Program-made: the position numbers and the translations under genes
Assembly (NCBI RefSeq): GCF_900129745.1
Contig: NZ_FQWS01000001.1
Location: 868,001 to 932,000, forward strand
Direction: 5' to 3'
From: Winogradskyella jejuensis
Lineage (GTDB): Bacteria > Bacteroidota > Bacteroidia > Flavobacteriales > Flavobacteriaceae
DNA length: 64,000 nt
Shown here: one piece after another, positions 1 through 64,000 of the stretch
Layout of the letters: the number at the start of each line of letters is the position of its first letter
How positions within the stretch are numbered: the first letter of the stretch is position 1
Notes under the pieces: model-generated
Seen by the model: the letters and a program-made list of their open reading frames with translations, nothing else
What the model was told of the DNA's origin: nothing
Databases searched by the model: none

Positions 1-401
1 TCATTAAAATCGTTTATAGTTTTTATGCTTGGGTCTATACTTTCTTTTTCTATAATATCTACAACTGTAAGTACGCTCTGGTCAGATTCAAAATAAATCT
101 CAATAAGGCCATTTTTATAACCAATGAGTAATAATTGATTTGATGCGCTATACTCTATAGTAGAGATTAGCTCTCCTGAAAGCCCCTGAATTGTTGTTAT
201 CTTTTCTATTTCATTAGTGTTTACGTCGTAACTAAACACAACATTCTCTGAGGCTGCATAAATTTTAGTATCGCTTTTTGTAATATCTACAATTTCGAAA
301 AAAGAAAAATAGTCTTCCCATAAAGCCGAAAAATCTTGGGATTTAACTTTTTGGGCACTTAGGGAAAGTATTAAAAAAACGAATAGGTATCGTTTTAACA
401 T
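1..401 (-). CDS. porZ: PorZ-like T9SS protein, N-terminal part (cut by window edge)
   Basis: Reading the minus strand from the ATG at 401-399 gives 133 codons with no stop before the window edge, so only the amino end is present. It starts with a signal peptide (MLKRYLFVFLILSLSAQ), then beta-propeller-like sequence with IYAASENVVFSYD, TTIQGLSG and LLLIGYKNGLIEIYF. This pattern matches my memory of the first propeller of flavobacterial PorZ. PorZ is known as a surface protein of the T9SS attachment complex, with PorU, PorV and PorQ. Four probable T9SS cargos lie elsewhere in this window. The alternative is another two-component-regulator-type propeller protein; the missing C-terminus would decide. 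Confidence 0.7.
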   Translation of the reverse strand, partial: MLKRYLFVFLILSLSAQKVKSQDFSALWEDYFSFFEIVDITKSDTKIYAASENVVFSYDVNTNEIEKITTIQGLSGELISTIEYSASNQLLLIGYKNGLIEIYFESDQSVLTVVDIIEKESIDPSIKTINDFN

Positions 402-463
402 CGTTATCTTAAGTTTGTTCAAATATATTTATTACTAACGTTATATTTTGGGTTATCATATAT

Positions 464-500
464 AAAAAAAGCTCCCACAAGAAACTGCAGGAGCTTTTTA
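464..500 (-). terminator. Rho-independent terminator of gdhA
   Basis: A GCTCC/GGAGC stem is flanked by an A run on the left and a T run on the right, so it can work in both directions. It lies just past the stop of the glutamate dehydrogenase gene and upstream of the porZ-like gene, which also reads leftward, so it should insulate the two. Confidence 0.8.
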
Positions 501-517
501 ATAATTTTCAGTGAAAA

Positions 518-1861
518 TTACACTATTCCTTGAGCTAACATGGCATCTGCAACTTTTACAAAACCCGCAATATTAGCGCCTTTTATATAGTCAATTGAGC
601 CATCTTCATTTTTGCCGTATTCTACACAAGAATCATGGATATCTTCCATAATATCTTTTAGCCTTGCATCTACCTCTTCTCTTGACCAGCTTAATCTCAA
701 AGAATTTTGACTCATTTCGAGACCAGAGGTAGCTACACCACCTGCGTTTGAGGCTTTCCCGGGAGCAAATAAGATTTTTGCATTTTGAAATTCGTGTATA
801 GCTTCTGGAGTAGATGGCATATTTGCACCTTCAGAAACACATAGACAACCATTTTCTATAAGCTGTTTAGCTTCTTCTCCGTTTAATTCGTTTTGAGTAG
901 CGCATGGCAATGCTATATCACAAGCAACAGACCAAGGTCTTTCCCCTTCGAAATACTTTGCATCAGGATATTTATCTACGTACTCACTAATACGACCTCT
1001 CTTTTCGTTTTTAAGCTTCATTACAAATGCTAATTTTTCAGAATCAATCCCTTCTTCGTCATGGATATATCCTCCAGAATCAGAAAAAGTTAAAACTTTT
1101 GCTCCTAACTCTATAGCTTTTTCAGCCGCGTATTGTGCAACATTACCTGAGCCTGAAATTACTACTTTTTTACCTTTGAAAGAATCTCCTTTGGTTTTAA
1201 GCATGTTTTCGGCAAAATATACGTTACCATATCCGGTTGCTTCGGGACGTATTAAAGAACCTCCCCATGATTGCCCTTTACCAGTTAGAACACCTGTAAA
1301 TGAATTCTTCAGCTTCTTATACATGCCAAACATAAAGCCAATCTCACGCGCTCCAACACCTATATCACCGGCAGGAACATCTGTGTTATGACCAATATGT
1401 CTTGATAACTCTGACATGAAAGCATGACAAAAACGCATAATTTCATTATCACTTTTGCCCTTAGGGTCAAAGTCAGAACCCCCTTTACCACCGCCCATTG
1501 GTAGAGTTGTTAATGCATTTTTAAAAACCTGCTCAAATGCTAAGAACTTTAAAATACTCGCATTTACAGAAGGATGAAAACGTAGTCCTCCTTTATATGG
1601 ACCAATTGCAGAATTCATTTGAATTCTATATCCTCTGTTGACCTGAATTTCGCCAGAATCATCTACCCAACATACTCTAAAAGAAATTAATCTTTCTGGT
1701 TCAACCATTCTTAACAGAATATTTTTTCCATGATAAATGTCGTGCTCAACGATGTAAGGAATTACTGTTTCAGCAACTTCTTGCACTGCTTGAAGAAATT
1801 CTGGCTCATGACCATTACGTTGCTTAACAAGGTCTAAAAAAGCATCTATCTTATCTTTCAT
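518..1861 (-). CDS. gdhA: NADP-type glutamate dehydrogenase
   Basis: This 447-residue protein has the usual length of bacterial hexameric glutamate dehydrogenases. It interconverts 2-oxoglutarate plus ammonium and L-glutamate in the cytosol, and the NADP-type enzyme normally assimilates ammonium. Visible signatures are YKGGLRFHPSVN, the catalytic-lysine segment PMGGGKGGSDFDPKGKS, TDVPAGDIGVGAREIG, and a Rossmann segment VVISGSGNVAQYAAEKA. The ATG start is supported by a TAnnTTTG promoter box about 36 bp upstream. It appears monocistronic, with its own terminator. NADP rather than NAD preference is inferred from overall family resemblance. Confidence 0.96.
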   Translation of the reverse strand: MKDKIDAFLDLVKQRNGHEPEFLQAVQEVAETVIPYIVEHDIYHGKNILLRMVEPERLISFRVCWVDDSGEIQVNRGYRIQMNSAIGPYKGGLRFHPSVNASILKFLAFEQVFKNALTTLPMGGGKGGSDFDPKGKSDNEIMRFCHAFMSELSRHIGHNTDVPAGDIGVGAREIGFMFGMYKKLKNSFTGVLTGKGQSWGGSLIRPEATGYGNVYFAENMLKTKGDSFKGKKVVISGSGNVAQYAAEKAIELGAKVLTFSDSGGYIHDEEGIDSEKLAFVMKLKNEKRGRISEYVDKYPDAKYFEGERPWSVACDIALPCATQNELNGEEAKQLIENGCLCVSEGANMPSTPEAIHEFQNAKILFAPGKASNAGGVATSGLEMSQNSLRLSWSREEVDARLKDIMEDIHDSCVEYGKNEDGSIDYIKGANIAGFVKVADAMLAQGIV

Positions 1862-1897
1862 TTAAAAAAATTTTAGTGTATTCTTAATTTAATCTAA

Positions 1898-1905
1898 CAA
1901 AGATA
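1898..1905 (-). promoter_or_regulatory. gdhA promoter, -7 box
   Basis: On the minus strand this reads TATCTTTG, a match to the Bacteroidota consensus TAnnTTTG. It predicts transcription starting near 1891 and a leader of about 30 nt before the gdhA ATG. Confidence 0.6.
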
Positions 1906-2021
1906 CATTATCTGTAAAAAAATCGATTTATTTTTTTAATATTATCAATATATTTTTGATATTTAATTTTTAGCTTAGTTGCTTAGTATTGAATAATATT
2001 TTTGCATTTCGTCCGTTTTAT

Positions 2022-2051
2022 TTTGTATTTCGTCGATATTTTATATATTTG
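2022..2051 (+). promoter_or_regulatory. Bacteroidota promoter (-33 and -7 boxes)
   Basis: TTTG at 2022-2025 and TATATTTG at 2044-2051 are 18 bp apart, close to the Bacteroidota sigma-ABfr arrangement of TTTG and TAnnTTTG. The predicted start is near 2058, about 24 nt before the ATG at 2082. Confidence 0.65.
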
Positions 2052-2081
2052 CTCATGTCTAAATCTTAAAAGACTTAACCT

Positions 2082-2909
2082 ATGGCCATAAATCTGAGGC
2101 AATTACTGATTATATTTATGTTAGTTTTTGTATCCTTTAAATCTCAAGCACAGTTTGGCTTTTCCCATGAAGTCGGTGTTATTACTGGTCCTGTACAGTT
2201 TAGGTCAGATTTTGGTCAACGTTTTAATGAAGAAAACAACATTGGTAATACAGGCTATGGTATTGGGCTTATTCATTATATAAATTTTTCCTACAGAGCA
2301 GATTGTAATTGCTATACTTCAGACACTTACTTTAACGATCACTTTAAATTAAGAAGTGAAATCTCTTACAATAAAACTAAATTAGACCATTTTGGTCGTT
2401 GGGTAGATGAAACTCAATTTGGTATTGATGGACAACGTTTAAGAGCTCATTCTGGAGAAGCAGAGAATTTCGATATTGGAATGCAATTAGAATGGTTTCC
2501 ATACAGTATCAGAGCATTTTCTTCTCACGCTGGTGGTTGGGCACCTTTTGCAAGTATAGGTGTACATTACACTATGTCTAATCCAAAACAATTTACAACA
2601 TTTGCAAGGCAAGGCGGAAGTGGTATATCTGATGAAAATATTTTTAACCCTGACAACATATACGGTCCTTGGATACAAGCAAGTAACGGAGAATATCCCA
2701 TTGATACTAGCTCTATAAATGCTTGGTCTGTTGTATCTAGTATTGGTACGCGATACAAATTGACTATATTATCAGATTTAATGATAGATTTAAGATTTCA
2801 GTATTATTTTAGTGATTGGATTGATGGCTTAAACCACAAATTACCTTCTAACAAGTTTAATGATGTATTGATTTGGTTAAACTTTGGTTACATTTATTAC
2901 TTAGATTAA
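2082..2909 (+). CDS. Secreted outer-membrane-type beta protein, conserved in flavobacteria
   Basis: The 275-residue product has a signal peptide of about 23 residues ending in FKSQAQ. The mature part alternates polar and hydrophobic residues and is rich in Tyr, Phe, Trp and Gly (FGFSHEVGVITGPVQF, NTGYGIGLIHYINFSY, WFPYSIRAF, WAPFASIGVHYTM), with a final strand WLNFGYIYYLD. This suits an outer-membrane beta-barrel. I recall a flavobacterial family named THC0290_0291 that begins this way and often lies beside glutamate dehydrogenase genes, but this is memory, not a search. It has its own promoter. The function is unknown. Confidence 0.75.
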   Translation: MAINLRQLLIIFMLVFVSFKSQAQFGFSHEVGVITGPVQFRSDFGQRFNEENNIGNTGYGIGLIHYINFSYRADCNCYTSDTYFNDHFKLRSEISYNKTKLDHFGRWVDETQFGIDGQRLRAHSGEAENFDIGMQLEWFPYSIRAFSSHAGGWAPFASIGVHYTMSNPKQFTTFARQGGSGISDENIFNPDNIYGPWIQASNGEYPIDTSSINAWSVVSSIGTRYKLTILSDLMIDLRFQYYFSDWIDGLNHKLPSNKFNDVLIWLNFGYIYYLD

Positions 2910-2998
2910 ATCCAATTCTAAAACTACAGTTTTTCCTAAATTGATTTTTGAATACTTCTCTAGTTTTAACATTCACCTACATTAACTTAAGACAAATT

Positions 2999-3121
2999 AT
3001 GGAAGAAACATTCGAAGATTATAGTAATGGCTTAATTATTTGGCAATTAATTATAATTGTGTCAATAATTTTGATTTTATTTTTTCTTATCAAATTCTTA
3101 TTGAAGAAGCAAAAGAAATAA
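2999..3121 (+). CDS. 40-residue single-pass membrane protein
   Basis: An ATG at 2999 opens a 40-codon frame ending TAA at 3121. The product has an acidic start (MEETFEDYSNG), one hydrophobic helix (about residues 11-34, LIIWQLIIIVSIILILFF) and a basic tail FLLKKQKK. That layout predicts an N-out, C-in membrane peptide. It is on the same strand as the preceding secreted protein, 89 bp downstream, and before the convergent trans-sulfuration gene. Similar short membrane proteins are common in flavobacteria. No function is known and no clear ribosome binding site is visible. Confidence 0.55.
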   Translation: MEETFEDYSNGLIIWQLIIIVSIILILFFLIKFLLKKQKK

Positions 3122-3136
3122 TATTTAATATAAAAG

Positions 3137-4276
3137 TTATCTTATAGCCTTTTCTAAATCTGCGATTAAGTCATCTATATCCTCTATACCAACGCTTAAT
3201 CTTATAAGCGAATCTACAACACCTGTTTTCTCACGCTCTTCCTTTGGTATACTTGAATGCGTCATGCTTGCTGGATGACCTGCCAAAGACTCCACACCAC
3301 CAAGAGATTCAGCTAATGTAAATACCTTAAGATTTTCAACTATCTTAATAGCTTCATCATAATTATTTCCTTTGGCCACGAAAGAAACCATGCCACCAAA
3401 GTCGTCCATTTGAGATTTTGCGATATCATGGTTTGGGTGATTTTCGAAACCTGGCCAATATACTTTCTCAATCTTTGGATGGTTGGCTAAATATTCTGCT
3501 ACAGCCTTTCCGTTTTCGCAGTGACGCTGCATGCGCACATGTAATGTTTTTATTCCTCTAAGTGCTAAGAAACTATCTTGGGGTCCACAAACAGCACCGC
3601 TTGCGTTTTGTATAAAGTATAAACTATCTGCTAAATCTTTGTCTTTTACAATAAGTGCTCCCATTACTAAATCTGAATGTCCACCGATATACTTTGTGGC
3701 AGAATGCATTACAATATCTGCACCTAAATCTAGAGGACGCTGTAAGTAAGGCGTAGCAAAAGTGTTGTCTACGGCTAATAAAACATTTCTACGTTTTGCA
3801 ATTTCTCCTACACTTTTAATATCTATAATATTCATCATTGGGTTAGTTGGTGTTTCAACCCAAATCAGTTTTGTGTTTCCATTGATATAATTTTCAATTT
3901 TAGAAGCATTATCCATACCAACAAAGTGAAATTTAATCCCAAAATCTTTATAGATACGGGTAAATAAACGGTAGCTTCCTCCATATAAGTCGTTAGTAGA
4001 AATAACTTCATCTCCAGGTTTTAGTAATTTTAAAACAGCATCAATGGCTGCTAAACCAGAACCAAAAGCTAAACCATAATTCCCGTTTTCTATACTTGCA
4101 AAGGCATTCTCAAGAGCATTACGAGTTGGATTATGTGTACGTGAATATTCGTAACCTTTATGTCCTCCTGGCGTGGATTGTGCGTAGGTGGATGTCTGAT
4201 AAATTGGTGGCATAACAGCTCCGTAAGCTAGATCGTGTTTTTGTCCTCCGTGTATTGTTTTTGTATTGAATTTCAT
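3137..4276 (-). CDS. Cystathionine gamma-synthase/lyase family PLP enzyme
   Basis: The 379-residue protein is a full-length Cys/Met-metabolism PLP-dependent enzyme. It shows phosphate-contact residues Tyr43 and Arg46 in YEYSRTHNPTR, FGSGLAAIDAVL, VETPTNPMMNIID, AVDNTFATPYLQRPLDLGAD and the Schiff-base lysine K195 in HSATKYIGGHSD, then SLGGVESLAGHPASMTHSSIP near the end. It acts in the cytosol in trans-sulfuration. Whether it makes cystathionine from an acylated homoserine (MetB type) or cleaves cystathionine to cysteine (gamma-lyase type) cannot be told from these motifs. No neighbouring methionine genes help. It reads toward the 40-residue membrane peptide and appears monocistronic. Confidence 0.9.
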   Translation of the reverse strand: MKFNTKTIHGGQKHDLAYGAVMPPIYQTSTYAQSTPGGHKGYEYSRTHNPTRNALENAFASIENGNYGLAFGSGLAAIDAVLKLLKPGDEVISTNDLYGGSYRLFTRIYKDFGIKFHFVGMDNASKIENYINGNTKLIWVETPTNPMMNIIDIKSVGEIAKRRNVLLAVDNTFATPYLQRPLDLGADIVMHSATKYIGGHSDLVMGALIVKDKDLADSLYFIQNASGAVCGPQDSFLALRGIKTLHVRMQRHCENGKAVAEYLANHPKIEKVYWPGFENHPNHDIAKSQMDDFGGMVSFVAKGNNYDEAIKIVENLKVFTLAESLGGVESLAGHPASMTHSSIPKEEREKTGVVDSLIRLSVGIEDIDDLIADLEKAIR

Positions 4277-4392
4277 CGCTCTGTTTTACTTTAATGGCAG
4301 GATACATCAAAATTTTGAAGATAATTAAACCCAACCATAACAAATTTAATCCTTAATTCGTTGTATTCAAATGTATACTATACCTTTATTGA

Positions 4393-5130
4393 ATGTTCAA
4401 CAAAAGTTATTTCGGTTTGAAAAAAATTGCTTCATTATTAGTCATTTTCTTATACTTTCTTTCATGTAAAGAAGAAATGAAACCTTTAGAGTTTAAAACA
4501 TTATCTATTGAAAACACATACGCAGCCGACATTGAAGTTACTTTTGATAAAGCAAAACCTAATTCGGACATCGCTAAAACCGTAAATGAGACTATTATCT
4601 CTACAATACTGAAGAGCATTCCAATATCTGAAACTAATAATCCAAAAACTATTGAAGAAGCTCTGAATTCTTTTGATGAAGAATTTAAAACGTTTAAGAC
4701 TGATTTTGAAGACAGTGAGCAAACATGGACATTAGCAATTGAAACTGAAGTGCTTTACAAAACCGAAAACATTATTGCTATGGGTTTAAGCGTCTATTCA
4801 GACACAGGAGGCGCACATGGTAACGATAGTATTCAGTTTCTCAATTTCAACCCATCTTCGGGTGAATTATATACTTATGAGGATTTATTTTCAGACATGG
4901 AAGGTTTTAAAAAATTGGCCGAAAGCTATTTTCTAGACCATATGAAAAATGAAGGTTCTGAGGCTACAGAATTCTTCTTTGGCAAAGATTTTCAACTACC
5001 AGAAAATATTAGTTTTAATGAGGAAGGTGTAATTCTACTCTACAATCGATACGAAATTGCTTCTTTCAACCAAGGCTACACCGAGTTTGTAATCCCTATT
5101 GATAAAGCCCAAGAGTTTTTAAAATTCTAA
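4393..5130 (+). CDS. Lipoprotein with DUF4163/DUF3298-type domains
   Basis: The 245-residue product begins with a hydrophobic segment and a lipobox-like LYFLSC (Cys at about 25), suggesting a lipidated periplasmic or surface protein. The region ALSVYSDTGGAHGNDSIQFLNF is typical of DUF4163, and SSGELYTYEDLFSD...FKKLAESYF with a C-terminal part ending FVIPIDKAQEFLKF is typical of DUF3298. These paired domains also occur in the extracytoplasmic part of anti-sigma factor RsiV, but this protein has no cytoplasmic anti-sigma part. Its last four bases overlap the end of the convergent antiporter gene. The role is unknown. Confidence 0.8.
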   Translation: MFNKSYFGLKKIASLLVIFLYFLSCKEEMKPLEFKTLSIENTYAADIEVTFDKAKPNSDIAKTVNETIISTILKSIPISETNNPKTIEEALNSFDEEFKTFKTDFEDSEQTWTLAIETEVLYKTENIIAMGLSVYSDTGGAHGNDSIQFLNFNPSSGELYTYEDLFSDMEGFKKLAESYFLDHMKNEGSEATEFFFGKDFQLPENISFNEEGVILLYNRYEIASFNQGYTEFVIPIDKAQEFLKF

Positions 5131-6377
5131 TTCGAATATTTTTTCGTAATACCTTTAATTACTGGGCCCACGGTTAGACCTTGACCAACAATTGAGACAA
5201 TTACAACGAGGTAAGTTATAACTAGAAACAGATCTTTACTCATTTCTGAGGTAAGGCTCAATGCCAATGCTATAGAAATTCCTCCTCGCAAACCTCCCCA
5301 AGTCATAATAACTGTTGTTTTTGGAACAAAATCCAAACGTTTTGCAAAAAGCTTAACAGGTATAAATAGTGAAATATATCGACATGCTAATATTACAGGA
5401 ATGGCAATCAGGCCTGCATAAACATAGTTTAAATCCATAGTTAGTACTAACATTTCCATACCAATCATAACAAATAATATGGTATTAAGTAATACATCTA
5501 TAAGCTCCCAAAACTTGTCAACATAGGCCTCTGTAACCTCAGACATAGACGTTTCTCTAATGGTATCGTTACCCACAATTAACCCAGCTGTCACCATAGC
5601 TAACGGCGCAGATAAATGTAGTTGGTGTGCTAAAAGAGTGCCTCCCATCACAGCGGCAAGAGTTATAATAACCTCAACTTCATAGTTATCGATAGATTTC
5701 ATAAGTCGGTAAGCAACCCAACCCAATAAACCTCCAAGTAATATCCCACCTCCAACTTCTTGAATAAAAAGCGTGGCAATTTCAGAAAACTCTATAGCAG
5801 CATTTGGCTTTTTCGCTATAGCGTAAATGGTTAAAAATACCACAACACCTACGCCATCATTAAACAAAGACTCCCCAACAATTTTGGTTTCTAACTTTTT
5901 TGGGGCACCCACTTTTTTTAAGATGCCCAAAACTGCAATTGGGTCTGTTGGTGAGATTAAGGCACCAAACAAAAGACAATGAATAAATGAGACATTAAAT
6001 CCCATAGAAATTAGAAGAGGATACATAATAGCTCCTACTAATAAAGTCGATGTCATCACTCCTATTGTGGCAAAAACCAAAATAGGCCAACGTTGTATTT
6101 TAAGCTGTTCAAAATTAGTATGGAGTGCTCCAGCAAATAGCAAGAAACTCAACATAATATCGAGTAATAAAGTTTCAAAATTAATGTTAGAAATAAACTC
6201 GCGTTCTGTCTGAAGAATGGTATCATCAACTTGGCCAATTACGACTGCTACCAAAGTGAAAACTATGGTTATAAGCATTAAACCTATAGTAATTGGGAGC
6301 TTTAAAAAACGAACATTTATATACCCAAAGAGTGCTGATAAAACAATTAAAATTGAAGCGATACCAAAGTAATCCAT
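5127..6377 (-). CDS. CPA1-type Na+(K+)/H+ antiporter
   Basis: The 416-residue protein is almost entirely hydrophobic, with about 11-12 membrane segments, and matches the NhaP/CPA1 layout. The ion-binding region is seen in GALISPTDPIAVLGILKKVGAP and in VGESLFNDGVGVVVFLTIY, with the acidic residues of SPTDP and FNDG expected to carry the cation. There is also a late WGGLRGGISIALALSL segment containing the conserved Arg. It exchanges protons for Na+ or K+ across the inner membrane in pH and salt homeostasis. It has no long cytoplasmic C-terminal domain. It starts 4 bp after the DinB-like gene on the same strand, so the two are probably cotranscribed. Confidence 0.9.
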   Translation of the reverse strand: MDYFGIASILIVLSALFGYINVRFLKLPITIGLMLITIVFTLVAVVIGQVDDTILQTEREFISNINFETLLLDIMLSFLLFAGALHTNFEQLKIQRWPILVFATIGVMTSTLLVGAIMYPLLISMGFNVSFIHCLLFGALISPTDPIAVLGILKKVGAPKKLETKIVGESLFNDGVGVVVFLTIYAIAKKPNAAIEFSEIATLFIQEVGGGILLGGLLGWVAYRLMKSIDNYEVEVIITLAAVMGGTLLAHQLHLSAPLAMVTAGLIVGNDTIRETSMSEVTEAYVDKFWELIDVLLNTILFVMIGMEMLVLTMDLNYVYAGLIAIPVILACRYISLFIPVKLFAKRLDFVPKTTVIMTWGGLRGGISIALALSLTSEMSKDLFLVITYLVVIVSIVGQGLTVGPVIKGITKKYSN

Positions 6378-6381
6378 AATC

Positions 6382-6837
6382 TTAAAGTGCTTTTATTAAT
6401 GCTAAAATATATCCGTAGTGAATACCTTCATGAAAATTATTAAACGCTAAAGCTTCGTCTACATTTGTTAGAATACTTCCTGTTGAAACAGTATATTCTT
6501 TATAGTCATTAAAAACACCGCTACTGTAATCTTTTTCCGTTTGATTTATTGGGAAATATAATAAATTTCTTATCTCGTCTACTTCTTCTTGGCTTACATC
6601 TCTTTCTGTTTTTGTGCCTTTTCTGTATAGAGAGATTATTTCGTCTGATAATACGCCTTCTAACCCAGACAATTTATAAATTAATAATTGTTGCGTTACA
6701 ATACAATGTGCAATATTCCAAATGATATTATTTTTGAATCCTGCAGGCACTTTATTTAGCTGTTCTAAAGTAAGCCTATCTAAAAAGCCTTCTAGTAAAA
6801 TTCTATTTTTCCTTGTAACATCTATATCATAATGCAT
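6382..6837 (-). CDS. DinB-family four-helix protein
   Basis: This 151-residue protein matches the DinB/YfiT-like four-helix bundle. It has an N-terminal helix with ILLEGFLDRLTLEQLNKVP, then NIIWNIAHCIVTQQLL carrying the first conserved His, and a final HEGIHYGYILALIKAL with further His residues. In the family three His form a metal site used by thiol-dependent enzymes; here His of IAHC, HEG and IHYG are candidates. Known members include bacillithiol-dependent S-transferases and metal hydrolases, but many have no assigned role. It is the first gene of a likely two-gene unit with the antiporter. Confidence 0.82.
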   Translation of the reverse strand: MHYDIDVTRKNRILLEGFLDRLTLEQLNKVPAGFKNNIIWNIAHCIVTQQLLIYKLSGLEGVLSDEIISLYRKGTKTERDVSQEEVDEIRNLLYFPINQTEKDYSSGVFNDYKEYTVSTGSILTNVDEALAFNNFHEGIHYGYILALIKAL

Positions 6838-6920
6838 CTTACTATATTTTTACTAAATGTACTGTATTTTCTTCTGAAATGAAGTTTCTTTGCAATTACA
6901 AATTACGTCATTCTTTACCG

Positions 6921-7277
6921 ATGAAAAAAATATACCATCTAAGTACTTGCGACACTTGTAAACGTATTGTAAGTGAGCTTGATTTACCCTCAGGATTTAC
7001 ACTTCAAGATATAAAAACAGAAGCTATCACAGAAGCCCAACTCGAAGATATGAGAGCTCTAACTGATAGCTACGAGAGTCTATTCAGTAAACGAGCGAGG
7101 CTTTACAAAGAACTTGGTCTAAAAGACAAATCTCTGACAGATGAGGACTATAAAAATTATATTTTAGAGCATTACACATTTCTAAAACGACCAGTAATTT
7201 TGGTTGAAAATGAAATTTTCATCGGCAATTCTAAAAAAGTAGTTGAAGCTGCCAAATCAGCCATTCATGAAAAGTAG
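6921..7277 (+). CDS. ArsC/Spx-like thioredoxin-fold reductase
   Basis: From the ATG at 6921 the product is 118 residues and begins MKKIYHLSTCDTCKRI, which places the redox motif (TCDTC) in the usual position after the first strand. The longer frame from 6879 would add 14 residues not typical of the family, and a promoter-like TTTCTTTG at 6885-6892 argues for the internal start. FLKRPVILVENEIFIGNSKK matches the C-terminal strand of the ArsC family (RP plus a short hairpin). It may be an arsenate reductase-like or YffB-like protein; no arsenic genes are nearby. It overlaps the following transporter gene by 11 bp. Confidence 0.85.
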   Translation: MKKIYHLSTCDTCKRIVSELDLPSGFTLQDIKTEAITEAQLEDMRALTDSYESLFSKRARLYKELGLKDKSLTDEDYKNYILEHYTFLKRPVILVENEIFIGNSKKVVEAAKSAIHEK

Positions 7278-8160
7278 AAATCTTGCAATAACCGCTTTAT
7301 TTGCAGTTCAGCTTCTCTATGGTATTAATTATACATTAGCCAAAACCATAATGAATGAAAACTATGTAAAACCATTTGGTTTAGTAGTTCTCAGAGTTGG
7401 TGGCGCTACACTTCTGTTTTGGCTATTGAGTTTGGTTTACAAAACTGAAAAAATTAATACTAAAGATTTTTCAAAACTTTTTTTAGCAGCCATATTCGGG
7501 GTTTTTATAAATATGCTTTTCTTTTTAAAAGGACTAGAATATACTTCGCCAATACACGCATCAACCATAATGACAATTACCCCAATTGTTATTTTAGTAC
7601 TCTCGGTATTTGTATTGAAAGAAAGCATTACCAAACTCAAGATTTTTGGAGTTGCCCTAGGTTTTATCGGCGCATTAGTTTTAACACTCTACGGAAAATC
7701 TGCACGGGCTGCAGATAATGTTCCTTTAGGAAATTTAATGATTTTTCTCAATGCCATATCCTACAGTATTTATGTTATACTTATTAAACGCTTAACCGAA
7801 AAATACCATCCATTAGCATTTATAAAATGGTTATTTCTATTTGGTCTAATCTTGGTTTTGCCCTTTGGATTTACAGAAGTTATGGAAATAGAATGGGACT
7901 CCTTTACTACTGAAATAAGCTATTCATTACTTTTTGTAGTTGTTGGTGCTACGTTTGGAACTTACCTTTTAAATCCATTGGCTATAAGCCGTCTTAAAGC
8001 TTCTACAGTGGGGATTTTTATATACCTACAACCTGTAATTGCAGGATTATTTGCAGTGATTAATGGTGCCGATTTTATTGGTATTGTAAAAATCATAGCC
8101 GTATCATTAATATTTTTAGGCGTATATTTTGTGAGTAAAAAGCCTAAAGCAACTCACTAA
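7267..8160 (+). CDS. EamA/DMT-family transporter
   Basis: Ten hydrophobic segments in two EamA repeats are visible in 297 residues from the ATG at 7267 (MKSRNLAITALF). The first repeat carries LLYGINYTLAKTIM and ends near VLVLSVFVLKESI; the second starts NLMIFLNAISYSIYVILIKRL and ends PVIAGLFAVINGADF. Drug/metabolite transporters of this type export amino acids, nucleosides or other small molecules across the inner membrane; the substrate is not predictable here. The start chosen overlaps the ArsC-like stop by 11 bp, pointing to translational coupling. The upstream in-frame start at 7243 would lie deeper in the previous gene and add non-membrane residues. Confidence 0.88.
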   Translation: MKSRNLAITALFAVQLLYGINYTLAKTIMNENYVKPFGLVVLRVGGATLLFWLLSLVYKTEKINTKDFSKLFLAAIFGVFINMLFFLKGLEYTSPIHASTIMTITPIVILVLSVFVLKESITKLKIFGVALGFIGALVLTLYGKSARAADNVPLGNLMIFLNAISYSIYVILIKRLTEKYHPLAFIKWLFLFGLILVLPFGFTEVMEIEWDSFTTEISYSLLFVVVGATFGTYLLNPLAISRLKASTVGIFIYLQPVIAGLFAVINGADFIGIVKIIAVSLIFLGVYFVSKKPKATH

Positions 8161-8162
8161 AT

Positions 8163-9296
8163 TTGTCTTTAAAAACCGAAATATTTGATGGTGTAAAAAA
8201 GATTCCTCAAGCCTATTGGGATAGCCTCAAGTGCTGTAAAAACATTTACTATTCTCCTGAATTCTTAGAGGCTTTTGAAATAGCAAACAAAGACATTGCC
8301 TTTAACTATGTTTTTATTACCCGAAACGGAGAAGCTATTGCTTTTGCAAACACCCAACTAGTAACTATTGGTGTTGAAACCATTACCAAAAATATTAGGA
8401 TGAATGCCTGGGCAAAACGAAATATTAATCGTTTGTTTTGTGACAATAGCATTAGAATTCTCTTCTGTGGAAACATTTTTTTAAGTGGCGAATACGGTAC
8501 ATTTCTAAAAGAAGGTGAAGAAAAAATTGAAACTTTTGAATGTCTAGCCGAAGGCATTAGACGCTTATCTGAATCTCTAAAAAGGCTTCACGGTTTGTTT
8601 GTAAAAGACTTTAAAAACGAATCTCTTTACATTACAAAACATCTAGACAAGTTTGGGTATACACCTATGCAAGTAGAGCCCAACATGATTATTCAACTAA
8701 AACCCGAATGGCAAACTTTTGAAGATTATAAAACCGCTCTTAAATCTAAATACCGGGTAAAAGCCAATAAGGCCGATTCTAAAAGTGAGCTTTTGGTTTC
8801 AAAAAAATTCAGCAAAGATGATATAGAAACCTATAAAATCCAACTTCAAGAACTTTATCAAAACACCATAGATAATGCCGATTTTAATGCTCAGATTTTA
8901 GATTTAAACACCTACACCTATCTCAAAGAAAGTTTCTCTGAAGAGTTTACGGTGATTGGTTATTTTCTAGAAAACAAACTTGTTGGCTTCTTATCTGCTA
9001 TGAAAAACGGAGATAATCTTGATGCGCATTTTATAGGTATTGATTACAGCAGGAATAAAGCGTTTGGCATTTATCCTCGTATCCTTAACGACTATGTAAG
9101 ACTTGGTCTATCAACCAATGTAAAGCGTATTAACTTGGGTCGTACAGCTTCAGAGATTAAGAGTACACTCGGCGCTCAACCCGAAGCATTAACATGCTAT
9201 TTTAAACACAAAAGAGCCTTCCCAAATAAAATGATAAGACCCTTTGTAAAGAATGTATCTATAAAGACATTTAAACAGCATCAGCCATTTAAATAG
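8163..9296 (+). CDS. GNAT/FemAB-like acyltransferase
   Basis: This 377-residue protein uses a TTG start at 8163 (TTG TCT TTA AAA), two bases after the EamA stop, so it is probably the third gene of that unit. The N-terminal half carries YSPEFLEAFEIANKDI and a beta-rich stretch; the C-terminal half (LVGFLSAMKNGDNLDAHFIGID, INLGRTASEIKSTLGAQPEAL) fits the acyl-CoA-binding half of the GNAT-like Acetyltransf_6/FemAB superfamily. Such proteins transfer acyl or aminoacyl groups, often to cell-wall or lipid precursors. The substrate is unknown. Its 3' end overlaps the convergent thioesterase gene by 8 bp. Confidence 0.75.
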   Translation: MSLKTEIFDGVKKIPQAYWDSLKCCKNIYYSPEFLEAFEIANKDIAFNYVFITRNGEAIAFANTQLVTIGVETITKNIRMNAWAKRNINRLFCDNSIRILFCGNIFLSGEYGTFLKEGEEKIETFECLAEGIRRLSESLKRLHGLFVKDFKNESLYITKHLDKFGYTPMQVEPNMIIQLKPEWQTFEDYKTALKSKYRVKANKADSKSELLVSKKFSKDDIETYKIQLQELYQNTIDNADFNAQILDLNTYTYLKESFSEEFTVIGYFLENKLVGFLSAMKNGDNLDAHFIGIDYSRNKAFGIYPRILNDYVRLGLSTNVKRINLGRTASEIKSTLGAQPEALTCYFKHKRAFPNKMIRPFVKNVSIKTFKQHQPFK

Positions 9297-9780
9297 ATAT
9301 ATTTTTTGGTTTCACACCATGTTTACGCGTATCTTCTTTTGTAAGTGTTTTATAACTTTCAGATTTAGGAAATTTATCAGCCAATTTAAGTAAATTTTCT
9401 GGGAGTCCGCAAAGCTTTCTCGTTTTTATGTCAATCCATCCGCCTTGCATTTCGCAATGTGCTAAATTTTCGCCTTTATGGTTGTAAAAATTATGTTCAA
9501 ACATAAAAAACATGCCGTCCTCACTTAATCCAGAAACTTCAATAGTTACCGTAATTGGAGTACCAATAAACGACTCTTTAAAATAATACATATGCTCATA
9601 AAATACCACTGGGCCAATACCATTTTTAAGAATTTCTTTCATCGAAAATCCCTGTTCTGCGAAGAAAGACATACGCGCATGACTCATAAAATTAGTATAT
9701 GCAGAATTGGCTAAATGCCCATTTGCATCGACATCGCTCCAACGTATTTCAAATTGTTTTTTGTACATAATTGCTTTCAT
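9289..9780 (-). CDS. Acyl-CoA thioesterase (4HBT hot-dog fold)
   Basis: The protein of about 163 residues matches the 4-hydroxybenzoyl-CoA thioesterase type. It has FEIRWSDVDANGHLANSAYTNFM with the catalytic Asp in SDVDANGH, then a long central helix, and repeated strands VVFYEHMYYFKESFIG and MFFMFEHNFYNHKGE. It should hydrolyse acyl-CoA or acyl-ACP thioesters in the cytosol. Three possible ATGs lie at 9789, 9780 and 9768. A TAnnTTTG box at 9801-9794 puts the transcript start near 9787, so 9789 is unlikely; 9780 is used here and 9768 (MYKKQFEIRW) remains possible. Either gives a very short leader. Confidence 0.85.
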   Translation of the reverse strand: MKAIMYKKQFEIRWSDVDANGHLANSAYTNFMSHARMSFFAEQGFSMKEILKNGIGPVVFYEHMYYFKESFIGTPITVTIEVSGLSEDGMFFMFEHNFYNHKGENLAHCEMQGGWIDIKTRKLCGLPENLLKLADKFPKSESYKTLTKEDTRKHGVKPKNISI

Positions 9781-9793
9781 TTTAATCAAGCTG

Positions 9794-9801
9794 CAAAGAT
9801 A
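9794..9801 (-). promoter_or_regulatory. Promoter -7 box of the thioesterase gene
   Basis: The minus strand reads TATCTTTG, a full match to TAnnTTTG. It lies only 14 bp from the start codon, so the mRNA would have almost no leader. Confidence 0.55.
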
Positions 9802-9823
9802 AAATTAAAAGCGTTCTATTTTG

Positions 9824-9831
9824 TACCTTTG
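9824..9831 (+). promoter_or_regulatory. Promoter -7 box of the yicC-gmk-nadD operon
   Basis: TACCTTTG matches TAnnTTTG. Transcription would begin near 9838, leaving about 20 nt before the ATG at 9858. Confidence 0.6.
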
Positions 9832-9857
9832 GCCAACTTTAAAAGTTCGTGTATTAT

Positions 9858-10715
9858 ATGATACAATCAATGACCGGTTATGGGAAATCTGTTCTTCAGC
9901 TTCCTACCAAAAAAATAACTATAGAATTAAAATCCCTTAACAGTAAAAATCTTGACCTTAATGTGCGTATACCATCGATGTACCGCGCAAAAGAGCTTGA
10001 TGTAAGAAAAACCATAGCAAAACACTTGGTAAGAGGAAAGATTGATTTTTCGCTATATGTTGAAGTCACTGGCGAAGACACCAGTTCAAAAATCAATAAA
10101 ACGGTTGTTAAAGAATATATTAATCAGCTGAAAGATGTTGTTGACGGTGATGAGACTGAACTTTTAAAAATGGCCATTCGTTTACCTGATGCTGTTACTA
10201 CTGAGCGTGATGATATTGATGAAGACGAATGGAAAGCTATACAGAATGAAATAAACACAGCTTTAGAGCATATAAAAACCTACCGTAAAGACGAAGGCCA
10301 GACGCTTAAACAAGATTTTGAAAACCGTGTCGTGACCTTAAGAGATTTGCTGAATAAGGTGATAGAAATGGACCCAGACCGTATTGATGGTGTTAGAGCT
10401 CGCTTAGAAAAAGGCATTGCTGATATTAAAGAAAAGGTAGATGAGAACCGTTTTGAGCAAGAACTTGTTTACTACATCGAAAAATTTGATATTACCGAAG
10501 AAAAAGTAAGACTAGATAATCACTTAAATTATTTCATCTCTTCATTAAACTCTGATGATTCTAACGGCAAAAAGCTAGGCTTTATTTCTCAAGAAATAGG
10601 TCGTGAGATTAACACAATTGGGTCTAAGTCTAACTATGCACCAATGCAAAAGCTGGTGGTACAAATGAAGGATGAGTTAGAAAAAATAAAAGAACAAATG
10701 CTTAATGTGCTTTAA
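9858..10715 (+). CDS. YicC/YloC-family endoribonuclease
   Basis: Starting at the ATG at 9858 gives MIQSMTGYGKSV, the hallmark N-terminus of the family; the frame from GTG 9849 adds only three residues. The 285-residue product has SLNSKNLDLNVRIP near the start, a long helical middle and the typical end (DNHLNYFISSL, GKKLGFISQEIGREINTIGSKSN). YicC-type proteins are single-strand-specific endoribonucleases acting on mRNA and small RNAs. The gene is followed after 2 bp by gmk, and yicC next to gmk is a widespread arrangement. Confidence 0.93.
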   Translation: MIQSMTGYGKSVLQLPTKKITIELKSLNSKNLDLNVRIPSMYRAKELDVRKTIAKHLVRGKIDFSLYVEVTGEDTSSKINKTVVKEYINQLKDVVDGDETELLKMAIRLPDAVTTERDDIDEDEWKAIQNEINTALEHIKTYRKDEGQTLKQDFENRVVTLRDLLNKVIEMDPDRIDGVRARLEKGIADIKEKVDENRFEQELVYYIEKFDITEEKVRLDNHLNYFISSLNSDDSNGKKLGFISQEIGREINTIGSKSNYAPMQKLVVQMKDELEKIKEQMLNVL

Positions 10716-10717
10716 TA

Positions 10718-11290
10718 ATGAAGGAAGGTAAACTCATCGTGTTTTCAGCGCCATCTGGTTCAGGAAAAACAACTATTGTAAGGCATTTACTTAAACAAGA
10801 AGAACTTAATTTAGAGTTCTCTATTTCTGCAACCTCACGTGAAAAACGAGGTCAAGAAGTACACGGGAAAGATTACTATTATCTATCGCTAAAAGAGTTT
10901 AAAAATAAAATTAAAACCGACGAATTTTTAGAATGGGAAGAAGTCTATCGTGATAATTTTTATGGTACCTTAAAAGAAGAAGTTGAACGTATTTGGGCTA
11001 AAGGCAAACATGTAATTTTTGACATTGATGTCTCTGGAGGTTTGCGTATAAAACGAAAATTTCCAGAACAAACCTTGGCCATTTTTGTAAAACCACCAGA
11101 CTTAAACGAGCTTGTAAAACGACTTAAAGAACGTGGTGAAGAAAGTGAAGAGAAAATAAGTATGCGCGTTTCTAAAGCGCCTGCAGAGTTAGCAACCGCA
11201 CCTTTATTTGATGAGATTGTTATAAACTCAAATTTAGAGGATGCATTAAAAGACGCTTATAACTTAGTTTCAGAATTTTTGAAGAAATAA
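10718..11290 (+). CDS. gmk: Guanylate kinase
   Basis: The 190-residue protein phosphorylates GMP to GDP using ATP, in guanine nucleotide salvage and synthesis. It shows the P-loop SAPSGSGKTTIV at residues 9-20, GMP-binding residues in SATSREKRGQEVHGKDYYYLS, LEWEEVYRDNFYGTLK, and IFDIDVSGGLRIKRKFP. Its length is normal for bacterial guanylate kinases. It follows yicC after 2 bp, so they are cotranscribed. Confidence 0.96.
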   Translation: MKEGKLIVFSAPSGSGKTTIVRHLLKQEELNLEFSISATSREKRGQEVHGKDYYYLSLKEFKNKIKTDEFLEWEEVYRDNFYGTLKEEVERIWAKGKHVIFDIDVSGGLRIKRKFPEQTLAIFVKPPDLNELVKRLKERGEESEEKISMRVSKAPAELATAPLFDEIVINSNLEDALKDAYNLVSEFLKK

Positions 11291-11297
11291 ACTAAAA

Positions 11298-11322
11298 GAT
11301 TCCCGTTTTCAAGGGAAATAAA
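11298..11322 (+). repeat. Short palindromic intergenic repeat (gmk-nadD gap)
   Basis: The sequence AGATTCCCGTTTTCAAGGGAA can pair TTCCC with GGGAA around a short loop. A close relative, AGATTCCCATTTTCATGAGAA, occurs at 11961-11981 after nadD. I recall similar AGATTCCC...GGGAAT elements dispersed in flavobacterial genomes. Its position directly before the nadD ATG means the hairpin would be in the leader of nadD. Confidence 0.55.
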
Positions 11323-11323
11323 T

Positions 11324-11902
11324 ATGAAAGTTGGACTCTATTTTGGAACTTTTAACCCTATACACATAGGGCATCTAACCATTGCTAACCATATGGCAGA
11401 GCATAGCGACTTAGACCAAATTTGGTTTGTAGTCACACCGTTGAGTCCGTTTAAAAAGAAGAGTAGCTTACTTGACAACCGCCAACGTTACGAAATGGTG
11501 TATCGCGCCACCAAAGATTATGACAAGTTACGGCCAAGCGATATAGAATTTGGTCTTAAACAACCCAATTACACTATAGATACGCTGACCTACTTACAAG
11601 AAAAACATCCAGATTATGAGTTTTCTCTAATTATGGGAGAGGATAATTTAAAGAGTTTTCATAAATGGAAAAACTACGAACTTATCCTAGAAAATCATCA
11701 CATCTATGTGTATCCGCGTATTTCTGAAGGAAAAATTGAAACTCAATTTGATGCCCATCCAAAAATCCATCATATCGATGCGCCTATAATGGAAATATCT
11801 TCAACTTTTATTAGAAAGTCTAGAAAGGCTGGAAAAAACATTCGTCCCATGCTTCCAGAACATGTATGGGAATATGTAGATGAAATGAATTTTTACAAAT
11901 AG
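11324..11902 (+). CDS. nadD: Nicotinate-nucleotide adenylyltransferase
   Basis: This 192-residue enzyme adenylates nicotinate mononucleotide to deamido-NAD in NAD synthesis. It has the nucleotidyltransferase signature GTFNPIHIGHL near residue 8 (HIGH-like), FVVTPLSPFKKKSSL, FSLIMGEDNLKSFHKWKNY and the C-terminal ISSTFIRKS motif contacting ATP. Its length is standard for NadD. It lies 33 bp after gmk, with a short palindromic repeat in the gap, and is the last gene of the operon. Confidence 0.95.
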   Translation: MKVGLYFGTFNPIHIGHLTIANHMAEHSDLDQIWFVVTPLSPFKKKSSLLDNRQRYEMVYRATKDYDKLRPSDIEFGLKQPNYTIDTLTYLQEKHPDYEFSLIMGEDNLKSFHKWKNYELILENHHIYVYPRISEGKIETQFDAHPKIHHIDAPIMEISSTFIRKSRKAGKNIRPMLPEHVWEYVDEMNFYK

Positions 11903-11911
11903 TTTCAGAAA

Positions 11912-11984
11912 TTTGATGAGATGCTGAAACAAGTTCAGCTTGACAAGAAAAAAATTGTTTAGATTCCCATTTTCATGAGAATTA
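11912..11984. repeat. Composite REP-like palindromic element between convergent genes
   Basis: Two palindromes sit back to back between nadD and yraN. The first has GCTGAA and TTCAGC around a five-base loop (ATGCTGAAACAAGTTCAGCTTGACA); the second is the imperfect AGATTCCCATTTTCATGAGAATT. Both resemble dispersed intergenic repeats I recall from many bacterial genomes, including flavobacteria. The position between two gene ends suggests use as a bidirectional transcription stop or mRNA end protector. The right end overlaps the last codon region of yraN by 3 bp. Confidence 0.65.
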
Positions 11985-12341
11985 AAAATGATAAAACGCA
12001 TTTTCTAAATGCTCAATCTTATAGTCTCCTTTTTCTTTTACAATAGCAATGATATCAAAACGCACTTCTACATCTAAGTTGTTAACGGTTACGTACTCAT
12101 CAACTGCTTTTACTAAATTTTTAATCTGCTTTGGTTTTACAAAATCTTGTGGGTTTCCAAAGTCTGTAGTTGAGCGTGTTTTTACTTCTACAATAGCAAG
12201 GATATCTTTCTTTTGAGCAATAATATCTACCTCAGCTTTCTCGAAACGGTAATTTCGTGCAACGATGCTGTAATTGTTTTCAATAAGAAAGTCTACCGCT
12301 AATTGCTCTCCCTTTTTACCCAATTCGTTGTGTTGCGCCAT
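11982..12341 (-). CDS. YraN/UPF0102 family endonuclease-like protein
   Basis: The 119-residue protein fits the UPF0102 family in length and motifs: LGKKGEQLAVDFLIENNYSIVARNYRFEKAEVDIIAQKKDILAIVEVKTRS carries the E, D, ExK constellation of the PD-(D/E)XK nuclease fold (VDII and VEVKTR). No activity is firmly established for most members; a role in DNA processing or repair is usually suggested. It is convergent to nadD and separated from it only by a REP-like element. The ATG at 12341 gives the expected MAQHNELGKKGE start. Confidence 0.92.
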   Translation of the reverse strand: MAQHNELGKKGEQLAVDFLIENNYSIVARNYRFEKAEVDIIAQKKDILAIVEVKTRSTTDFGNPQDFVKPKQIKNLVKAVDEYVTVNNLDVEVRFDIIAIVKEKGDYKIEHLENAFYHF

Positions 12342-12406
12342 AACACTAAAATAGAAAAATAGTATTACTTTTAAGACATAATCAAATACTACAATTCATC
12401 AATCTA

Positions 12407-13579
12407 ATGTTTGACTTTCCATTTAGTTTTGGGCAAAAAAGTTCTTTACTGCTTATTTTCTTTTTTCATGGGATAGTGTTTTCGTTTTTATCATTACGAA
12501 AAGGAATCATCCATAGTAATAAAGCAAGTAAATGGTTGAGCTTATTACTGTTCCTTTACGCTATGTATATCACACCTTATATGTTAGGTTATGCGAATTG
12601 GTATTCCGAAAAAATTACTGCAGACATTCTGTTTTTTATACCATTTATGCAGGTATTATTAATTGGGCCCGTGGTGTATTTTTACACCAAAAGCCAATTA
12701 AATTCAGGATTTAAACTTTCAAAAAAAGATTATATTCATTTTGTACCAGCCGTATTATATGCCATATATAGCTTAATAGTTTTTGTTACCGATAAATTAA
12801 TTTTAGACGACTATTATTTCTATGCAGATGGCAGAGATAAGGATATGTCAAATTGGTATCAAGCAACAGGGTTAGTATCAATGGCATTCTATCTTGGCTT
12901 GAGTTTACACTACTATTCAAATTATAAAAAGTTGCTTTTTGACAAAGTTAGTTATGCGGATTCTATTTTGTTTAAATGGATTAGAAACTTCATGATTGCT
13001 TTTTTAGGTATTCTTATGTTACGGGTGCTATTTTTTATTACTAATCCCGAATGGGGCGAATTCGGAAGTCAGTTTTGGCACTATATTGCATTTTCATTTG
13101 TGTTTTATTATATCGCAGTTACTGGCTATAGTAATATTATAAAACAGACTACATTATCCGTTGAAAAATTTAAAGTAGTTAATGTCTTTGAAGATGAAGT
13201 TTCAGTTTTTAAAGATGAAACCTCAACAAATGGTAGTGAAAAAGACCTTACCATATGGAAAGACAAGCTTTCTAAATTAATGACAGAAAATCACTTATTC
13301 GAAAATCCACGTTTAACACTTTCTGATGTCGCTAAAGAATTAAATACTAACACAAAGACCATATCTTCAGTTGTAAATTCAGGTTTTAATATGAATTTTA
13401 ATGACTTCGTCAATCACTATAGAATTGAAGCTGTTAAAGACAAGTTAGATAAAGGTGAGCAAAATACGACTACCCTTTTAGGAATTGCTTTAGATTGTGG
13501 CTTTAATAGTAAAGCTACTTTTAATAGGGCTTTTAAGAAAAGTACAATGCTTTCACCAAAAGATTACTTGGAAAAATAG
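12407..13579 (+). CDS. Membrane-anchored AraC-family regulator
   Basis: The 390-residue protein has six to seven hydrophobic segments in residues 1-240 (for example SSLLLIFFFHGIVFSFLSL, FIPFMQVLLIGPVVYFY, HYIAFSFVFYYIAVTG). A short linker leads to an AraC-type DNA-binding domain in the last 100 residues (LTLSDVAKELNTNTKTISSVVN, LLGIALDCGFNSKATFNRAFKK, LSPKDYLEK). This sensor-in-membrane, AraC-in-cytosol type is common in Bacteroidota. The gene is 84 bp upstream of two serine hydrolase genes on the same strand, which it may control. The signal it senses is unknown. Confidence 0.88.
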   Translation: MFDFPFSFGQKSSLLLIFFFHGIVFSFLSLRKGIIHSNKASKWLSLLLFLYAMYITPYMLGYANWYSEKITADILFFIPFMQVLLIGPVVYFYTKSQLNSGFKLSKKDYIHFVPAVLYAIYSLIVFVTDKLILDDYYFYADGRDKDMSNWYQATGLVSMAFYLGLSLHYYSNYKKLLFDKVSYADSILFKWIRNFMIAFLGILMLRVLFFITNPEWGEFGSQFWHYIAFSFVFYYIAVTGYSNIIKQTTLSVEKFKVVNVFEDEVSVFKDETSTNGSEKDLTIWKDKLSKLMTENHLFENPRLTLSDVAKELNTNTKTISSVVNSGFNMNFNDFVNHYRIEAVKDKLDKGEQNTTTLLGIALDCGFNSKATFNRAFKKSTMLSPKDYLEK

Positions 13580-13593
13580 ATAAAAAATAGGTC

Positions 13594-13641
13594 TCAAATC
13601 GAGATTTGAAGCGTTTCTCATACTTTTTAGACTGATATTTG
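13594..13641 (+). promoter_or_regulatory. Promoter with upstream inverted repeat, first serine hydrolase
   Basis: GATATTTG at 13634-13641 is one base off the TAnnTTTG box and lies 21 bp before the ATG at 13663. TCAAAT at 13594-13599 and ATTTGA at 13604-13609 form a 6-bp inverted repeat with a 4-bp spacer, 24 bp upstream of the box, where an activator could bind. Confidence 0.4.
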
Positions 13642-13662
13642 TGTCATATCAATAATTAAGTC

Positions 13663-15777
13663 ATGAAAAAATCACTTACACTATTCGCTTTATTGATTTC
13701 AATTTCACTAGTTGCCCAACAACAAATAAAACAAATTGATTCCATAGTAAATTCAAAACTTAAGGACTATCATCCTGGTATTGCAGTGGGTATTGTTAAA
13801 AACGGAAAGATTGTTTATGAAAAGTACCGTGGGTTATCAAATTTACAACACCAAATAGACTTCAATGAAAAAACGAGATCGAATATCGCATCTACAGCCA
13901 AACAATTTACAGCCTTAATGATTTTACATTTATCATTAGAGGGAAAACTAAGTTTGGAAGATGATATTCGAAAATACCTTCCTAGTTTATACAAAAACGT
14001 ACAAGAAAAAATTAGAATCAGAAATGTTATCAATCATACGAGTGGAATTCGTGACTATGTAGAACTCCTTGATTTAGAGGGAGACGTTTGGTGGAAGCGG
14101 TTTGGGTTTGATAATGATGATGCTATGGAATTGCTTGCAAAGCAAGAAGAGTTAGGCTTCACCCCAGAGTCAATTAAGTATTACAGCAACTCCAATTATA
14201 TTGTTCTAGCCAAAGTAATTGAAGAAGTTACTGGAAAAAGTTTTAATGAGTATTCAAAAAAGTTCTTCGAAAACTTAGGTATGAATGAGACTTCGTTTGT
14301 TGAACGATATATGAAAGTAATTCCCAACAGAGCAAACCCTTACTCAGACTGGGGAAGAGGAGAATGGTGGGAGGTTCCTACTGTGACAAAAACAAATGGA
14401 GAGGGATTTCTATTTACTACTTTAAGAGATCAGTTACACTTCGAACAAGCTGTTCAAAATGCAAATTACAACAACAATATACTGCTCATTAAAAGTCAGC
14501 AACCTATTCCAAATAGTAAAATAAAGAGATATGGTTTTGGATTAGAACTTGAAAATCGATTCAATAGAAAAGCAGTGCATCATTCTGGAGGCACCTACGG
14601 TTTTCATTCTCAAACATATCGATTTCCTGAAGAAAAATTATCCATTTTTATCATGAGTAATAATGGAAACATCAGTAGTAATTTAATTGCGAAAGAAATT
14701 GCCAATCTGATACTTCCAAAAGTGGAAAAGAAAGATCAATATGACCAACTATTTTATGCCAATAGAAAAGAAAAAGAAACTCTGGAAATTTCGGGTACCT
14801 ATTCATACCCAAGTGAAGGCAAAATGGTTGAGATCATAGAAAAAGAAGGAAAGACCTATTGGAAAGAAAAGAATTTTACAATAGAACTAGTCTCTGTGGG
14901 TAAAAATTCTTTTTTAGAGAAAAACAATCCTAAATTAAAAGTTCTTTTTTACGAAAATGAAATGATAGAATTCTACCCTTCAGGAAAGACTATAGTTTAT
15001 AAAAAAAGAAAGGAATTACCAGCATCATTCTCTGATTTAGAAGGATTTGTTGGTAAGTATACCAACAATGAATTAGGTATTGATTTTCAACTAAAATTAA
15101 CAAAAGATTATACGCTAAAATTAAAGCTCTCGAATGAAAAAAGATTTGTAGACGTTACCATGTACAACCGAACCTATTTAACGACTAATAATTTTTTCTT
15201 GAAGGTTCAAAGAGATCCCTTTAAAAGAGTTTCAGAAATATTACTCACCTATGGAAGGGCCAAAAATATTAGATTTAAAAAGAAAACGAATTTGAAATTT
15301 CAGCCAAAGATAGAGACTGACAATGGTTCTATTAATGTAACTACTATTGGGTCGAGAAATGGAGACACTTCTGATATTCTATTAACAAAAAACTACGCCA
15401 ATGGAAACGAGATTTGGTATAAGCGATTTGGAGGAAAAGCTTGGGACAAAGCAAATTCAATAATAGATACAGAAGATGGGTATCTAATTGTTGGCTCAAC
15501 AAGTTCTTTTGGAAAAGGGAACTACGATATGTACGTGATTAAAACCGACAAGAAAGGAAATAAACTATGGCAAAACACCTATGGAGACTTTTACAATGAG
15601 TACGGTTACATGGCAGAAAAAACCGAAACTGGTTATTTGATTAAGGGAACCATTCAAAAATGTTCCTCCAATACAGATATTTTTAATAGAAAATGCTCTA
15701 CCAATGTATGGTTTGTTTCTATTGATGAAAACGGAAAAGAAATCTCAAACAAAGTTCTTGAAGAAATTGAAAACTAA
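13663..15777 (+). CDS. Secreted class C beta-lactamase-fold hydrolase with C-terminal propeller-like extension
   Basis: The 704-residue protein starts with a signal peptide ending near LVAQ. Residues about 25-345 are a class C beta-lactamase/PBP4*-type domain with the nucleophile motif S77-T-A-K80 (IASTAKQFTA), Y174-S-N176 and the HSGG box at 307-310. Substrates of the family vary (peptidoglycan peptides, esters, D-amino peptides), so no antibiotic resistance should be assumed. After a linker, residues about 560-690 show propeller-like blades (WYKRFGGKAWDKANSIIDT, GYLIVGSTSSFGKGNYDMYVIKTDKKGN). No T9SS sorting domain follows. The neighbour 4 bp downstream is a paralogue without the extension. 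Confidence 0.85.
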   Translation: MKKSLTLFALLISISLVAQQQIKQIDSIVNSKLKDYHPGIAVGIVKNGKIVYEKYRGLSNLQHQIDFNEKTRSNIASTAKQFTALMILHLSLEGKLSLEDDIRKYLPSLYKNVQEKIRIRNVINHTSGIRDYVELLDLEGDVWWKRFGFDNDDAMELLAKQEELGFTPESIKYYSNSNYIVLAKVIEEVTGKSFNEYSKKFFENLGMNETSFVERYMKVIPNRANPYSDWGRGEWWEVPTVTKTNGEGFLFTTLRDQLHFEQAVQNANYNNNILLIKSQQPIPNSKIKRYGFGLELENRFNRKAVHHSGGTYGFHSQTYRFPEEKLSIFIMSNNGNISSNLIAKEIANLILPKVEKKDQYDQLFYANRKEKETLEISGTYSYPSEGKMVEIIEKEGKTYWKEKNFTIELVSVGKNSFLEKNNPKLKVLFYENEMIEFYPSGKTIVYKKRKELPASFSDLEGFVGKYTNNELGIDFQLKLTKDYTLKLKLSNEKRFVDVTMYNRTYLTTNNFFLKVQRDPFKRVSEILLTYGRAKNIRFKKKTNLKFQPKIETDNGSINVTTIGSRNGDTSDILLTKNYANGNEIWYKRFGGKAWDKANSIIDTEDGYLIVGSTSSFGKGNYDMYVIKTDKKGNKLWQNTYGDFYNEYGYMAEKTETGYLIKGTIQKCSSNTDIFNRKCSTNVWFVSIDENGKEISNKVLEEIEN

Positions 15778-15781
15778 AAAA

Positions 15782-17458
15782 ATGAAAACAAAATTAACAA
15801 TCAATATATATCACATCACTTTCGTGGCCATTTTACTCACCATGACTGCATGTAAGAAGGAAGAAAGAACTTTAAACAACTTGCAAATTAAAAGTTTGGA
15901 TTCTATAGCTACCATAGATGTTCCTAACAATGCTCCCGGAGTTGCTGTTGGTATTGTTATGGACGGAAACATTGTCTATGAAAAATACGCTGGTTATGCG
16001 GATCTAAAAGATAGTACTTTCATCGATTATGAATCTAGGTTTAATATTGCTTCTAACGGAAAGCAATTTACCGCGCTAGCTATTCTAAGTTTGATAGAAG
16101 AAGGAAAAGTAACGCTGAATGATGACATCAGAACCTTCTTCCCAAAACTATTTCCAAAAGTAGAAAGCAACATTACCATAGCTCATTTACTCAATCATAC
16201 CAGTGGGATTAGAGATGTTTATGATCTTTGGGGGCTAAAAGGAATCACCTGGTGGGAGCATACATATGACAACGATGATGTTTTGAATTTATTAAGAAAA
16301 CAAAACGATTTAAACTTTGAACCTGGATCAAAGTACTCATATAGCAATTCAAACTATATGGTATTGGCTGAAATTGTTGAAAAAGCATCTGGAAGTAACT
16401 TTATCGATTATACCAATCAAATGTTTCAAGATTTGAACATGCCAAATACTTCTTTTACAGGAAACTATAAAACCATTGATGGCCCCATTGCAAAACCTTA
16501 TTTGAATTTTGATACTTGGTTTGGATATGATTGGATTTGGAATGCGTATGGTGATGGAAATATCTTCTCAACACTTCAAGACCAATTGGAATTTGAAAAA
16601 ATTCTTCAAACTAAAAAGAACAAACGGTTCTCTAAAGAACTGTTAGAGCAAAGTCAATCTTTACTACCCAATTCTAAAAACAAAAAATATGGATATGGCG
16701 TAGAATTTATGAAGCATCAAAAGATTCCGTACAAATATCACGGTGGTTCTACTGGAGCTTGGAAAGCCATTACAGCACGTTTTGAAAAGCAAAATTTTTC
16801 TATCGTTACCTTAACCAACAGCGGAAAAACAGATCCAATGACCCAAACTTTAAATAGCGCTAATGTGTTAATGAATTTAAAAGCTGACTCTGAGGATATT
16901 CGATTGACTCCTGAAAAAGTTGGACCCTATGTTTCAATAAAGGATGTTGTCGGAGTTTACGAAATCAATGGTTATATCTGGGAGTTAGAGGAAAGGAATG
17001 GTGATCTATATTTATTACGTTCTGGAAGAAACGATATGAAATTAATTCGTGAGGCAGACAATATTTTTCAGCAGTGGAACGATGCCCCTTTTAAGCAAGA
17101 GTTCACCAAAAATGAAAAAGGAGAAATGCAAGTTTCTGCTTACTATCCCAACACTCCAAATTTTACAATGACAAGAAAGGATATCGACTTAAAAGGTTTC
17201 GATTATAAGGCAATTAACGGGAGCTTTCTCAATGAAGAAACTGGTGTTTCATTTTCTGTAAAATATGATGCTGGTTTAAATTATGAAATAACCAATGGAG
17301 AGAATAAAATGAAGGCCATAATATTATCTAGAGATGAATTAGTTATTAATGATTATGATTATCGTATAAGAGTAGAAAAAAATAAAGATAATCTAGTATC
17401 AGATATATTCTTGACTTCTGGAAGAATTCAAAATGTGCGGTTTTCAAGAATAAAATAA
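15782..17458 (+). CDS. Class C beta-lactamase-fold lipoprotein hydrolase
   Basis: Starting at the ATG at 15782 gives 558 residues with a lipoprotein signal (LLTMTAC, lipidated Cys24); the frame can be read from 15704, but that adds 26 residues within the previous gene. The hydrolase domain has S91-N-G-K94 (IASNGKQFTALA), Y187-S-N189 and HGGSTG in place of the HSGG box. LLNHTSGIRDVYDLWGLKG closely parallels the upstream paralogue. The C-terminal ~200 residues resemble the DUF3471-type region seen after many such hydrolases. Only 4 bp separate the two genes, so this is a tandem duplication transcribed as one unit. Substrate unknown. Confidence 0.87.
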   Translation: MKTKLTINIYHITFVAILLTMTACKKEERTLNNLQIKSLDSIATIDVPNNAPGVAVGIVMDGNIVYEKYAGYADLKDSTFIDYESRFNIASNGKQFTALAILSLIEEGKVTLNDDIRTFFPKLFPKVESNITIAHLLNHTSGIRDVYDLWGLKGITWWEHTYDNDDVLNLLRKQNDLNFEPGSKYSYSNSNYMVLAEIVEKASGSNFIDYTNQMFQDLNMPNTSFTGNYKTIDGPIAKPYLNFDTWFGYDWIWNAYGDGNIFSTLQDQLEFEKILQTKKNKRFSKELLEQSQSLLPNSKNKKYGYGVEFMKHQKIPYKYHGGSTGAWKAITARFEKQNFSIVTLTNSGKTDPMTQTLNSANVLMNLKADSEDIRLTPEKVGPYVSIKDVVGVYEINGYIWELEERNGDLYLLRSGRNDMKLIREADNIFQQWNDAPFKQEFTKNEKGEMQVSAYYPNTPNFTMTRKDIDLKGFDYKAINGSFLNEETGVSFSVKYDAGLNYEITNGENKMKAIILSRDELVINDYDYRIRVEKNKDNLVSDIFLTSGRIQNVRFSRIK

Positions 17459-17506
17459 AAATCATCCTCTATTTACCTTTAAATATCAAAAACTCTTATG
17501 AAATGA

Positions 17507-17549
17507 ACCATGAAACATTTCAGTAGATGTCAATGAAATGTTTCATGGT
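17507..17549. repeat. Perfect 16-bp inverted repeat with 11-nt loop
   Basis: The arm ACCATGAAACATTTCA (17507-17522) is exactly complementary to TGAAATGTTTCATGGT (17534-17549). It lies between the second hydrolase and the CPBP protease gene. No T run follows on the plus strand, so it is not a classical terminator; an operator or mRNA-processing hairpin is possible. A reading frame begins inside the loop at 17527, but that start is rejected for the CPBP gene. Confidence 0.75.
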
Positions 17550-17562
17550 AAATTACACCAGA

Positions 17563-18273
17563 ATGATGACAAAAACAACTAGCAAAATAAAGACAATCAT
17601 TGTTTTTATTGTAACCATTTTTGTCGGTTATGTCCTTTTTATTATTCCAGATGTATTCTTTGGGGTTACCAAAATTAATGGAGGAAAGATTGGAATAAGT
17701 TTACTACTTATTGCCCTATTTCAGTTTTTCTCAATTGTTGCCTTACTCTATGTGTCACTTAAAATTCTAAAGAAAGATTTTCGTGATATCGGACTTCAAT
17801 TTGTAAATATCAAAAAGGATATTTTATTGGGTCTTATTTTTGGAACTATATGGACAATTCTTCAATTTGTATTGATAATTCCAAACACAGGAGGAGCTAA
17901 TCGTGCCGATATTAATGGGATGTTGGACATGTATGATGGCAGTTTAATAGGAACGCTATCTTTTATTTCATTAGGAGTCATCGGTGGTGGAATTACTGAG
18001 GAGCTCTTTAATAGAGGCTATTTCATAAATATCCTAAAGGACGTTTTCAAAAACCCAAAAACTGGATTAAGGATAGCTACAATATTATCAATTATCATTT
18101 TTTCATTAGGTCATATGCCCACTAATGGTTTGGATTGGTTTGATATTTTAGTGCCAGCTATTATATATACGTTACTATTCTTATCTACAAAAAGATTGAC
18201 CGCATCAATCATATCACACGGAGTATATAATATATCGGCGATTTTATTAACCTATTGTCTTTATTATCAATAA
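17563..18273 (+). CDS. CPBP-family intramembrane protease
   Basis: The product (about 236 residues from 17563, MMTKTTSKIK) has roughly eight membrane segments and the CPBP (Abi/CAAX protease-like) motifs: ITEELFNRGYFI (EExxxR), SLGHMP (His) and ISHGVYNIS (HxxxN). These residues form the membrane-embedded glutamate/histidine active site of Rce1-like proteases. Bacterial members act in bacteriocin self-immunity, protein processing or unknown roles. Twin ATGs at 17563 and 17566 are both possible; the earlier ATG at 17527 falls in the loop of a 16-bp hairpin and adds a non-membrane leader. It follows the tandem hydrolases by 105 bp. Confidence 0.85.
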   Translation: MMTKTTSKIKTIIVFIVTIFVGYVLFIIPDVFFGVTKINGGKIGISLLLIALFQFFSIVALLYVSLKILKKDFRDIGLQFVNIKKDILLGLIFGTIWTILQFVLIIPNTGGANRADINGMLDMYDGSLIGTLSFISLGVIGGGITEELFNRGYFINILKDVFKNPKTGLRIATILSIIIFSLGHMPTNGLDWFDILVPAIIYTLLFLSTKRLTASIISHGVYNISAILLTYCLYYQ

Positions 18274-18404
18274 CAATTAAAATTAATGAAAAGTATTAAA
18301 GAATTGATATGAAGTATTGTGCTTTAAAGCATTTCAATCTCTTGATTAATCTTTCCTACAAGCAAATTTTGCTCCTCTTAGATAAATTGTTAAACCTTAT
18401 ATTA

Positions 18405-19262
18405 TTAACTTACTAGTACAAGCTTATAACCTACGCCATGAACATTTTCAATAATTATAGATTGGTCTGCCGATAGCTTTTTCCTTAATTTTGAAATAAA
18501 TGTATCTAGGCTTCTCCCAACGATAACGCCGTTGTCCTCCCAAACACGTTTTGTAAGCTCGTCTCTGGTGACGACGACGTTTGGGCTACTTACTAATATT
18601 GCTAAAAGCTCCGATTCTTTCTTGGAAAGCGAAATTTCTTCTGCTTCTTTTACAAGCTTATTTTCGGCTTTAAAAAATTTAAAACGGCCTATAGCTATAT
18701 AGTCCTCATTTTGTGTTTTCAATCTGGTTTTTTTGCTTCTGTAAATTCCAAACAAAACAAATGTAATAGTTATAAAACCAAAGATATATACAAAGGCTTC
18801 TCTTAGAGCACTCGATGCAGACCTATTAATAAATCTAATTTCAATGGTATAACAATCTTCAGGTAAAACCCTACTTAGACATGGAATGAGAGTACTTTCT
18901 TCATCGACGCTCATCTCATAACTATAGGCTACTTCATTATCTGCACATTGAATGACCTCAACACGATAGTACTCTGGCAATTTTGATTTTTTCAAGTTAT
19001 GCTGGACAATTGAAACCAAAGTATTCGGCTCAAAAGTCAAGTTGTTTTGAAATGATAACCTATACTTTGACTGTTCTAAAGCCACAACTGGCAAAATCAA
19101 TGATGTGGAATCTTTATTAGACAACAGTAATTGATTACCCACTTCTCTTAGGGAAATTTTTACGCGTTCTGAAAAATCGTCATTCTCTTCAACTGAACAA
19201 GACACCACTAAAGAGAAAAACAAAATGAACCCTATGGTTAAATAAATCGCTTTTTTACTCAT
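18405..19262 (-). CDS. Membrane-tethered winged-helix regulator with extracytoplasmic sensor
   Basis: From the ATG at 19262 (MSKKAIYLTIGF) the protein is 285 residues. Residues 5-22 are hydrophobic and end LVVSC, either a first membrane segment or a lipoprotein signal (Cys22). Residues 23-150 form a predicted extracytoplasmic domain with Cys residues near 106, 128 and 137. Residues 156-174 are a second membrane helix. Residues 187-285 are an OmpR/PhoB-type winged helix (LSKKESELLAILVSSPNVVVTRDELTK, GRSLDTFISKLRKKL, GVGYKLV). There is no receiver or kinase, so sensing and DNA binding are in one chain, with topology reversed from ToxR. It is divergent from yceI. Confidence 0.85.
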   Translation of the reverse strand: MSKKAIYLTIGFILFFSLVVSCSVEENDDFSERVKISLREVGNQLLLSNKDSTSLILPVVALEQSKYRLSFQNNLTFEPNTLVSIVQHNLKKSKLPEYYRVEVIQCADNEVAYSYEMSVDEESTLIPCLSRVLPEDCYTIEIRFINRSASSALREAFVYIFGFITITFVLFGIYRSKKTRLKTQNEDYIAIGRFKFFKAENKLVKEAEEISLSKKESELLAILVSSPNVVVTRDELTKRVWEDNGVIVGRSLDTFISKLRKKLSADQSIIIENVHGVGYKLVLVS

Positions 19263-19295
19263 AATTACTGTAAATAACATACATTTTTAGCACAT

Positions 19296-19333
19296 TTTAC
19301 AACTGTTGACACTTCTTTTACATTTTTTTGACA
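19296..19333 (+). promoter_or_regulatory. Four phased TT(T/G)ACA hexamers, likely operator
   Basis: TTTACA at 19296-19301, TTGACA at 19306-19311, TTTACA at 19317-19322 and TTGACA at 19328-19333 all point the same way, with steps of 10, 11 and 11 bp. This one-turn phasing is like the direct repeats bound by PhoB/OmpR-type winged helices. The array lies between the winged-helix regulator and yceI, ending 20 bp before a possible -7 box. Confidence 0.6.
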
Positions 19334-19353
19334 TTCTTGTTTTCATCTCACTC

Positions 19354-19361
19354 TAGTTTTA
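19354..19361 (+). promoter_or_regulatory. Possible -7 box of yceI
   Basis: TAGTTTTA is one base off TAnnTTTG and lies 33 bp before the yceI ATG, just downstream of the phased hexamers. A weak box with an adjacent activator site would fit positive control. Confidence 0.35.
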
Positions 19362-19394
19362 TCGAGAAATAAAAAGTAATCAAAAAATAAACTT

Positions 19395-19991
19395 ATGAAA
19401 ACACGAATCTTTTCAATTGTATTTACAGTTTTTACGACATTATTCTTTTCCCAAACTTCTTCTCTTGACACTGAAGAAAAACTAAATATTGATGTCTCAA
19501 AAAGCCAAATAAAATGGTCTGGCGAATATGCTTTTTATTATGGCGGTCACGATGGTATTATAAATTTTAAGGAAGGGTATTTCATTAAAAGAAATGGTGC
19601 TATCACTGGTGGAGAATTTATTATAGACATGAATTCAATACAAAGTCAGGACATGGATAATGAAGAGGCTAGGACTGATTTAGATAAGCATTTAAAAAAT
19701 GAAGACTTTTTTGATGTAGAGAAATATCCAATAGCAAAACTTATCATTACAAGCGTATCATATCATGATGCTATACATCTAAAAATATATGCTGACCTTA
19801 CCATAAAAGATGTTACCTTACCTGTTAATTTTGAAGCTAGAGCTATTTACGAAAAAGAACAATTGAAAACACGATTTAAAATTGACCGCACACTTTGGAA
19901 TATTAATTACAAATCCAAAGGAGTGGCAGGAAAATTAAAAGATGGTCTCATTTCTGACGCTATTGGCTTTGAAGTTAAACTAAGTTTATGA
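19395..19991 (+). CDS. YceI-family secreted lipocalin-like protein
   Basis: The 198-residue product has a signal peptide (ends near TLFFSQ) and the YceI fold: VSKSQIKWSGEYAFYYGGHDGIINFKEGY near the start, FIIDMNSIQSQDM, LKNEDFFDVEKYPIAKLIITS and ADLTIKDVTLPVNFEA. Known YceI proteins are periplasmic beta-barrels that bind polyisoprenoid-like lipids such as polyprenyl chains or quinone intermediates. It overlaps the next gene by 4 bp (ATGA), so both are coexpressed, and it is divergent from a membrane-bound winged-helix regulator. A second YceI gene occurs at 61277-61822. Confidence 0.93.
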   Translation: MKTRIFSIVFTVFTTLFFSQTSSLDTEEKLNIDVSKSQIKWSGEYAFYYGGHDGIINFKEGYFIKRNGAITGGEFIIDMNSIQSQDMDNEEARTDLDKHLKNEDFFDVEKYPIAKLIITSVSYHDAIHLKIYADLTIKDVTLPVNFEARAIYEKEQLKTRFKIDRTLWNINYKSKGVAGKLKDGLISDAIGFEVKLSL

Positions 19992-20563
19992 AAAAATATA
20001 TTTTAATAATAAAGCTACTATGCTTAACGGTAGGTTTTGCGCAAGACAAAGAAGATTTAAACTTATTAGTAGCAGATAGTACTTGGGATAAGGAAATAAT
20101 TAAATTTCCTATAGGTTTTGCACAAGAGATTAAGTTCATAGGTTATGAGGATTTAAGATTTCCACCAGGTTGGGCTAAAAAGGAAAGCCCAGAATTTTGG
20201 TCCTATACGTGGGCATGGAGCATAAATGATATTGAAGAACTAACTGAAAAAGAATTAGAAACTAATATCCAGCTTTATTTTGATGGCCTTATGGGTATTA
20301 ACGATTCTGAACTGCCAAAGACAAATGCCTTATTCATTAAAAAAGAAGCTATAAATGGCAATAGATATATAGGAAAAGTAAAGACTTTTGACACCCGCTT
20401 TACAAATAAGCCTATGACGTTAAATATACTTGTAGAAAATCATTATTGTGAAAGTGAAAATAAGGCCATCATTGTTTTTAGACTGTCACCTAAAGATTTT
20501 GGAAGTGAAGTATGGGATACACTAAAAGAAATTAAGCTAAAAGATGGTTTTTGTGAAAATTAA
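19988..20563 (+). CDS. Secreted protein of unknown function
   Basis: The 191-residue protein has a signal peptide (MKKYILIIKLLCLTVGFAQ) and no family I recognise. The mature part includes LRFPPGWAKKESPEFWSYTWAW, a helical stretch ENTNIQLYFDGL-like, and an end KLKDGFCEN, with two Cys in the last 40 residues that might pair. It starts within the last codons of yceI (4-bp ATGA overlap), which implies coupled translation and a joint task in the periplasm. Confidence 0.75.
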   Translation: MKKYILIIKLLCLTVGFAQDKEDLNLLVADSTWDKEIIKFPIGFAQEIKFIGYEDLRFPPGWAKKESPEFWSYTWAWSINDIEELTEKELETNIQLYFDGLMGINDSELPKTNALFIKKEAINGNRYIGKVKTFDTRFTNKPMTLNILVENHYCESENKAIIVFRLSPKDFGSEVWDTLKEIKLKDGFCEN

Positions 20564-20567
20564 TTAT

Positions 20568-21581
20568 TTAACGAGAAAAAATGACTAAAGATTTGTCCTT
20601 TCCAACTTTGAGTTCAATAGTTTTTCCTAAAACTAAAGCACGATTATCTTGTTCGTGACCTGCAGGCATGTTAAAAGCTATTGGGAAATCGTATTCGGCC
20701 AAGGCATCTAAAACCAACTGTTCGACAGAGGTTCCCCAAAGTGTGGTGTTTTTTCTCAATTTAGACATATCACCAACAATGAGACCTTTTAAATTTTTAA
20801 AATATCCAGCTCGCTTCAAACTTTGTAGCATACGGTCTATATGGTATTTATATTCCCCAATTTCTTCAATAAATAGGATTTTACCCGAAGTATCAATGCT
20901 AGTTTCAGAACCCAACATGGTATGTAGCATGGTTAAGTTTCCACCAACCAAAATACCTTCGGTAGTTCCTTCTCTATTGTATTTGGAGCCTTCAAAAACA
21001 TAATTTTCAGGATCCCCAAAAATTGCAGATTTAAAGGTGTCTACTGTCTCTTGTATTTCACTTAAATCTTTGGTTAAGCTTACACACATTAAAGCGTGTA
21101 AAGACTGGAAACCTTGGTTATGAAATTGGTTATGTAATGCTGTAATATCGGAGTAGCCAATAAGCCACTTAGGGTTTTTCTTAAACTTTGTAAAGTCTAA
21201 TTTATCTAATATCCTAACTGTCCCATATCCACCGCGAGCACACCAAATTGCGCTAATCCTAGGGTCATCCAAAGCATTTTGAAAATCCTCACATCTCTGC
21301 TCATCTGTACCTGCAAAATGATTGTCTTTACTAAATACATGTTTACCGATAACAGCATTTAAACCCCAACTTTTAAGAAGACTAACGGCTTGTTGCACTT
21401 CACCTTCTCTACTTTTTAATATACCTGATGGTGCTACTATAGCAACCGTATCACCAGCTTTAAGATATGGTGGTTGAATCATTTCTATATTGTGTTTCTG
21501 ATTATTTTGAGCATTTACGACTAGACTTATGCTCATAAAAAGTAGAATAACTCTAAAGGTTAATCGGTTTCTCAAAATCAT
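20568..21581 (-). CDS. Periplasmic LD-carboxypeptidase (peptidase S66)
   Basis: From the ATG at 21581 the protein is 337 residues (a TTG at 21590 would add three). An N-terminal hydrophobic segment (VILLFMSISLVVNAQ) suggests export. The S66 domain shows KAGDTVAIVAPSG, CARGGYGTVRILD, the nucleophile in GYSDITALHNQ, then FIEEIGEYKYHIDRML with the catalytic Glu, and MPAGHEQDNRALVLG with the catalytic His. Such enzymes remove the terminal D-Ala from L,D-tetrapeptides during murein recycling, though cytosolic relatives exist. It is convergent to the preceding secreted-protein gene with 4 bp between stops. Confidence 0.93.
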   Translation of the reverse strand: MILRNRLTFRVILLFMSISLVVNAQNNQKHNIEMIQPPYLKAGDTVAIVAPSGILKSREGEVQQAVSLLKSWGLNAVIGKHVFSKDNHFAGTDEQRCEDFQNALDDPRISAIWCARGGYGTVRILDKLDFTKFKKNPKWLIGYSDITALHNQFHNQGFQSLHALMCVSLTKDLSEIQETVDTFKSAIFGDPENYVFEGSKYNREGTTEGILVGGNLTMLHTMLGSETSIDTSGKILFIEEIGEYKYHIDRMLQSLKRAGYFKNLKGLIVGDMSKLRKNTTLWGTSVEQLVLDALAEYDFPIAFNMPAGHEQDNRALVLGKTIELKVGKDKSLVIFSR

Positions 21582-21741
21582 AAAATGCAATTTCTGTAAA
21601 TATATAAAGTTTAATACTAAGATTTACAAATGTTAATTTTAAGGTTTTTTTAACGAAAAACATCCAAGACCAAAGCGCAAAGCGTAGATATTCAATATAT
21701 TACATATCCCAAATCAATTTTTAATCATTAAATCTCTACTT

Positions 21742-23202
21742 ATGGCTGTTATTACCTCTTGTAATACAAGTACTTTACAACCTTATGTTCCTTCTGCAAC
21801 TAACCCTTGGAATGAAGAACGTGTTAGACATGTGTATAGACGTCTAGGCTATGATGCAAAAAAGGCAGATATAGATATTGCAGTAACGCAATCTACATCT
21901 GATTTTATTGACCAAATCATCAACGAAGCTTCTGAATCTCCTGCTCTAGAGACTCCGCCTTGGTCTAATTTTACTTACTTCGATTATCAAAATCTTGGTT
22001 TGGATTTCGATACAGAAACTCAAGCCAATCATCAAGAGTTAAGGATGGCGCTAATCAATCAGATGCTTTCTTCTAATGGACTAAAAGCAAGACTTATTCT
22101 ATTATGGAGTAATCATTTTGTAACTCGATTAGAAGATTATTATTCTAGTAATCATCTTTACGAATACTACGCTACACTAGAGCAACACGCTCTAGGTAAC
22201 TTCGAGGATTTCACTAGTGCTATTGGTACTACTAGCGCCATGCTACTTTACTTAAATGGTTTTCAAAACACTAAAAACAATCCCAATGAAAATTATGCGC
22301 GTGAGTTATATGAGCTATTTACATTAGGAGTTGATAATGGTTATACGCAAACAGATATTACAGAGACAGCAAAAGCCTTAACGGGTTATAATGATAGAGA
22401 ACATTGGACTGCTCCAATCACTTTTAACGAAAATAAATTTGATAATTCTGTAAAAACTATCTTCACTCAAGAAGGTGTTTGGGGTTATGATGATGTTATC
22501 CGTATTTTATTTGAAGAGAAATCACCTTTAATTGCCACATACATCTGTCGTAAACTTTATACTTATTTTGTAAGTCCTACGCCTAACGAAGCCGTAATTT
22601 CTGAGATGGCAGATATTTTTGTTGTTGATTTTAATATAGCTAATGTACTTAAAGCTCTTTTTAAAAGTGAGCATTTTTTAGATTCAAAATCTATAGGTGT
22701 TCAAATAAAAAGTCCATACGACATGTTTATGTCTTATCTAAAAGTCACCAACTTTTCTGTAGAACCAGATTATTTAGAAAGCTTCCAATGGTTTTGCTCT
22801 ACTCTAGGACAAACCATGTTCGAGCCCATTGATGTTGCTGGTTGGCAAGGCGATAAAGACTGGATAAACTCTAGCACATTAACCGGACGGTGGCGCATAC
22901 TAGAGTGGGTAGTTTGGCATACGTGGGAGTATTACAGAGAAGAACTAAGAACATTCGCAAAGCGGAGTTCAGATAACAGTAATGACCCATATATTGTAGC
23001 AAAAAGTATAGTTGATAGATTTATGCCCCTAAATCTTCATACTACGGCTGACTATGATACAGCTACTGATGTTTTTAAACATGACGTGCCTGAAAATTAT
23101 TATGAAGATGGTATTTGGAACCTTGACTGGGACTCAGCTCCTTTTCAAGTGGTACTTCTATTACTTCATCTTATAAAAATACCTGAATTTCAACTTAAAT
23201 AA
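21742..23202 (+). CDS. DUF1800 family protein
   Basis: The 486-residue protein matches DUF1800, a family usually encoded next to DUF1501 as here. Recognisable parts are RHVYRRLGYDAKK, LILLWSNHFVT, NPNENYARELYELFTLGVDNGYTQTDITETAKALTGY, and a late WQGDKDWINSSTLTGRW. No convincing signal peptide is seen, although MAVITSCNTST could be a truncated lipoprotein start. The function of the family is not established. It lies 9 bp before the DUF1501 gene. Confidence 0.9.
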   Translation: MAVITSCNTSTLQPYVPSATNPWNEERVRHVYRRLGYDAKKADIDIAVTQSTSDFIDQIINEASESPALETPPWSNFTYFDYQNLGLDFDTETQANHQELRMALINQMLSSNGLKARLILLWSNHFVTRLEDYYSSNHLYEYYATLEQHALGNFEDFTSAIGTTSAMLLYLNGFQNTKNNPNENYARELYELFTLGVDNGYTQTDITETAKALTGYNDREHWTAPITFNENKFDNSVKTIFTQEGVWGYDDVIRILFEEKSPLIATYICRKLYTYFVSPTPNEAVISEMADIFVVDFNIANVLKALFKSEHFLDSKSIGVQIKSPYDMFMSYLKVTNFSVEPDYLESFQWFCSTLGQTMFEPIDVAGWQGDKDWINSSTLTGRWRILEWVVWHTWEYYREELRTFAKRSSDNSNDPYIVAKSIVDRFMPLNLHTTADYDTATDVFKHDVPENYYEDGIWNLDWDSAPFQVVLLLLHLIKIPEFQLK

Positions 23203-23211
23203 CCTACGACT

Positions 23212-24816
23212 ATGTGTAATCACGATTTAAACAAACATAAAACCTCAGGTAGCAATGCTCACGATATGGAACATAAGCAATGGAACAGACGTTCTTTTCT
23301 GCAAGCTCTTGGGCTCGCAGGCGCGGGAACAATGATGATTGGTGGCGCTCCTTTATCTGCTTCTACAAATACTAAACTTGCAGCAGCAATAAGTGCATCA
23401 GATACCGATAGAGTTCTTGTTATTATTAGGCTTAAAGGTGGAAATGACGGTCTCAATACCATTGTACCCATCTATGATTTCGACACCTATGCCCAATCAA
23501 GACCTACCATTAAGCACGATTTAAATAGCCTTATTAACTTAGGTCCTGACTTTGGTATGCCAAACTACATGGCAGATTTACAAGGCTTATGGGATAATGG
23601 CGGAATGAAAGTTATTCACGGAGTTGGTTATGAAAATCCAAATCAATCTCACTTTGCAAGTTCAGATATTTGGGCATCTACAGACGCTAATAATGTTACT
23701 CAGTCTGGATGGTTAGGTCGCTATTTTGAAGAGCTCTATCCAGATTATATAATAAATCCACCTGAAATTCCTGCAGCCGTACAAATAGGCAGTATTGGTA
23801 ATTTAATTTTTGAAGGCGATTATAACAACTACGCTTTTTCTGTTGCCAACCCAAGCCAGCTAGAAGCTATAGCAGAAAACGGTACAGTGCATGATATGAC
23901 TAATCTTCCGGATTGTGTTTATGGTGAACAATTAGAATTCTTGCGAGGTACTACAAATACCACATACAAATATGCAAATACCATTCATCAAGCTTTTGAA
24001 AATGGAACGAATACTCAAGAGTATTTAGACGAAAAATTAGGAAGACAATTGGCTATTGTTGCCAGACTAATAAAGGGTAATCTAGGCTCAAAAGTATATA
24101 TGGTAACCCTTGGTGGTTTTGACACACATGCCAATCAAGCAGAAAAACACCAAGAGCTAATGACCGATTTATCAAATTCGATTAAGAAATTTTATGATGA
24201 TTTATCATCGGTTGGCATGGACGATAAAGTGCTATCCATGACTATTAGTGAGTTTGGCCGACGTACCTACGAGAATGGTTCAAACGGAACCGACCATGGA
24301 ACTGCCGCTCCTTTGATGCTCTTTGGACCTGCTATAGAAGGTAATGGTTTTATTGGAGAACATCCTAGCTTAACCCAACTTGTAAACGATAACTTAGATT
24401 ATAAACAAGATTTTAGAGGGATTTATGCCTCCGTGATGGAAAATTGGCTTTGCGTAAATACTGATTTAGTTAACGAAGCATTACTCAATGTTAACTATGA
24501 GCGTGTTAATCTAGGGTTTAATTGTAGCGCATTAGGAGTTGACGATTTTAATCAAGAACGCTTTAAGCACTTTGTTATCTATCCGAATAACGATACTATT
24601 ATAAAGTTTATAAATCCATTTACACAACATACCGTTGTAAAACTGTATGATATTATGGGACGAGAAATAGCAACACTTAAAAACGAAATGCTATTTGCAG
24701 GAGAACATAGTATAGATGTAAAAAACACAGTAAAAACAAAGCTAAGTATTGGCCAATACATCTATAAAATAGCTGTTGGAAGTCAGAGTTTTAGTAAATC
24801 GTTATTAATTAGATAG
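23212..24816 (+). CDS. DUF1501 protein with Tat-like signal and T9SS sorting domain
   Basis: The 534-residue protein begins with a Tat-like twin-arginine motif (NRRSFLQALGLAGAGTMM). The DUF1501 core has RVLVIIRLKGGNDGLNTIVP, QSHFASSDIWAS, TLGGFDTHANQAEKHQELM and TISEFGRRTYENGSNGTDHGTAAPLMLFG, placing it in the alkaline-phosphatase-like fold (sulfatase relatives). The last ~80 residues (VIYPNN, VKLYDIMGREIATL, GQYIYKIAVGSQSFSKSLLIR) are a T9SS type A sorting domain, so the protein should reach the cell surface. It forms a tight pair with DUF1800. Substrate unknown. Confidence 0.9.
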   Translation: MCNHDLNKHKTSGSNAHDMEHKQWNRRSFLQALGLAGAGTMMIGGAPLSASTNTKLAAAISASDTDRVLVIIRLKGGNDGLNTIVPIYDFDTYAQSRPTIKHDLNSLINLGPDFGMPNYMADLQGLWDNGGMKVIHGVGYENPNQSHFASSDIWASTDANNVTQSGWLGRYFEELYPDYIINPPEIPAAVQIGSIGNLIFEGDYNNYAFSVANPSQLEAIAENGTVHDMTNLPDCVYGEQLEFLRGTTNTTYKYANTIHQAFENGTNTQEYLDEKLGRQLAIVARLIKGNLGSKVYMVTLGGFDTHANQAEKHQELMTDLSNSIKKFYDDLSSVGMDDKVLSMTISEFGRRTYENGSNGTDHGTAAPLMLFGPAIEGNGFIGEHPSLTQLVNDNLDYKQDFRGIYASVMENWLCVNTDLVNEALLNVNYERVNLGFNCSALGVDDFNQERFKHFVIYPNNDTIIKFINPFTQHTVVKLYDIMGREIATLKNEMLFAGEHSIDVKNTVKTKLSIGQYIYKIAVGSQSFSKSLLIR

Positions 24817-24834
24817 CAACAAATACATCTTATT

Positions 24835-24868
24835 TAAAAGCCTTCAGTGATTACTGGAGGCTTTTCGT
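24835..24868 (+). terminator. Terminator of the DUF1800-DUF1501 unit
   Basis: AAAAGCCTTCAGT pairs with ACTGGAGGCTTTT (one G-T pair) around a GATT loop and runs into a T-rich tail. It lies 20 bp after the DUF1501 stop. Confidence 0.8.
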
Positions 24869-24890
24869 TTTATTACTACAAGTAAAATCG

Positions 24891-24898
24891 TAATTTTG
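24891..24898 (+). promoter_or_regulatory. metG promoter, -7 box
   Basis: TAATTTTG matches TAnnTTTG and lies 26 bp before the metG ATG, giving a leader of about 20 nt. Confidence 0.55.
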
Positions 24899-24924
24899 CG
24901 CTTCAGTAAAAATCAGAAATAACG

Positions 24925-27006
24925 ATGTCTAAAAGATACACCATAACAGCAGCGCTACCTTACACTAACGGTCCAATACACATTGGGCATTTGGCTGGTG
25001 TATATGTGCCTGCAGATATATACTCCAGATATTTGCGCCTTACAGGAAACGATGTTGCTTTTATTTGCGGGAGTGATGAGCATGGTGTACCTATTACTAT
25101 TAAAGCAAAAAAAGAAGGTGTTACGCCTCAAGATATTGTAGATAAATACCACGCGATTATCAAACAATCGTTTGAGGATTTTGGGATTTCTTTTGATAAT
25201 TACTCGCGTACATCGGCGAAGATTCATCACAATACCGCATCAGAATTTTTTAAAACACTATACGATAAAAACGAATTTGTTGAAGAAGTTTCAGAACAAC
25301 TTTACGATGCAGAAGCTAATCAGTTTTTAGCAGATCGCTTTGTTACAGGAACCTGTCCTAAATGTGGATTCGAGGAAGCTTACGGCGACCAATGCGAAAA
25401 CTGTGGGACTAGTCATAACGCCACAGACTTAATAAACCCAAAATCTGCAATAACAGGAAATGTACCGACTCTCAAAGAAACTAAACATTGGTTTTTGCCA
25501 TTGAACAAGCATGAGCAATTCTTAAAAGAATGGATTTTAGAAGGACATAAAAAAGACTGGAAACCTAATGTTTACGGGCAAGTAAAGTCCTGGATTGATG
25601 ATGGTTTGCGTCCGCGTGCTGTAACCAGAGATTTAGACTGGGGAATCCCTGTACCTGTTGAAGGTGGTGAAGGTAAGGTGTTGTATGTTTGGTTCGATGC
25701 ACCGATAGGTTATATTTCTGCTACTAAAGAATGGGCAGAACGTGAAGGAAAAAATTGGGAAGACTATTGGAAAGACAAAAACACGTCTTTAATTCACTTT
25801 ATAGGTAAAGACAATATTGTCTTTCACTGTATTATTTTCCCAGCTATGCTAAAGGCTGAAGGCACTTATATTTTACCTGAAAATGTGCCTGCAAACGAAT
25901 TCTTAAATCTAGAAGGCAATAAGCTATCCACCTCTAAAAATTGGGCAGTTTGGCTTCCAGATTATTTACAAGATTTCCCAAATCAGCAAGATGTGTTACG
26001 CTATGCACTAACGGCAAATGCTCCAGAAAGCAAAGACAATGATTTTACTTGGAAAGATTTTCAAGCTAGAAATAATAACGAATTAGTTGCCATTTTTGGT
26101 AACTTCATCAATCGTGTTGTTGTACTCACTAATAAGTATTATAATGGTGTTGTACCAGAACCTAGTGACTTATCTTTAGTTGACCAAGAGACATTGGCTG
26201 CTGTAAAAGCGTATCCTTATGTAATTTCTAGTTCTATTGAACGCTACCGCTTTAGAGAGGCTAGCCAAGAGCTAATGAATTTAGCGCGATTAGGTAATAA
26301 ATACTTAGCAGATGAAGAACCTTGGAAAACTATAAAAACAGATGAAGAACGCACAAAAACAGTAATGTTTGTTGCGCTCCAAATTGCATCTGCTTTAGGG
26401 GTTTTAAGCGAACCATTTTTGCCATTTACTTCAGATAAGTTAAAAAACATTCTTTGTCATGCTAAACTTGATTCAACGTCTCAATGGAACGATGTCACAA
26501 AAAAAGACATTCTTCTACCTGCCGGTCACACCATAGGAAAAGCTGAATTATTATTTTCTAAAATTGAAGATAAAACCATTCAACTACAGTTAGACAAACT
26601 CGAAGCAAGTAAAAAAGCAAATGAAGCTGCTAATAAGACTATTGAACCTCAAAAAGACGAAATTACTTTTGACGATTTCACCAAACTAGATATCCGAGTT
26701 GGCACTATTTTAGAAGCTGAAAAAATGCCTAAAACAAAAAAACTTTTAGTGCTTAAAGTAGATACAGGTATCGACATACGCACCATTGTTTCTGGCATAG
26801 CGGAAAGTTTTAAACCAGAAGACGTTGTTGGCAAGCGTGTTACGGTTTTAGTAAATCTTGCACCAAGAAAACTACGAGGTGTAGAGAGTCAAGGCATGAT
26901 TCTTATGACAGAAAACGAGCAAGGTGATTTGGTGTTTGTAAATCCCGACACTTCGACTCCGCTCAGTGCAGGTGATGGTGTTAGCAATGGTTTAAAGATT
27001 AGTTAA
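24925..27006 (+). CDS. metG: Methionyl-tRNA synthetase
   Basis: The 693-residue enzyme charges tRNA-Met. It shows the class I signature [18 protein letters not shown], a zinc knuckle CPKCGF...CENCG near residue 145, [18 protein letters not shown], the KMSKS-type loop as KLSTSKNW, and after about residue 570 a C-terminal EMAP/Trbp111-like tRNA-binding domain ([23 protein letters not shown]). The final 20 residues carry an unusual in-frame segment ([10 protein letters not shown]) from a REP-like sequence. It has its own promoter and terminates the housekeeping stretch before two tandem secreted-protein genes. Confidence 0.97.
26949..26970. repeat. REP-like sequence within the 3' end of metG
   Basis: ACTTCGACTCCGCTCAGTG within the last codons of metG matches a dispersed repeat I recall from many bacterial genomes (CTTCGACTCCGCTCAGTG followed by a short tail). 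It encodes TSTPLSAG in the metG frame. Repeats of this kind normally sit between genes. Confidence 0.5.
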
Positions 27007-27057
27007 TCAGATAGTTTTTCTAATAGAATTTCTTGAAATTGAAAGAAAATTCTTTTT

Positions 27058-29463
27058 GTGAAAAAAACTACAATTAACTTTCATTTATTTTCCATTTCTT
27101 ATTTTCTTTTTGGCGTAATAATCAATCTCAATGCACAGTCTTCAGTAATAGTAGAGAAATATGAGAATTACACAGAAGCACCGCGTGAGATAGCTTATGT
27201 TCATTTAAATAAATCTACCTATATCGAAGGTGAAATGATGGGCTTTACGGCTTATGTTTTTGATAAATATACCAAGGAGCCCTCTAAAATGACCTCTAAT
27301 CTCTACTGTACCATATCTAATGAAAGTGGAGCTATTATTACGAAAAAACTCATAAGAGTGACTAACGGTGTAGCATCAAATGTATTTGATATAGATAGCA
27401 CCTTATCTACAGGTATTTTTACCTTTAAAGCTTTCACCAATTGGATGCGTAATTTTGATGAAAACAATCACTATGAACAAACTTTTAAGGTGATTGATGC
27501 TGATAATCTTAGAAGTGTATTACCTGTAAATCCTAATGATTTTAAGATAGACTTACAAGTCGTTGGTGAAGGTGGTCACATCCTTTATGACAGTCAAAAC
27601 ACGATTGGTATTATTGCTAAAAACCAGTTCGGCTATGGAATTGCTAGTGCCTACGGTAATATTACCAATGCCAATACTAACGAAATCATATCAGAATTTC
27701 AATTAAATACCGTCGGTCTTGCCAAATTAGTATTCAAGCCTAATTTTGGTCAATCTTATAATGTAAATCTCTTTTTGAATGACCGTACTATTTCTACCAA
27801 AATTGAGAATATTAAAACCAACGGACTTGTAATGAATCTAACATCTCTAAAAGACAAAGTAAGTATACAAGTAAGAACCAATAAGCAATCTTTGTCCTTA
27901 TTAAAAAATAAAACGTTCAAGATAGGTCTCAATAATGGTCGTAATATTATTGCTACACCTTTTTCATTAAGTAAAAATGGTGCTGTTATTTTAAGCTTCC
28001 CTAAGAATGAATTATTCTCCGAAATGAACATATTTACCATTTTTACTCAAAATGATGAGCCTATTCTTGAACGCCTCTATTTTAATAATAACATTCTAAA
28101 ACAAAAACTAGTAGGCACAACGGTAACCCATTTACAAGATAGTTTAAAAATTACTCTAAATGCAGACAATATAGATACGTCTAAATGGTCTAACCTAAGT
28201 ATATCGGTATTACCGTCTAGTACAAAATCTTACAACCACCATAATAATCTACTCTCTCAATTATACATTCAACCTTATGTGAATGGACGATTAGAAAATG
28301 CTAGCGAATATTTTGAATCTGAGGATAGAGCCACAGCTTTTAATCTAGATTTACTTATGCTAACTCAAGGATGGAGTAGTTATGACTGGAAGGAGATTTT
28401 TACTTTTAAAGATGACAAGCTAATCTACCCTTTTGAACAAGGCATTGATATTACTGCCAATATTTACAATAAAAAGTCAGGAACTTACATTTTATATCCG
28501 TTTTCAGATATGAATACTCAAATTTTTGATGTTCCGGAAGATGAAGATTTTTTCAATGTATCAACTATTTTCCCCACAGATAAGGATTCTTTAAAAATTG
28601 GATATTTGGGTCTTAAAAATAAGGGCCTTAAAGAAAAACCGTCATTATCTTTACAATTCAATCCATCAAAAATTCCAAAATTTAAACCATATATAAAAGT
28701 AATAAAAGAAGTATTTACAATAAATCAATTGCCCTCTAACTATAACGAAATATTTAGCGAATCATGGAATAACACGAAAGTAACAAAATTGGATGAAGTT
28801 GTTATTAAAGGTAAAAGCAGAAGAACACAATTAGAAGCTTTAAAAGAAAAAGCCACATATTACGAAGTAGATATTCTTTCTAAAATTAAAAGACTTCAAC
28901 AAACTAAACTAGATGTATATCTTAGTTCCTTAGGGTGGCAAGCACAAATTGATTATAAAAATAATGCAATGATAATACGCAATCCCAGAATACGAATTGG
29001 TGATAACATACCGCTTGTATATCTCAACGATGCTCCTTTAAATTTTAATTCTTCTAGTATTAACCTATCACCGCTTGTTCCATTAACGACTTACGACGTA
29101 GAATATATTGAATACTATATTAAATCAGGATTAGGTACTACAACGAGAGGTAGTGCTGGTTACATTAAAATCTATACTAATCCGTTAATCGAAAAACAAA
29201 AAGCATTTACAAAATCTTATGAGTTTCCATTAAAATTTAATGCCCAAAAAACATTTTATACGCCCAAGTACCAAAGTTATAATTCTGATTTTTTTAGAGA
29301 ATATGGTACTATTGCTTGGTTTCCTCGAGTAACTATTAAAAATCGAAGAGCCCATGTTAAAATACCAGATTACAATACTAACAACATGACACTGTTCATA
29401 GAAGGCATAGTAAACAACAATCAATATATCTCAGAGAGGATTACCATTGAAAACAAAAAATAA
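27058..29463 (+). CDS. Secreted MG-domain protein with TonB-plug-like C-terminus, paralogue 1
   Basis: The 801-residue protein (GTG start at 27058) has a signal peptide ending near LNAQSS. Its N-terminal portion (APREIAYVHLNKSTYIEGE, GFTAYVFDKYTKEPSKM, STGIFTFKAFTNWMRNF) resembles the macroglobulin-like domains found in Bacteroidota proteins that also carry TonB plugs. Around residue 580, KLDEVVIKGKSRR begins a plug-like region that continues through VYLNDAPL and GTTTRGSAGYIKIY, after which only about 90 residues remain, with no beta-barrel. The role is unknown; protein binding or a surface accessory function is plausible. A second copy starts 564 bp downstream. Confidence 0.8.
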   Translation: MKKTTINFHLFSISYFLFGVIINLNAQSSVIVEKYENYTEAPREIAYVHLNKSTYIEGEMMGFTAYVFDKYTKEPSKMTSNLYCTISNESGAIITKKLIRVTNGVASNVFDIDSTLSTGIFTFKAFTNWMRNFDENNHYEQTFKVIDADNLRSVLPVNPNDFKIDLQVVGEGGHILYDSQNTIGIIAKNQFGYGIASAYGNITNANTNEIISEFQLNTVGLAKLVFKPNFGQSYNVNLFLNDRTISTKIENIKTNGLVMNLTSLKDKVSIQVRTNKQSLSLLKNKTFKIGLNNGRNIIATPFSLSKNGAVILSFPKNELFSEMNIFTIFTQNDEPILERLYFNNNILKQKLVGTTVTHLQDSLKITLNADNIDTSKWSNLSISVLPSSTKSYNHHNNLLSQLYIQPYVNGRLENASEYFESEDRATAFNLDLLMLTQGWSSYDWKEIFTFKDDKLIYPFEQGIDITANIYNKKSGTYILYPFSDMNTQIFDVPEDEDFFNVSTIFPTDKDSLKIGYLGLKNKGLKEKPSLSLQFNPSKIPKFKPYIKVIKEVFTINQLPSNYNEIFSESWNNTKVTKLDEVVIKGKSRRTQLEALKEKATYYEVDILSKIKRLQQTKLDVYLSSLGWQAQIDYKNNAMIIRNPRIRIGDNIPLVYLNDAPLNFNSSSINLSPLVPLTTYDVEYIEYYIKSGLGTTTRGSAGYIKIYTNPLIEKQKAFTKSYEFPLKFNAQKTFYTPKYQSYNSDFFREYGTIAWFPRVTIKNRRAHVKIPDYNTNNMTLFIEGIVNNNQYISERITIENKK

Positions 29464-30027
29464 AGCGAAAAAACAGAAATCCAAACGAAATCTTGGAGTG
29501 TATCTCCACAAAAATGTCGATGAAGTAAAAATACTCTATAATAAAGACTCTGCTGCATCTTTACTGTATTTGAAATGCATTAAACAATTATCTATATATT
29601 TAAACATAACTATTTTATGAATCTAGAAGTTCTTATTGAACAAGTAAAGTAAAAATTGAACATTGTTCATAGTAAAAAAATTATAAAGTCTAGTAAGTTG
29701 GCTTTTGTGAATCTCGATATAGAGACCTTAAATAATAGCCTAAGGATAAGTCAAAGACCTTGTTTTTAAGCGATTTCTAAGAATTTTTAAAAAGGATATT
29801 CCTCATTATGCCATTATAGACCAAGAGACAAAATCCTTTCATCTTATACGCTTTTAAATTCTTCTCTTTCACACTAATAATGGTTACTGCTCATATTTAA
29901 CCTGTAAGGTCAACCTTATAAAAAATATTTTATACTCTTGTATGAAAGCTAATACTTATGTAAAAAATTAGTTAAATACCTAGCTTTCGGAATAATTTTT
30001 GAGGAATTTTATAGAAAATTTCTTACT
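29464..30027. other. 564-bp gap with no clear gene
   Basis: Only short frames are present, none longer than about 55 codons with a good start. Two frames look mildly coding-like: around 29655-29768 (KIIKSSKLAFVNLDIETLNN) and around 29795-29858 (FKKDIPHYAIIDQETKS), both cut by stops. Strongly A+T rich. It could be decayed coding DNA between two paralogues, or a leader of the second paralogue. No terminator, tRNA or insertion sequence was recognised. Confidence 0.35.
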
Positions 30028-32448
30028 ATGTCTAAAACTACGCTATCAAAAAACTCGATTTACTCTTTTCTTTTAATCTTCTTTATTTACGGAATTAGTG
30101 CTAGTGCGCAATCTTCAGATATCGTAGACGCTTACGAAACCTACACCGAAGCACCTCGAGAAATTGCTTATGTGCATCTAAATAAATCAACCTATATTGA
30201 AGGTGAAATAATGGGTTTTCAGGCTTATGTTTTTGATAAATTCACCAAAGAGCCTTCAAAAATGACTAATAATTTGTATTGCACGATTTCTGACGCAAAT
30301 GGAAAAGTAATAAAGAAAAAACTCATAAAGGTAGATAATGGAATATCTAAAAACGCCTTTGATATTGATAGTACTTTATCTACGGGAGTTTTTACCTTCA
30401 AGGCATACACCAATTGGATGCGAAATTTTGAAGAACAAAACCATTTTGAACAAACTTTTAAAGTTATTGACGCTGATAATTTAGACAGTGTCAAACCTAT
30501 AGAAACAAAAGATATCAAAATTGATTTACAGGTATTAGGTGAAGGGGGGCATATAATTTATGGTCTTTCTAATAGTGTTGGTATTTTGGCAAAAACCCAA
30601 TTTGGTAATGGTATTGCCAATGCTTACGGCACTATTACAGATAGTAATAATAACATAATTTCCGAGTTTCAATTAAATGAAGTTGGGCTAGCTAAAGCTT
30701 TGTTATCACCACAAGAAAATGAAAATTACAAAGTCAATTTATTTGCTGGTAAGCAAAATATTTCAGTTCCAATAAACGAGATTAAAAAAATTGGAATTAC
30801 TCTGAGTCTAGTTTCTTCTAAAGACAAAGTGAGTATAAAACTTACAGCTAATGATAAGACTAAGTCTATCATTAAAAATAATGATTTTAATATAGCTCTG
30901 CATAATGGAAGCGAAATGAAATTAACTCCATTTAATTTTAATAACGACGGTGTCGCTATTTTAATTTTTCCTAAAGTAGATTTATATAAAGGGATAAATA
31001 TTTTCACCATTTTTAATAACGAAAATATACCACTTTTAGAACGATTATATTTTAATGCTAATCAAATTAAGAGTATCGAAATTTCGTCAGTAAAAGTTTC
31101 TACCATTAGAGATAGCTTATCAGTCACGATTAGTAGCGAGAATTTGAAAAACAACTTAAATTCGAACTTAAGTATTTCCGTATTACCTACAGAAACAAAA
31201 TCTTACAATCACCATAACTCAATTCTTTCACAAATTTATATTCAACCATACATCAATGGTTTTTTAGAAAATGGAAGGGCTTATTTTAAAAATAGAAATC
31301 GCAAAACTGAGTATAATCTAGACTTGCTTATGCTAACACAAGGCTGGAGTAGTTATTGCTGGAATACTATTTTTGATAAAAATGAACGTGAGTATATTTA
31401 TCCGTTTGAGCGTGGAATTGACATAGTTGCAAATATAAATGACGACAAAATAGGGTCTTATATCGTATATCCATTAGCAAAAAATAGCACGCAATTATTT
31501 GATATCAATGCCTCTGAAAAAGAGTTTACAATAAAACAATCCTTCCCTACCGAAGATGACTTATTTAGGATTGGATATATCGATACTAAAAAGAAAAAAA
31601 TTGGCAAAAAACCATCTATATATTTACAATATTACCCTTCTCAATTTCCTGATTTCAATATTGCGTCTAATACAATTGAGGAAACTTATTCTATTGAAGA
31701 AACTTATTTGAAAAATGAAACAAATCTAAACGCCTTTGATATTAACAACGCAACCAAACTTGACGAAGTTATTATTAACTCTAAAGCTAATAGTATAGAA
31801 ACTAAAGTTGAAAAATTACAACAAAAGGCTACAACAGCAAAATTTAGAGTTATAGAGGACAATGTTAAGTTAACTGGGATGCGAGTAGATACTTATATAC
31901 AAAGGCTTGGTGGCTACGATACGTATTATGATATTTTCTCTGGTAGACTCAGTATAGTAAATACTAGGATAAGATGGACAGACCCAACGCCATTAGTATA
32001 CTTAAATTCTTCTTTATTAACCACAACAGGCAGAAAATCTGATTTTGGTATTCTTACTTTTATTACCATGGATCAAGTTGATTATATTGAATACGAACCT
32101 TACGGAATTGGTGGAGGAATAAGAGGTGCTGCAGGTTATATAAAAATTTTCTTAACTCCTGGTGGGCCTCCTATAAAGAAACCAAACAACATCGTTGATT
32201 ACAAATTACCATTACTGTTTAGTAAAAATAAAACCTTTTACTCACCCAAATATTTCTATTACAATACAGACTTCTTTAAAGAATATGGCACAATTGACTG
32301 GAAACCAAATATTAGTCTAGATAAAAATGGTAAAGCAAACTTTAAGTTATACAACACAAAAACTAAGATGATTAGCTTATTTATAGAAGGTATAATAAAT
32401 GATAATCAATATATTTCTCAAGAATTAAAAATTGAAATACCTGATTAA
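30028..32448 (+). CDS. Secreted MG-domain protein with TonB-plug-like C-terminus, paralogue 2
   Basis: The 806-residue protein is a tandem copy of the one at 27058-29463: the first ~165 residues are strongly alike (EAPREIAYVHLNKSTYIEGE, STGVFTFKAYTNWMRNF, KVIDADNL), and the order of later motifs is the same (GEGGHIIYG, NHHNSILSQIYIQPY, LDLLMLTQGWSSY, KLDEVIINSKANS, GIRGAAGYIKIF). The signal peptide ends near ASAQSS. Sequence drifts most around residues 550-640. Like its paralogue it lacks a beta-barrel. Its TAA abuts the TTG start of the deacetylase gene, so the two may be coupled. Confidence 0.8.
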   Translation: MSKTTLSKNSIYSFLLIFFIYGISASAQSSDIVDAYETYTEAPREIAYVHLNKSTYIEGEIMGFQAYVFDKFTKEPSKMTNNLYCTISDANGKVIKKKLIKVDNGISKNAFDIDSTLSTGVFTFKAYTNWMRNFEEQNHFEQTFKVIDADNLDSVKPIETKDIKIDLQVLGEGGHIIYGLSNSVGILAKTQFGNGIANAYGTITDSNNNIISEFQLNEVGLAKALLSPQENENYKVNLFAGKQNISVPINEIKKIGITLSLVSSKDKVSIKLTANDKTKSIIKNNDFNIALHNGSEMKLTPFNFNNDGVAILIFPKVDLYKGINIFTIFNNENIPLLERLYFNANQIKSIEISSVKVSTIRDSLSVTISSENLKNNLNSNLSISVLPTETKSYNHHNSILSQIYIQPYINGFLENGRAYFKNRNRKTEYNLDLLMLTQGWSSYCWNTIFDKNEREYIYPFERGIDIVANINDDKIGSYIVYPLAKNSTQLFDINASEKEFTIKQSFPTEDDLFRIGYIDTKKKKIGKKPSIYLQYYPSQFPDFNIASNTIEETYSIEETYLKNETNLNAFDINNATKLDEVIINSKANSIETKVEKLQQKATTAKFRVIEDNVKLTGMRVDTYIQRLGGYDTYYDIFSGRLSIVNTRIRWTDPTPLVYLNSSLLTTTGRKSDFGILTFITMDQVDYIEYEPYGIGGGIRGAAGYIKIFLTPGGPPIKKPNNIVDYKLPLLFSKNKTFYSPKYFYYNTDFFKEYGTIDWKPNISLDKNGKANFKLYNTKTKMISLFIEGIINDNQYISQELKIEIPD

Positions 32449-33351
32449 TTGCTCAAAATAGCCTACCATCCTATTTACAAACACCCCTTACCAGAAGGTC
32501 ATCGATTTCCCATGGAAAAGTATGAGCTTTTGCCAGAACAATTGATGCACGAAGGCACATGCACAAAGCATAATTTTTTTGAACCAGAACGCCCTAATGA
32601 TAAGCACATCGTTGCCGTACACGAACCCGAATATTACTACGACTTACTTAATATAACTTTAGACCAACGTGCTGCAAGAAAAATAGGTTTTCCGCTAAGC
32701 GAAGTTTTAGTGGAGCGAGAGCGACTGATTGCTCATGGCACTATAAAAGCTAGTACATATGCCTTGGAGCATGGAATAGCTATGAATATTGCAGGTGGCA
32801 CACACCATGCCTACACCAATCGCGGCGAAGCCTTCTGTATGCTAAACGACCAAGCTATTGGCGCTAGATATCTTCAAAATGAGGGATTGGTTAAAAAGGT
32901 ATTAATCGTTGACTTGGATGTACACCAAGGCAACGGAACAGCTGAGATATTTCAGAATGATAATTCCGTATTTACTTTTTCTATGCACGGCGCCAATAAT
33001 TATCCTTTCAAAAAAGAGAAAAGTGATTTAGATATTGCACTAGAAAATGGTACGGATGACAAAACGTATCTCAAAATCCTTAAAGACACCTTACCTAGAT
33101 TAATCGATGAGCAACAACCCGACTATATCTATTATTTATGTGGTGTAGATATAATCTCAACCGATAAACTTGGAAAATTAGGAATGAGTATAAATGGCTG
33201 TAAAGAACGAGACCGTTTTGTACTGCAGCAATGTTTAAAAAATAAAATTCCCGTGATGTGCTCCATGGGAGGCGGCTATTCTCCTGATATAAAAACTATA
33301 GTAGATGCACATGCAAATACCTTTAGACTAGCTCAAGAGTTATTCTTTTAA
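32449..33351 (+). CDS. Histone-deacetylase-family (acetylpolyamine-type) amidohydrolase
   Basis: The 300-residue protein has the zinc deacetylase fold: AGGTHHAYTNRGEAFCMLND with the His-His pair, VLIVDLDVHQGNGTAEIF with the metal-binding Asp and His, a second Asp in LCGVDIIS, and the catalytic Tyr in MGGGYSPD. Bacterial members deacetylate polyamines, acetoin-related or other small amides, or proteins. The TTG start at 32449 directly follows the stop of the upstream paralogue; no in-frame ATG precedes the conserved MLKIAYHPIYKHPLPEGH start. It overlaps the convergent ppc gene by 4 bp. Confidence 0.92.
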   Translation: MLKIAYHPIYKHPLPEGHRFPMEKYELLPEQLMHEGTCTKHNFFEPERPNDKHIVAVHEPEYYYDLLNITLDQRAARKIGFPLSEVLVERERLIAHGTIKASTYALEHGIAMNIAGGTHHAYTNRGEAFCMLNDQAIGARYLQNEGLVKKVLIVDLDVHQGNGTAEIFQNDNSVFTFSMHGANNYPFKKEKSDLDIALENGTDDKTYLKILKDTLPRLIDEQQPDYIYYLCGVDIISTDKLGKLGMSINGCKERDRFVLQQCLKNKIPVMCSMGGGYSPDIKTIVDAHANTFRLAQELFF

Positions 33352-35927
33352 GCGGAATTACGACTTGCATTAATATTTCCAAACATAGCACGCGTTACAA
33401 TTTTTTCGAAAATCTCCAGCTGCTTCTCATCTTTAACATCTGCTTTCTCTAAATCTTTTATTTTCTTTAAAGCATATTGCTGGATTGTTAGCAACGGTAA
33501 AACAATAGACTCTCTAACTTCGATTGATGCTTTCCCAACAGGTTCGTTTTCCATTAGAGTTTCATATCCTGTTAATTTTAAAATTAAACGTTTACTCGTT
33601 TGATACTCTTGGTGAATAAGAGACCAAAACTCACCAAACTCATCATTGTCTTGCATATACTTTGTTAAATCAAAAAACGATTTGGTTAAAGACATCATAC
33701 TATTTTCTATAAGCGTCTTAAAGAATTTCGATTCGTTATAAAGCTGCTTTACTTTATCAAAATCATTGTTCTCCTCATAAAACTTAAGCGCAGTACCTAC
33801 ACCAAAAAAACCAGGCACGTTTTGTTTTAGCTGACTCCAACTACCTACAAAAGGAATTGCCCTTAAATCTGAAAACACTAATGCTGAAGACTTCCCTCGT
33901 TTTGAAGGACGACTACCAATATTTGTTTTTGCATAGTATTTTAGCGTACTCATATGCTGTAAATAGTCCAAAAATTTTGGATGGCTTTTAAAATCTACAT
34001 AAGTTTTGTAGCTAATGTCTGCAAGATTATTCATAACCTGTTTATTCCTTGAAGACATCTCTAGGTTTTTATCATTTAATCGGTTAGATATACCTGAGCT
34101 TATAAGTTGCTCCATGTTGTATTGAGATGAAGCAAGTGTCCCAAAATTAGAGCTAATCGTTTGCCCTTGAATCGTCAACTGAATTTCTTTATCCTCAATG
34201 GTCGGCCCAAGAGAAGCATAGAATTGATGTGTCTTTCCTCCTCCTCGAGCTGGTGGCCCACCACGCCCATCAAAGAATACAACATCTATATCGTATTTTC
34301 TAGACATCTCTGTCATGGCTTCTTTGGCTTTAAATATTCCCCAATTTGCCATTAAATAGCCACCATCTTTTGTACCATCACTAAAACCAAGCATTATAGT
34401 TTGTTTATTACCACGAGCTTCTAAATGTGCTCGATAATTTGGGTCTGTATACAACTCTTCCATAACTTTTGGTGCAGCAATAAGGTCTGGAACTGTTTCA
34501 AAAAGAGGTACAATATCCGCTGTAAGTTTATCATTAAAAGCCACTATCTTCAACATTGCAAAAAGTTGCATTACATTAAGAGTGGTCTGGTTGTTACTAA
34601 TAATGTATCGATTACAAGCCGCTTCTCCATTTAACGTTTGAATAGTCTTCATGGCTTTAATAGTTTCAATAATATTAATAGCCATTTCGTCCTTAAAGTC
34701 AATATTTCCTATGGAGCCTTTAACTTCTGAAAGGATTTGAACTTGAGCCTTTTCGTCTAAATCAAAGAAATTATCAGGAAATATTTCATTTTTATTGACT
34801 TTAAGTTCATTGACTAAAGCTCTAAACATGGCGTCATGCACTCGACTATCTTGACGGATATCTAAACTTGCAAAATGGTACCCAAACAATGTGGTTCTAT
34901 TTATTAAACTAGTGACTTTATCAACGTATAGGGATTGATGTTGTTCTATTAATTGCGTTCTAATTTCTCGTAGTTCATTGGCAAATTCTTGTACTGAAAC
35001 TCCATTTTCTTTATTCAACAAACTATCAACTAATCGATAATTTAAATCTATAATACGCTCTCTAATACCCTTGAATGTAAGACGTCTCCTTAAGTACTTA
35101 ACATCTCTAATGTATTTTTTAATGACAGACTCTTTAAGTTTTTTTGCAACATTTTTTGTAATTTCTGGTGTTACGAAAGGGTTTCCGTCACGGTCTCCGC
35201 CTGGCCAAAAACCTATGTTTAATATAGGATTTTCTATTTCTTGATCATCAAAAATATTCTGCTGTGCGTAATCGTAAATATTGCCAAAGGAATGATAAAA
35301 AACATTTTTTAGATACCAGATTAAGTTTTTGGCTTCATCATAAGGCGTTGGTTTTTTATCCTTAAAAAATGGTGTCTTTCCGAGTTGAGCTAACAACTCA
35401 TTTATCTCTTGTAAATCGTCTTTTTCTACAGCTTTTGCCAAGTCCGTAATTATTCCTAAAACAGCACCTGGATAAAACTGTGTTGGGTGTGCCGTAAGAA
35501 CAATACGGACTTTAAAGTTTTTGAGATACTCTTGCAAAAGCTGCTTTTTATTTTCTGCCTCGGCATTTTCTTTTAAATTTCTAAGCGTTCCTAGGCCTTC
35601 CATGTTGTTAACAACTGGAAACGCTGCATCCTCTACGGCATCAAACAACACTACCTGACGCTCTATGTATTGTATAAATCTGAAAAGTAGATTTATCTGA
35701 CTTTTCTTATTTCGTCTTGCTTGGTATTTAGTAAAAAAAGTTTCTACAATTGTTGTTGGGTCATCGCCTCTATCGAACCCTTTTTTACAAGTTTCATAAA
35801 ACAAGGGTAAAAGTGCAACAGTTTTAGAAAGTGTATCAAAAGGTAAGTTCATGAATATACCGTTATACACTTGATATTTTTGTAAAACCTGTTGGTTAAA
35901 TCGAGTAAGTTTTGGCTTAACAGACAT
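33348..35927 (-). CDS. ppc: Phosphoenolpyruvate carboxylase
   Basis: The 859-residue enzyme fixes bicarbonate onto phosphoenolpyruvate to give oxaloacetate, refilling the TCA cycle. Signatures are LTAHPTQFYPGAV with the catalytic His, FWPGGDRDGNPFVT, MLGFSDGTKDGGYLMANWGIF and FFDGRGGPPARGGG. The family's usual end (NTG) is replaced by NASRNSA, so a C-terminal contact that binds inhibitors such as aspartate may be altered. The ATG at 35927 gives MSVKPKLTRFNQQVLQKY, typical of bacteroidete forms. It is divergent from the ferritin gene. Confidence 0.95.
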   Translation of the reverse strand: MSVKPKLTRFNQQVLQKYQVYNGIFMNLPFDTLSKTVALLPLFYETCKKGFDRGDDPTTIVETFFTKYQARRNKKSQINLLFRFIQYIERQVVLFDAVEDAAFPVVNNMEGLGTLRNLKENAEAENKKQLLQEYLKNFKVRIVLTAHPTQFYPGAVLGIITDLAKAVEKDDLQEINELLAQLGKTPFFKDKKPTPYDEAKNLIWYLKNVFYHSFGNIYDYAQQNIFDDQEIENPILNIGFWPGGDRDGNPFVTPEITKNVAKKLKESVIKKYIRDVKYLRRRLTFKGIRERIIDLNYRLVDSLLNKENGVSVQEFANELREIRTQLIEQHQSLYVDKVTSLINRTTLFGYHFASLDIRQDSRVHDAMFRALVNELKVNKNEIFPDNFFDLDEKAQVQILSEVKGSIGNIDFKDEMAINIIETIKAMKTIQTLNGEAACNRYIISNNQTTLNVMQLFAMLKIVAFNDKLTADIVPLFETVPDLIAAPKVMEELYTDPNYRAHLEARGNKQTIMLGFSDGTKDGGYLMANWGIFKAKEAMTEMSRKYDIDVVFFDGRGGPPARGGGKTHQFYASLGPTIEDKEIQLTIQGQTISSNFGTLASSQYNMEQLISSGISNRLNDKNLEMSSRNKQVMNNLADISYKTYVDFKSHPKFLDYLQHMSTLKYYAKTNIGSRPSKRGKSSALVFSDLRAIPFVGSWSQLKQNVPGFFGVGTALKFYEENNDFDKVKQLYNESKFFKTLIENSMMSLTKSFFDLTKYMQDNDEFGEFWSLIHQEYQTSKRLILKLTGYETLMENEPVGKASIEVRESIVLPLLTIQQYALKKIKDLEKADVKDEKQLEIFEKIVTRAMFGNINASRNSA

Positions 35928-36032
35928 TTGTTTTTTTATTAAAAATACTAAAGTAAACTTAGAAACAACATTGGTTTTAACGAAACCTCATTAGTTAGTG
36001 TAACAATTATTTTATTTCAATTTTTATCTGCT

Positions 36033-36040
36033 TATCTTTG
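36033..36040 (+). promoter_or_regulatory. Ferritin promoter, -7 box
   Basis: TATCTTTG matches TAnnTTTG. It covers the TTG at 36038 that could open a longer frame, so the ATG at 36056 is the real start; the leader would be about 9 nt. Confidence 0.6.
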
Positions 36041-36055
36041 ATAAAAACTCAAGCT

Positions 36056-36577
36056 ATGTTATCAAAAACTATAGAAACTGCATTGAACAAACAGATAAGA
36101 ATTGAAGCTGAGTCTTCTCAGGTCTATTTAGCTATGGCTGTTTGGGCAGAAGTAAAAGGGCTAGAAGGAATTTCCAATTTCATGTACGACCAATCTGATG
36201 AAGAACGCGAGCATATGCTTAAATTGGTAAAGTTTGTAAACGAACGTGGCGGTCATGCACACGTAAGTGAACTTGCTGCGCCAAATGTGTCTTTTGATTC
36301 TTTCCGACAAATGTTTGAGAAGCTTTTGGAACATGAAATCTATGTCTCTGAAAGTATAAATGAACTGGTTCATATTTCACTTCAAGAAAAAGACTATGCA
36401 ACACACAACTTTTTACAATGGTATGTTGCCGAGCAAATCGAAGAAGAAGCTACAGCGAGAACAATACTAGATAAAATAAATATGATTGGTGATGACAAAG
36501 GCGGATTGTATCTCTTTGATAGAGATATTCAGCAATTAACTGTTGTAAGTTCTGCAGCACCAGAGCCAGGCGCATAA
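36056..36577 (+). CDS. Ferritin
   Basis: From the ATG at 36056 the protein is 173 residues (MLSKTIETALNKQIRIEAESSQVYLAMAVWAE), typical of bacterial ferritin. The four-helix bundle carries ferroxidase residues in IEAESSQVY (Glu), SDEEREHMLKLVKFVNERGG (Glu and His), and later Glu residues in LLEHEIYVSESIN and YVAEQIEEEATA. It stores iron as ferric mineral in a 24-subunit shell. The extended frame from TTG 36038 overlaps the -7 box and is rejected. A small Cys/Lys-rich protein with its own promoter follows. Confidence 0.94.
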   Translation: MLSKTIETALNKQIRIEAESSQVYLAMAVWAEVKGLEGISNFMYDQSDEEREHMLKLVKFVNERGGHAHVSELAAPNVSFDSFRQMFEKLLEHEIYVSESINELVHISLQEKDYATHNFLQWYVAEQIEEEATARTILDKINMIGDDKGGLYLFDRDIQQLTVVSSAAPEPGA

Positions 36578-36611
36578 ATGTTAAATTTTATTTAGATTAA
36601 ATTTAAATAGT

Positions 36612-36619
36612 TATTTTTG
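36612..36619 (+). promoter_or_regulatory. Promoter -7 box of the Cys/Lys-rich small protein
   Basis: TATTTTTG matches TAnnTTTG and lies 21 bp before the ATG at 36641. It overlaps a TTG at 36617 that could otherwise be taken as a start. Confidence 0.55.
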
Positions 36620-36640
36620 CATCATTATTCTGGTCAAATA

Positions 36641-36817
36641 ATGGGCAAAAAGAAAAAGGATAAAAAACTAAAAAAAGAACGTATAAAAGTTCTTAAAAAT
36701 TCTGCGCTAAAAGACTCAATTAAGGTTAAGTCCAAGTGCTGTAAAAAATATAAAAAAGCAGAGCACAAACGTTGCAAAAAGTGTCCTTGCTTTGATTTAC
36801 TTAAAAAAGTGGCTTAG
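36641..36817 (+). CDS. 58-residue Lys- and Cys-rich protein
   Basis: The ATG at 36641 gives 58 residues with about one third Lys or Arg and five Cys, clustered as CC (33-34) and C45, C48, C50 in KCCKKYKKAEHKRCKKCPCF. The Cys/His cluster (KCC, EHKRCKKCPC) could bind a metal such as zinc or iron; the basic first half (KKKKDKKLKKER) suggests nucleic acid contact. I recall similar short KRCKKCP-type proteins in flavobacteria but no function. It lies 63 bp after ferritin with its own promoter and before an AraC regulator. Confidence 0.7.
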   Translation: MGKKKKDKKLKKERIKVLKNSALKDSIKVKSKCCKKYKKAEHKRCKKCPCFDLLKKVA

Positions 36818-36850
36818 ATTAAAGTCGCTTTCTTTATTTTTAGAATACTG

Positions 36851-36870
36851 TAAGTTCCTCTACGAACTTA
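36851..36870. promoter_or_regulatory. 7-bp inverted repeat before an AraC-type gene
   Basis: TAAGTTC at 36851-36857 and GAACTTA at 36864-36870 form a perfect inverted repeat with a 6-bp spacer (20 bp in all), ending 12 bp before the ATG of the AraC regulator. It may be an autoregulatory operator or the tail of a terminator for the small gene upstream. Confidence 0.45.
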
Positions 36871-36882
36871 TGACAAAGTTTC

Positions 36883-37725
36883 ATGCAATACCAATTTAAA
36901 GAGTTTTCTACTAAAGCTCTATTACAGATAAAGGATAAAAAAGCACTAGAAGATTTTAGTTCTGCTAGACAAACAGAATACTACACCTTTATTTGGACAA
37001 GAGACAAGCCTATTGATTTAGTTATTGATAGTATTCCATTTACACTAGAGCCCAATAGCATACTTGCGCTTACACCAATACAATACCTTCAAGCCATAAC
37101 TATTGAAGATGTTGTTATTTATCAATTTAATCGAGAATTTTATTGCATAAAAGACCATGATAAAGAAGTAAGCTGCACTGGAATTCTATTTTTTGGAAAC
37201 TCAAATATACCTGTAATAAATCTAGAGGATGATGAGTTGTCTAAATTTAATATGCTTCATCATGTTTTTATAGAAGAGTTAGAGACAAAAGATAATATAC
37301 AAGCTGAGATGCTTCGTATGCTAATGGCCAGGTTTATTATAAAGTGCACTCGTCTTTTAAAAACTAAAGAAGGGATTATGGAAACCCCTAAAAGCTCAAA
37401 AGTAGATTTATTACGCTCATTTAATTTTTTAGTAGAGCAACATTTTAGAAACGAACATAGTGTAGGTTTTTACGCAGATAAGCTCTACAAATCTCCCAAA
37501 ACCTTATCTAATAACTTTGCAAAACTTAATCAAAGTCCGCTTCAAATAATCCACGAGCGCATTGTACTAGAAGCTAAACGACTTCTTATTTATACAGATA
37601 AGACAGCAAAGGAAATTGCATACGAAGTTGGTTTTGACGACGCTTCGCATCTCAGTAGATTATTTAAAAAGCATACTTTGCTTTCTCCATCAGACTTTAA
37701 AAAGCAGCTTAAAGACGTGTCTTAG
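36883..37725 (+). CDS. AraC-family transcriptional regulator (cupin-type sensor)
   Basis: The 280-residue protein has an N-terminal sensor half typical of AraC/XylS regulators in Bacteroidota (TKALLQIKDKKALED, YTFIWTRDKPIDLVIDSIPF, LTPIQYLQAI) and a C-terminal two-helix-turn-helix domain: EHSVGFYADKLYKSPKTLSNNF, RLLIYTDKTAKEIAYEVGFDDASHLSRLFKKHTLLSPSDFK. It likely controls the downstream genes for a 52-residue peptide, an AhpD-like enzyme and a cupredoxin-like protein, which lie on the same strand after a possible promoter at 37782. The ligand is unknown. Confidence 0.92.
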   Translation: MQYQFKEFSTKALLQIKDKKALEDFSSARQTEYYTFIWTRDKPIDLVIDSIPFTLEPNSILALTPIQYLQAITIEDVVIYQFNREFYCIKDHDKEVSCTGILFFGNSNIPVINLEDDELSKFNMLHHVFIEELETKDNIQAEMLRMLMARFIIKCTRLLKTKEGIMETPKSSKVDLLRSFNFLVEQHFRNEHSVGFYADKLYKSPKTLSNNFAKLNQSPLQIIHERIVLEAKRLLIYTDKTAKEIAYEVGFDDASHLSRLFKKHTLLSPSDFKKQLKDVS

Positions 37726-37781
37726 GAAAAATTGACAAGTCTTAGGGCGATATCTTCATTCTTTACCACTTCTCCCTAACG

Positions 37782-37789
37782 CATCTTTG
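37782..37789 (+). promoter_or_regulatory. Possible -7 box before the 52-residue gene
   Basis: CATCTTTG is one base off TAnnTTTG and lies 26 bp before the ATG at 37816. Confidence 0.35.
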
Positions 37790-37815
37790 CATTGTAATAT
37801 TAAAACAATAAAAAG

Positions 37816-37974
37816 ATGAAAACTACGCACAAATCTCTATTTAATCTAATAGAAATATTCAGAAAGACACCAAAAAGAATCTTAAATACTATCAGTCCAA
37901 ATTCGCATTGCGAACATAAATTTATACATGATTACTATTGCGATTCTGAACAACCATTTATTAGCGAAAATTAA
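37816..37974 (+). CDS. 52-residue basic protein of unknown function
   Basis: An ATG at 37816 opens a 52-codon frame. The first half is basic and amphipathic (KSLFNLIEIFRKTPKRILNTI), and the second is polar with two Cys and several His (NSHCEHKFIHDYYCDSEQPF), which could hold a metal. It sits behind a possible promoter box and 135 bp before the AhpD-like gene. No family recognised. It might be a real small protein or a chance frame; the position of the -7 box and the Cys/His pattern favour the former. Confidence 0.45.
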   Translation: MKTTHKSLFNLIEIFRKTPKRILNTISPNSHCEHKFIHDYYCDSEQPFISEN

Positions 37975-38035
37975 TTCGGGAATTATTGACAACTCAATAG
38001 GAAGAATTTACATTCTATATAAAGAGGAATCGATT

Positions 38036-38043
38036 CACCTTTG
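38036..38043 (+). promoter_or_regulatory. Possible -7 box of the AhpD-like gene
   Basis: CACCTTTG is one base off TAnnTTTG. A start near 38050 would give a 60-nt leader before the ATG at 38110. Confidence 0.35.
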
Positions 38044-38109
38044 TACCAACAAATTTTATAACTGAAAATCATTTCAGAAAACACAATTAATAACAAATAA
38101 AATAATATT

Positions 38110-38658
38110 ATGATCACATTTAATGTACCAACTAGAGAAGATGTAAGCGAAAATAATCAAGTAATTTTCGACAATTTAACAAAAGCCTTAGGATTTGTTC
38201 CTAATCTATATGCTACTTACGCTAATAGCGATACCGCATTAGAAAATTACCTCAACTTTGCAAATGCACAAACATCACTTTCTGCAAAAGAAAAAGAAGT
38301 GGTGAACCTCGCTGTTAGCCAAGTAAATAATTGTATTTATTGTTTATCTGCACATACTGCAATAGGAAAAATGAATGGATTTACAGATGAGCAAATATTA
38401 GAATTAAGAACTGGTTATTCTTCCGTTAATAACAAATTAAACGCTTTAGCTAAACTAGCTAAAAACATTACTGAAAATCGCGGAAATACCGATGATGCTG
38501 TATTGGAAAACTTTTTTAATGCAGGTTATACAAAAGCAAATCTTATCGATGCCATCTCTTTAGTAGGAGACAAAACCATTTCTAACTATATCCACAGCAC
38601 TACAAAAATTCCTGTTGACTTTCCTGTAGCTCAACCTTTAGAATTAGAAACCGTCTAA
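38110..38658 (+). CDS. AhpD/carboxymuconolactone decarboxylase-like protein
   Basis: The 182-residue protein has the AhpD-type redox signature NNCIYCLSAHTAIGKMNGF (CxxC followed by SxxH), and an upstream NLYATYANSDTALENYLNF. AhpD-like proteins are peroxidase or thiol-disulfide proteins active against peroxides; members named carboxymuconolactone decarboxylase often have no such activity. It is followed 32 bp downstream by a cupredoxin-like secreted gene and preceded by an AraC regulator. The local unit may respond to oxidative or reactive-compound stress, which is an inference. Confidence 0.9.
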   Translation: MITFNVPTREDVSENNQVIFDNLTKALGFVPNLYATYANSDTALENYLNFANAQTSLSAKEKEVVNLAVSQVNNCIYCLSAHTAIGKMNGFTDEQILELRTGYSSVNNKLNALAKLAKNITENRGNTDDAVLENFFNAGYTKANLIDAISLVGDKTISNYIHSTTKIPVDFPVAQPLELETV

Positions 38659-38690
38659 TTAATTATATATATATCAAAAACACAAAAAAC

Positions 38691-39095
38691 ATGAAAAAAA
38701 TCATTTCAATCCTAGTTATCGCTTTAGCATTTGTTACCGTATTAAATGCACAAGACAAAATGAAAAAAGACACCATGATAAAAGGTGATGAAGTAAAAAC
38801 CATCTCTTTAGAACAAACTAAAGGAGCCTTTACACAAAAATCTTTAACCATCAGTGAAGGTGCCTATATTTTTGAAATCGCAAATAATAATGCTGGTACC
38901 GATGTTGGATTTGTTTTAGTACCAAAAGGTAAAGATGCTAACAACCCAAAAAACCACATACAAGCAGCTTATGTTACAAGCGTTGTAAAAGAAGGAAAGA
39001 CAGAAACATCTAACACCACAAAACTAACAAAAGGCGAATATGTATATTTTTGTCCGCTAAATAAAACACCTCAATATATTTTGGTTATAAAATAA
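38691..39095 (+). CDS. Secreted cupredoxin-like protein lacking most copper ligands
   Basis: The 134-residue protein has a signal peptide (MKKIISILVIALAFVTVLNAQ-like, cut after AQ) and a beta-sandwich with IFEIANNNAGTDVGFVLVPKG and a final KGEYVYFCPLNKTPQYILVIK. The pattern GEYVYFCPLN...YILVI resembles the cupredoxin/plastocyanin end, where the ligands would be Cys, His and Met. Here only the Cys is kept (FCPLN), and no His or Met follows at the expected place, so copper binding is doubtful. It is the last gene of the unit and ends at a terminator. Confidence 0.75.
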   Translation: MKKIISILVIALAFVTVLNAQDKMKKDTMIKGDEVKTISLEQTKGAFTQKSLTISEGAYIFEIANNNAGTDVGFVLVPKGKDANNPKNHIQAAYVTSVVKEGKTETSNTTKLTKGEYVYFCPLNKTPQYILVIK

Positions 39096-39111
39096 TTGTA
39101 AGTAAATACTT

Positions 39112-39149
39112 AAAAAAGGGGAGGGTTATAGAAAATCCTTCCTTTTTTT
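39112..39149 (+). terminator. Terminator after the cupredoxin-like gene
   Basis: AAAAAAGGGGAGG pairs with CCTTCCTTTTTT (with G-T pairs) around an A/T-rich loop, followed by a T run. It lies 17 bp after the stop. Confidence 0.75.
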
Positions 39150-39218
39150 GTTAAATCGGAATTAAAAATGTTAGTGTTTCGCTATTTTTACATCTTAAAA
39201 AAAGCAAATTCAATTATT

Positions 39219-40616
39219 ATGAAAAGAAACTACTTAAGAACGATATTTGCGTTCACCTTGTTTTTTGTTTACAACTATTCCTTTTCTCAAAATTCTTTAT
39301 CAGATGATAATCAAACTATTCAAATAAATAAACCTATTTGTGAAATTCCTGCTGTAGAAGATGTAAGTGATTTTAGTATTCAGCGACGAGAGTCTGTGAT
39401 AGAAAAAATGGAAGGTAGGTCATCTAATCCTTGCTCTTCATTTATAGTCAGTTACAATGGATTTCCGCCTGATTTATTTGGTGGTCCTGGCGAAGCTCAA
39501 ATTGCATTTCAATTTGCTGTAGACATATGGGCTAGTTTAGTTGATTCTCCTGTCCCAATTAGAGTTAATGCTAATTTTGCTCCTGCAGCAGCTACAAATT
39601 TAGGCTCTGCATCGCCAGCATTTTACGAAGAACTTCCAGGTGGTCCTACTAATCCTTTTGCGCAAATACTTTATCCTGCCGCTCTTTACGAAAAACTAAT
39701 AGGTGAAGACAGTGATGGTGCATTAGGCCAATCTGTTGATATAACGTGTAATTTTAATAGCAATAGAAATGATTGGTATTTTGGTTTGGATGCGAATCCA
39801 CCAAGTAATCGATTTGATTTTGTGACTGTTGTGCTACACGAATTAGGTCATGGCCTAGGTATTGCTGGATTTGGTGTTGAACTTAATAATGGAGAAATAG
39901 CAATTAGAAGAGACCAATCTGGTTTTTCTGTATCAGCATCATCTAATCATGTAAGTATTTGGGATACTTATGTAGATGGATTTGAGTTTAATTTTGGTGA
40001 TCCATTAAATCCAGATACTCCTCCTATTCTTGACGAAGCTAGATATCCTGACCCAACAACTCCATCTAATACTCAATTAAGAGACCAACTTACAGGAGAG
40101 AATTTATCAATAAATGCTCCTATTGCCTTAAGTCAGAATGGTGGAGACCAACCAAGGACATATGCGCCTACTACCTTTAATGGAGGGTCTAGTTATAGTC
40201 ATCTTGATGAAGCCACATTTAATGGTACTCCTCATGCTCTGATGACGCCATTTTCAGCTTTTGGGGAAGCAAATCATGACCCAGGAAATATAATCTTAGG
40301 CTTTATGGAAGATATGGGCTGGACTTTATGCCAAGGGTCTTTGAGTACTAATAACTTCAGCATAGAAGCTGTTAAGATTAGTCCTAATCCTTTTACTGAG
40401 AGCTTAACAATTACTTTGCCTCCTCAATTGACTACCCAAGAATTTAATTTTTCTATCGTTGATATCAATGGCCGAGTAGTTTTATCTGAGATAATAAATC
40501 GTAATAATGAGATTACAATATCAAATTTGAGTAGTTTGGACGAAGCATTGTATTTCTTAAATATAGAAAGCAAAAGTTCTGACTTAAGAATTACCAAAAA
40601 AATTATAAAACAATAA
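39219..40616 (+). CDS. Secreted zinc metalloprotease-like protein with T9SS sorting domain
   Basis: From the ATG at 39219 the product is 465 residues; starting at 39168 would put 17 extra residues before the signal peptide (IFAFTLFFVYNYSFSQ). The protease core has HELGHGLGIAGF, with H207 and H211 and E208 in an HExxH motif. The third metzincin ligand, usually His, is not obvious in HGLGIAGF; other residues may supply it. The last ~85 residues (VKISPNPFTESLTITL, DINGRVVLSEII, EALYFLNIESKS, KIIKQ) form a T9SS type A sorting domain, predicting export to the surface. Substrate unknown. Confidence 0.88.
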   Translation: MKRNYLRTIFAFTLFFVYNYSFSQNSLSDDNQTIQINKPICEIPAVEDVSDFSIQRRESVIEKMEGRSSNPCSSFIVSYNGFPPDLFGGPGEAQIAFQFAVDIWASLVDSPVPIRVNANFAPAAATNLGSASPAFYEELPGGPTNPFAQILYPAALYEKLIGEDSDGALGQSVDITCNFNSNRNDWYFGLDANPPSNRFDFVTVVLHELGHGLGIAGFGVELNNGEIAIRRDQSGFSVSASSNHVSIWDTYVDGFEFNFGDPLNPDTPPILDEARYPDPTTPSNTQLRDQLTGENLSINAPIALSQNGGDQPRTYAPTTFNGGSSYSHLDEATFNGTPHALMTPFSAFGEANHDPGNIILGFMEDMGWTLCQGSLSTNNFSIEAVKISPNPFTESLTITLPPQLTTQEFNFSIVDINGRVVLSEIINRNNEITISNLSSLDEALYFLNIESKSSDLRITKKIIKQ

Positions 40617-40634
40617 TTATATTATTTCTAAAAT

Positions 40635-40666
40635 AAAAAAGGGGAGCATAAAGTTCCCCTTTTTTA
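40635..40666. terminator. Bidirectional terminator between metalloprotease and ssb genes
   Basis: AAAAAAGGGGA pairs with TCCCCTTTTTT around a nine-base loop, with A and T runs on both sides. The two genes face each other, so it can end both transcripts. Confidence 0.88.
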
Positions 40667-40685
40667 TTAAACTAATTTTACTTTA

Positions 40686-41018
40686 TTATTTACCGAGCAT
40701 TAATAATTCGCTGCAGACAACTTCTGTTGTATACCTTTTTATACCGTCTTTGTCCTCCCAGCTTCGAGTAGTCAATTTGCCTTCAATAGCAACTTCTTTT
40801 CCTTTACCTACATACTTTTCCACAATTTGTGCAGTTTTTCCCCAAGCTACAATATTGTGCCATTGCGTATCTGTTACTTTTTCGCCTTGAGCATTTTTGT
40901 AACTTTCATTTGTAGCGATTGAAAATTTAGCTAATGTTTTGCCTGATTCTAAGTTTACAATTTCTGGGTCATTTCCTAAGTTACCAATCAACTGTACTTT
41001 GTTTCTTAATGTTTTCAT
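40686..41018 (-). CDS. ssb: Short single-stranded DNA-binding protein without acidic tail
   Basis: The 110-residue protein is an OB-fold SSB: NKVQLIGNLGNDPEIVNL, LAKFSIATNESYKN, TQWHNIVAWGKTAQIVEKYVGKGKEVAIEGKL, RYTTEVVCSELLML. It stops at LGK and has no linker or acidic DDDIPF-type tail, which in canonical SSBs recruits other DNA repair proteins. It is therefore probably a second, specialised SSB; the main one may be elsewhere. A -7 box candidate (GATATTTG on the minus strand, 41085-41078) and an imperfect inverted repeat at 41053-41075 precede it. Confidence 0.92.
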   Translation of the reverse strand: MKTLRNKVQLIGNLGNDPEIVNLESGKTLAKFSIATNESYKNAQGEKVTDTQWHNIVAWGKTAQIVEKYVGKGKEVAIEGKLTTRSWEDKDGIKRYTTEVVCSELLMLGK

Positions 41019-41052
41019 GTGTTCTAAATTTTTAATGATTAAACAGTTAATA

Positions 41053-41085
41053 CTATCGAGTTTGTAATTCGACAGTGCAAATATC
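41053..41085 (-). promoter_or_regulatory. ssb leader: -7 box candidate and imperfect inverted repeat
   Basis: GATATTTG (minus strand, 41085-41078) is one base off TAnnTTTG. Downstream of it in the leader, CTGTCGA and TCGATAG form an inverted repeat (six of seven bases pair) at 41075-41053, positioned where a repressor or an RNA hairpin could act. Confidence 0.35.
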
Positions 41086-41209
41086 TAACGGTAAGCAAAT
41101 TTTAGTCGGTTATTACATATTTAAATTCGTTTGTAAATATTTGTAGTCATTTGTAAATGAATAATTAGTATATTGCAAAAGTGACTTAATCCTTTTAAAT
41201 TCCAAGAGA

Positions 41210-41755
41210 ATCAAAAGAAAACCAATCCATATTGAAACCTCTCGCCTAATACTAAGAGAATTCAACAAAAAAGATATTGATGCTCTTTTTAAGTTAGACT
41301 CCAACCCAATTGTACATGAATTTTTAGGAAAAAACCCTGTAAAAGAAAAAACAGAGTCCAAAAAATATATTGAAGATTGCATCCAGAAATATGAGAGTCA
41401 CAGTATATGCAGATTAGCAATTTTAGAAAAAGAAAGTGGTAATTTTATTGGTTGGTCTGGCTTAAGATTTATTGACGATTATACCTTTAACGACCATACC
41501 AATTTCTATGATGTGGGTTACAGACTAATGCCTGAGTATTGGAATAAAGGTTATGCAACAGAAGCTGGAAAAGCTTCGGTAGATTATGGCTTCAATATTC
41601 TAAATATCGAAACTATATATGGAATTACAGAAATAGATAATGTAGCCTCTCACAAAGCGCTACTGAAAATTGGATTAAACTACGTAGAAGATTTTGAACA
41701 TACAGACGGAAGTACTTTAAGATGGTATAGTATTAAAAACAAAAATTATGAGTAA
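41210..41755 (+). CDS. GNAT acetyltransferase with no canonical start codon
   Basis: The reading frame is open from 41165, and from 41210 gives IKRKPIHIETSRLILREFNKKD, the normal beginning of a RimJ/RimL-type GNAT, but the codon is ATC, not ATG. The acetyl-CoA-binding segment is YRLMPEYWNKGYATEAGKASVDYGF, followed by the typical end NVASHKALLKIGLNYVEDF. No ATG, GTG or TTG in frame occurs until GTG near 41504, in the middle of the domain. Either an ATC start is used, or ATG has mutated. The 3' end overlaps the next gene by 8 bp. Confidence 0.7.
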   Translation: MKRKPIHIETSRLILREFNKKDIDALFKLDSNPIVHEFLGKNPVKEKTESKKYIEDCIQKYESHSICRLAILEKESGNFIGWSGLRFIDDYTFNDHTNFYDVGYRLMPEYWNKGYATEAGKASVDYGFNILNIETIYGITEIDNVASHKALLKIGLNYVEDFEHTDGSTLRWYSIKNKNYE

Positions 41756-42098
41756 AGCTTGTCCAGAATGTGGTGATAAAATAATTGGACGGATTGATAA
41801 GAAATTCTGTAGCGATGGTTGCAGAAATGCTTATAACAATCGTATAAACAAAGACTCTAAAAACCTTATCCGGAATACTAACAACAGGTTAAGAAAAAAC
41901 TACAGGATACTCGAAGAATTGAATCCAGATAAGAAGACAAAAACATCTAGAGCTAAGTTAGTAGAAAAAGGATTCGATTTCAACTATTTTACAAGCATAT
42001 ACACCACAAAAGCAGGTACCATATATTACTTTGTATACGACCAAGGCTATTTGCCACTAGATGGCGATTATTATGCTTTGGTAAAACGAAATGACTAG
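41748..42098 (+). CDS. Zinc-ribbon protein of unknown function
   Basis: The 116-residue protein starts CPECGDKIIGRIDKKFCSDGC, a four-Cys zinc ribbon (CxxC...CxxxC) like those of DUF2116-type proteins, followed by a basic helical middle (NAYNNRINKDSKNLIRNTNNRLRKNY) and a C-terminal beta part (YTTKAGTIYYFVYDQGYLPL). Similar short proteins are found in flavobacteria, but no role is known. Its start lies inside the GNAT gene (8-bp overlap), and its stop overlaps the convergent CBS gene by 4 bp. Confidence 0.8.
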   Translation: MSKACPECGDKIIGRIDKKFCSDGCRNAYNNRINKDSKNLIRNTNNRLRKNYRILEELNPDKKTKTSRAKLVEKGFDFNYFTSIYTTKAGTIYYFVYDQGYLPLDGDYYALVKRND

Positions 42099-42574
42099 CC
42101 TTTAGTTTTGCTATTCCAATTTTCAGATTTAAGCTGTAGTGCAGCTTTTAGAATATCTTTCTGACTAATTTGCCCAACAAGTTTACCATTTTCTACTATA
42201 GGAAAACGACGGCGTTTGGAATTTAAAAACTTGTTGGCAGCATCAAAAATATCCATGTTGCCATCTATGGTTTCAACATCTCTAATCATTCTCTTTTCTA
42301 CTAAGTCTTCCTCCAAAGGCATGTTGTAATATCTGCTATCACTAAGCTGCTTTAAGCAATCGCCCTCAGAGATAATACCCACTAATTCGTTTTTTTCATT
42401 AACTACTGGTCCACCAGAAATCTTATTTTTTATAATAGCTTCAACCACAGAATGAACCTTTTGATTAGGCTTAAAAGTGATAAGATTTGTTGACATATAA
42501 TCCTTAACTCTCAGTATTCTTTCTTGAACACTTCCTTGCTGCTTCCTAGCTCCTTGAAAACTTTTAATACCCAT
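42095..42574 (-). CDS. Two-CBS-domain protein
   Basis: The 159-residue protein holds two CBS motifs: the first around VKDYMSTNLITFKPNQKVHSVVEAIIKNKISGGPVVNEKNELVGIISEGD and the second around MIRDVETIDGNMDIFDAANKFLNSKRRRFPIVENGKLVGQISQKDILKA. Such Bateman modules bind adenosine nucleotides and regulate a partner. It has no other domain, so it would act on a separate protein. It is convergent to the zinc-ribbon gene. Confidence 0.92.
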   Translation of the reverse strand: MGIKSFQGARKQQGSVQERILRVKDYMSTNLITFKPNQKVHSVVEAIIKNKISGGPVVNEKNELVGIISEGDCLKQLSDSRYYNMPLEEDLVEKRMIRDVETIDGNMDIFDAANKFLNSKRRRFPIVENGKLVGQISQKDILKAALQLKSENWNSKTKG

Positions 42575-42651
42575 GACCCTGATGTTTTGCGTGAAAACTA
42601 AAGTTACTTAAAATTAACGAGTTAAACAAAAATGTATGCTTACACAATCTT

Positions 42652-42659
42652 ATATTTGC
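42652..42659 (+). promoter_or_regulatory. Promoter -7 box of the SDR gene
   Basis: TATATTTG matches TAnnTTTG and lies 19 bp before the TTG start at 42679. Confidence 0.55.
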
Positions 42660-42678
42660 GAGAAATCTGAATCTTATT

Positions 42679-43497
42679 TTGAAAGTAAAAAACACTAAAA
42701 TTAGTATTCTAGGCTGTGGTTGGTTAGGGTTGACTCTCGGCGAAAAATTACAGGCCTCTGGATACTTAATTAAAGGGTCTACTACTAGCGAAAGTAAACT
42801 TATCGACTTAAATGAAAAAGGTATTCTACCTTTTATAGTTTGCTTAAACGAAACAAATATCGAGGGTAATATTGAAGAATTTCTTTTAAATTCAGAAGTA
42901 CTTATCATTAACATTCCGCCTGGATTAAGAAAAAATCCTAATAAAAATCATGTAGCAGAAATTGCTCAGCTAATGCCTTACATTGAAAAAAGTACTGTTA
43001 AGTATGTTCTTTATGTAAGCTCCACTTCGGTTTATGCAGACGCCTTCCCATTCCCTACTATTACAGAACAAATACCACCTAATGGTACATTGGAATCAGC
43101 AAAGCAACTTGTAGAAATAGAAAAATCCCTTAAAGAGAACACTAACTTTAAGACAACTATATTAAGATTCTCTGGATTGTTCGATGCACATCGCCATCCC
43201 GGTAAAATACTCTCAGGCAGAGTAAATATTCAAAATCCTGAAGCACCTGTTAATCTTATCCATAAAGACGATTGCATAGGAATCATTCAATCTATAATAG
43301 AAAAACAACTTTGGGATGCAACGCTAAATGCTTCTTATCCAAATCATCCAACTAAAAAGGAGTACTACACTATGTATTGCAAAAAGCACCATCTCGCCCT
43401 TCCAAAATTTAAAAATGAAAGTCCTTCAAAAGGAAAAATTATTGATGGCTCTAAACTGGCACAACTCTTGAATTATGAGTACAAAACTGGCCTCTAG
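42679..43497 (+). CDS. NAD(P)-dependent SDR-type epimerase/reductase
   Basis: The 272-residue protein begins with a TTG (MKVKNTKISILGCGWLGLTLGEKL), giving a Rossmann motif GCGWLGLTLG. Later parts (LYVSSTSVYADAFPF, RFSGLFDAHRHPGKIL, PVNLIHKDDCIGIIQ) match extended SDR proteins of the YeeZ type, with the Ser of VSSTSVY in place. The classical YxxxK is not obvious, so the enzyme may bind NAD(P) without standard catalysis. It has its own promoter. Substrate unknown. Confidence 0.85.
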   Translation: MKVKNTKISILGCGWLGLTLGEKLQASGYLIKGSTTSESKLIDLNEKGILPFIVCLNETNIEGNIEEFLLNSEVLIINIPPGLRKNPNKNHVAEIAQLMPYIEKSTVKYVLYVSSTSVYADAFPFPTITEQIPPNGTLESAKQLVEIEKSLKENTNFKTTILRFSGLFDAHRHPGKILSGRVNIQNPEAPVNLIHKDDCIGIIQSIIEKQLWDATLNASYPNHPTKKEYYTMYCKKHHLALPKFKNESPSKGKIIDGSKLAQLLNYEYKTGL

Positions 43498-43538
43498 GAA
43501 ATTAATAACTTTTTAAGACCTTTTAGTATTAATTTTCA

Positions 43539-43546
43539 TAGATTTG
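43539..43546 (+). promoter_or_regulatory. Promoter -7 box of the TPR-like gene
   Basis: TAGATTTG matches TAnnTTTG and lies 20 bp before the ATG at 43567. Confidence 0.55.
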
Positions 43547-43566
43547 GCGCACTAAATTAATTAACA

Positions 43567-44259
43567 ATGAAGAAGATTATTATTGCAGTAGCAGTACTTG
43601 TTTCGACACTAAGTTTTGCTCAAGGTAATGCAGATTTAAAAGCTCACTACGAAGCTTTTTACAAACAAATGAAAACACAAGGAGATGTGCAAGGTATTAT
43701 AAATGCGATGACGCATTTAGAAGTTTTAACACCTTCGCAAGCCAGAAGAGATACTTTAGCTTACTTATACTTAACTGAAGGCCGATACTTACAAGCCTTA
43801 AATGTTGTAGGCATAGAAAAAAATGCAGCAGATTCTGATTTAAATGTCGAAGTAAAAGCCGTTTCACTTAAAAACTTAAATGAGATTAAACGAGCTATAG
43901 AGCATTATGAAGTTTTATTCAATAGAAATCCAAGTGCTCCGTTAGCTTACGAGTTGGCAGATTTAATGATGCAAGACAACCAAGATGTAGCTGCAAAGAC
44001 TAAGATAGAATATGGTTTGGCTAATGTAAAAGACGATATGAAACGTGCATTTTACGAAACACAACGTCCTTACGAAACCTCATTAAAGGCGGCATTTTTA
44101 TATCTTAAAGCTTTGGCTTTATTTAAAGAGAATCAACAAACAAATTTAGACGCTTCTCTAAAGTTAGTGAACGAAGCCTTAACTATTGATCCTAATTTTA
44201 ATATGGCAAAACGTACTCGCGAAGCCTTAGAAGCTAAAAAAGCAGCTCCTAAAAATTAA
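43567..44259 (+). CDS. Secreted TPR-like protein
   Basis: The 230-residue protein has a signal peptide (VAVLVSTLSFAQ) and about four helical repeats typical of tetratricopeptides (LAYLYLTEGRYLQALNVVG, AIEHYEVLFNRNPSAPLAYELADLM, LKLVNEALTIDPNFNMAKRT). It should act as a periplasmic scaffold or chaperone. It has its own promoter and ends at a strong terminator, so it is monocistronic. Partner unknown. Confidence 0.85.
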   Translation: MKKIIIAVAVLVSTLSFAQGNADLKAHYEAFYKQMKTQGDVQGIINAMTHLEVLTPSQARRDTLAYLYLTEGRYLQALNVVGIEKNAADSDLNVEVKAVSLKNLNEIKRAIEHYEVLFNRNPSAPLAYELADLMMQDNQDVAAKTKIEYGLANVKDDMKRAFYETQRPYETSLKAAFLYLKALALFKENQQTNLDASLKLVNEALTIDPNFNMAKRTREALEAKKAAPKN

Positions 44260-44276
44260 ACTAGGTTATTAAGACA

Positions 44277-44313
44277 AATAAAAAATCCCGCTGACATGCC
44301 AGCGGGATTTTTT
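44277..44313. terminator. Bidirectional terminator
   Basis: AAAAAATCCCGCTG pairs with CAGCGGGATTTTTT around an eight-base loop, one of the strongest hairpins in the window. It separates the TPR-like gene from the convergent M13 peptidase gene. Confidence 0.92.
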
Positions 44314-44337
44314 ATTTATGATATATAGTTTTTATTA

Positions 44338-46401
44338 TTACCAGATACGTACACGCTTCTCTGGAGCTAGATACATCGCATCACCTTCTTTAATATCAAA
44401 TGCCTCGTAAAATGCGTCAATATTTTTTAGGGGTTGAGTTGCTCTAATGTTTCCTGGCGAGTGAGGGTCTGTTTTAATTTGCGTTCTCAACGCATCCTCT
44501 CTAATCAATGTTCTCCAAACTGTAGCCCAAGACATAAAGAAACGTTGCTCGGCTGTAAAACCATCTATGTCTTCTGGTCTTCCGTTCTCTTCAAAAAACA
44601 ACTGTAATCCGTCATAAGCACCTAATACTCCTCCTAAATCTCCAATATTTTCTCCTAAAGTAAACGGTCCATTAACATAGACGCTATCTAGAACTTCTAA
44701 AGCGGAATATTGATCAGCTAGCGCTTTTCCTCTTTTTTCAAACTCAGCCAAATCTTCTGGTGTCCACCAGTTATTTACATTTCCATCACCATCAAAACGT
44801 GCACCAGAATCATCAAAAGCATGAGAAATTTCATGACCAATTACTGCGCCAATACCGCCATAATTTACAGCTTCATCTGCAGTATAATTGTAAAATGGAG
44901 GTTGAAGTATAGCTGCTGGGAATACAATCTCATTATTCAAAGGATTAAAGTAAGCATTAACCGTTTGAGGTGACATTCCCCAACGTTTTTTATCTACTGG
45001 CTCATTGATTTCTGATAAGTTTTTCTTTTGCGCCCACTCTCCTACAGCCAGCATATTCTCTGCGTAAGAATTACCTTCTTTCACTGCCATTTTTGAGTAG
45101 TCTTCCCACTCGTCTGGATAGGCAATTTTAACTGTAAACTTATCTAGTTTTTCAATGGCCTTGGTTTTAGTATCATCTGTCATCCAATCTAACTTTTGGA
45201 TTCTATTTTGAAATGCTTTGATAACATTTGCAATCATCTTCTCCGCTTTCTCTTTAGCTTCGGGTGGGAATTTGGAATCTACATAAAGCTTACCAATAGC
45301 TTCACCTACACTACCATTAACCGTTCCAAGAGCTCTTTCTTCTGCACTTCTTTGCTTTTTTGCGCCACGTAATTCTTTACTGTAAAACTCCCAGTTGGCT
45401 TTTTCAATTTCAGTAGTTAAAAATCCTGATGCATTGTTTAATGTACTCCAAGTCATTAATGTCTTAACATCTTCTATTGGTGTATCTTTTAAGAAAGCAT
45501 CCATAGCTTTCATATACTTTGGCTGCATAACCAATAAGGTATCTAATTGCTTTTCAATTCCCATGTCATCAATAAGCTTTTGCCAGTTCATAGATGGTGC
45601 CATTGCTTGAAGATCTTGCAATGATGTAGGGTTATTAAAGTTACGTATATCTCTACTTGCCACTTTATCTAATCTAGGTTCTGCTAGTTGCGTTTCTAAC
45701 TCTAAAATACGCTCTGCAGCTTTCCTTGCATCTGCTTCAGAATAATTTATAAATTGAAGCATGCGCGTAATGTGATTGACATACTTAACCCTTATTTCTT
45801 TTGTTTTTTCGTCTTGATCTAAATAATAATCACGCTGTAAGCCTAAACCTCCTGGAAAAACCCAAGCAGTATTCATACTGCTATCATTAAGGTCTGGATT
45901 TGCGCCTATGCCAGCAAATGGGGCAGAAACACCAAGTGTAGTGGCGTAAACACTTTGCATTTCATTAAGGTTAGAAATACCATTAATTTTATTTAAAAGC
46001 GGCTGAATAGGTTTTATTCCTGCTTCATTACGAGCCACAGTGTCTAACTCAGATTCAAAAATGAGAAGCGCCTTTTTTTGGTCACTACCTTCTTTGTAAG
46101 TTCCTAATTCTTTAGATGTATTCAAGATTTCGAGAACATCGTTTCTAGTAGATTTACGTAAAACTCCAAAACCACCCCAACGACTTTCATCATCTGGGAT
46201 GGAATTTGTTTTCATCCAACTTCCATTAACGTAGTTGTAAAAATCTTCCTTAGGGCTCACACTTGTGTCCATATTTTCCAGAATAATACCTGGAATTTCC
46301 TCTGCCATAGCAGTTTTTTCTTTGGCTTCTTCTTTACAAGCAATAATTGTAAAACATGCCAAAACTAAGGTCGCTAGAACGCGACTAACTTTTGTTTTCA
46401 T
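44338..46401 (-). CDS. M13-family metallopeptidase lipoprotein (PepO-like)
   Basis: The 687-residue protein has a lipoprotein signal (ACFTIIAC) and the M13 (neprilysin-like) layout: an N-terminal helical half (SPKEDFYNYVNGSWMKT) and a catalytic half with VIGHEISHAFDDSGARFD (HExxH) and ENIGDLGGVLGAYDGL (the Glu ligand in ENIGD). It ends with RVRIW, the standard M13 C-terminal Trp. It should degrade peptides at the cell envelope. The ATG at 46401 is used. It converges with the TPR-like gene across a terminator. Confidence 0.95.
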   Translation of the reverse strand: MKTKVSRVLATLVLACFTIIACKEEAKEKTAMAEEIPGIILENMDTSVSPKEDFYNYVNGSWMKTNSIPDDESRWGGFGVLRKSTRNDVLEILNTSKELGTYKEGSDQKKALLIFESELDTVARNEAGIKPIQPLLNKINGISNLNEMQSVYATTLGVSAPFAGIGANPDLNDSSMNTAWVFPGGLGLQRDYYLDQDEKTKEIRVKYVNHITRMLQFINYSEADARKAAERILELETQLAEPRLDKVASRDIRNFNNPTSLQDLQAMAPSMNWQKLIDDMGIEKQLDTLLVMQPKYMKAMDAFLKDTPIEDVKTLMTWSTLNNASGFLTTEIEKANWEFYSKELRGAKKQRSAEERALGTVNGSVGEAIGKLYVDSKFPPEAKEKAEKMIANVIKAFQNRIQKLDWMTDDTKTKAIEKLDKFTVKIAYPDEWEDYSKMAVKEGNSYAENMLAVGEWAQKKNLSEINEPVDKKRWGMSPQTVNAYFNPLNNEIVFPAAILQPPFYNYTADEAVNYGGIGAVIGHEISHAFDDSGARFDGDGNVNNWWTPEDLAEFEKRGKALADQYSALEVLDSVYVNGPFTLGENIGDLGGVLGAYDGLQLFFEENGRPEDIDGFTAEQRFFMSWATVWRTLIREDALRTQIKTDPHSPGNIRATQPLKNIDAFYEAFDIKEGDAMYLAPEKRVRIW

Positions 46402-46506
46402 GGTGATTATTAATTAGTTTGTAATTACATTAGTTATACATAAGACCTTTATCACAAAAAAATGTTACATGTAAACAGGAATTTGTGCTAAAAAGTAGTG
46501 TCATCT

Positions 46507-47040
46507 TCACTCATCTTCAGGGCGACCAACATCATTTTTATCAAATTCTAATTTCTTATTAATTACAAAAATGAGATTAGAATTGGCAATCAATAAATCC
46601 TTTATACTAGATAGCTTGTTCTCTACCGAGTAATTATCTAAGGTTAAATCGTTATTAAGCTTAAGTAGTTTTGTTTCCAAAGCCGTTATTCTAGCATTCA
46701 CTGGCTTGGTGTTAATACTTTGCGGAATACTTACTTTTAAACTATCTAGAAATGCTTTGAGTGTGTCTTTCTCAGAAGTAAAAAAGGTAATATCAGCTTT
46801 TTTTAAATAAGAAACTTGGGTTTCTAATTCTTTAAATCTAGACCAATCTTGAACTTCTTTTTCTGCATCACCGCTTAAAATATAGTCGTTGTATTTAAAA
46901 TTCTCAATTGCTTTAGCCGATATTTCTTTTCTTTCTTTGGAACTAGCTTCTTCAGCAATATCACTATTATTCTGTGCTTTATCTCCACAACTAGCAAGAA
47001 GCGTTAAAGCGAGTATTGGAATTATATATTTGGTTTTCAT
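46507..47040 (-). CDS. Lipoprotein of unknown function
   Basis: The 177-residue protein has a lipobox (LALTLLASC, Cys18) followed by a polar, largely helical sequence with coiled-coil-like heptads (RFKELETQVSYLKKADITF, NARITALETKLLKLNNDLTL). No known family was recognised. It is upstream of the M13 peptidase on the same strand, 106 bp away, and may share its transcript. Confidence 0.75.
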   Translation of the reverse strand: MKTKYIIPILALTLLASCGDKAQNNSDIAEEASSKERKEISAKAIENFKYNDYILSGDAEKEVQDWSRFKELETQVSYLKKADITFFTSEKDTLKAFLDSLKVSIPQSINTKPVNARITALETKLLKLNNDLTLDNYSVENKLSSIKDLLIANSNLIFVINKKLEFDKNDVGRPEDE

Positions 47041-47211
47041 GTATTCGAGATATTGGTAATGCTCTGTAAAGGTAAATAAACTCGTCTTTTATGGATTTAT
47101 TATAAGCTATTAAATTGAATTTGATTTCTATTCATCTAGTCAAGAATAAAAAATTCTTAAAACGGAGTGTATTTTATGTTTTTTTAATAAAAAAACCTCT
47201 TGTTTTCTTAG

Positions 47212-47219
47212 TATTTTTG
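47212..47219 (+). promoter_or_regulatory. Promoter -7 box of the TDH gene
   Basis: TATTTTTG matches TAnnTTTG and lies 19 bp before the ATG at 47239. Confidence 0.55.
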
Positions 47220-47238
47220 AAGATAATAAAATGGTAAC

Positions 47239-48210
47239 ATGTCTTCAAAAATATTAATCATAGGCGCTTGTGGGCAAATAGGCACAGAACTTACAACTAA
47301 ATTAAGAGAAATTCACGGTGTTGATAACGTCATTGCAAGTGATATAAATACAAGAAATTTAGACCTTGTAAATTCTGGTCCTTTTGAGATTATAGATGCC
47401 AAAAATTTTAATGCCATAAAGGATTGCTGCAAGAATTATAATATAGACACTGTCTATCTTATGGCTGCTTTGCTAAGTGCCACTGGAGAAAAATATCCAA
47501 TGGAGGCATGGGACTTGAATATGAATTCGCTTTTTCATGTTCTAAATCTCGCCAAAGGTGGTACCATAAAAAAAATATTTTGGCCAAGCAGTATTGCCGT
47601 TTTTGGACCATCTACACCAAGAGACAATACACCTCAGCACACTACATGCGAACCCACGACAGTTTACGGTATTACCAAACAAGTCGGAGAACGCTGGTGC
47701 GAGTACTATCATAAAAAATATGATGTAGATGTACGCAGTATTAGATACCCTGGAATTATAAGTCACAAAGCAATGCCAGGTGGTGGCACAACAGATTACG
47801 CCGTTGAGATATATCACGAGGCTATAAAAGAAGGAACTTACGAGTGCTTCCTTTCTGAAAACACAGAACTCCCTATGATGTTTATGGACGATGCTATAAA
47901 AGCCACTGTAGAATTAATGCAAGCCCCTGCCGAAAAAATAAATATACGCTCAGCATATAATCTTGCAGCCATATCTTTTACACCAAAACAAATCTTTGAG
48001 AGTATTAAGAAACATATTCCTGACTTTACAATTACTTATAAACCCGACTTTAGACAAGCCATAGCAGACAGTTGGCCATCATCAATTGATGACAGTGTTG
48101 CCAGAAAAGATTGGGGCTGGCAACACGACTTTGACCTAGACAAAATGACTCAAGAAATGATTGAAAACTTGGAGAAACAAGTTTGTCGTGTGGATTTTAA
48201 TCCTAGATAG
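47239..48210 (+). CDS. SDR-type L-threonine 3-dehydrogenase-like enzyme
   Basis: The 323-residue protein matches the short-chain L-threonine 3-dehydrogenase type related to UDP-glucose epimerase. It has LIIGACGQIGTEL as NAD-binding motif, WPSSIAVFG with the catalytic Ser, TVYGITKQVGERW with Tyr and Lys, and RYPGIISHKAMPGGGTTDYAV, a diagnostic substrate loop. The enzyme oxidises threonine to 2-amino-3-ketobutyrate in threonine catabolism. A kbl gene is not in the window. It has its own promoter and terminator. Confidence 0.9.
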   Translation: MSSKILIIGACGQIGTELTTKLREIHGVDNVIASDINTRNLDLVNSGPFEIIDAKNFNAIKDCCKNYNIDTVYLMAALLSATGEKYPMEAWDLNMNSLFHVLNLAKGGTIKKIFWPSSIAVFGPSTPRDNTPQHTTCEPTTVYGITKQVGERWCEYYHKKYDVDVRSIRYPGIISHKAMPGGGTTDYAVEIYHEAIKEGTYECFLSENTELPMMFMDDAIKATVELMQAPAEKINIRSAYNLAAISFTPKQIFESIKKHIPDFTITYKPDFRQAIADSWPSSIDDSVARKDWGWQHDFDLDKMTQEMIENLEKQVCRVDFNPR

Positions 48211-48228
48211 TATAAATAGATGATATCA

Positions 48229-48261
48229 AAAAAAGCCCACTTCTTAAAAGTGGGCCTTTTA
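48229..48261. terminator. Terminator after the TDH gene
   Basis: AAAAGCCCACTT pairs with AAGTGGGCCTTTT (one bulged base) around a short loop, with A and T runs outside. It separates the convergent TDH and T9SS-cargo genes. Confidence 0.88.
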
Positions 48262-48292
48262 TTAAAACTAAAACTTTATTAAAATTCTCTAA

Positions 48293-50578
48293 TTATTGCT
48301 TTAAGAGTTTAATGGTACTCTTAGAATTTCCAGAAGTTAATTGCAAGAAATAAATTCCAGAATTTAAATCAGTTATATCAATAGCATTTTCTATGTTATT
48401 TGCATCTATTGTTTTTACCAAGGCACCGTTGATATTATAAATTTCTGCTTGGCTAATATTAGTATTAGCTCTATGTATAGTAAAAGTATCTTGTATAGGA
48501 TTTGGATAAATAGAGACCTCTGAAAGTTCAAAATCATCAACAATTGATAACGCAACACCTGCACCAACCCTAAACTCTTGGGTCGCTATACCTCCATTAC
48601 CATCTAATGCCATTACGTATAGTCTTGCAGTACCGGATTGATTGCTTGTAATTACTAATTGATTATCCTCAATAGTGGCGCCTATAATCTCAGGATTATC
48701 ACTTGTCACAAAATATAATAATTGGTCATTTTCAGAGTCAGAAAATACTGGTAACAAGTCGATTATCAAAGAACCGAAATCCTCATTTAATTCTAAATCT
48801 TCTAACTGAGTACTCACGATTGGTGATTCATTTTGAATATTCCTTTTAGGCTTCCAATAGTAGTAGCCTAAATATTCGAAACCTAAAACATTGACGCCAC
48901 ATTCATCTTCTTTAATAATGAGTTTAAATTCACCTGATGGTTGCGGAGCATCATTACCATGTATTAAGGCTTCTCCATCAATATCTACTGTTAGAGACCA
49001 ACTATTTGCAGCATTATCTTGCCATAAAAATTGCCCACTGTTCTTTATAACTTGTCCCTCATCAGCTGAAGTTTCTACAGGCACTCTTGTGTAATTTCCA
49101 ACTGCTATTTCAACTGGTACAATATCTCTAAATAAATCAAAACGCCGTCTATAAAATTCATTTTGAAATTTTAATGCAGAAACGGCAGGAAAATATTCAC
49201 CATCAGTTGTTTTGTAAAGCTCTATAAAAAAGTCTTCACCTGGGTAGAGTGAATCTTCGCCAGTCTCTAAAATTCCTGCTTGAAAATCTGGAAAAACTTC
49301 CCATTGAAAGCCTGCCGCATTTTTCCAAAAATATCGTCCATCTTCAAGAATAATTTCTCCAATGTGAAAATCGTTTGTTATCTCATCTAAAGAAAATATT
49401 CCACCTTGTAAATCACTTATAGATAGTAAATCTAATTGTGCCAACTCTTCATCCTGAACTCTAGTAATAAGCTTAGAACTTAAAGGTGAGCAATCAACTT
49501 GTAACCGTTTGTATAAACTTTCGGCATAAAAATCTGGTTCAAATATGCCTTCAAAATCACTTGGCCAAAAATCTGGATTAAACCAATCGTGACCGTTAAC
49601 CTCAAGCTGTAAGTGCGGATATTTACGATATAAATGGTGAAAAAATTCGTGTTGCAGCCATTGTGGCAAGTAAGCTCTCCTTTCGATATCACTATAAAGT
49701 CCAGAACCTAAATGTGCTGGTTTCCTAACCAACCATTTATCATCTATAACAAAAGCGGGACCAGACCTTTCATCTTGCCCCATTCCGCCAGTTATAAATG
49801 TATAATCATCAAAAACATCATTTTCTGGAACATATGAAGGATATAAAATCCACCACCAGTCTGTACTGTTAAGTTCTTCATCACTAAATGCAGCATACAC
49901 AGGTTCTTCATTTCTACTTGTAATATATGGCTCAGAACTAGTTATACTAAGATCCATACAAACGTCTGGAAGTTCTATAATTTCAATCTCAATATTTAAT
50001 GAGCCTCCTGTAATTGCTGTAACGTATTGAGAAAACAAACTAAACGACTGTCTAACTATTCTATAATCATCCGCAATTAGTTCTTGTGCAATAGTATTAG
50101 TTACATAAGGACCTGTACCAGTATTTAATTCTTCTACAGTGGTAGGTTGTATACCTTGAGAACATCCTACCAGAACAATTTTCATCACCACCGTTTCGGG
50201 TGTTATATCTTGCGTATTATTAAGTTGAAAATCTACAATATCTTCAATCATACGCAGCCCATAATAGGTATTTGGAGAACCTATGTTTGCTCCATTTGGT
50301 GCGCCTAACACATCTAACCAAATATTTGTGCCCTTTGGATAGGTCTCAAATATATTGTCGATTAATAGTTTGGCACCTGGATAATCTCCTGTGTTTATGG
50401 CATCTTCTGCTTGTATAAATGTGGTTAATGCGTTACGAGACTGCTCACTAAATGCTTCGGCGCCGCCATAACAATCAAAAAAATCATCAACGGTTATTGC
50501 GTTACATTCTAAATTTTGTGAAATACTGGATAAGCTTACAAAAAAAGCAACTGTAAATATTAATAATCTTGTTTTCAT
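48293..50578 (-). CDS. Secreted protein with HEFFHH motif, T9SS sorting domain
   Basis: From the ATG at 50578 (MKTRLLIFTVAFF) the protein is 761 residues; 13 upstream residues are dropped because they precede the signal peptide (ends near SSISQ). A long N-terminal domain includes PQWLQHEFFHHLYRKY, an HExxH-type motif suggesting a zinc metallopeptidase. It is followed by carbohydrate-binding-like beta modules (GRYFWKNAAGFQWEVF), a cadherin-like repeat (LELNEDFGSLIIDLLPVFSD) and the T9SS type A domain (VSIYPNPIQDTFTIHR, NSGIYFLQLTSGNS). Its sorting domain closely resembles that of the next gene. Substrate unknown. Confidence 0.83.
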   Translation of the reverse strand: MKTRLLIFTVAFFVSLSSISQNLECNAITVDDFFDCYGGAEAFSEQSRNALTTFIQAEDAINTGDYPGAKLLIDNIFETYPKGTNIWLDVLGAPNGANIGSPNTYYGLRMIEDIVDFQLNNTQDITPETVVMKIVLVGCSQGIQPTTVEELNTGTGPYVTNTIAQELIADDYRIVRQSFSLFSQYVTAITGGSLNIEIEIIELPDVCMDLSITSSEPYITSRNEEPVYAAFSDEELNSTDWWWILYPSYVPENDVFDDYTFITGGMGQDERSGPAFVIDDKWLVRKPAHLGSGLYSDIERRAYLPQWLQHEFFHHLYRKYPHLQLEVNGHDWFNPDFWPSDFEGIFEPDFYAESLYKRLQVDCSPLSSKLITRVQDEELAQLDLLSISDLQGGIFSLDEITNDFHIGEIILEDGRYFWKNAAGFQWEVFPDFQAGILETGEDSLYPGEDFFIELYKTTDGEYFPAVSALKFQNEFYRRRFDLFRDIVPVEIAVGNYTRVPVETSADEGQVIKNSGQFLWQDNAANSWSLTVDIDGEALIHGNDAPQPSGEFKLIIKEDECGVNVLGFEYLGYYYWKPKRNIQNESPIVSTQLEDLELNEDFGSLIIDLLPVFSDSENDQLLYFVTSDNPEIIGATIEDNQLVITSNQSGTARLYVMALDGNGGIATQEFRVGAGVALSIVDDFELSEVSIYPNPIQDTFTIHRANTNISQAEIYNINGALVKTIDANNIENAIDITDLNSGIYFLQLTSGNSKSTIKLLKQ

Positions 50579-50681
50579 AGTACAAAGATTTAGTGAGGTC
50601 TGGGCATTTATTTTCAAGTTATAGCAGTTCTATTGTTCTATTGCTATTCCAAGATTTGAAAAACGCTATAATTAGTTTAAC

Positions 50682-51497
50682 TTATTGCTTAATCAACTTA
50701 ATTGTTCTATTAGCGTTACCAGAAACAAGTTGTAAAAAATAAATTCCAGAATTTAACTCAGATATATCAATAGAATTATCTGTAACATCTGCGCTAATCG
50801 TTTTAACTAAAGCGCCATTAATATTATAAATTTGGGCATTATCAATTGAAATTCCAGCTGTTTTAATATTAAATGTGTCTACTATTGGATTAGGAAATAC
50901 AGAGGTTTTAGAAAGAATAAAATCATCAGCACTTAAAACAAGGTTAAAATTGGTGTCTCCAACCAAAGCTCCATAACGGTCTATATTACCTGATCCATCT
51001 TGTGAGTCCATTACAATAACATTCCCTAAACTTAGACTAAAGTCATTAATAAGTGTTGTTATTAGAGGGTCAGTCGTTTCTACAAACTCTATATCTCCAC
51101 CTGTTGGTGAGCTCGTAACCTCAAAGCTTACTAAACCAAATCGTTCTGTCCCGTGATTAAAGATAGTTTGCCCTACATCACTTACTAGTGATATGACATC
51201 TTTTGTACCATCTCCAACACCAGCTCCTTGCAATACAGGTCCAGTAAGGATATCCACATCTGTTTCCCAGCCAGTTCCAGTTAAAGATGTAATGTTTCCT
51301 ATAGTTTCTCCTGTAGCTATGGTAAATAAAACAACGCCAGAGGCAAAATCTGCACCTGTAGCTGCTGCACTTGGCACAGCAAATACAGTATATAAATTAG
51401 AGTTTGTAGCATCACGCTCTACCTCAAAGTCGTATGTGGTTTGAGCATAGGTAAGCAATGTTAACATTGCAAATAATAGTGTAGTAATTTTTTTCAT
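50682..51497 (-). CDS. Secreted T9SS cargo protein
   Basis: The 271-residue protein has a signal peptide ending TYAQ, a beta-rich middle with cohesin-like features (ASGVVLFTIATGETIGNITSL, ERFGLVSFEVTSSPTGGDI), and a T9SS type A sorting domain (TSVFPNPIVDTFNIK, NSGIYFLQLVSGNANRTIK, LIKQ). The cohesin-like middle and a dockerin-like end in the adjacent 1452-residue protein could pair; this is an inference. It lies 34 bp downstream of that gene on the same strand and is likely cotranscribed. Confidence 0.83.
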   Translation of the reverse strand: MKKITTLLFAMLTLLTYAQTTYDFEVERDATNSNLYTVFAVPSAAATGADFASGVVLFTIATGETIGNITSLTGTGWETDVDILTGPVLQGAGVGDGTKDVISLVSDVGQTIFNHGTERFGLVSFEVTSSPTGGDIEFVETTDPLITTLINDFSLSLGNVIVMDSQDGSGNIDRYGALVGDTNFNLVLSADDFILSKTSVFPNPIVDTFNIKTAGISIDNAQIYNINGALVKTISADVTDNSIDISELNSGIYFLQLVSGNANRTIKLIKQ

Positions 51498-51531
51498 GGG
51501 TTTAGGGTTTATTTATTAATATTAAGTTTAT

Positions 51532-54500
51532 TTAGTTTTGAGGTATTTGCGAAGTGATGTTAGAAAACAATGAGTTAAATACATTACCTGGGTTACCAAG
51601 AATATTGTCTCTTATAAATAATGGTTCACTGTTTCCTGCAGAAAACTTTAGCTCGCCATCCATATTTATATCTTCATTTAAATAGCCTTGAGCTGCAAAA
51701 AAGAGAGAATTAAAAATATTATCAGGGTTGTTTAACACAGCGTCTCTAATATCTGTTGGCTCTGCATTAGCTCCTGAGAATCTCACAACACCATCTGAAT
51801 TGGCATCTCCTGCCCACATGCCTAGTGTATTTTCTGGCATTCCAAAATTGGTTTGCGCATTTGTTCCTAAGGTTAGAGTTGCTGTATTAGTAAAATCTAA
51901 GTTAAGCCTATTTCCATCTAGAAGTAATAAAGAATTTGAAACTATTCCTAAGTGATTCCTATGCTTTATGGCCACAAAATAATTACCATTTGGAGCAGTA
52001 AACTGTAATATTCCTAAACCATTTAAGTCAACAATATCACCATCGCGTTGTAATAATGCAGAGCGCGCTTCAATAATATTTGTTAGGTCAAAAGCATCTC
52101 GTAATTCTACAAATACCCAATCAACAATGGCATTTTCGCCTTCAACATTAAATACTGATGCGTTAACAGCGAGAGCATCACTATATGGTGACGTTGTTGG
52201 TATAAGACCAGCTACACGCAAATCGTCTCGCATTAATGTTTCTTCGCCAGTATTTGGATTTAGATACGCACCTTGCAAAAAGACTTTAGGTTCTAAAATA
52301 GTAGTACCTTGTTCTATAATCGATTTAAATCCTGTCCAGCCATTATCTAAATAGGCTTGCATTGTTCCTTGCGGAATGAATAAATTGATATTATTACGTG
52401 GATTAATAGTCCCATTATTTATGGTTGGTGGATTTACACTTTCTGAAATAATTTCCGTTAATCCATTATCAAAAAAAGCTTCACCTCCAATGGACGTTAT
52501 ATTTACAGGAATGTTTGTACTTCTCAACGAACCATTGTCCCTAAATGCACGACCTTCTAGTGTGGTAAGTGTACTAGGCAACTGTAACGTTTGTACACCT
52601 CGATTTCTAAATGCTTCATTCCCGATAGTAGTAATGGTAAAATCAACACCATTTTTGCTTATTAATTCTGGAAATACAAAATCACCGTTAGGTACCGTTC
52701 CATTTTGGCCAACTGCGGATAATGTATTTGGTGCTAAGGTTAAAATTTCATATCTAATTGCATTTACTGTAAATGTATTTCCAACCGCAAGTCCATTTCC
52801 ATTAATGGTAAAGAATCCTGTCCAACCCGCATTTTCATAATCAATTTCATTACCAGAAGGTACTGTTAACGCTATGTTTTCACGTTCTCCAAACGAATTA
52901 CTTTCAATAGTTGCTGGTGCTGTTCCTAAAGCTTCTACCTGTTCTAAAGTTGCTAAAGAAAATGAATTTGAACCAATGGTAGTTATACTAGCAGGAAGTG
53001 TTACACTTGTAATATCTGTATTTTGAAACGCATTATTTTCAATAGCAGTTATAGTAAAAGTTGTACCTGCTTCCGTAACTATTTCAGGAATACTAATATT
53101 TTGTTCTGTAGTTACTCTGCTTAAAACTTTTACTTCATTTGGACTCACACTAGTTACTTCATATCGAAAGTCTCCCGCTGTAAATTGGGCGCCTATTTGA
53201 AAGTCTCCATTTACACTTCCAAAACCTGTCCAACCTGCCGCAACATAATCGTCAATCACAGATTGTTGATTGGGTATTATAGTTAGATTAATAGTACTAC
53301 GCGTTCCAAAACTTGAAGCAGTAATTGCAGCAGGAGTTTCGCTATCTGCAATTATATTGGCTAACGGATTACTAGAAAAAGCATCATTTTCAATACTTGT
53401 AATATTAGAAGGAATTGTAATTGTAGTCAATAAATTAGCATTAAACGTATTTGCTGCTATTGTGGTAATGTTTGCAGGAATAGTAACGCTGGTTAATTTA
53501 TTATTTCGAAAAGAAAACCCTTGTAATTCAATTAAACTCTCAGGAAAACTAATAGATTCTATTTCATTGTTACGAAACACATCATTGCGTATAGTTTGAA
53601 GGTTTGCTGGAAGCGTTACACTTATCAAATCGTTATCACGAAAGGTTTGTGGTCTAAGTTCAGTGATACCATCCGGAATGACAATACTTGTCAACTGATT
53701 GTTTCTGAATGCAGCTGACCCTAAAGTTGTTAAACTTGAAGGCAAGGTTATGTTTACAAGTTGATTATTAAGAAATGCATCGGTATCAATGGTTTCTACA
53801 GTATTAGGAAATATAACGTTTGTAAGTCTATTATCACGAAAGGCAGCTCTCCCAATTGTAATAACTCCAGTTGGAATTACCAAACTACCTATTTGATTAT
53901 TTAAAAATGCTGCTTCATCAATGATATCAATAGAATTTGGAAGTGATAGGCTGGATATTTGATTATTTGAAAAAGCGCCATTTTCAATGGCCACTGTTCC
54001 TAAAGGAATACTCAAATTGGTTAATTGGTTTCCTCTAAAAGCATTTACGCCAATAGTTTCTGGACCAGATGTAAATGTAACTTGGGTTAAAGCATTATTT
54101 AAAAATGCGTCTTCTCCAATTGTAGTGACTGATGCTGGAAACGTAATTGCTGTAAGATTGTTGAGTTCAAATGCTTCTGCATCGATAACTTCTATATTTT
54201 GAGGAAATACAACACTATTGATACCCTTATTTCTAAAAGCTCGAAATCCAACAGCTGTCACTGTAAATGAAATACCATTTTTAGTGGTTGTTGACGGTAA
54301 TACTAAATCAGTAATACCGTTTCCGCCACTTCTTAATTCTACCGTATTTGGGTTAACGCCATTAATTCTATAGTTAAAACCATCAACAGAAAAATCAGAA
54401 CCTATAGAAGGTATTCCATTGACTGAAAAGAAACCTGTCCAACCGCCATTTTCATATATTGTTTCAGATCCGTTTGGAACTGTCAGCGAAATATTTCCTC

Positions 54501-55890
54501 GATTTGTTATACTATTATCCGTCTCTAAAGTGGGAGCAGTTACTGCTTGTGAAATAATTTCTGTAAGCGGATTATCTCGGAACGCTTCATTTTCAATTGT
54601 AGCAACAGAAGCTGGAAGTGTAATTGTAGTTAAATTGTTACTCTCAAAGGCTTCATTACCAATCAAATCAGCATTTTGCGGCAATACTACACTATTGAGA
54701 TTCCTACCTCTAAAAGCACGAAATCCAATGGCGTTTACTGTAAATGAAATACCATTTTTAGTGGTTGTTGACGGTAATACTAAATCAGTAATACCGTTTC
54801 CGCCACTTCTTAATTCTACCGTATTTGGGTTAACGCCATTAATTCTATAGTTAAAACCATCAACAGAAAAATCAGAACCTATAGAAGGTATTCCATTGAC
54901 TGAAAAGAAACCTGTCCAACCGCTATTTTCATATACTGTTTCTGAACCATTGGGAACCGTTAAATTAATATTGCCACGATTTGTAAAACTATTTGTTTGA
55001 ATAGTTGGTGCAGCAACGGCATCTAAAATGACTTCTATGAGCGAGTTATTACTATTAAACGCTTCATTATCAATAGTAATTAGAGAAGCAGGAAGTGTAA
55101 CTGTTGTTAGATTATTGTTTTCAAACGCTTCGTTTTTAATCACTTCTATCGTATTTGAAAAGGAAACACTATTAATTCCTGCATTTCTGAAAGCACGACT
55201 TCCAATCGCCGTGACAGTATATGTATCTCCTAATTGTGGTTCTACAACTGATGCTGGTATAACTACATCAACAATTCCATTTAAACGACCGGCAACTTCA
55301 ACTTCTAGCGGGTTTTGTGAAGTCACTCTATACCGTAAATCACCCACATCAAAAGTTCCGCCAACGGGAATTTCTCCATTAACGGTTCTAAAACCTGTCC
55401 AACCGCCACTTATATACGTAGCTTCAAATCCATCAGGAACTATTAAATCTACATTAGCGCGTGTACCAAATGAACTGTTACTAATATTTGCAGGCACAGT
55501 TCCTTCAGCAATAACTTCATTTAATCCGCTATTCAAAAAAGCTTCACCGTTTACATTAGTAACACTCGCTGGTAGAGTAACTGAGGTAAGATTGCCATTA
55601 TCTCTAAATCCACGAAAATTAATAATGCGTAAGGTGTTGGGTAAAATTACACTCGTCACACCTTTGTTTCTAAATGCCTGACTTCCTACTTCAGTAACCG
55701 TATAGCTATCTGTACCATCGGTGACGGTACTCGGTATTGTTAATGGGTTTGTAACTGTTCCGCCAGTAACCTCAACTTCGTTAGGGTTGGTTGAAATGAC
55801 ATTGTAGTTAAGTCCGTTATCAGTAAAGGTTTGCGAATAACTTAGTGTTGTAAAAACAACGGTAAGTAATGTGAGCAATTTTGTTTTCAT
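51532..55890 (-). CDS. Giant BspA-type leucine-rich-repeat secreted protein
   Basis: The 1452-residue protein has a signal peptide (TLSYSQ) and many BspA-like (LRR_5) repeats of the form TSVILPNTLRII...AFRNN, in six cassettes each closed by a GWTGF module (GGWTGFRTVNG, SGWTGFFSVNG, GGWTGFFSVNG, AGWTGFGSVNG, AGWTGFFTING, NGWTGFKSIIE). Each module leads into a YRVTS..P-type strand region. The C-terminal 90 residues hold two dockerin-like loops (DANSDGVVRF, DINMDGELKF) and no recognisable T9SS type A domain. BspA relatives bind host or matrix proteins. Two cassettes share an identical 185-bp DNA segment. Confidence 0.9.
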   Translation of the reverse strand: MKTKLLTLLTVVFTTLSYSQTFTDNGLNYNVISTNPNEVEVTGGTVTNPLTIPSTVTDGTDSYTVTEVGSQAFRNKGVTSVILPNTLRIINFRGFRDNGNLTSVTLPASVTNVNGEAFLNSGLNEVIAEGTVPANISNSSFGTRANVDLIVPDGFEATYISGGWTGFRTVNGEIPVGGTFDVGDLRYRVTSQNPLEVEVAGRLNGIVDVVIPASVVEPQLGDTYTVTAIGSRAFRNAGINSVSFSNTIEVIKNEAFENNNLTTVTLPASLITIDNEAFNSNNSLIEVILDAVAAPTIQTNSFTNRGNINLTVPNGSETVYENSGWTGFFSVNGIPSIGSDFSVDGFNYRINGVNPNTVELRSGGNGITDLVLPSTTTKNGISFTVNAIGFRAFRGRNLNSVVLPQNADLIGNEAFESNNLTTITLPASVATIENEAFRDNPLTEIISQAVTAPTLETDNSITNRGNISLTVPNGSETIYENGGWTGFFSVNGIPSIGSDFSVDGFNYRINGVNPNTVELRSGGNGITDLVLPSTTTKNGISFTVTAVGFRAFRNKGINSVVFPQNIEVIDAEAFELNNLTAITFPASVTTIGEDAFLNNALTQVTFTSGPETIGVNAFRGNQLTNLSIPLGTVAIENGAFSNNQISSLSLPNSIDIIDEAAFLNNQIGSLVIPTGVITIGRAAFRDNRLTNVIFPNTVETIDTDAFLNNQLVNITLPSSLTTLGSAAFRNNQLTSIVIPDGITELRPQTFRDNDLISVTLPANLQTIRNDVFRNNEIESISFPESLIELQGFSFRNNKLTSVTIPANITTIAANTFNANLLTTITIPSNITSIENDAFSSNPLANIIADSETPAAITASSFGTRSTINLTIIPNQQSVIDDYVAAGWTGFGSVNGDFQIGAQFTAGDFRYEVTSVSPNEVKVLSRVTTEQNISIPEIVTEAGTTFTITAIENNAFQNTDITSVTLPASITTIGSNSFSLATLEQVEALGTAPATIESNSFGERENIALTVPSGNEIDYENAGWTGFFTINGNGLAVGNTFTVNAIRYEILTLAPNTLSAVGQNGTVPNGDFVFPELISKNGVDFTITTIGNEAFRNRGVQTLQLPSTLTTLEGRAFRDNGSLRSTNIPVNITSIGGEAFFDNGLTEIISESVNPPTINNGTINPRNNINLFIPQGTMQAYLDNGWTGFKSIIEQGTTILEPKVFLQGAYLNPNTGEETLMRDDLRVAGLIPTTSPYSDALAVNASVFNVEGENAIVDWVFVELRDAFDLTNIIEARSALLQRDGDIVDLNGLGILQFTAPNGNYFVAIKHRNHLGIVSNSLLLLDGNRLNLDFTNTATLTLGTNAQTNFGMPENTLGMWAGDANSDGVVRFSGANAEPTDIRDAVLNNPDNIFNSLFFAAQGYLNEDINMDGELKFSAGNSEPLFIRDNILGNPGNVFNSLFSNITSQIPQN
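54261..54922. repeat. Identical 185-bp direct repeat inside the BspA-like gene
   Basis: Positions 54261-54445 and 54738-54922 are base-for-base the same, 477 bp apart (159 codons). The repeat spans the end of one LRR cassette and the start of the next. Identity at DNA level points to a recent duplication or gene conversion, and to a risk of length variation by recombination or assembly collapse. Confidence 0.88.
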
Positions 55891-55948
55891 TTGGGTGTGT
55901 TTTAAAAATATTGTGTGATTTTTATAGCATTGATAATGAGTTGATTGA

Positions 55949-56683
55949 CTAGTCTAAAAAACTAAAATCTAAGAACTGAATACATATTTCATTGAATAAT
56001 TCTTCTGCTTCGGGTTGTCTTATTAAGGCTTCTAGTAATCCGTTAAACGCTTGCGCTTTAGCAGCTTCAATAGTTTCATCGCTAAAAATAGCTGGGTCGT
56101 AATCTCCTAAATATTTTGTTGCTGCAGTTTTTAGACTCTCAAAAGCTTCGGGTTGTCTTGCTATACCTATAAATAAATCAATCATGGCTATGCCTCTTGC
56201 ATTGCCGTTAATAATAGCATTATCACTCATGTGTTCTGGGTCAAAAGGCCCAACAAACTGCGTTGCTGCGGTATCAAAAGTCTCAAAAGCTTCGGGTTGC
56301 CTTGATATACCTTGAAACAACTCCGCAACAGCCTGTCCTCGAACTATAATTGTATTATCAGTAAAAGGCAATAACTCTGTATAATCAGTATAAATTGTTT
56401 CTGTAAGTGCTATTAAAGTTTCAGCAGATTCTGGTTGCCTTGTGATATTTTCTAATAATGTAATAGCGACACTCATCTTAATAGCGTTGATATCTGAGTC
56501 TGCACTATTATCTAATAAATTTGAAATGGAATCTAAAGAAGTTGAAAACTGATTTTCAATCTCGTTTTGATTCTCTGATAAGTCATTGATTTGATTTTGC
56601 AAATTGTTTATATCGTCTTCGTAAGTACAACTTGTTAATACTAAGAGTGTAATTCCTGTTAGTAATAGAATAATTTTTTTCAT
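55949..56683 (-). CDS. Repeat lipoprotein with four RQPE units
   Basis: From the ATG at 56683 the protein is 244 residues with a lipobox (LVLTSC, Cys19) and a short coiled-coil (INNLQNQINDLSENQNEIEN). Four repeats of 46-48 residues follow, each marked by RQPE (at about 82, 128, 176 and 222) within a helical unit such as ISRQPEAFETFDTAATQF. The unit pattern is helix plus loop. No family was recognised. It sits 59 bp upstream of the BspA-like gene on the same strand, and downstream of a regulator gene and a candidate AraC-type operator. Confidence 0.82.
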   Translation of the reverse strand: MKKIILLLTGITLLVLTSCTYEDDINNLQNQINDLSENQNEIENQFSTSLDSISNLLDNSADSDINAIKMSVAITLLENITRQPESAETLIALTETIYTDYTELLPFTDNTIIVRGQAVAELFQGISRQPEAFETFDTAATQFVGPFDPEHMSDNAIINGNARGIAMIDLFIGIARQPEAFESLKTAATKYLGDYDPAIFSDETIEAAKAQAFNGLLEALIRQPEAEELFNEICIQFLDFSFLD

Positions 56684-56820
56684 GATTATGTAGGTTTCTG
56701 TTTTATGATGCAATACTATTTCTATACCTGTTTTTATAAAAAATAAACTGCCTCAGAGGGAAAAATTGGGTTTAAAAGTGAAAAAAATGACTTGAAAAAT
56801 TCTTCTAATTCAATTTAAAA

Positions 56821-56828
56821 CAAAGGTA
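56821..56828 (-). promoter_or_regulatory. Promoter -7 box of the lipoprotein-BspA unit
   Basis: On the minus strand this reads TACCTTTG, matching TAnnTTTG. No clear TTTG -33 box is seen at the right distance, which suits activator-dependent transcription. The leader to 56683 would be about 130 nt. Confidence 0.55.
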
Positions 56829-56847
56829 AATTGAGGTCTCTCTTTGT

Positions 56848-56884
56848 ACTGTAACAATCCCGAACTAGACTGTTACAATAGCGA
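56848..56884 (-). promoter_or_regulatory. Candidate AraC-type operator: 16-bp direct repeats 21 bp apart
   Basis: ACTGTAACAATCCCGA at 56848-56863 and ACTGTTACAATAGCGA at 56869-56884 match in 13 of 16 bases, start to start 21 bp. The promoter-proximal copy ends 20 bp from the -7 box, so it replaces the -33 region. AraC-family proteins bind such half-sites in tandem about two helix turns apart. A TGTAACA/TGTTACA inverted repeat is contained in the pair. Confidence 0.6.
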
Positions 56885-56909
56885 CATAAAGTGTAGTAAA
56901 ATTGGGTGG

Positions 56910-58565
56910 TTATTCGGTAATGTCTGATGGGCTCACACCAAACTCTTTCTTGAAACATTTAGAGAAATAGGAAGGACTTGTAAACCCATATTGAAACGCA
57001 ACTTCTGATATGGTGAAAGTTCTAGTCAGCAAAGCTGCTTTTGCTTTATTAAGTCGAGTAGTAGTAATAATCTGACCAGGCGTTTTACCTGTGAGTTCTT
57101 TTAGTTTACGCTGTAGTTGACGCTCGCTAATACCAACTTTTCGGCTTAGCTCATCAACTCCAAAATTGCTATTTTCTAAATTCTGCTCAATAATTACCAA
57201 TACATCTTCTAAAAACGAATCGTATTGAACGACTTGAACTGTATGTAGATTTCCTTGAATTTTTGCAACGTTACTTTTAGATACACTATAGACACTTTGC
57301 AAGTCATTATTTTTGTTAACCAAAACTGCACCTTCTTTTTTAAACTGAAAGGCAGAACCAGACAATAAATGTTTTATGGTTTGTATCGCATATATTCCGT
57401 TACGCTTAGATTGCGTTTTTAAATTATTGATAATGTATTTATCGTTTTCTGATACGGATTCTTTAAGCGACAATAACCCTTGTCTCATAAAAATGCAAAA
57501 TGATGCTGTAATGCCTAATTGCTTTAAGTGCTGCTCAAAATCTATTGCACAATTTGTAGCTCTTCCGGGCAATCTAAATGCAGCTACAAAGCTTTTTCTA
57601 CTGGAGACGATTGTCTTTCCGTCATATTGTTCTATAAATTGTTTAACTAAATTGGGTTTTAAATTAGTTATTACTTGCTCAGAAACACATCCGCAAACAA
57701 GAGTTATTAAGCCTTTTTCTTGAGGTTTTTGGGGACTAATTTCGTCTATGAAATTTTTCATCTCGTTTAATACCTCATCTGTATTTCCTGCCCAAAATAA
57801 ATGGTCGCTACCGCTAAATTCTACAAATTTTGCATCTTTTAAACGCTCTGCAACAAAGCGTCCTTCTTCGATTTTTACATCAATATCGTTGGTACGTTGC
57901 ATTAATAATGTAGGTACTTTAATGTGTTTTAGTACATCAATGATATTAACTTCAGTATTCATTTTGGTGAGCTTAATGGCAGCCGATGGACTTGCACCAG
58001 ACCTAAAATAGTTGGCTAGCCAATCCATAAAAATTGGGTCATTAGCTTTAGACGGTACAAGACTTTGCAAGTATAGTTTACCACTGCCCCAATTGTTTTC
58101 TATCATATCGTATACCTTTTGACGCTCATCGTCTGTTGGAGCCCAAGGATAATCTTCAGAAAAACGACGTTTTGCAAAGATGCCAAATGCCATTAGTGCT
58201 AATACTCTGTTAGGATACGTGGCACTAAATAATGCGGAAACACTTCCACCTTCGGAATGCCCAAACAAAACGGCTTCACTAGAATTTACGGCATCCATAA
58301 CAGCTTTGATATCTTCCATGCGCTCCTCAAGCGTAGAAAGCTCAACGACACGATCAGATAATCCAGTTCCTCGTTTATCAAAAAGGATAACTCTAGCGAC
58401 TTTGCCTAATTCATGAAAAAAATGAACCAATTCTGGGCAAGACCACATCCAATCGATATTAGATATCCAACCTGGTATGTAAACTAAGTCAATATTACCA
58501 TTACCAAATACTTGATAAGCAATACTAATGTTTCCACTTTTGGTGTATTGAATTTGGGGTTTCAT
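56910..58565 (-). CDS. Alpha/beta-hydrolase, degenerate class III cyclase and AraC fusion regulator
   Basis: From the ATG at 58565 the product is 551 residues. Residues 1-275 are an alpha/beta hydrolase with GHSEGG (Ser104 as nucleophile), LMQRTNDIDV and SGSDHLFWAG (His255). Residues 283-415 align by eye with the class III nucleotidyl cyclases that usually follow this hydrolase: SFVAAFRLPGRATNCAID parallels the GFLATFDGPARAI motif, and IKHLLSGSAFQFKKEG parallels VxDLVxGSGxxFxDxG. The metal-binding Asp pair is absent, so it is probably inactive. Residues 455-551 are an AraC DNA-binding domain (VGISERQLQRKLKELTG, VAFQYGFTSPSYFSKCFKK). It likely controls the downstream surface genes. Confidence 0.85.
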   Translation of the reverse strand: MKPQIQYTKSGNISIAYQVFGNGNIDLVYIPGWISNIDWMWSCPELVHFFHELGKVARVILFDKRGTGLSDRVVELSTLEERMEDIKAVMDAVNSSEAVLFGHSEGGSVSALFSATYPNRVLALMAFGIFAKRRFSEDYPWAPTDDERQKVYDMIENNWGSGKLYLQSLVPSKANDPIFMDWLANYFRSGASPSAAIKLTKMNTEVNIIDVLKHIKVPTLLMQRTNDIDVKIEEGRFVAERLKDAKFVEFSGSDHLFWAGNTDEVLNEMKNFIDEISPQKPQEKGLITLVCGCVSEQVITNLKPNLVKQFIEQYDGKTIVSSRKSFVAAFRLPGRATNCAIDFEQHLKQLGITASFCIFMRQGLLSLKESVSENDKYIINNLKTQSKRNGIYAIQTIKHLLSGSAFQFKKEGAVLVNKNNDLQSVYSVSKSNVAKIQGNLHTVQVVQYDSFLEDVLVIIEQNLENSNFGVDELSRKVGISERQLQRKLKELTGKTPGQIITTTRLNKAKAALLTRTFTISEVAFQYGFTSPSYFSKCFKKEFGVSPSDITE

Positions 58566-58721
58566 TTCTTGATATATGACATTTATCCAAAGATGAAACA
58601 CTATAACAAATCCGACAATAAATTAGGGGTAGCAACAGGGTATCACAACAAGAAAAGCTTTATAAATAAAATGATTAAAGCAAACTGTGAGTGAAAAAAA
58701 TACGACACCAAAAGATGAAAA

Positions 58722-60356
58722 CTAATTTTTTTTTGTTTCTAAAAATGCAATAATATCTGCTTTAGAATCGAGATTTAGTTTTTTACGAATACGGTAACGT
58801 GACGATTTTACGGCTGCAACTGTAGTATTAGTTAATTTTGAAATTTCAGTAGCGTTTAAGTCTAACTTCATAAGGCTTAATAGCTGTTTTTCGTTGGCGT
58901 TAAGCTGGGAAAATTCACTGTCTAAAAGTACTTTAAAGTCTATGCTTGTTTTGTCTAGATAAGATTGAAGTGTAGATGTTGTTTTTTGAGAGGATTGTTC
59001 TGAGAGTAAAGATGCTCTTATAGATTTAAGTGCTTGTTCACGTTCGGTTTTGTCATTGATAGCAATAACATTTTTGACCTCATCAATAGTTTGCTTTATA
59101 ACCTCTTCTTTAAGTGAGTTTTCTATGACTACTTTCTTGAGTTCAGTTTCACGGTTTGCCAAGGCTAAATCTGCATTTAATTTTTCGGCTTCTTTAAGGC
59201 TTAGTTTTTGCTTGGTGTTCTTTCTTATAAAAAAGATGATTAAGGCACCTGACAGTAATGCAACAACTAATAAAACTAAGTAAAGTTGTTTTTTTGAAGC
59301 TTCATTTTGAAGCTTCAAGTCTGCTATTTCTCTTTCTTTATTAAATTTATAATTGAGGTCTAGTTTTGTTATGCGCTTATGCTCCTCTAAATTATTTACT
59401 GAATCTGAATATATCTTATAAATAGCTTGTGCGTTGTAAGCCTCTTTATATCTTCCTAAATTATGTAAACAGTCTGCCTTAAAATTATAAGCAAGTTCTA
59501 ATTGCCTTTTTTTTCCTATAGATTCATAAAAATAAATACAAGAATCTACAGCTTTTAATGCATTGTTCCAATCTTCTAATAAGCCATATGTATGTGCTAA
59601 GTTGCCGTAACGCACACCCATATCGTTAAAATCTTTTGGATTTGTTAGCTTTAAAGTTCTTTTATTTATTTCTAATACTTTCTCGTATTTATTTTGTGCT
59701 TTATATACGCTAGAAAGATTTGACTCTACAATGAGAGCTCTTTGTTTAGTGGTATCTATTTTTTTTGCTTTATTAAACGCTATTACTGCAGAATCTAGTT
59801 CCTTTTTTGCGAAATAAATATGACCTAATTTTATATAGGAATATGCATATTGGTCTGGAGTACTATTGTATTTCTGTATTTTTAGCGCTTTTCTTATATA
59901 TTTTTCTGAAGCCAGTAGATCTTCCAGCTTTAAGTAAATACTGCTCAAACCTGTGTACGCAATTCCTAAACCAATTGAATCATTGATTTTTATGTAATGT
60001 TTTACTGTCTGAAATTGATAATCTAACGCATTAGCCCAATTTTCTTTAGTAGTTTCTGCATTTGCTAAGCTCCTTAAAACTGTACCCTTAGTTTTTTTAT
60101 AGAATGAAGAGTTTTTATCAATATTTTTAATGTCTTCTTCAACATCTTTAACAATAGCAATTGCTTCATCCATATTAAAAAGAGCTACTCTTCCTGATAA
60201 ATCTAGTTTAAGATTAATCCTTAAAGTATCTGAAGTTGCTTCTTCTATTTGTAACTTAAGTGCATCTGCTATACTGTCTTTTACTTGAGCTTGCACAGTT
60301 AATAAACAAACACAGCAGGTTATTAAGCTAAATATCTCAAAACTAGAGTACCTCAT
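58722..60356 (-). CDS. TPR sensor with LuxR-type DNA-binding domain
   Basis: The 544-residue protein has an N-terminal signal or membrane segment, about five TPR units (GIAYTGLSSIYLKLEDLLASEK, YAYSYIKLGHIYFAKKELDSA, RYGNLAHTYGLLEDWNNALKA), then a membrane helix (YLVLLVVALLSGALIIFF), a coiled coil (LKEAEKLNADLALANRETELK) and a LuxR-type end (LLSLMKLDLNATEISKLTNTTVAAVKSSRYRIRKKL). It lacks a kinase domain. The TPR part would be periplasmic and the helix-turn-helix in the cytosol. It ends the operon of the lipoprotein-YceI-DUF5777 genes and may regulate it. Confidence 0.9.
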   Translation of the reverse strand: MRYSSFEIFSLITCCVCLLTVQAQVKDSIADALKLQIEEATSDTLRINLKLDLSGRVALFNMDEAIAIVKDVEEDIKNIDKNSSFYKKTKGTVLRSLANAETTKENWANALDYQFQTVKHYIKINDSIGLGIAYTGLSSIYLKLEDLLASEKYIRKALKIQKYNSTPDQYAYSYIKLGHIYFAKKELDSAVIAFNKAKKIDTTKQRALIVESNLSSVYKAQNKYEKVLEINKRTLKLTNPKDFNDMGVRYGNLAHTYGLLEDWNNALKAVDSCIYFYESIGKKRQLELAYNFKADCLHNLGRYKEAYNAQAIYKIYSDSVNNLEEHKRITKLDLNYKFNKEREIADLKLQNEASKKQLYLVLLVVALLSGALIIFFIRKNTKQKLSLKEAEKLNADLALANRETELKKVVIENSLKEEVIKQTIDEVKNVIAINDKTEREQALKSIRASLLSEQSSQKTTSTLQSYLDKTSIDFKVLLDSEFSQLNANEKQLLSLMKLDLNATEISKLTNTTVAAVKSSRYRIRKKLNLDSKADIIAFLETKKN

Positions 60357-60381
60357 GAAGCTAGTGTTTTATATGAAGAAC

Positions 60382-61287
60382 TTATTTTTTCTTCAACTTA
60401 TTACTTAAGTGAAACACATAAGTGGCATTAAACCCAAAATGAAGATTTGGGTCTTTAAAGTTGAAGTTATTTCGGGTTTGGGTGATAAAAGTATCTTCAA
60501 CCATGTTACGTGTATTAGTTAGCATGAGTTGAATTAAAATATCCCCAACTTCCCAATTTACCCCAATTGCAAACGGGTCGTACGTATTAAAAGAATCAAT
60601 AGGATTGAGTGTTCTGTAATACTCAGAAACCAGTTCTAAGTGCGGTCCTAATTTGTATCGTGCTCCAAAACCTAGAGCAAAAAAGTTGTTGTTGTCCGCA
60701 TTAGATAATCCTAAACTTTTATGTACAAACGTAGGCGCTACTTGAAATGAGAACTTTGGTGAAAATCTTCGAGATACTAAAAGTTGGGTTGTATACCCTA
60801 ATCTATCTGAGAAATCATCGGCAACTAATGGATTTGGTATAGAACTACTATTGTAACTCGCGCCTTGAAATAGGGTAATATTAAACGGGTTGTTCTTCTC
60901 GCCTTTATTTTGGGATACTAAATTGTATTTTAAGTACCCATCAAAAAGACCATCGAAAGTAGTACCACCAACCCCAAAAGATAAGCGGTCTGTAATACCG
61001 TATTCTAAAGCTATGCGTGTCGTGACTTTATCTGCAACAAAACTCTCTGAGCGGTCTCCAGGGAAATTCCAAAAGCGCGTTGCTGTAAACAATTCTAAAA
61101 CACCTTGGTTTCTAACTTCGGTAGAATGTCCAAAGGCTACACGCGTCATCTTAAATGCAGGAGAAACATAATCTGAAGTTTTGTTTTGCTCTCTATCTAA
61201 AATATCTTGTAAATCGTCTTGAGCAGTAGCTATTTGAATACTCCCAAGAACTAAAAGACATCCGACTAAAATGGTTTTAATTTTCAT
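60382..61287 (-). CDS. DUF5777-family beta-barrel protein
   Basis: From the ATG at 61287 (MKIKTILVGCLL) the protein is 301 residues; 61302 is an alternative. A signal peptide ends at IATAQ. The mature part is barrel-like and has DUF5777 features: SPAFKMTRVAFGHSTEV, GVLELFTATRFW, LEYGITDRLSFGVGG, and a final FGFNATYVFHL. Members are often coded next to YceI and cytochrome c genes. It overlaps the upstream YceI gene by 11 bp and precedes the TPR-LuxR gene by 25 bp. Confidence 0.9.
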   Translation of the reverse strand: MKIKTILVGCLLVLGSIQIATAQDDLQDILDREQNKTSDYVSPAFKMTRVAFGHSTEVRNQGVLELFTATRFWNFPGDRSESFVADKVTTRIALEYGITDRLSFGVGGTTFDGLFDGYLKYNLVSQNKGEKNNPFNITLFQGASYNSSSIPNPLVADDFSDRLGYTTQLLVSRRFSPKFSFQVAPTFVHKSLGLSNADNNNFFALGFGARYKLGPHLELVSEYYRTLNPIDSFNTYDPFAIGVNWEVGDILIQLMLTNTRNMVEDTFITQTRNNFNFKDPNLHFGFNATYVFHLSNKLKKK

Positions 61288-61822
61288 AAGGCTGATATTC
61301 AAATTTAAAATTAACTTCTATACTTTTTGCAATATTACCAGCTAACAATGGCGGTATATTAATGTTATAATCTTTTACAAAAGTCTCAAACGTACCAGAC
61401 AACATGTAACCTCCATTATTGTTTTCGATTTTAGTTTTTATTTCGATGTCTTTGGTAACGCCTCGCATGGTAAAAGCACCTTTAATTATTTTTACCTGTG
61501 TGCCTTGTTGTTGAGCATCAAAACCTTCAATTCTGCCATTAAAAGTGGCTTTAGGATAGATATCGGTTTCTATGTAACTTTCGTTAAAATGCTCTCGCAT
61601 CAGTGCTTTTTCAAAAACAAAAGCATTCATTAGCATATCTACGGCTATTGTTCCTTCTTCTAAGTCTATTATACTTAAAACTTGATTGTTTTCTGCTTTT
61701 ATATTTTCTACAGAAGTATAGGAAAAGAAAGAGACTTGCCCTTGCCTGGCAATTACTTTTTTTGAGTTAGAAGTAATGCCTAAACCAAATAAAAGGAGGA
61801 CTATTAAAGTAAGTTTATTCAT
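61277..61822 (-). CDS. YceI-family protein
   Basis: The 181-residue protein has a signal peptide (LIVLLLFGLGITS) and the YceI layout: VSFFSYTSVENIKAENNQVLSI, MNAFVFEKALMREHFNESYIETDIYPKATFNGRI and GAFTMRGVTKDIEIKTKI. It should be a lipocalin-like barrel binding an isoprenoid chain or similar lipid. It overlaps the OB-fold gene upstream by 8 bp and the DUF5777 gene downstream by 11 bp, showing a tight operon. It is not closely like the other YceI at 19395. Confidence 0.92.
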   Translation of the reverse strand: MNKLTLIVLLLFGLGITSNSKKVIARQGQVSFFSYTSVENIKAENNQVLSIIDLEEGTIAVDMLMNAFVFEKALMREHFNESYIETDIYPKATFNGRIEGFDAQQQGTQVKIIKGAFTMRGVTKDIEIKTKIENNNGGYMLSGTFETFVKDYNINIPPLLAGNIAKSIEVNFKFEYQPYEN

Positions 61823-62261
61823 TGTTTTTTGGTTGGGGAATTATACAATTTAGTAGAATAATATCATTTAATGAGCCTTTGAGGATGCCTTTAACATCAA
61901 TTGCATCTCCAATACTTAATTTTTGAAGAATTTGTTTTTGATTGTCTTGCATGTCGCATATGACCAATCTATCATTACTACGTCCTTTCAAGATAATTGT
62001 AGAACGCTCATTTAAGTAATTAATGTCTTTTATTTCGCCTTTAACCAAAACGACGCTTTCTATTAAGTTTGAATTTTCAAAATTAAAACTTTCATCATTA
62101 ATCTGGTCTACAGCAAATTGTTTTACATCTGAAGATTCTGAAACAATTTTATCTGAGTTTTCTGTACAGCTAGTGATTCCTATAAGTAAGAACAAAAAAA
62201 GTATTGCCAATATTTTTGCTGGCTTATATCTTATTTTAAACTTTTTAAATATCAATTGCAT
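61815..62261 (-). CDS. OB-fold lipoprotein (tRNA_anti-like)
   Basis: The 148-residue protein has a lipobox (LLIGITSC) and an OB-type core: VLVKGEIKDINYLNERSTIILKGRSNDRLVICDM and LSIGDAIDVKGILKGSLNDIILLNCII. Small OB-fold proteins of this tRNA_anti-like kind are found in Bacteroidota beside YceI and DUF5777 genes. The ligand is unknown. It is 92 bp downstream of the lipoprotein gene, with a terminator between, but a -7 box at 62275-62268 would start transcription right at its ATG. Confidence 0.82.
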   Translation of the reverse strand: MQLIFKKFKIRYKPAKILAILFLFLLIGITSCTENSDKIVSESSDVKQFAVDQINDESFNFENSNLIESVVLVKGEIKDINYLNERSTIILKGRSNDRLVICDMQDNQKQILQKLSIGDAIDVKGILKGSLNDIILLNCIIPQPKNNE

Positions 62262-62267
62262 TATTTA

Positions 62268-62275
62268 CAAATTTA
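62268..62275 (-). promoter_or_regulatory. Promoter -7 box of the OB-YceI-DUF5777 operon
   Basis: The minus strand reads TAAATTTG, matching TAnnTTTG, only 7 bp before the ATG, so the mRNA would be leaderless or nearly so. Confidence 0.45.
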
Positions 62276-62310
62276 AGGACTCTTTTTGCTTAACCTATAA
62301 TTACTGAAAA

Positions 62311-62342
62311 TAATCCCCAAAGTAAAATTACTTTGGGGATTA
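62311..62342 (-). terminator. Terminator of the cupredoxin lipoprotein gene
   Basis: TAATCCCCAAAGTAA and TTACTTTGGGGATTA form a 15-bp perfect stem with a tiny loop, followed on the minus strand by a T-rich stretch. It separates the lipoprotein gene from the OB-fold gene. Confidence 0.8.
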
Positions 62343-62353
62343 TAATTTAAAAT

Positions 62354-63859
62354 CTAATCTATAATAGAAATAGTTCCTGTCATTGAACCATGAAATTCGC
62401 AGTTATAGAATAATGTATCAGGGGCATCTGTTGGAACTGTAAATGTAATAGTGCCATTAGCAATACCATTATTAGTAACTCCATTATCAAAAGCGTTTCC
62501 TGTACCTGTACTTTGAACTGATTTTATAATGAAAGGATGACCAGGTGTAGACACACTAAACGTATAGGTTTCACCTCTTTTAAAAGTAAAGTTTGGATTT
62601 TCGATATCACTAAACCCGTCACCACTAAAAGTGTAAGATGTTGCGCCATTATTACCAACATTAAAAGCTCTTGTTGCATTGGCATCTACAACTCTTATTC
62701 TTCCGCTCATGGAAGCATGAAACTCGCAGTTATAGTATAAAATATCTGGTGCGCTTTCTGGGACTGTGAATGTAATTGTACCATCGGTAGTACCATTATT
62801 GGTAACCCCATCATTAAAAGCATTATCTGTACCTGTGCTATTTACAGATTTAATAAGAAATGGATGTCCAGGTGTATTAACACTAAATTCGTAAGTTTTA
62901 CCACGTTCTAATTCTAACTCTGGGTTTTGTACATCTGTAAAACCAAATGTGTAAGCCGTAGCTCCAACATTAGACACTTGGAATGTACGTTCAACTTCTG
63001 TTTGTCCTCCACCATTATCTTCTGGAGCAACCTCAGTATCAGTATTTACAATTGGCCAAACACCGGCAGTAGGGAAACCAACACCAAAGTTATCACCTCT
63101 ATTATCGTCGCCGCCAAATTTATATAATGGCCAACCTCTGTAAGTGAGTTGTGGTTCTCCAAAAACGTCTATTGTACCAAAACCACTAGTACCAAATGCA
63201 CTTGGTACGTTTACAACATCTGTATGAAAAATAGGCCAAGCGTTATTATTGGAAAAATCGGAATTGGTAAAATTATTTGTGCCGTTTGTGTCATTAGAAA
63301 AACGGTAAAGTGTGTTTCCTCTATCGTCTGTGAAGTAAAACGTTTCTTCAGCTCCAGGCTGAAAACTACTATTCAAATTGATTTCAGTTCCGTTAGAATC
63401 TCTACCGACTAATTGCGCACGTACTATCATAATAGAATAATCTGGTTTACCAACAAACCAAGTGCCGCCTGCACCATCACCATTGATTGCTCCAGCGACT
63501 AAATCGTTGGAAAATGTGTAAAGTGGCCAACCCTTGTAAGTGGTTTGGCTTTGGCCATCTGCGCGGGTAATTGTTCCAAAATCTGAAGCATCTAAACCAG
63601 AATCTAATGTTAGATTTTGTTCAAAAAATGCTGGCCATACGTCTGCACAACCACCATTACAGTTAGATTCTCCTTTTGCGTCTGGTGCAAAAAAGTAAAG
63701 TGTAAAACCTTCAGAATTTGTTAAAACATTTCCAAAAGTGGCATCTGTTCTAAGTCTTACTGAGTTTTGAACTTCTGGTTCTGGAGTATTGTCATAATCA
63801 TCAGAACTGCAACTCAATGCAAATACGCTAACTAATAGGATAATAAATAAATTTTTCAT
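62354..63859 (-). CDS. Lipoprotein with COG4315 repeats and two cupredoxin domains
   Basis: The 501-residue protein has a lipobox (VFALSC, Cys17). Residues 35-275 are two COG4315-type secreted repeats (TLYFFAPDAKGESNCNGGCADVWP, TTYKGWPLYTF; and TLYRFSND, NNAWPIFHTD, LTYRGWPLYKF). Residues 291-392 and 397-501 are two cupredoxin domains with complete ligand sets: H332, C378, H381, M384 (GHPFLIKS, YNCEFHASM) and H441, C487, H490, M493 (GHPFIIKS, YNCEFHGSM). A mononuclear copper in each is expected, suited to electron transfer or copper binding at the envelope. It heads the group with OB-fold, YceI and DUF5777 genes, but has its own terminator. Confidence 0.9.
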   Translation of the reverse strand: MKNLFIILLVSVFALSCSSDDYDNTPEPEVQNSVRLRTDATFGNVLTNSEGFTLYFFAPDAKGESNCNGGCADVWPAFFEQNLTLDSGLDASDFGTITRADGQSQTTYKGWPLYTFSNDLVAGAINGDGAGGTWFVGKPDYSIMIVRAQLVGRDSNGTEINLNSSFQPGAEETFYFTDDRGNTLYRFSNDTNGTNNFTNSDFSNNNAWPIFHTDVVNVPSAFGTSGFGTIDVFGEPQLTYRGWPLYKFGGDDNRGDNFGVGFPTAGVWPIVNTDTEVAPEDNGGGQTEVERTFQVSNVGATAYTFGFTDVQNPELELERGKTYEFSVNTPGHPFLIKSVNSTGTDNAFNDGVTNNGTTDGTITFTVPESAPDILYYNCEFHASMSGRIRVVDANATRAFNVGNNGATSYTFSGDGFSDIENPNFTFKRGETYTFSVSTPGHPFIIKSVQSTGTGNAFDNGVTNNGIANGTITFTVPTDAPDTLFYNCEFHGSMTGTISIID

Positions 63860-63932
63860 TGTTATATTTTTTTGATTAAAATTATTTGATGCAAATGAAC
63901 GAGCTGTTTACACGTTTTATCTTATAAATCTG

Positions 63933-63966
63933 TGTGAGAGGGAATATTTGGCTGTGAAAGGGAATA
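63933..63966 (-). promoter_or_regulatory. Candidate operator: 14-bp direct repeats 20 bp apart
   Basis: TGTGAGAGGGAATA (63933-63946) and TGTGAAAGGGAATA (63953-63966) differ at one base and start 20 bp apart, about two helix turns. A GGAAT/ATTCC palindrome overlaps the second copy at 63961-63974. A weak -7-like CAAATGAA (minus strand TTCATTTG) lies at 63892-63899. They could bind a dimeric regulator such as a LytTR- or AraC-type protein. Confidence 0.45.
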
Positions 63967-64000
63967 AAAATTCCTTCTTTTGTGATAAAAACAATCCCCG

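Follow-up and report, generated by a model that had tools for sequence, protein, structure and literature searches.

RsbQ and KAI2/D14 are stand-alone proteins and pass their signal on to partners, and LipJ is Rv1900c, a bifunctional lipase/adenylate cyclase whose cyclase domain is the one in structure 1YBT. In the ara system of Escherichia coli, binding at araI2 recruits RNA polymerase, and AraC both represses and activates, by DNA looping (PMC4760080, in excerpt). In Flavobacterium psychrophilum, the sigma-A -7 consensus is TAnnTTTG, placed at -12 to -5 (PMC9723704, in excerpt). Here we compare with these systems a pair of tandem repeats in the window (the whole 64,000-nt stretch of DNA that was analysed), which the first-pass annotation had read as an AraC activator site next to the promoter of a lipoprotein gene. 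We find strong reason to regard the repeats as the tandem operator of the adjoining regulator, which would activate the lipoprotein-BspA unit. Very probably the site is an AraC-type activator site, its conservation, spacing and promoter distance being well above chance. The activator-site reading is thus supported in silico by the conserved motif, its spacing and its distance to the promoter.

Repeats and promoter elements in the window

The genes concerned all lie on the minus strand, in the order TPR-HTH protein, regulator, repeats, lipoprotein and BspA-type protein. The two 16-bp repeats, ACTGTAACAATCCCGA (56848-56863) and ACTGTTACAATAGCGA (56869-56884), are identical at 13 of 16 bases with a start-to-start spacing of 21, so that the initial description of them is borne out by the window sequence. 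Their functional units are best read as minus-strand 17-mers (56886-56870 and 56865-56849). The distal half-site, TGTCGCTATTGTAACAG (56870-56886, PWM score 17.6), is kept in relatives and lies 23 bp from the stop codon of the regulator; the proximal half-site, GTTCGGGATTGTTACAG (56849-56865, minus strand, PWM score 15.5), is 21 bp from the distal one and occupies the expected place of a -33 element. The -7 promoter box TACCTTTG (TAnnTTTG; 56821-56828, minus strand) begins 20 bp beyond the proximal 17-mer. If the box is placed at -12 to -5, as in the excerpt of PMC9723704, transcription is predicted to start near 56816, which would put the proximal half-site at roughly -33 to -49 and its distal partner at roughly -54 to -70.

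Taken without comparative data, the repeat is modest evidence and only suggestive. When 56684-56909 was shuffled by mononucleotides, 3 of 1000 shuffles produced an equally good repeat with a spacing of exactly 21 bp, and 26 of 1000 did so when every spacing from 17 to 30 was allowed. The 64-kb window itself contains 14 repeats of this quality at spacings 17-30, and in four of them the spacing is 21. A 21-spaced pair at 50780-50817 sits within a coding region and was taken as chance. A repeat expected in 3 to 26 per 1000 shuffles could itself be a chance match, or it could be an RNA hairpin or terminator element, as the two units are 85% complementary over 13 nt and were detected as an inverted repeat (I10). 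Yet relatives conserve TGTTAyAG as a direct repeat, and this sequence is no palindrome. The hairpin or terminator reading was ruled out, as no terminator-like site was found and no Rfam match reached the gathering score, and the chance reading was ruled out by the conserved spacing and promoter distance given below; we consider the probability of either negligible. The repeat is taken as real because it is conserved in relatives, its frequency alone being insufficient.

A single half-site, TGTCGGATTTGTTATAG (58601-58617, minus strand, PWM score 23.5), lies 35 bp upstream of the regulator ATG. In the own genome no half-site is stronger, and it is the sole match there with one mismatch to the consensus; a -7 box is absent 20-21 bp beyond it. 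It may possibly serve autoregulation, either in self-repression or as a loop partner. The same half-site bears on another reading, whereby the regulator binds the operator but represses from it, or switches between repression and activation as AraC does. AraC offers a precedent for both modes by looping (PMC4760080, in excerpt), and this strong site, about 1.7 kb off, could be the partner in such a loop. Against this, the conserved proximal site stands clear of the start, on the upstream side of the -7 box, which is where an activator contacts polymerase, and we therefore hold repression or switching to be unlikely. We infer that the regulator binds the operator and activates rather than represses.

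Two weaker half-sites, also 21 bp apart, were seen beyond the window in the own genome (L163:2883-2920, minus strand), 60 nt upstream of a cytochrome-c-like lipoprotein gene, where the -7 box matches at only 4/6 positions. Likely counterparts of this gene stand behind operators in L004, L005, L034 and L036. The pair is a lead to a possible further operator of the own genome.

Recurrence of the motif beside related regulators

A total of 64 full-length or near-full-length regulator loci was used, from which nine near-copies were removed to give 55 non-redundant loci. The fragments L007, L008, L085, L090 and L091 were excluded from this count, the partial and diverged L006 was retained, and 40 HTH-only loci served as controls. 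A matrix seeded from only the two copies in the window converged on 70 sites, with the half-site consensus TGTCGGAAwTGTTAyAG (17 bp, minus strand in the window). CG is invariant at motif positions 4-5, which is partly an effect of score-based selection. On the gene strand, 28 of the 55 regulators have a motif score of at least 14 in their 3′ flank; on the opposite strand none does (0/55). Upstream of the regulators this score was reached in 0/55 on the gene strand and 2/55 on the other strand, these two being L004, which has three divergent sites in tandem, and L081, which has a single one. No such score was found in the control flanks of other AraC-type genes (0/40) or in shuffled sequences (0/1100). 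The training loci of the matrix overlap in part with the test loci, and the count was still 28/55 after omitting each locus's own sites from the matrix. The conserved sites span several families of Bacteroidota.

The spacing between successive half-sites (n=40) was 21 bp in 23 cases, 20 bp in three, 22 bp in three and 19 bp in one; it was 41 bp in six cases, and 40, 43, 54 and 203 bp in one case each. Half-sites of about 17 bp directly repeated two helical turns apart, as expected of AraC-type sites, are thus found in 23 of the 40 cases as well as in the window. For the distance to the promoter box, 30 loci with sites at a lower threshold of 9 were considered. An exact TAnnTTTG starts 20 bp (7 loci) or 21 bp (11 loci) past the last site in 18 of the 30, whereas it occurs elsewhere within 0-59 bp of the last site in one case. 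The binomial chance of this positioning is about 2e-38 if the loci are treated as unrelated, which in fact they are not. In these 18 of 30 loci the proximal half-site accordingly stands at the -35/-33 region with a fixed distance from the -10/-7 box. Lack of conservation in relatives had been named at the outset as what would refute the AraC-site reading; on comparison, the oriented motif, the 21-bp spacing and the promoter distance recur beside orthologous regulators. The claim that the nearer repeat takes the -33 place of a TAnnTTTG promoter likewise holds, the 20-21-bp distance being found again in relatives.

We then define a composite operator as two half-sites 20-22 or 40-43 bp apart followed by a -7 box (at least 5/6 positions) 20-21 bp on. 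In 1.7 Mb (strands summed) 54 composites were found as against 0 in the reversed sequences, the 54 including near-copies (e.g. L003 and L041) and one place counted twice (overlapping L067 and L072). The 17 HTH-only loci among those scanned gave no composite. Of the 54, 26 fall outside the 300-nt training flanks, some of them 3-5 kb upstream of regulators in Aquimarina. At least one composite is present in the searched locus sequence of 33 of the 55 representative loci; it was not found in the searched sequence of the other 22, some of these sequences being short. Operators are present in Flavobacteriaceae, Saprospiraceae, Cyclobacteriaceae and Flammeovirgaceae, and their presence is unclustered on the regulator tree (17 changes against a shuffled mean of 17.4). 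Since the operator is scattered over the tree, the motif looks ancient. Two other observations concern the loci themselves. The 330-nt 3′ flanks are identical between L003, of the same genus as the window, and L041 (Winogradskyella psychrotolerans), which makes Winogradskyella the probable genus of the window. Loci L047 and L048, from MAGs labelled Rickettsiales and Thalassovita, are placed among Bacteroidota in the tree, and these labels may be binning errors.

The distribution of composites also allows us to weigh whether the operator is instead the site of a different regulator encoded in the cluster, for instance the TPR-HTH protein (58722-60356, minus strand), whose HTH was recognised by eye and in which Pfam finds TPR repeats only. 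A homologue of it is present in the searched sequence of 20 of the 54 other representative loci, 15 of them with the operator, so that it is somewhat commoner beside operators (15/32) than in loci where none was found (5/22). But 17 loci have the operator with no TPR-HTH homologue in the locus sequence searched, and the operator geometry is that of AraC-type sites. The TPR-HTH protein as binder is for these reasons disfavoured despite its slightly greater frequency, and we consider it most improbable that the operator belongs to it or to another such regulator. The regulator with the AraC domain is taken as the binder in what follows.

Genes behind the operator and sites elsewhere in genomes

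The first gene behind the operator encodes the lipoprotein (55949-56683, minus strand), in which repeated RQPEA segments can be seen by eye. No relatives of it were found in the 67 other genomes of the genus (1/68, which is the own genome) or in the other searched loci, and for this reason it looks like a local insertion between the operator and the BspA gene. The gene for the BspA-type leucine-rich-repeat protein (LRR_5; 51532-55890, minus strand) follows 58 nt beyond the lipoprotein gene. No terminator-like site was found between the two, and they are probably co-transcribed.

Within the searched set, BspA homologues turned up in a further 19 sequences, variously placed. They lie downstream behind an operator in L003/L041, L046, L081 and L092, downstream with no composite in L035 and L093, and upstream of the regulator in Kordia; in L004 the BspA gene is divergent and has its own sites. 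In two further genomes (G245 and G418), a zero-mismatch site to the degenerate pattern stands immediately upstream of a BspA homologue that is 66-68% identical to that of the window over its first 445-473 residues. In these the operator before BspA is 7.8 and 10.8 kb away from the regulator, and under the stricter composite scan only the G418 site (L150) of the pair passes. Both genomes are called Kordia-like because their second matches are the 3′ flanks of the Kordia loci L034 and L036. Operators also precede genes for cytochrome-c-like lipoproteins (with CxxCH recognised by eye and Pfam scores under the cut-off), as well as for an amidase and for Lipoprotein_15, beta/gamma-crystallin and Pvc16_N proteins. 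As judged from these gene orders, the recurrent putative target is a BspA-type gene, besides genes for other envelope proteins.

Two neighbouring sets of YceI-like, tRNA_anti-like and DUF5777-like genes were also seen in the own genome, at 60382-62261 and L163:196-2822, the families being assigned by Pfam for the window set and by eye for the L163 set. In Kordia and others, homologues of YceI and DUF5777 are likewise found downstream of the regulator. These sets are possible further target operons.

On the scale of whole genomes, a pattern with a 20-bp spacer and at most 2 mismatches matched G000, G027 and G056 among the 68 genomes of the genus. Five more match at 3 mismatches, which makes 8/68 as against 2/68 for the reversed pattern. 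The full-length regulator is present in 4 of the 68 genomes (G000, G013, G027 and G056), and the operator of G013 has a 21-bp spacer that is poorly matchable by the 20-bp-spacer pattern. In two pattern searches over the family (397 genomes, 2 mismatches), the genomes matched numbered 3 against 4 for the reversed pattern, and 5 against 1. As the 2-mismatch counts are little higher than their reversed controls, weak genome-wide matches mean little, and a regulon drawn from such patterns was rejected as near noise at 2 and 3 mismatches, few of the matches having been followed.

Among the matches that were followed, G175, G245 and G418 have convincing sites together with a full-length regulator, as does G056; in G175 the regulator is on a different contig from the site. 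The genomes with poorer matches (G441, G083, G287 and G163) have no full-length regulator, and 20 arbitrary genomes of the family have 0, one of them carrying the hydrolase part only. This association is not a blind one, in that G175 alone had been named in writing, on account of its site, ahead of the regulator search; the others were sorted by eye, and the regulator of G056 was already known before the comparison. G441 has a 1-mismatch site match with no regulator in the genome. L154 is a lone 1-mismatch operator-like match in a regulator-less genome, near a transposase-like reading frame (by eye).

The regulator and its likeness to known systems

The regulator (56910-58565, minus strand; 551 aa) combines an alpha/beta hydrolase, a class III cyclase-like and an AraC DNA-binding domain. 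Its start is most likely ATG 58565 rather than GTG 58601, because the longer reading is aligned with most homologues only from its residue 13-15 onwards. The gene next to the repeats had been annotated simply as AraC-type; the AraC domain is indeed present, but in a LipJ-like hydrolase/cyclase-like/AraC fusion and not in a plain AraC. HTH_18 and HTH_AraC, which mark the two-helix-turn-helix DNA-binding domain (about 100 residues) of the AraC/XylS family, were found in all 51 members of alignment A1 (which omits L003, L005, L006 and L034). The NCBIfam LipJ model covers residues 3-413 (E 9.1e-59) in the order hydrolase, class III cyclase, at a score of 199.3 bits where the NCBI curated cut-off is 800. 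By profile the middle domain matches 1ybt (E 3.1e-13). At the positions that align with the metal-binding aspartates of the cyclase domain in 1ybt, Asp is present in 0/51 (293) and 4/51 (324) members. In the hydrolase part, S104 (GxSxG), D227 and D229, and H255 are invariant in 51/51, as in alpha/beta serine hydrolases, so that the Ser-Asp-His triad is kept. The AlphaFold2 model has a mean pLDDT of 84. All 50 Foldseek matches listed are to the hydrolase part, RsbQ and KAI2/D14 being among ordinary esterases, and none of the 50 is a cyclase; the cyclase-like domain hence rests on sequence profiles. No kinase or receiver domain was found by Pfam. In our reading the regulator has a presumed sensor of the hydrolase type, carried on a dead cyclase domain, that would drive the AraC domain.

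In the mechanism that we propose, each 17-bp half-site would be bound by one AraC-type DNA-binding domain, with the recognition helices lying in TGTCGG and TGTTAyAG. Two subunits would then sit adjacent, two helical turns apart, the proximal one at the place of the -33 element. At the TAnnTTTG box this subunit may contact sigma-A RNA polymerase and so turn on lipoprotein-BspA transcription, while the N-terminal LipJ-like hydrolase presumably senses, acting via the cyclase-like domain. A wider proposal, which we advance tentatively and to which we give less than even weight, is that a catalytically competent hydrolase sensor has a small ester or lactone as its ligand or substrate, that the dead cyclase domain couples this to DNA binding, and that surface adhesin and envelope genes are thereby turned on in marine Bacteroidota. 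The regulator would then be a one-protein bacterial counterpart of the karrikin/strigolactone receptors.

Among the open-licence PMC matches listed, which were partly swamped by 'arachidonic', there was no description of the regulator architecture, the motif or control of BspA by such a regulator. The new elements are the motif, its connection with a sensor fusion of the LipJ-like kind, and BspA as a recurrent target. The regulator class gains a putative DNA-binding motif, an operator layout and a candidate target set. Since a hydrolase-type sensor is tied to BspA-type proteins, a search for the signal becomes directly testable.

With regard to the sensor part, the regulator shares with LipJ the order of hydrolase and cyclase-like domains (by profile matches), and differs from it in that an AraC DNA-binding domain is fused, the metal Asp is mostly lost and the score is far below the cut-off. 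With RsbQ and KAI2/D14 it shares the hydrolase fold and the retained catalytic triad, a likeness common to ordinary esterases, which rank equally high; in contrast to them, the hydrolase is here fused to a DNA-binding domain. Among solved structures, the best profile match of the regulator is 12aw (E 2.9e-24), the AraC-type domain of a hybrid two-component (HTCS) regulator of Bacteroidota; kinase and receiver domains were not found here by Pfam. For the operator, the 72 letters of the E. coli araBAD promoter were matched in 5345 of the 5426 genomes of E. coli, with 3574 records reaching at least 99%; this promoter stands before araB and carries araI1 and araI2 as 17-bp half-sites 4 bp apart, the proximal one 20 bp from the -10/-7 element. 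Unlike araBAD, the operator described here has a different motif, the Bacteroidota -7 box TAnnTTTG and a regulator with an unrelated sensor, and some relatives carry up to four or five half-sites. Both nevertheless have direct tandem half-sites in the same 17-4-17-20 layout, which bears out the likeness to the ara spacing of about 21 bp seen at first reading, and the araBAD layout is thus retained at TAnnTTTG promoters.
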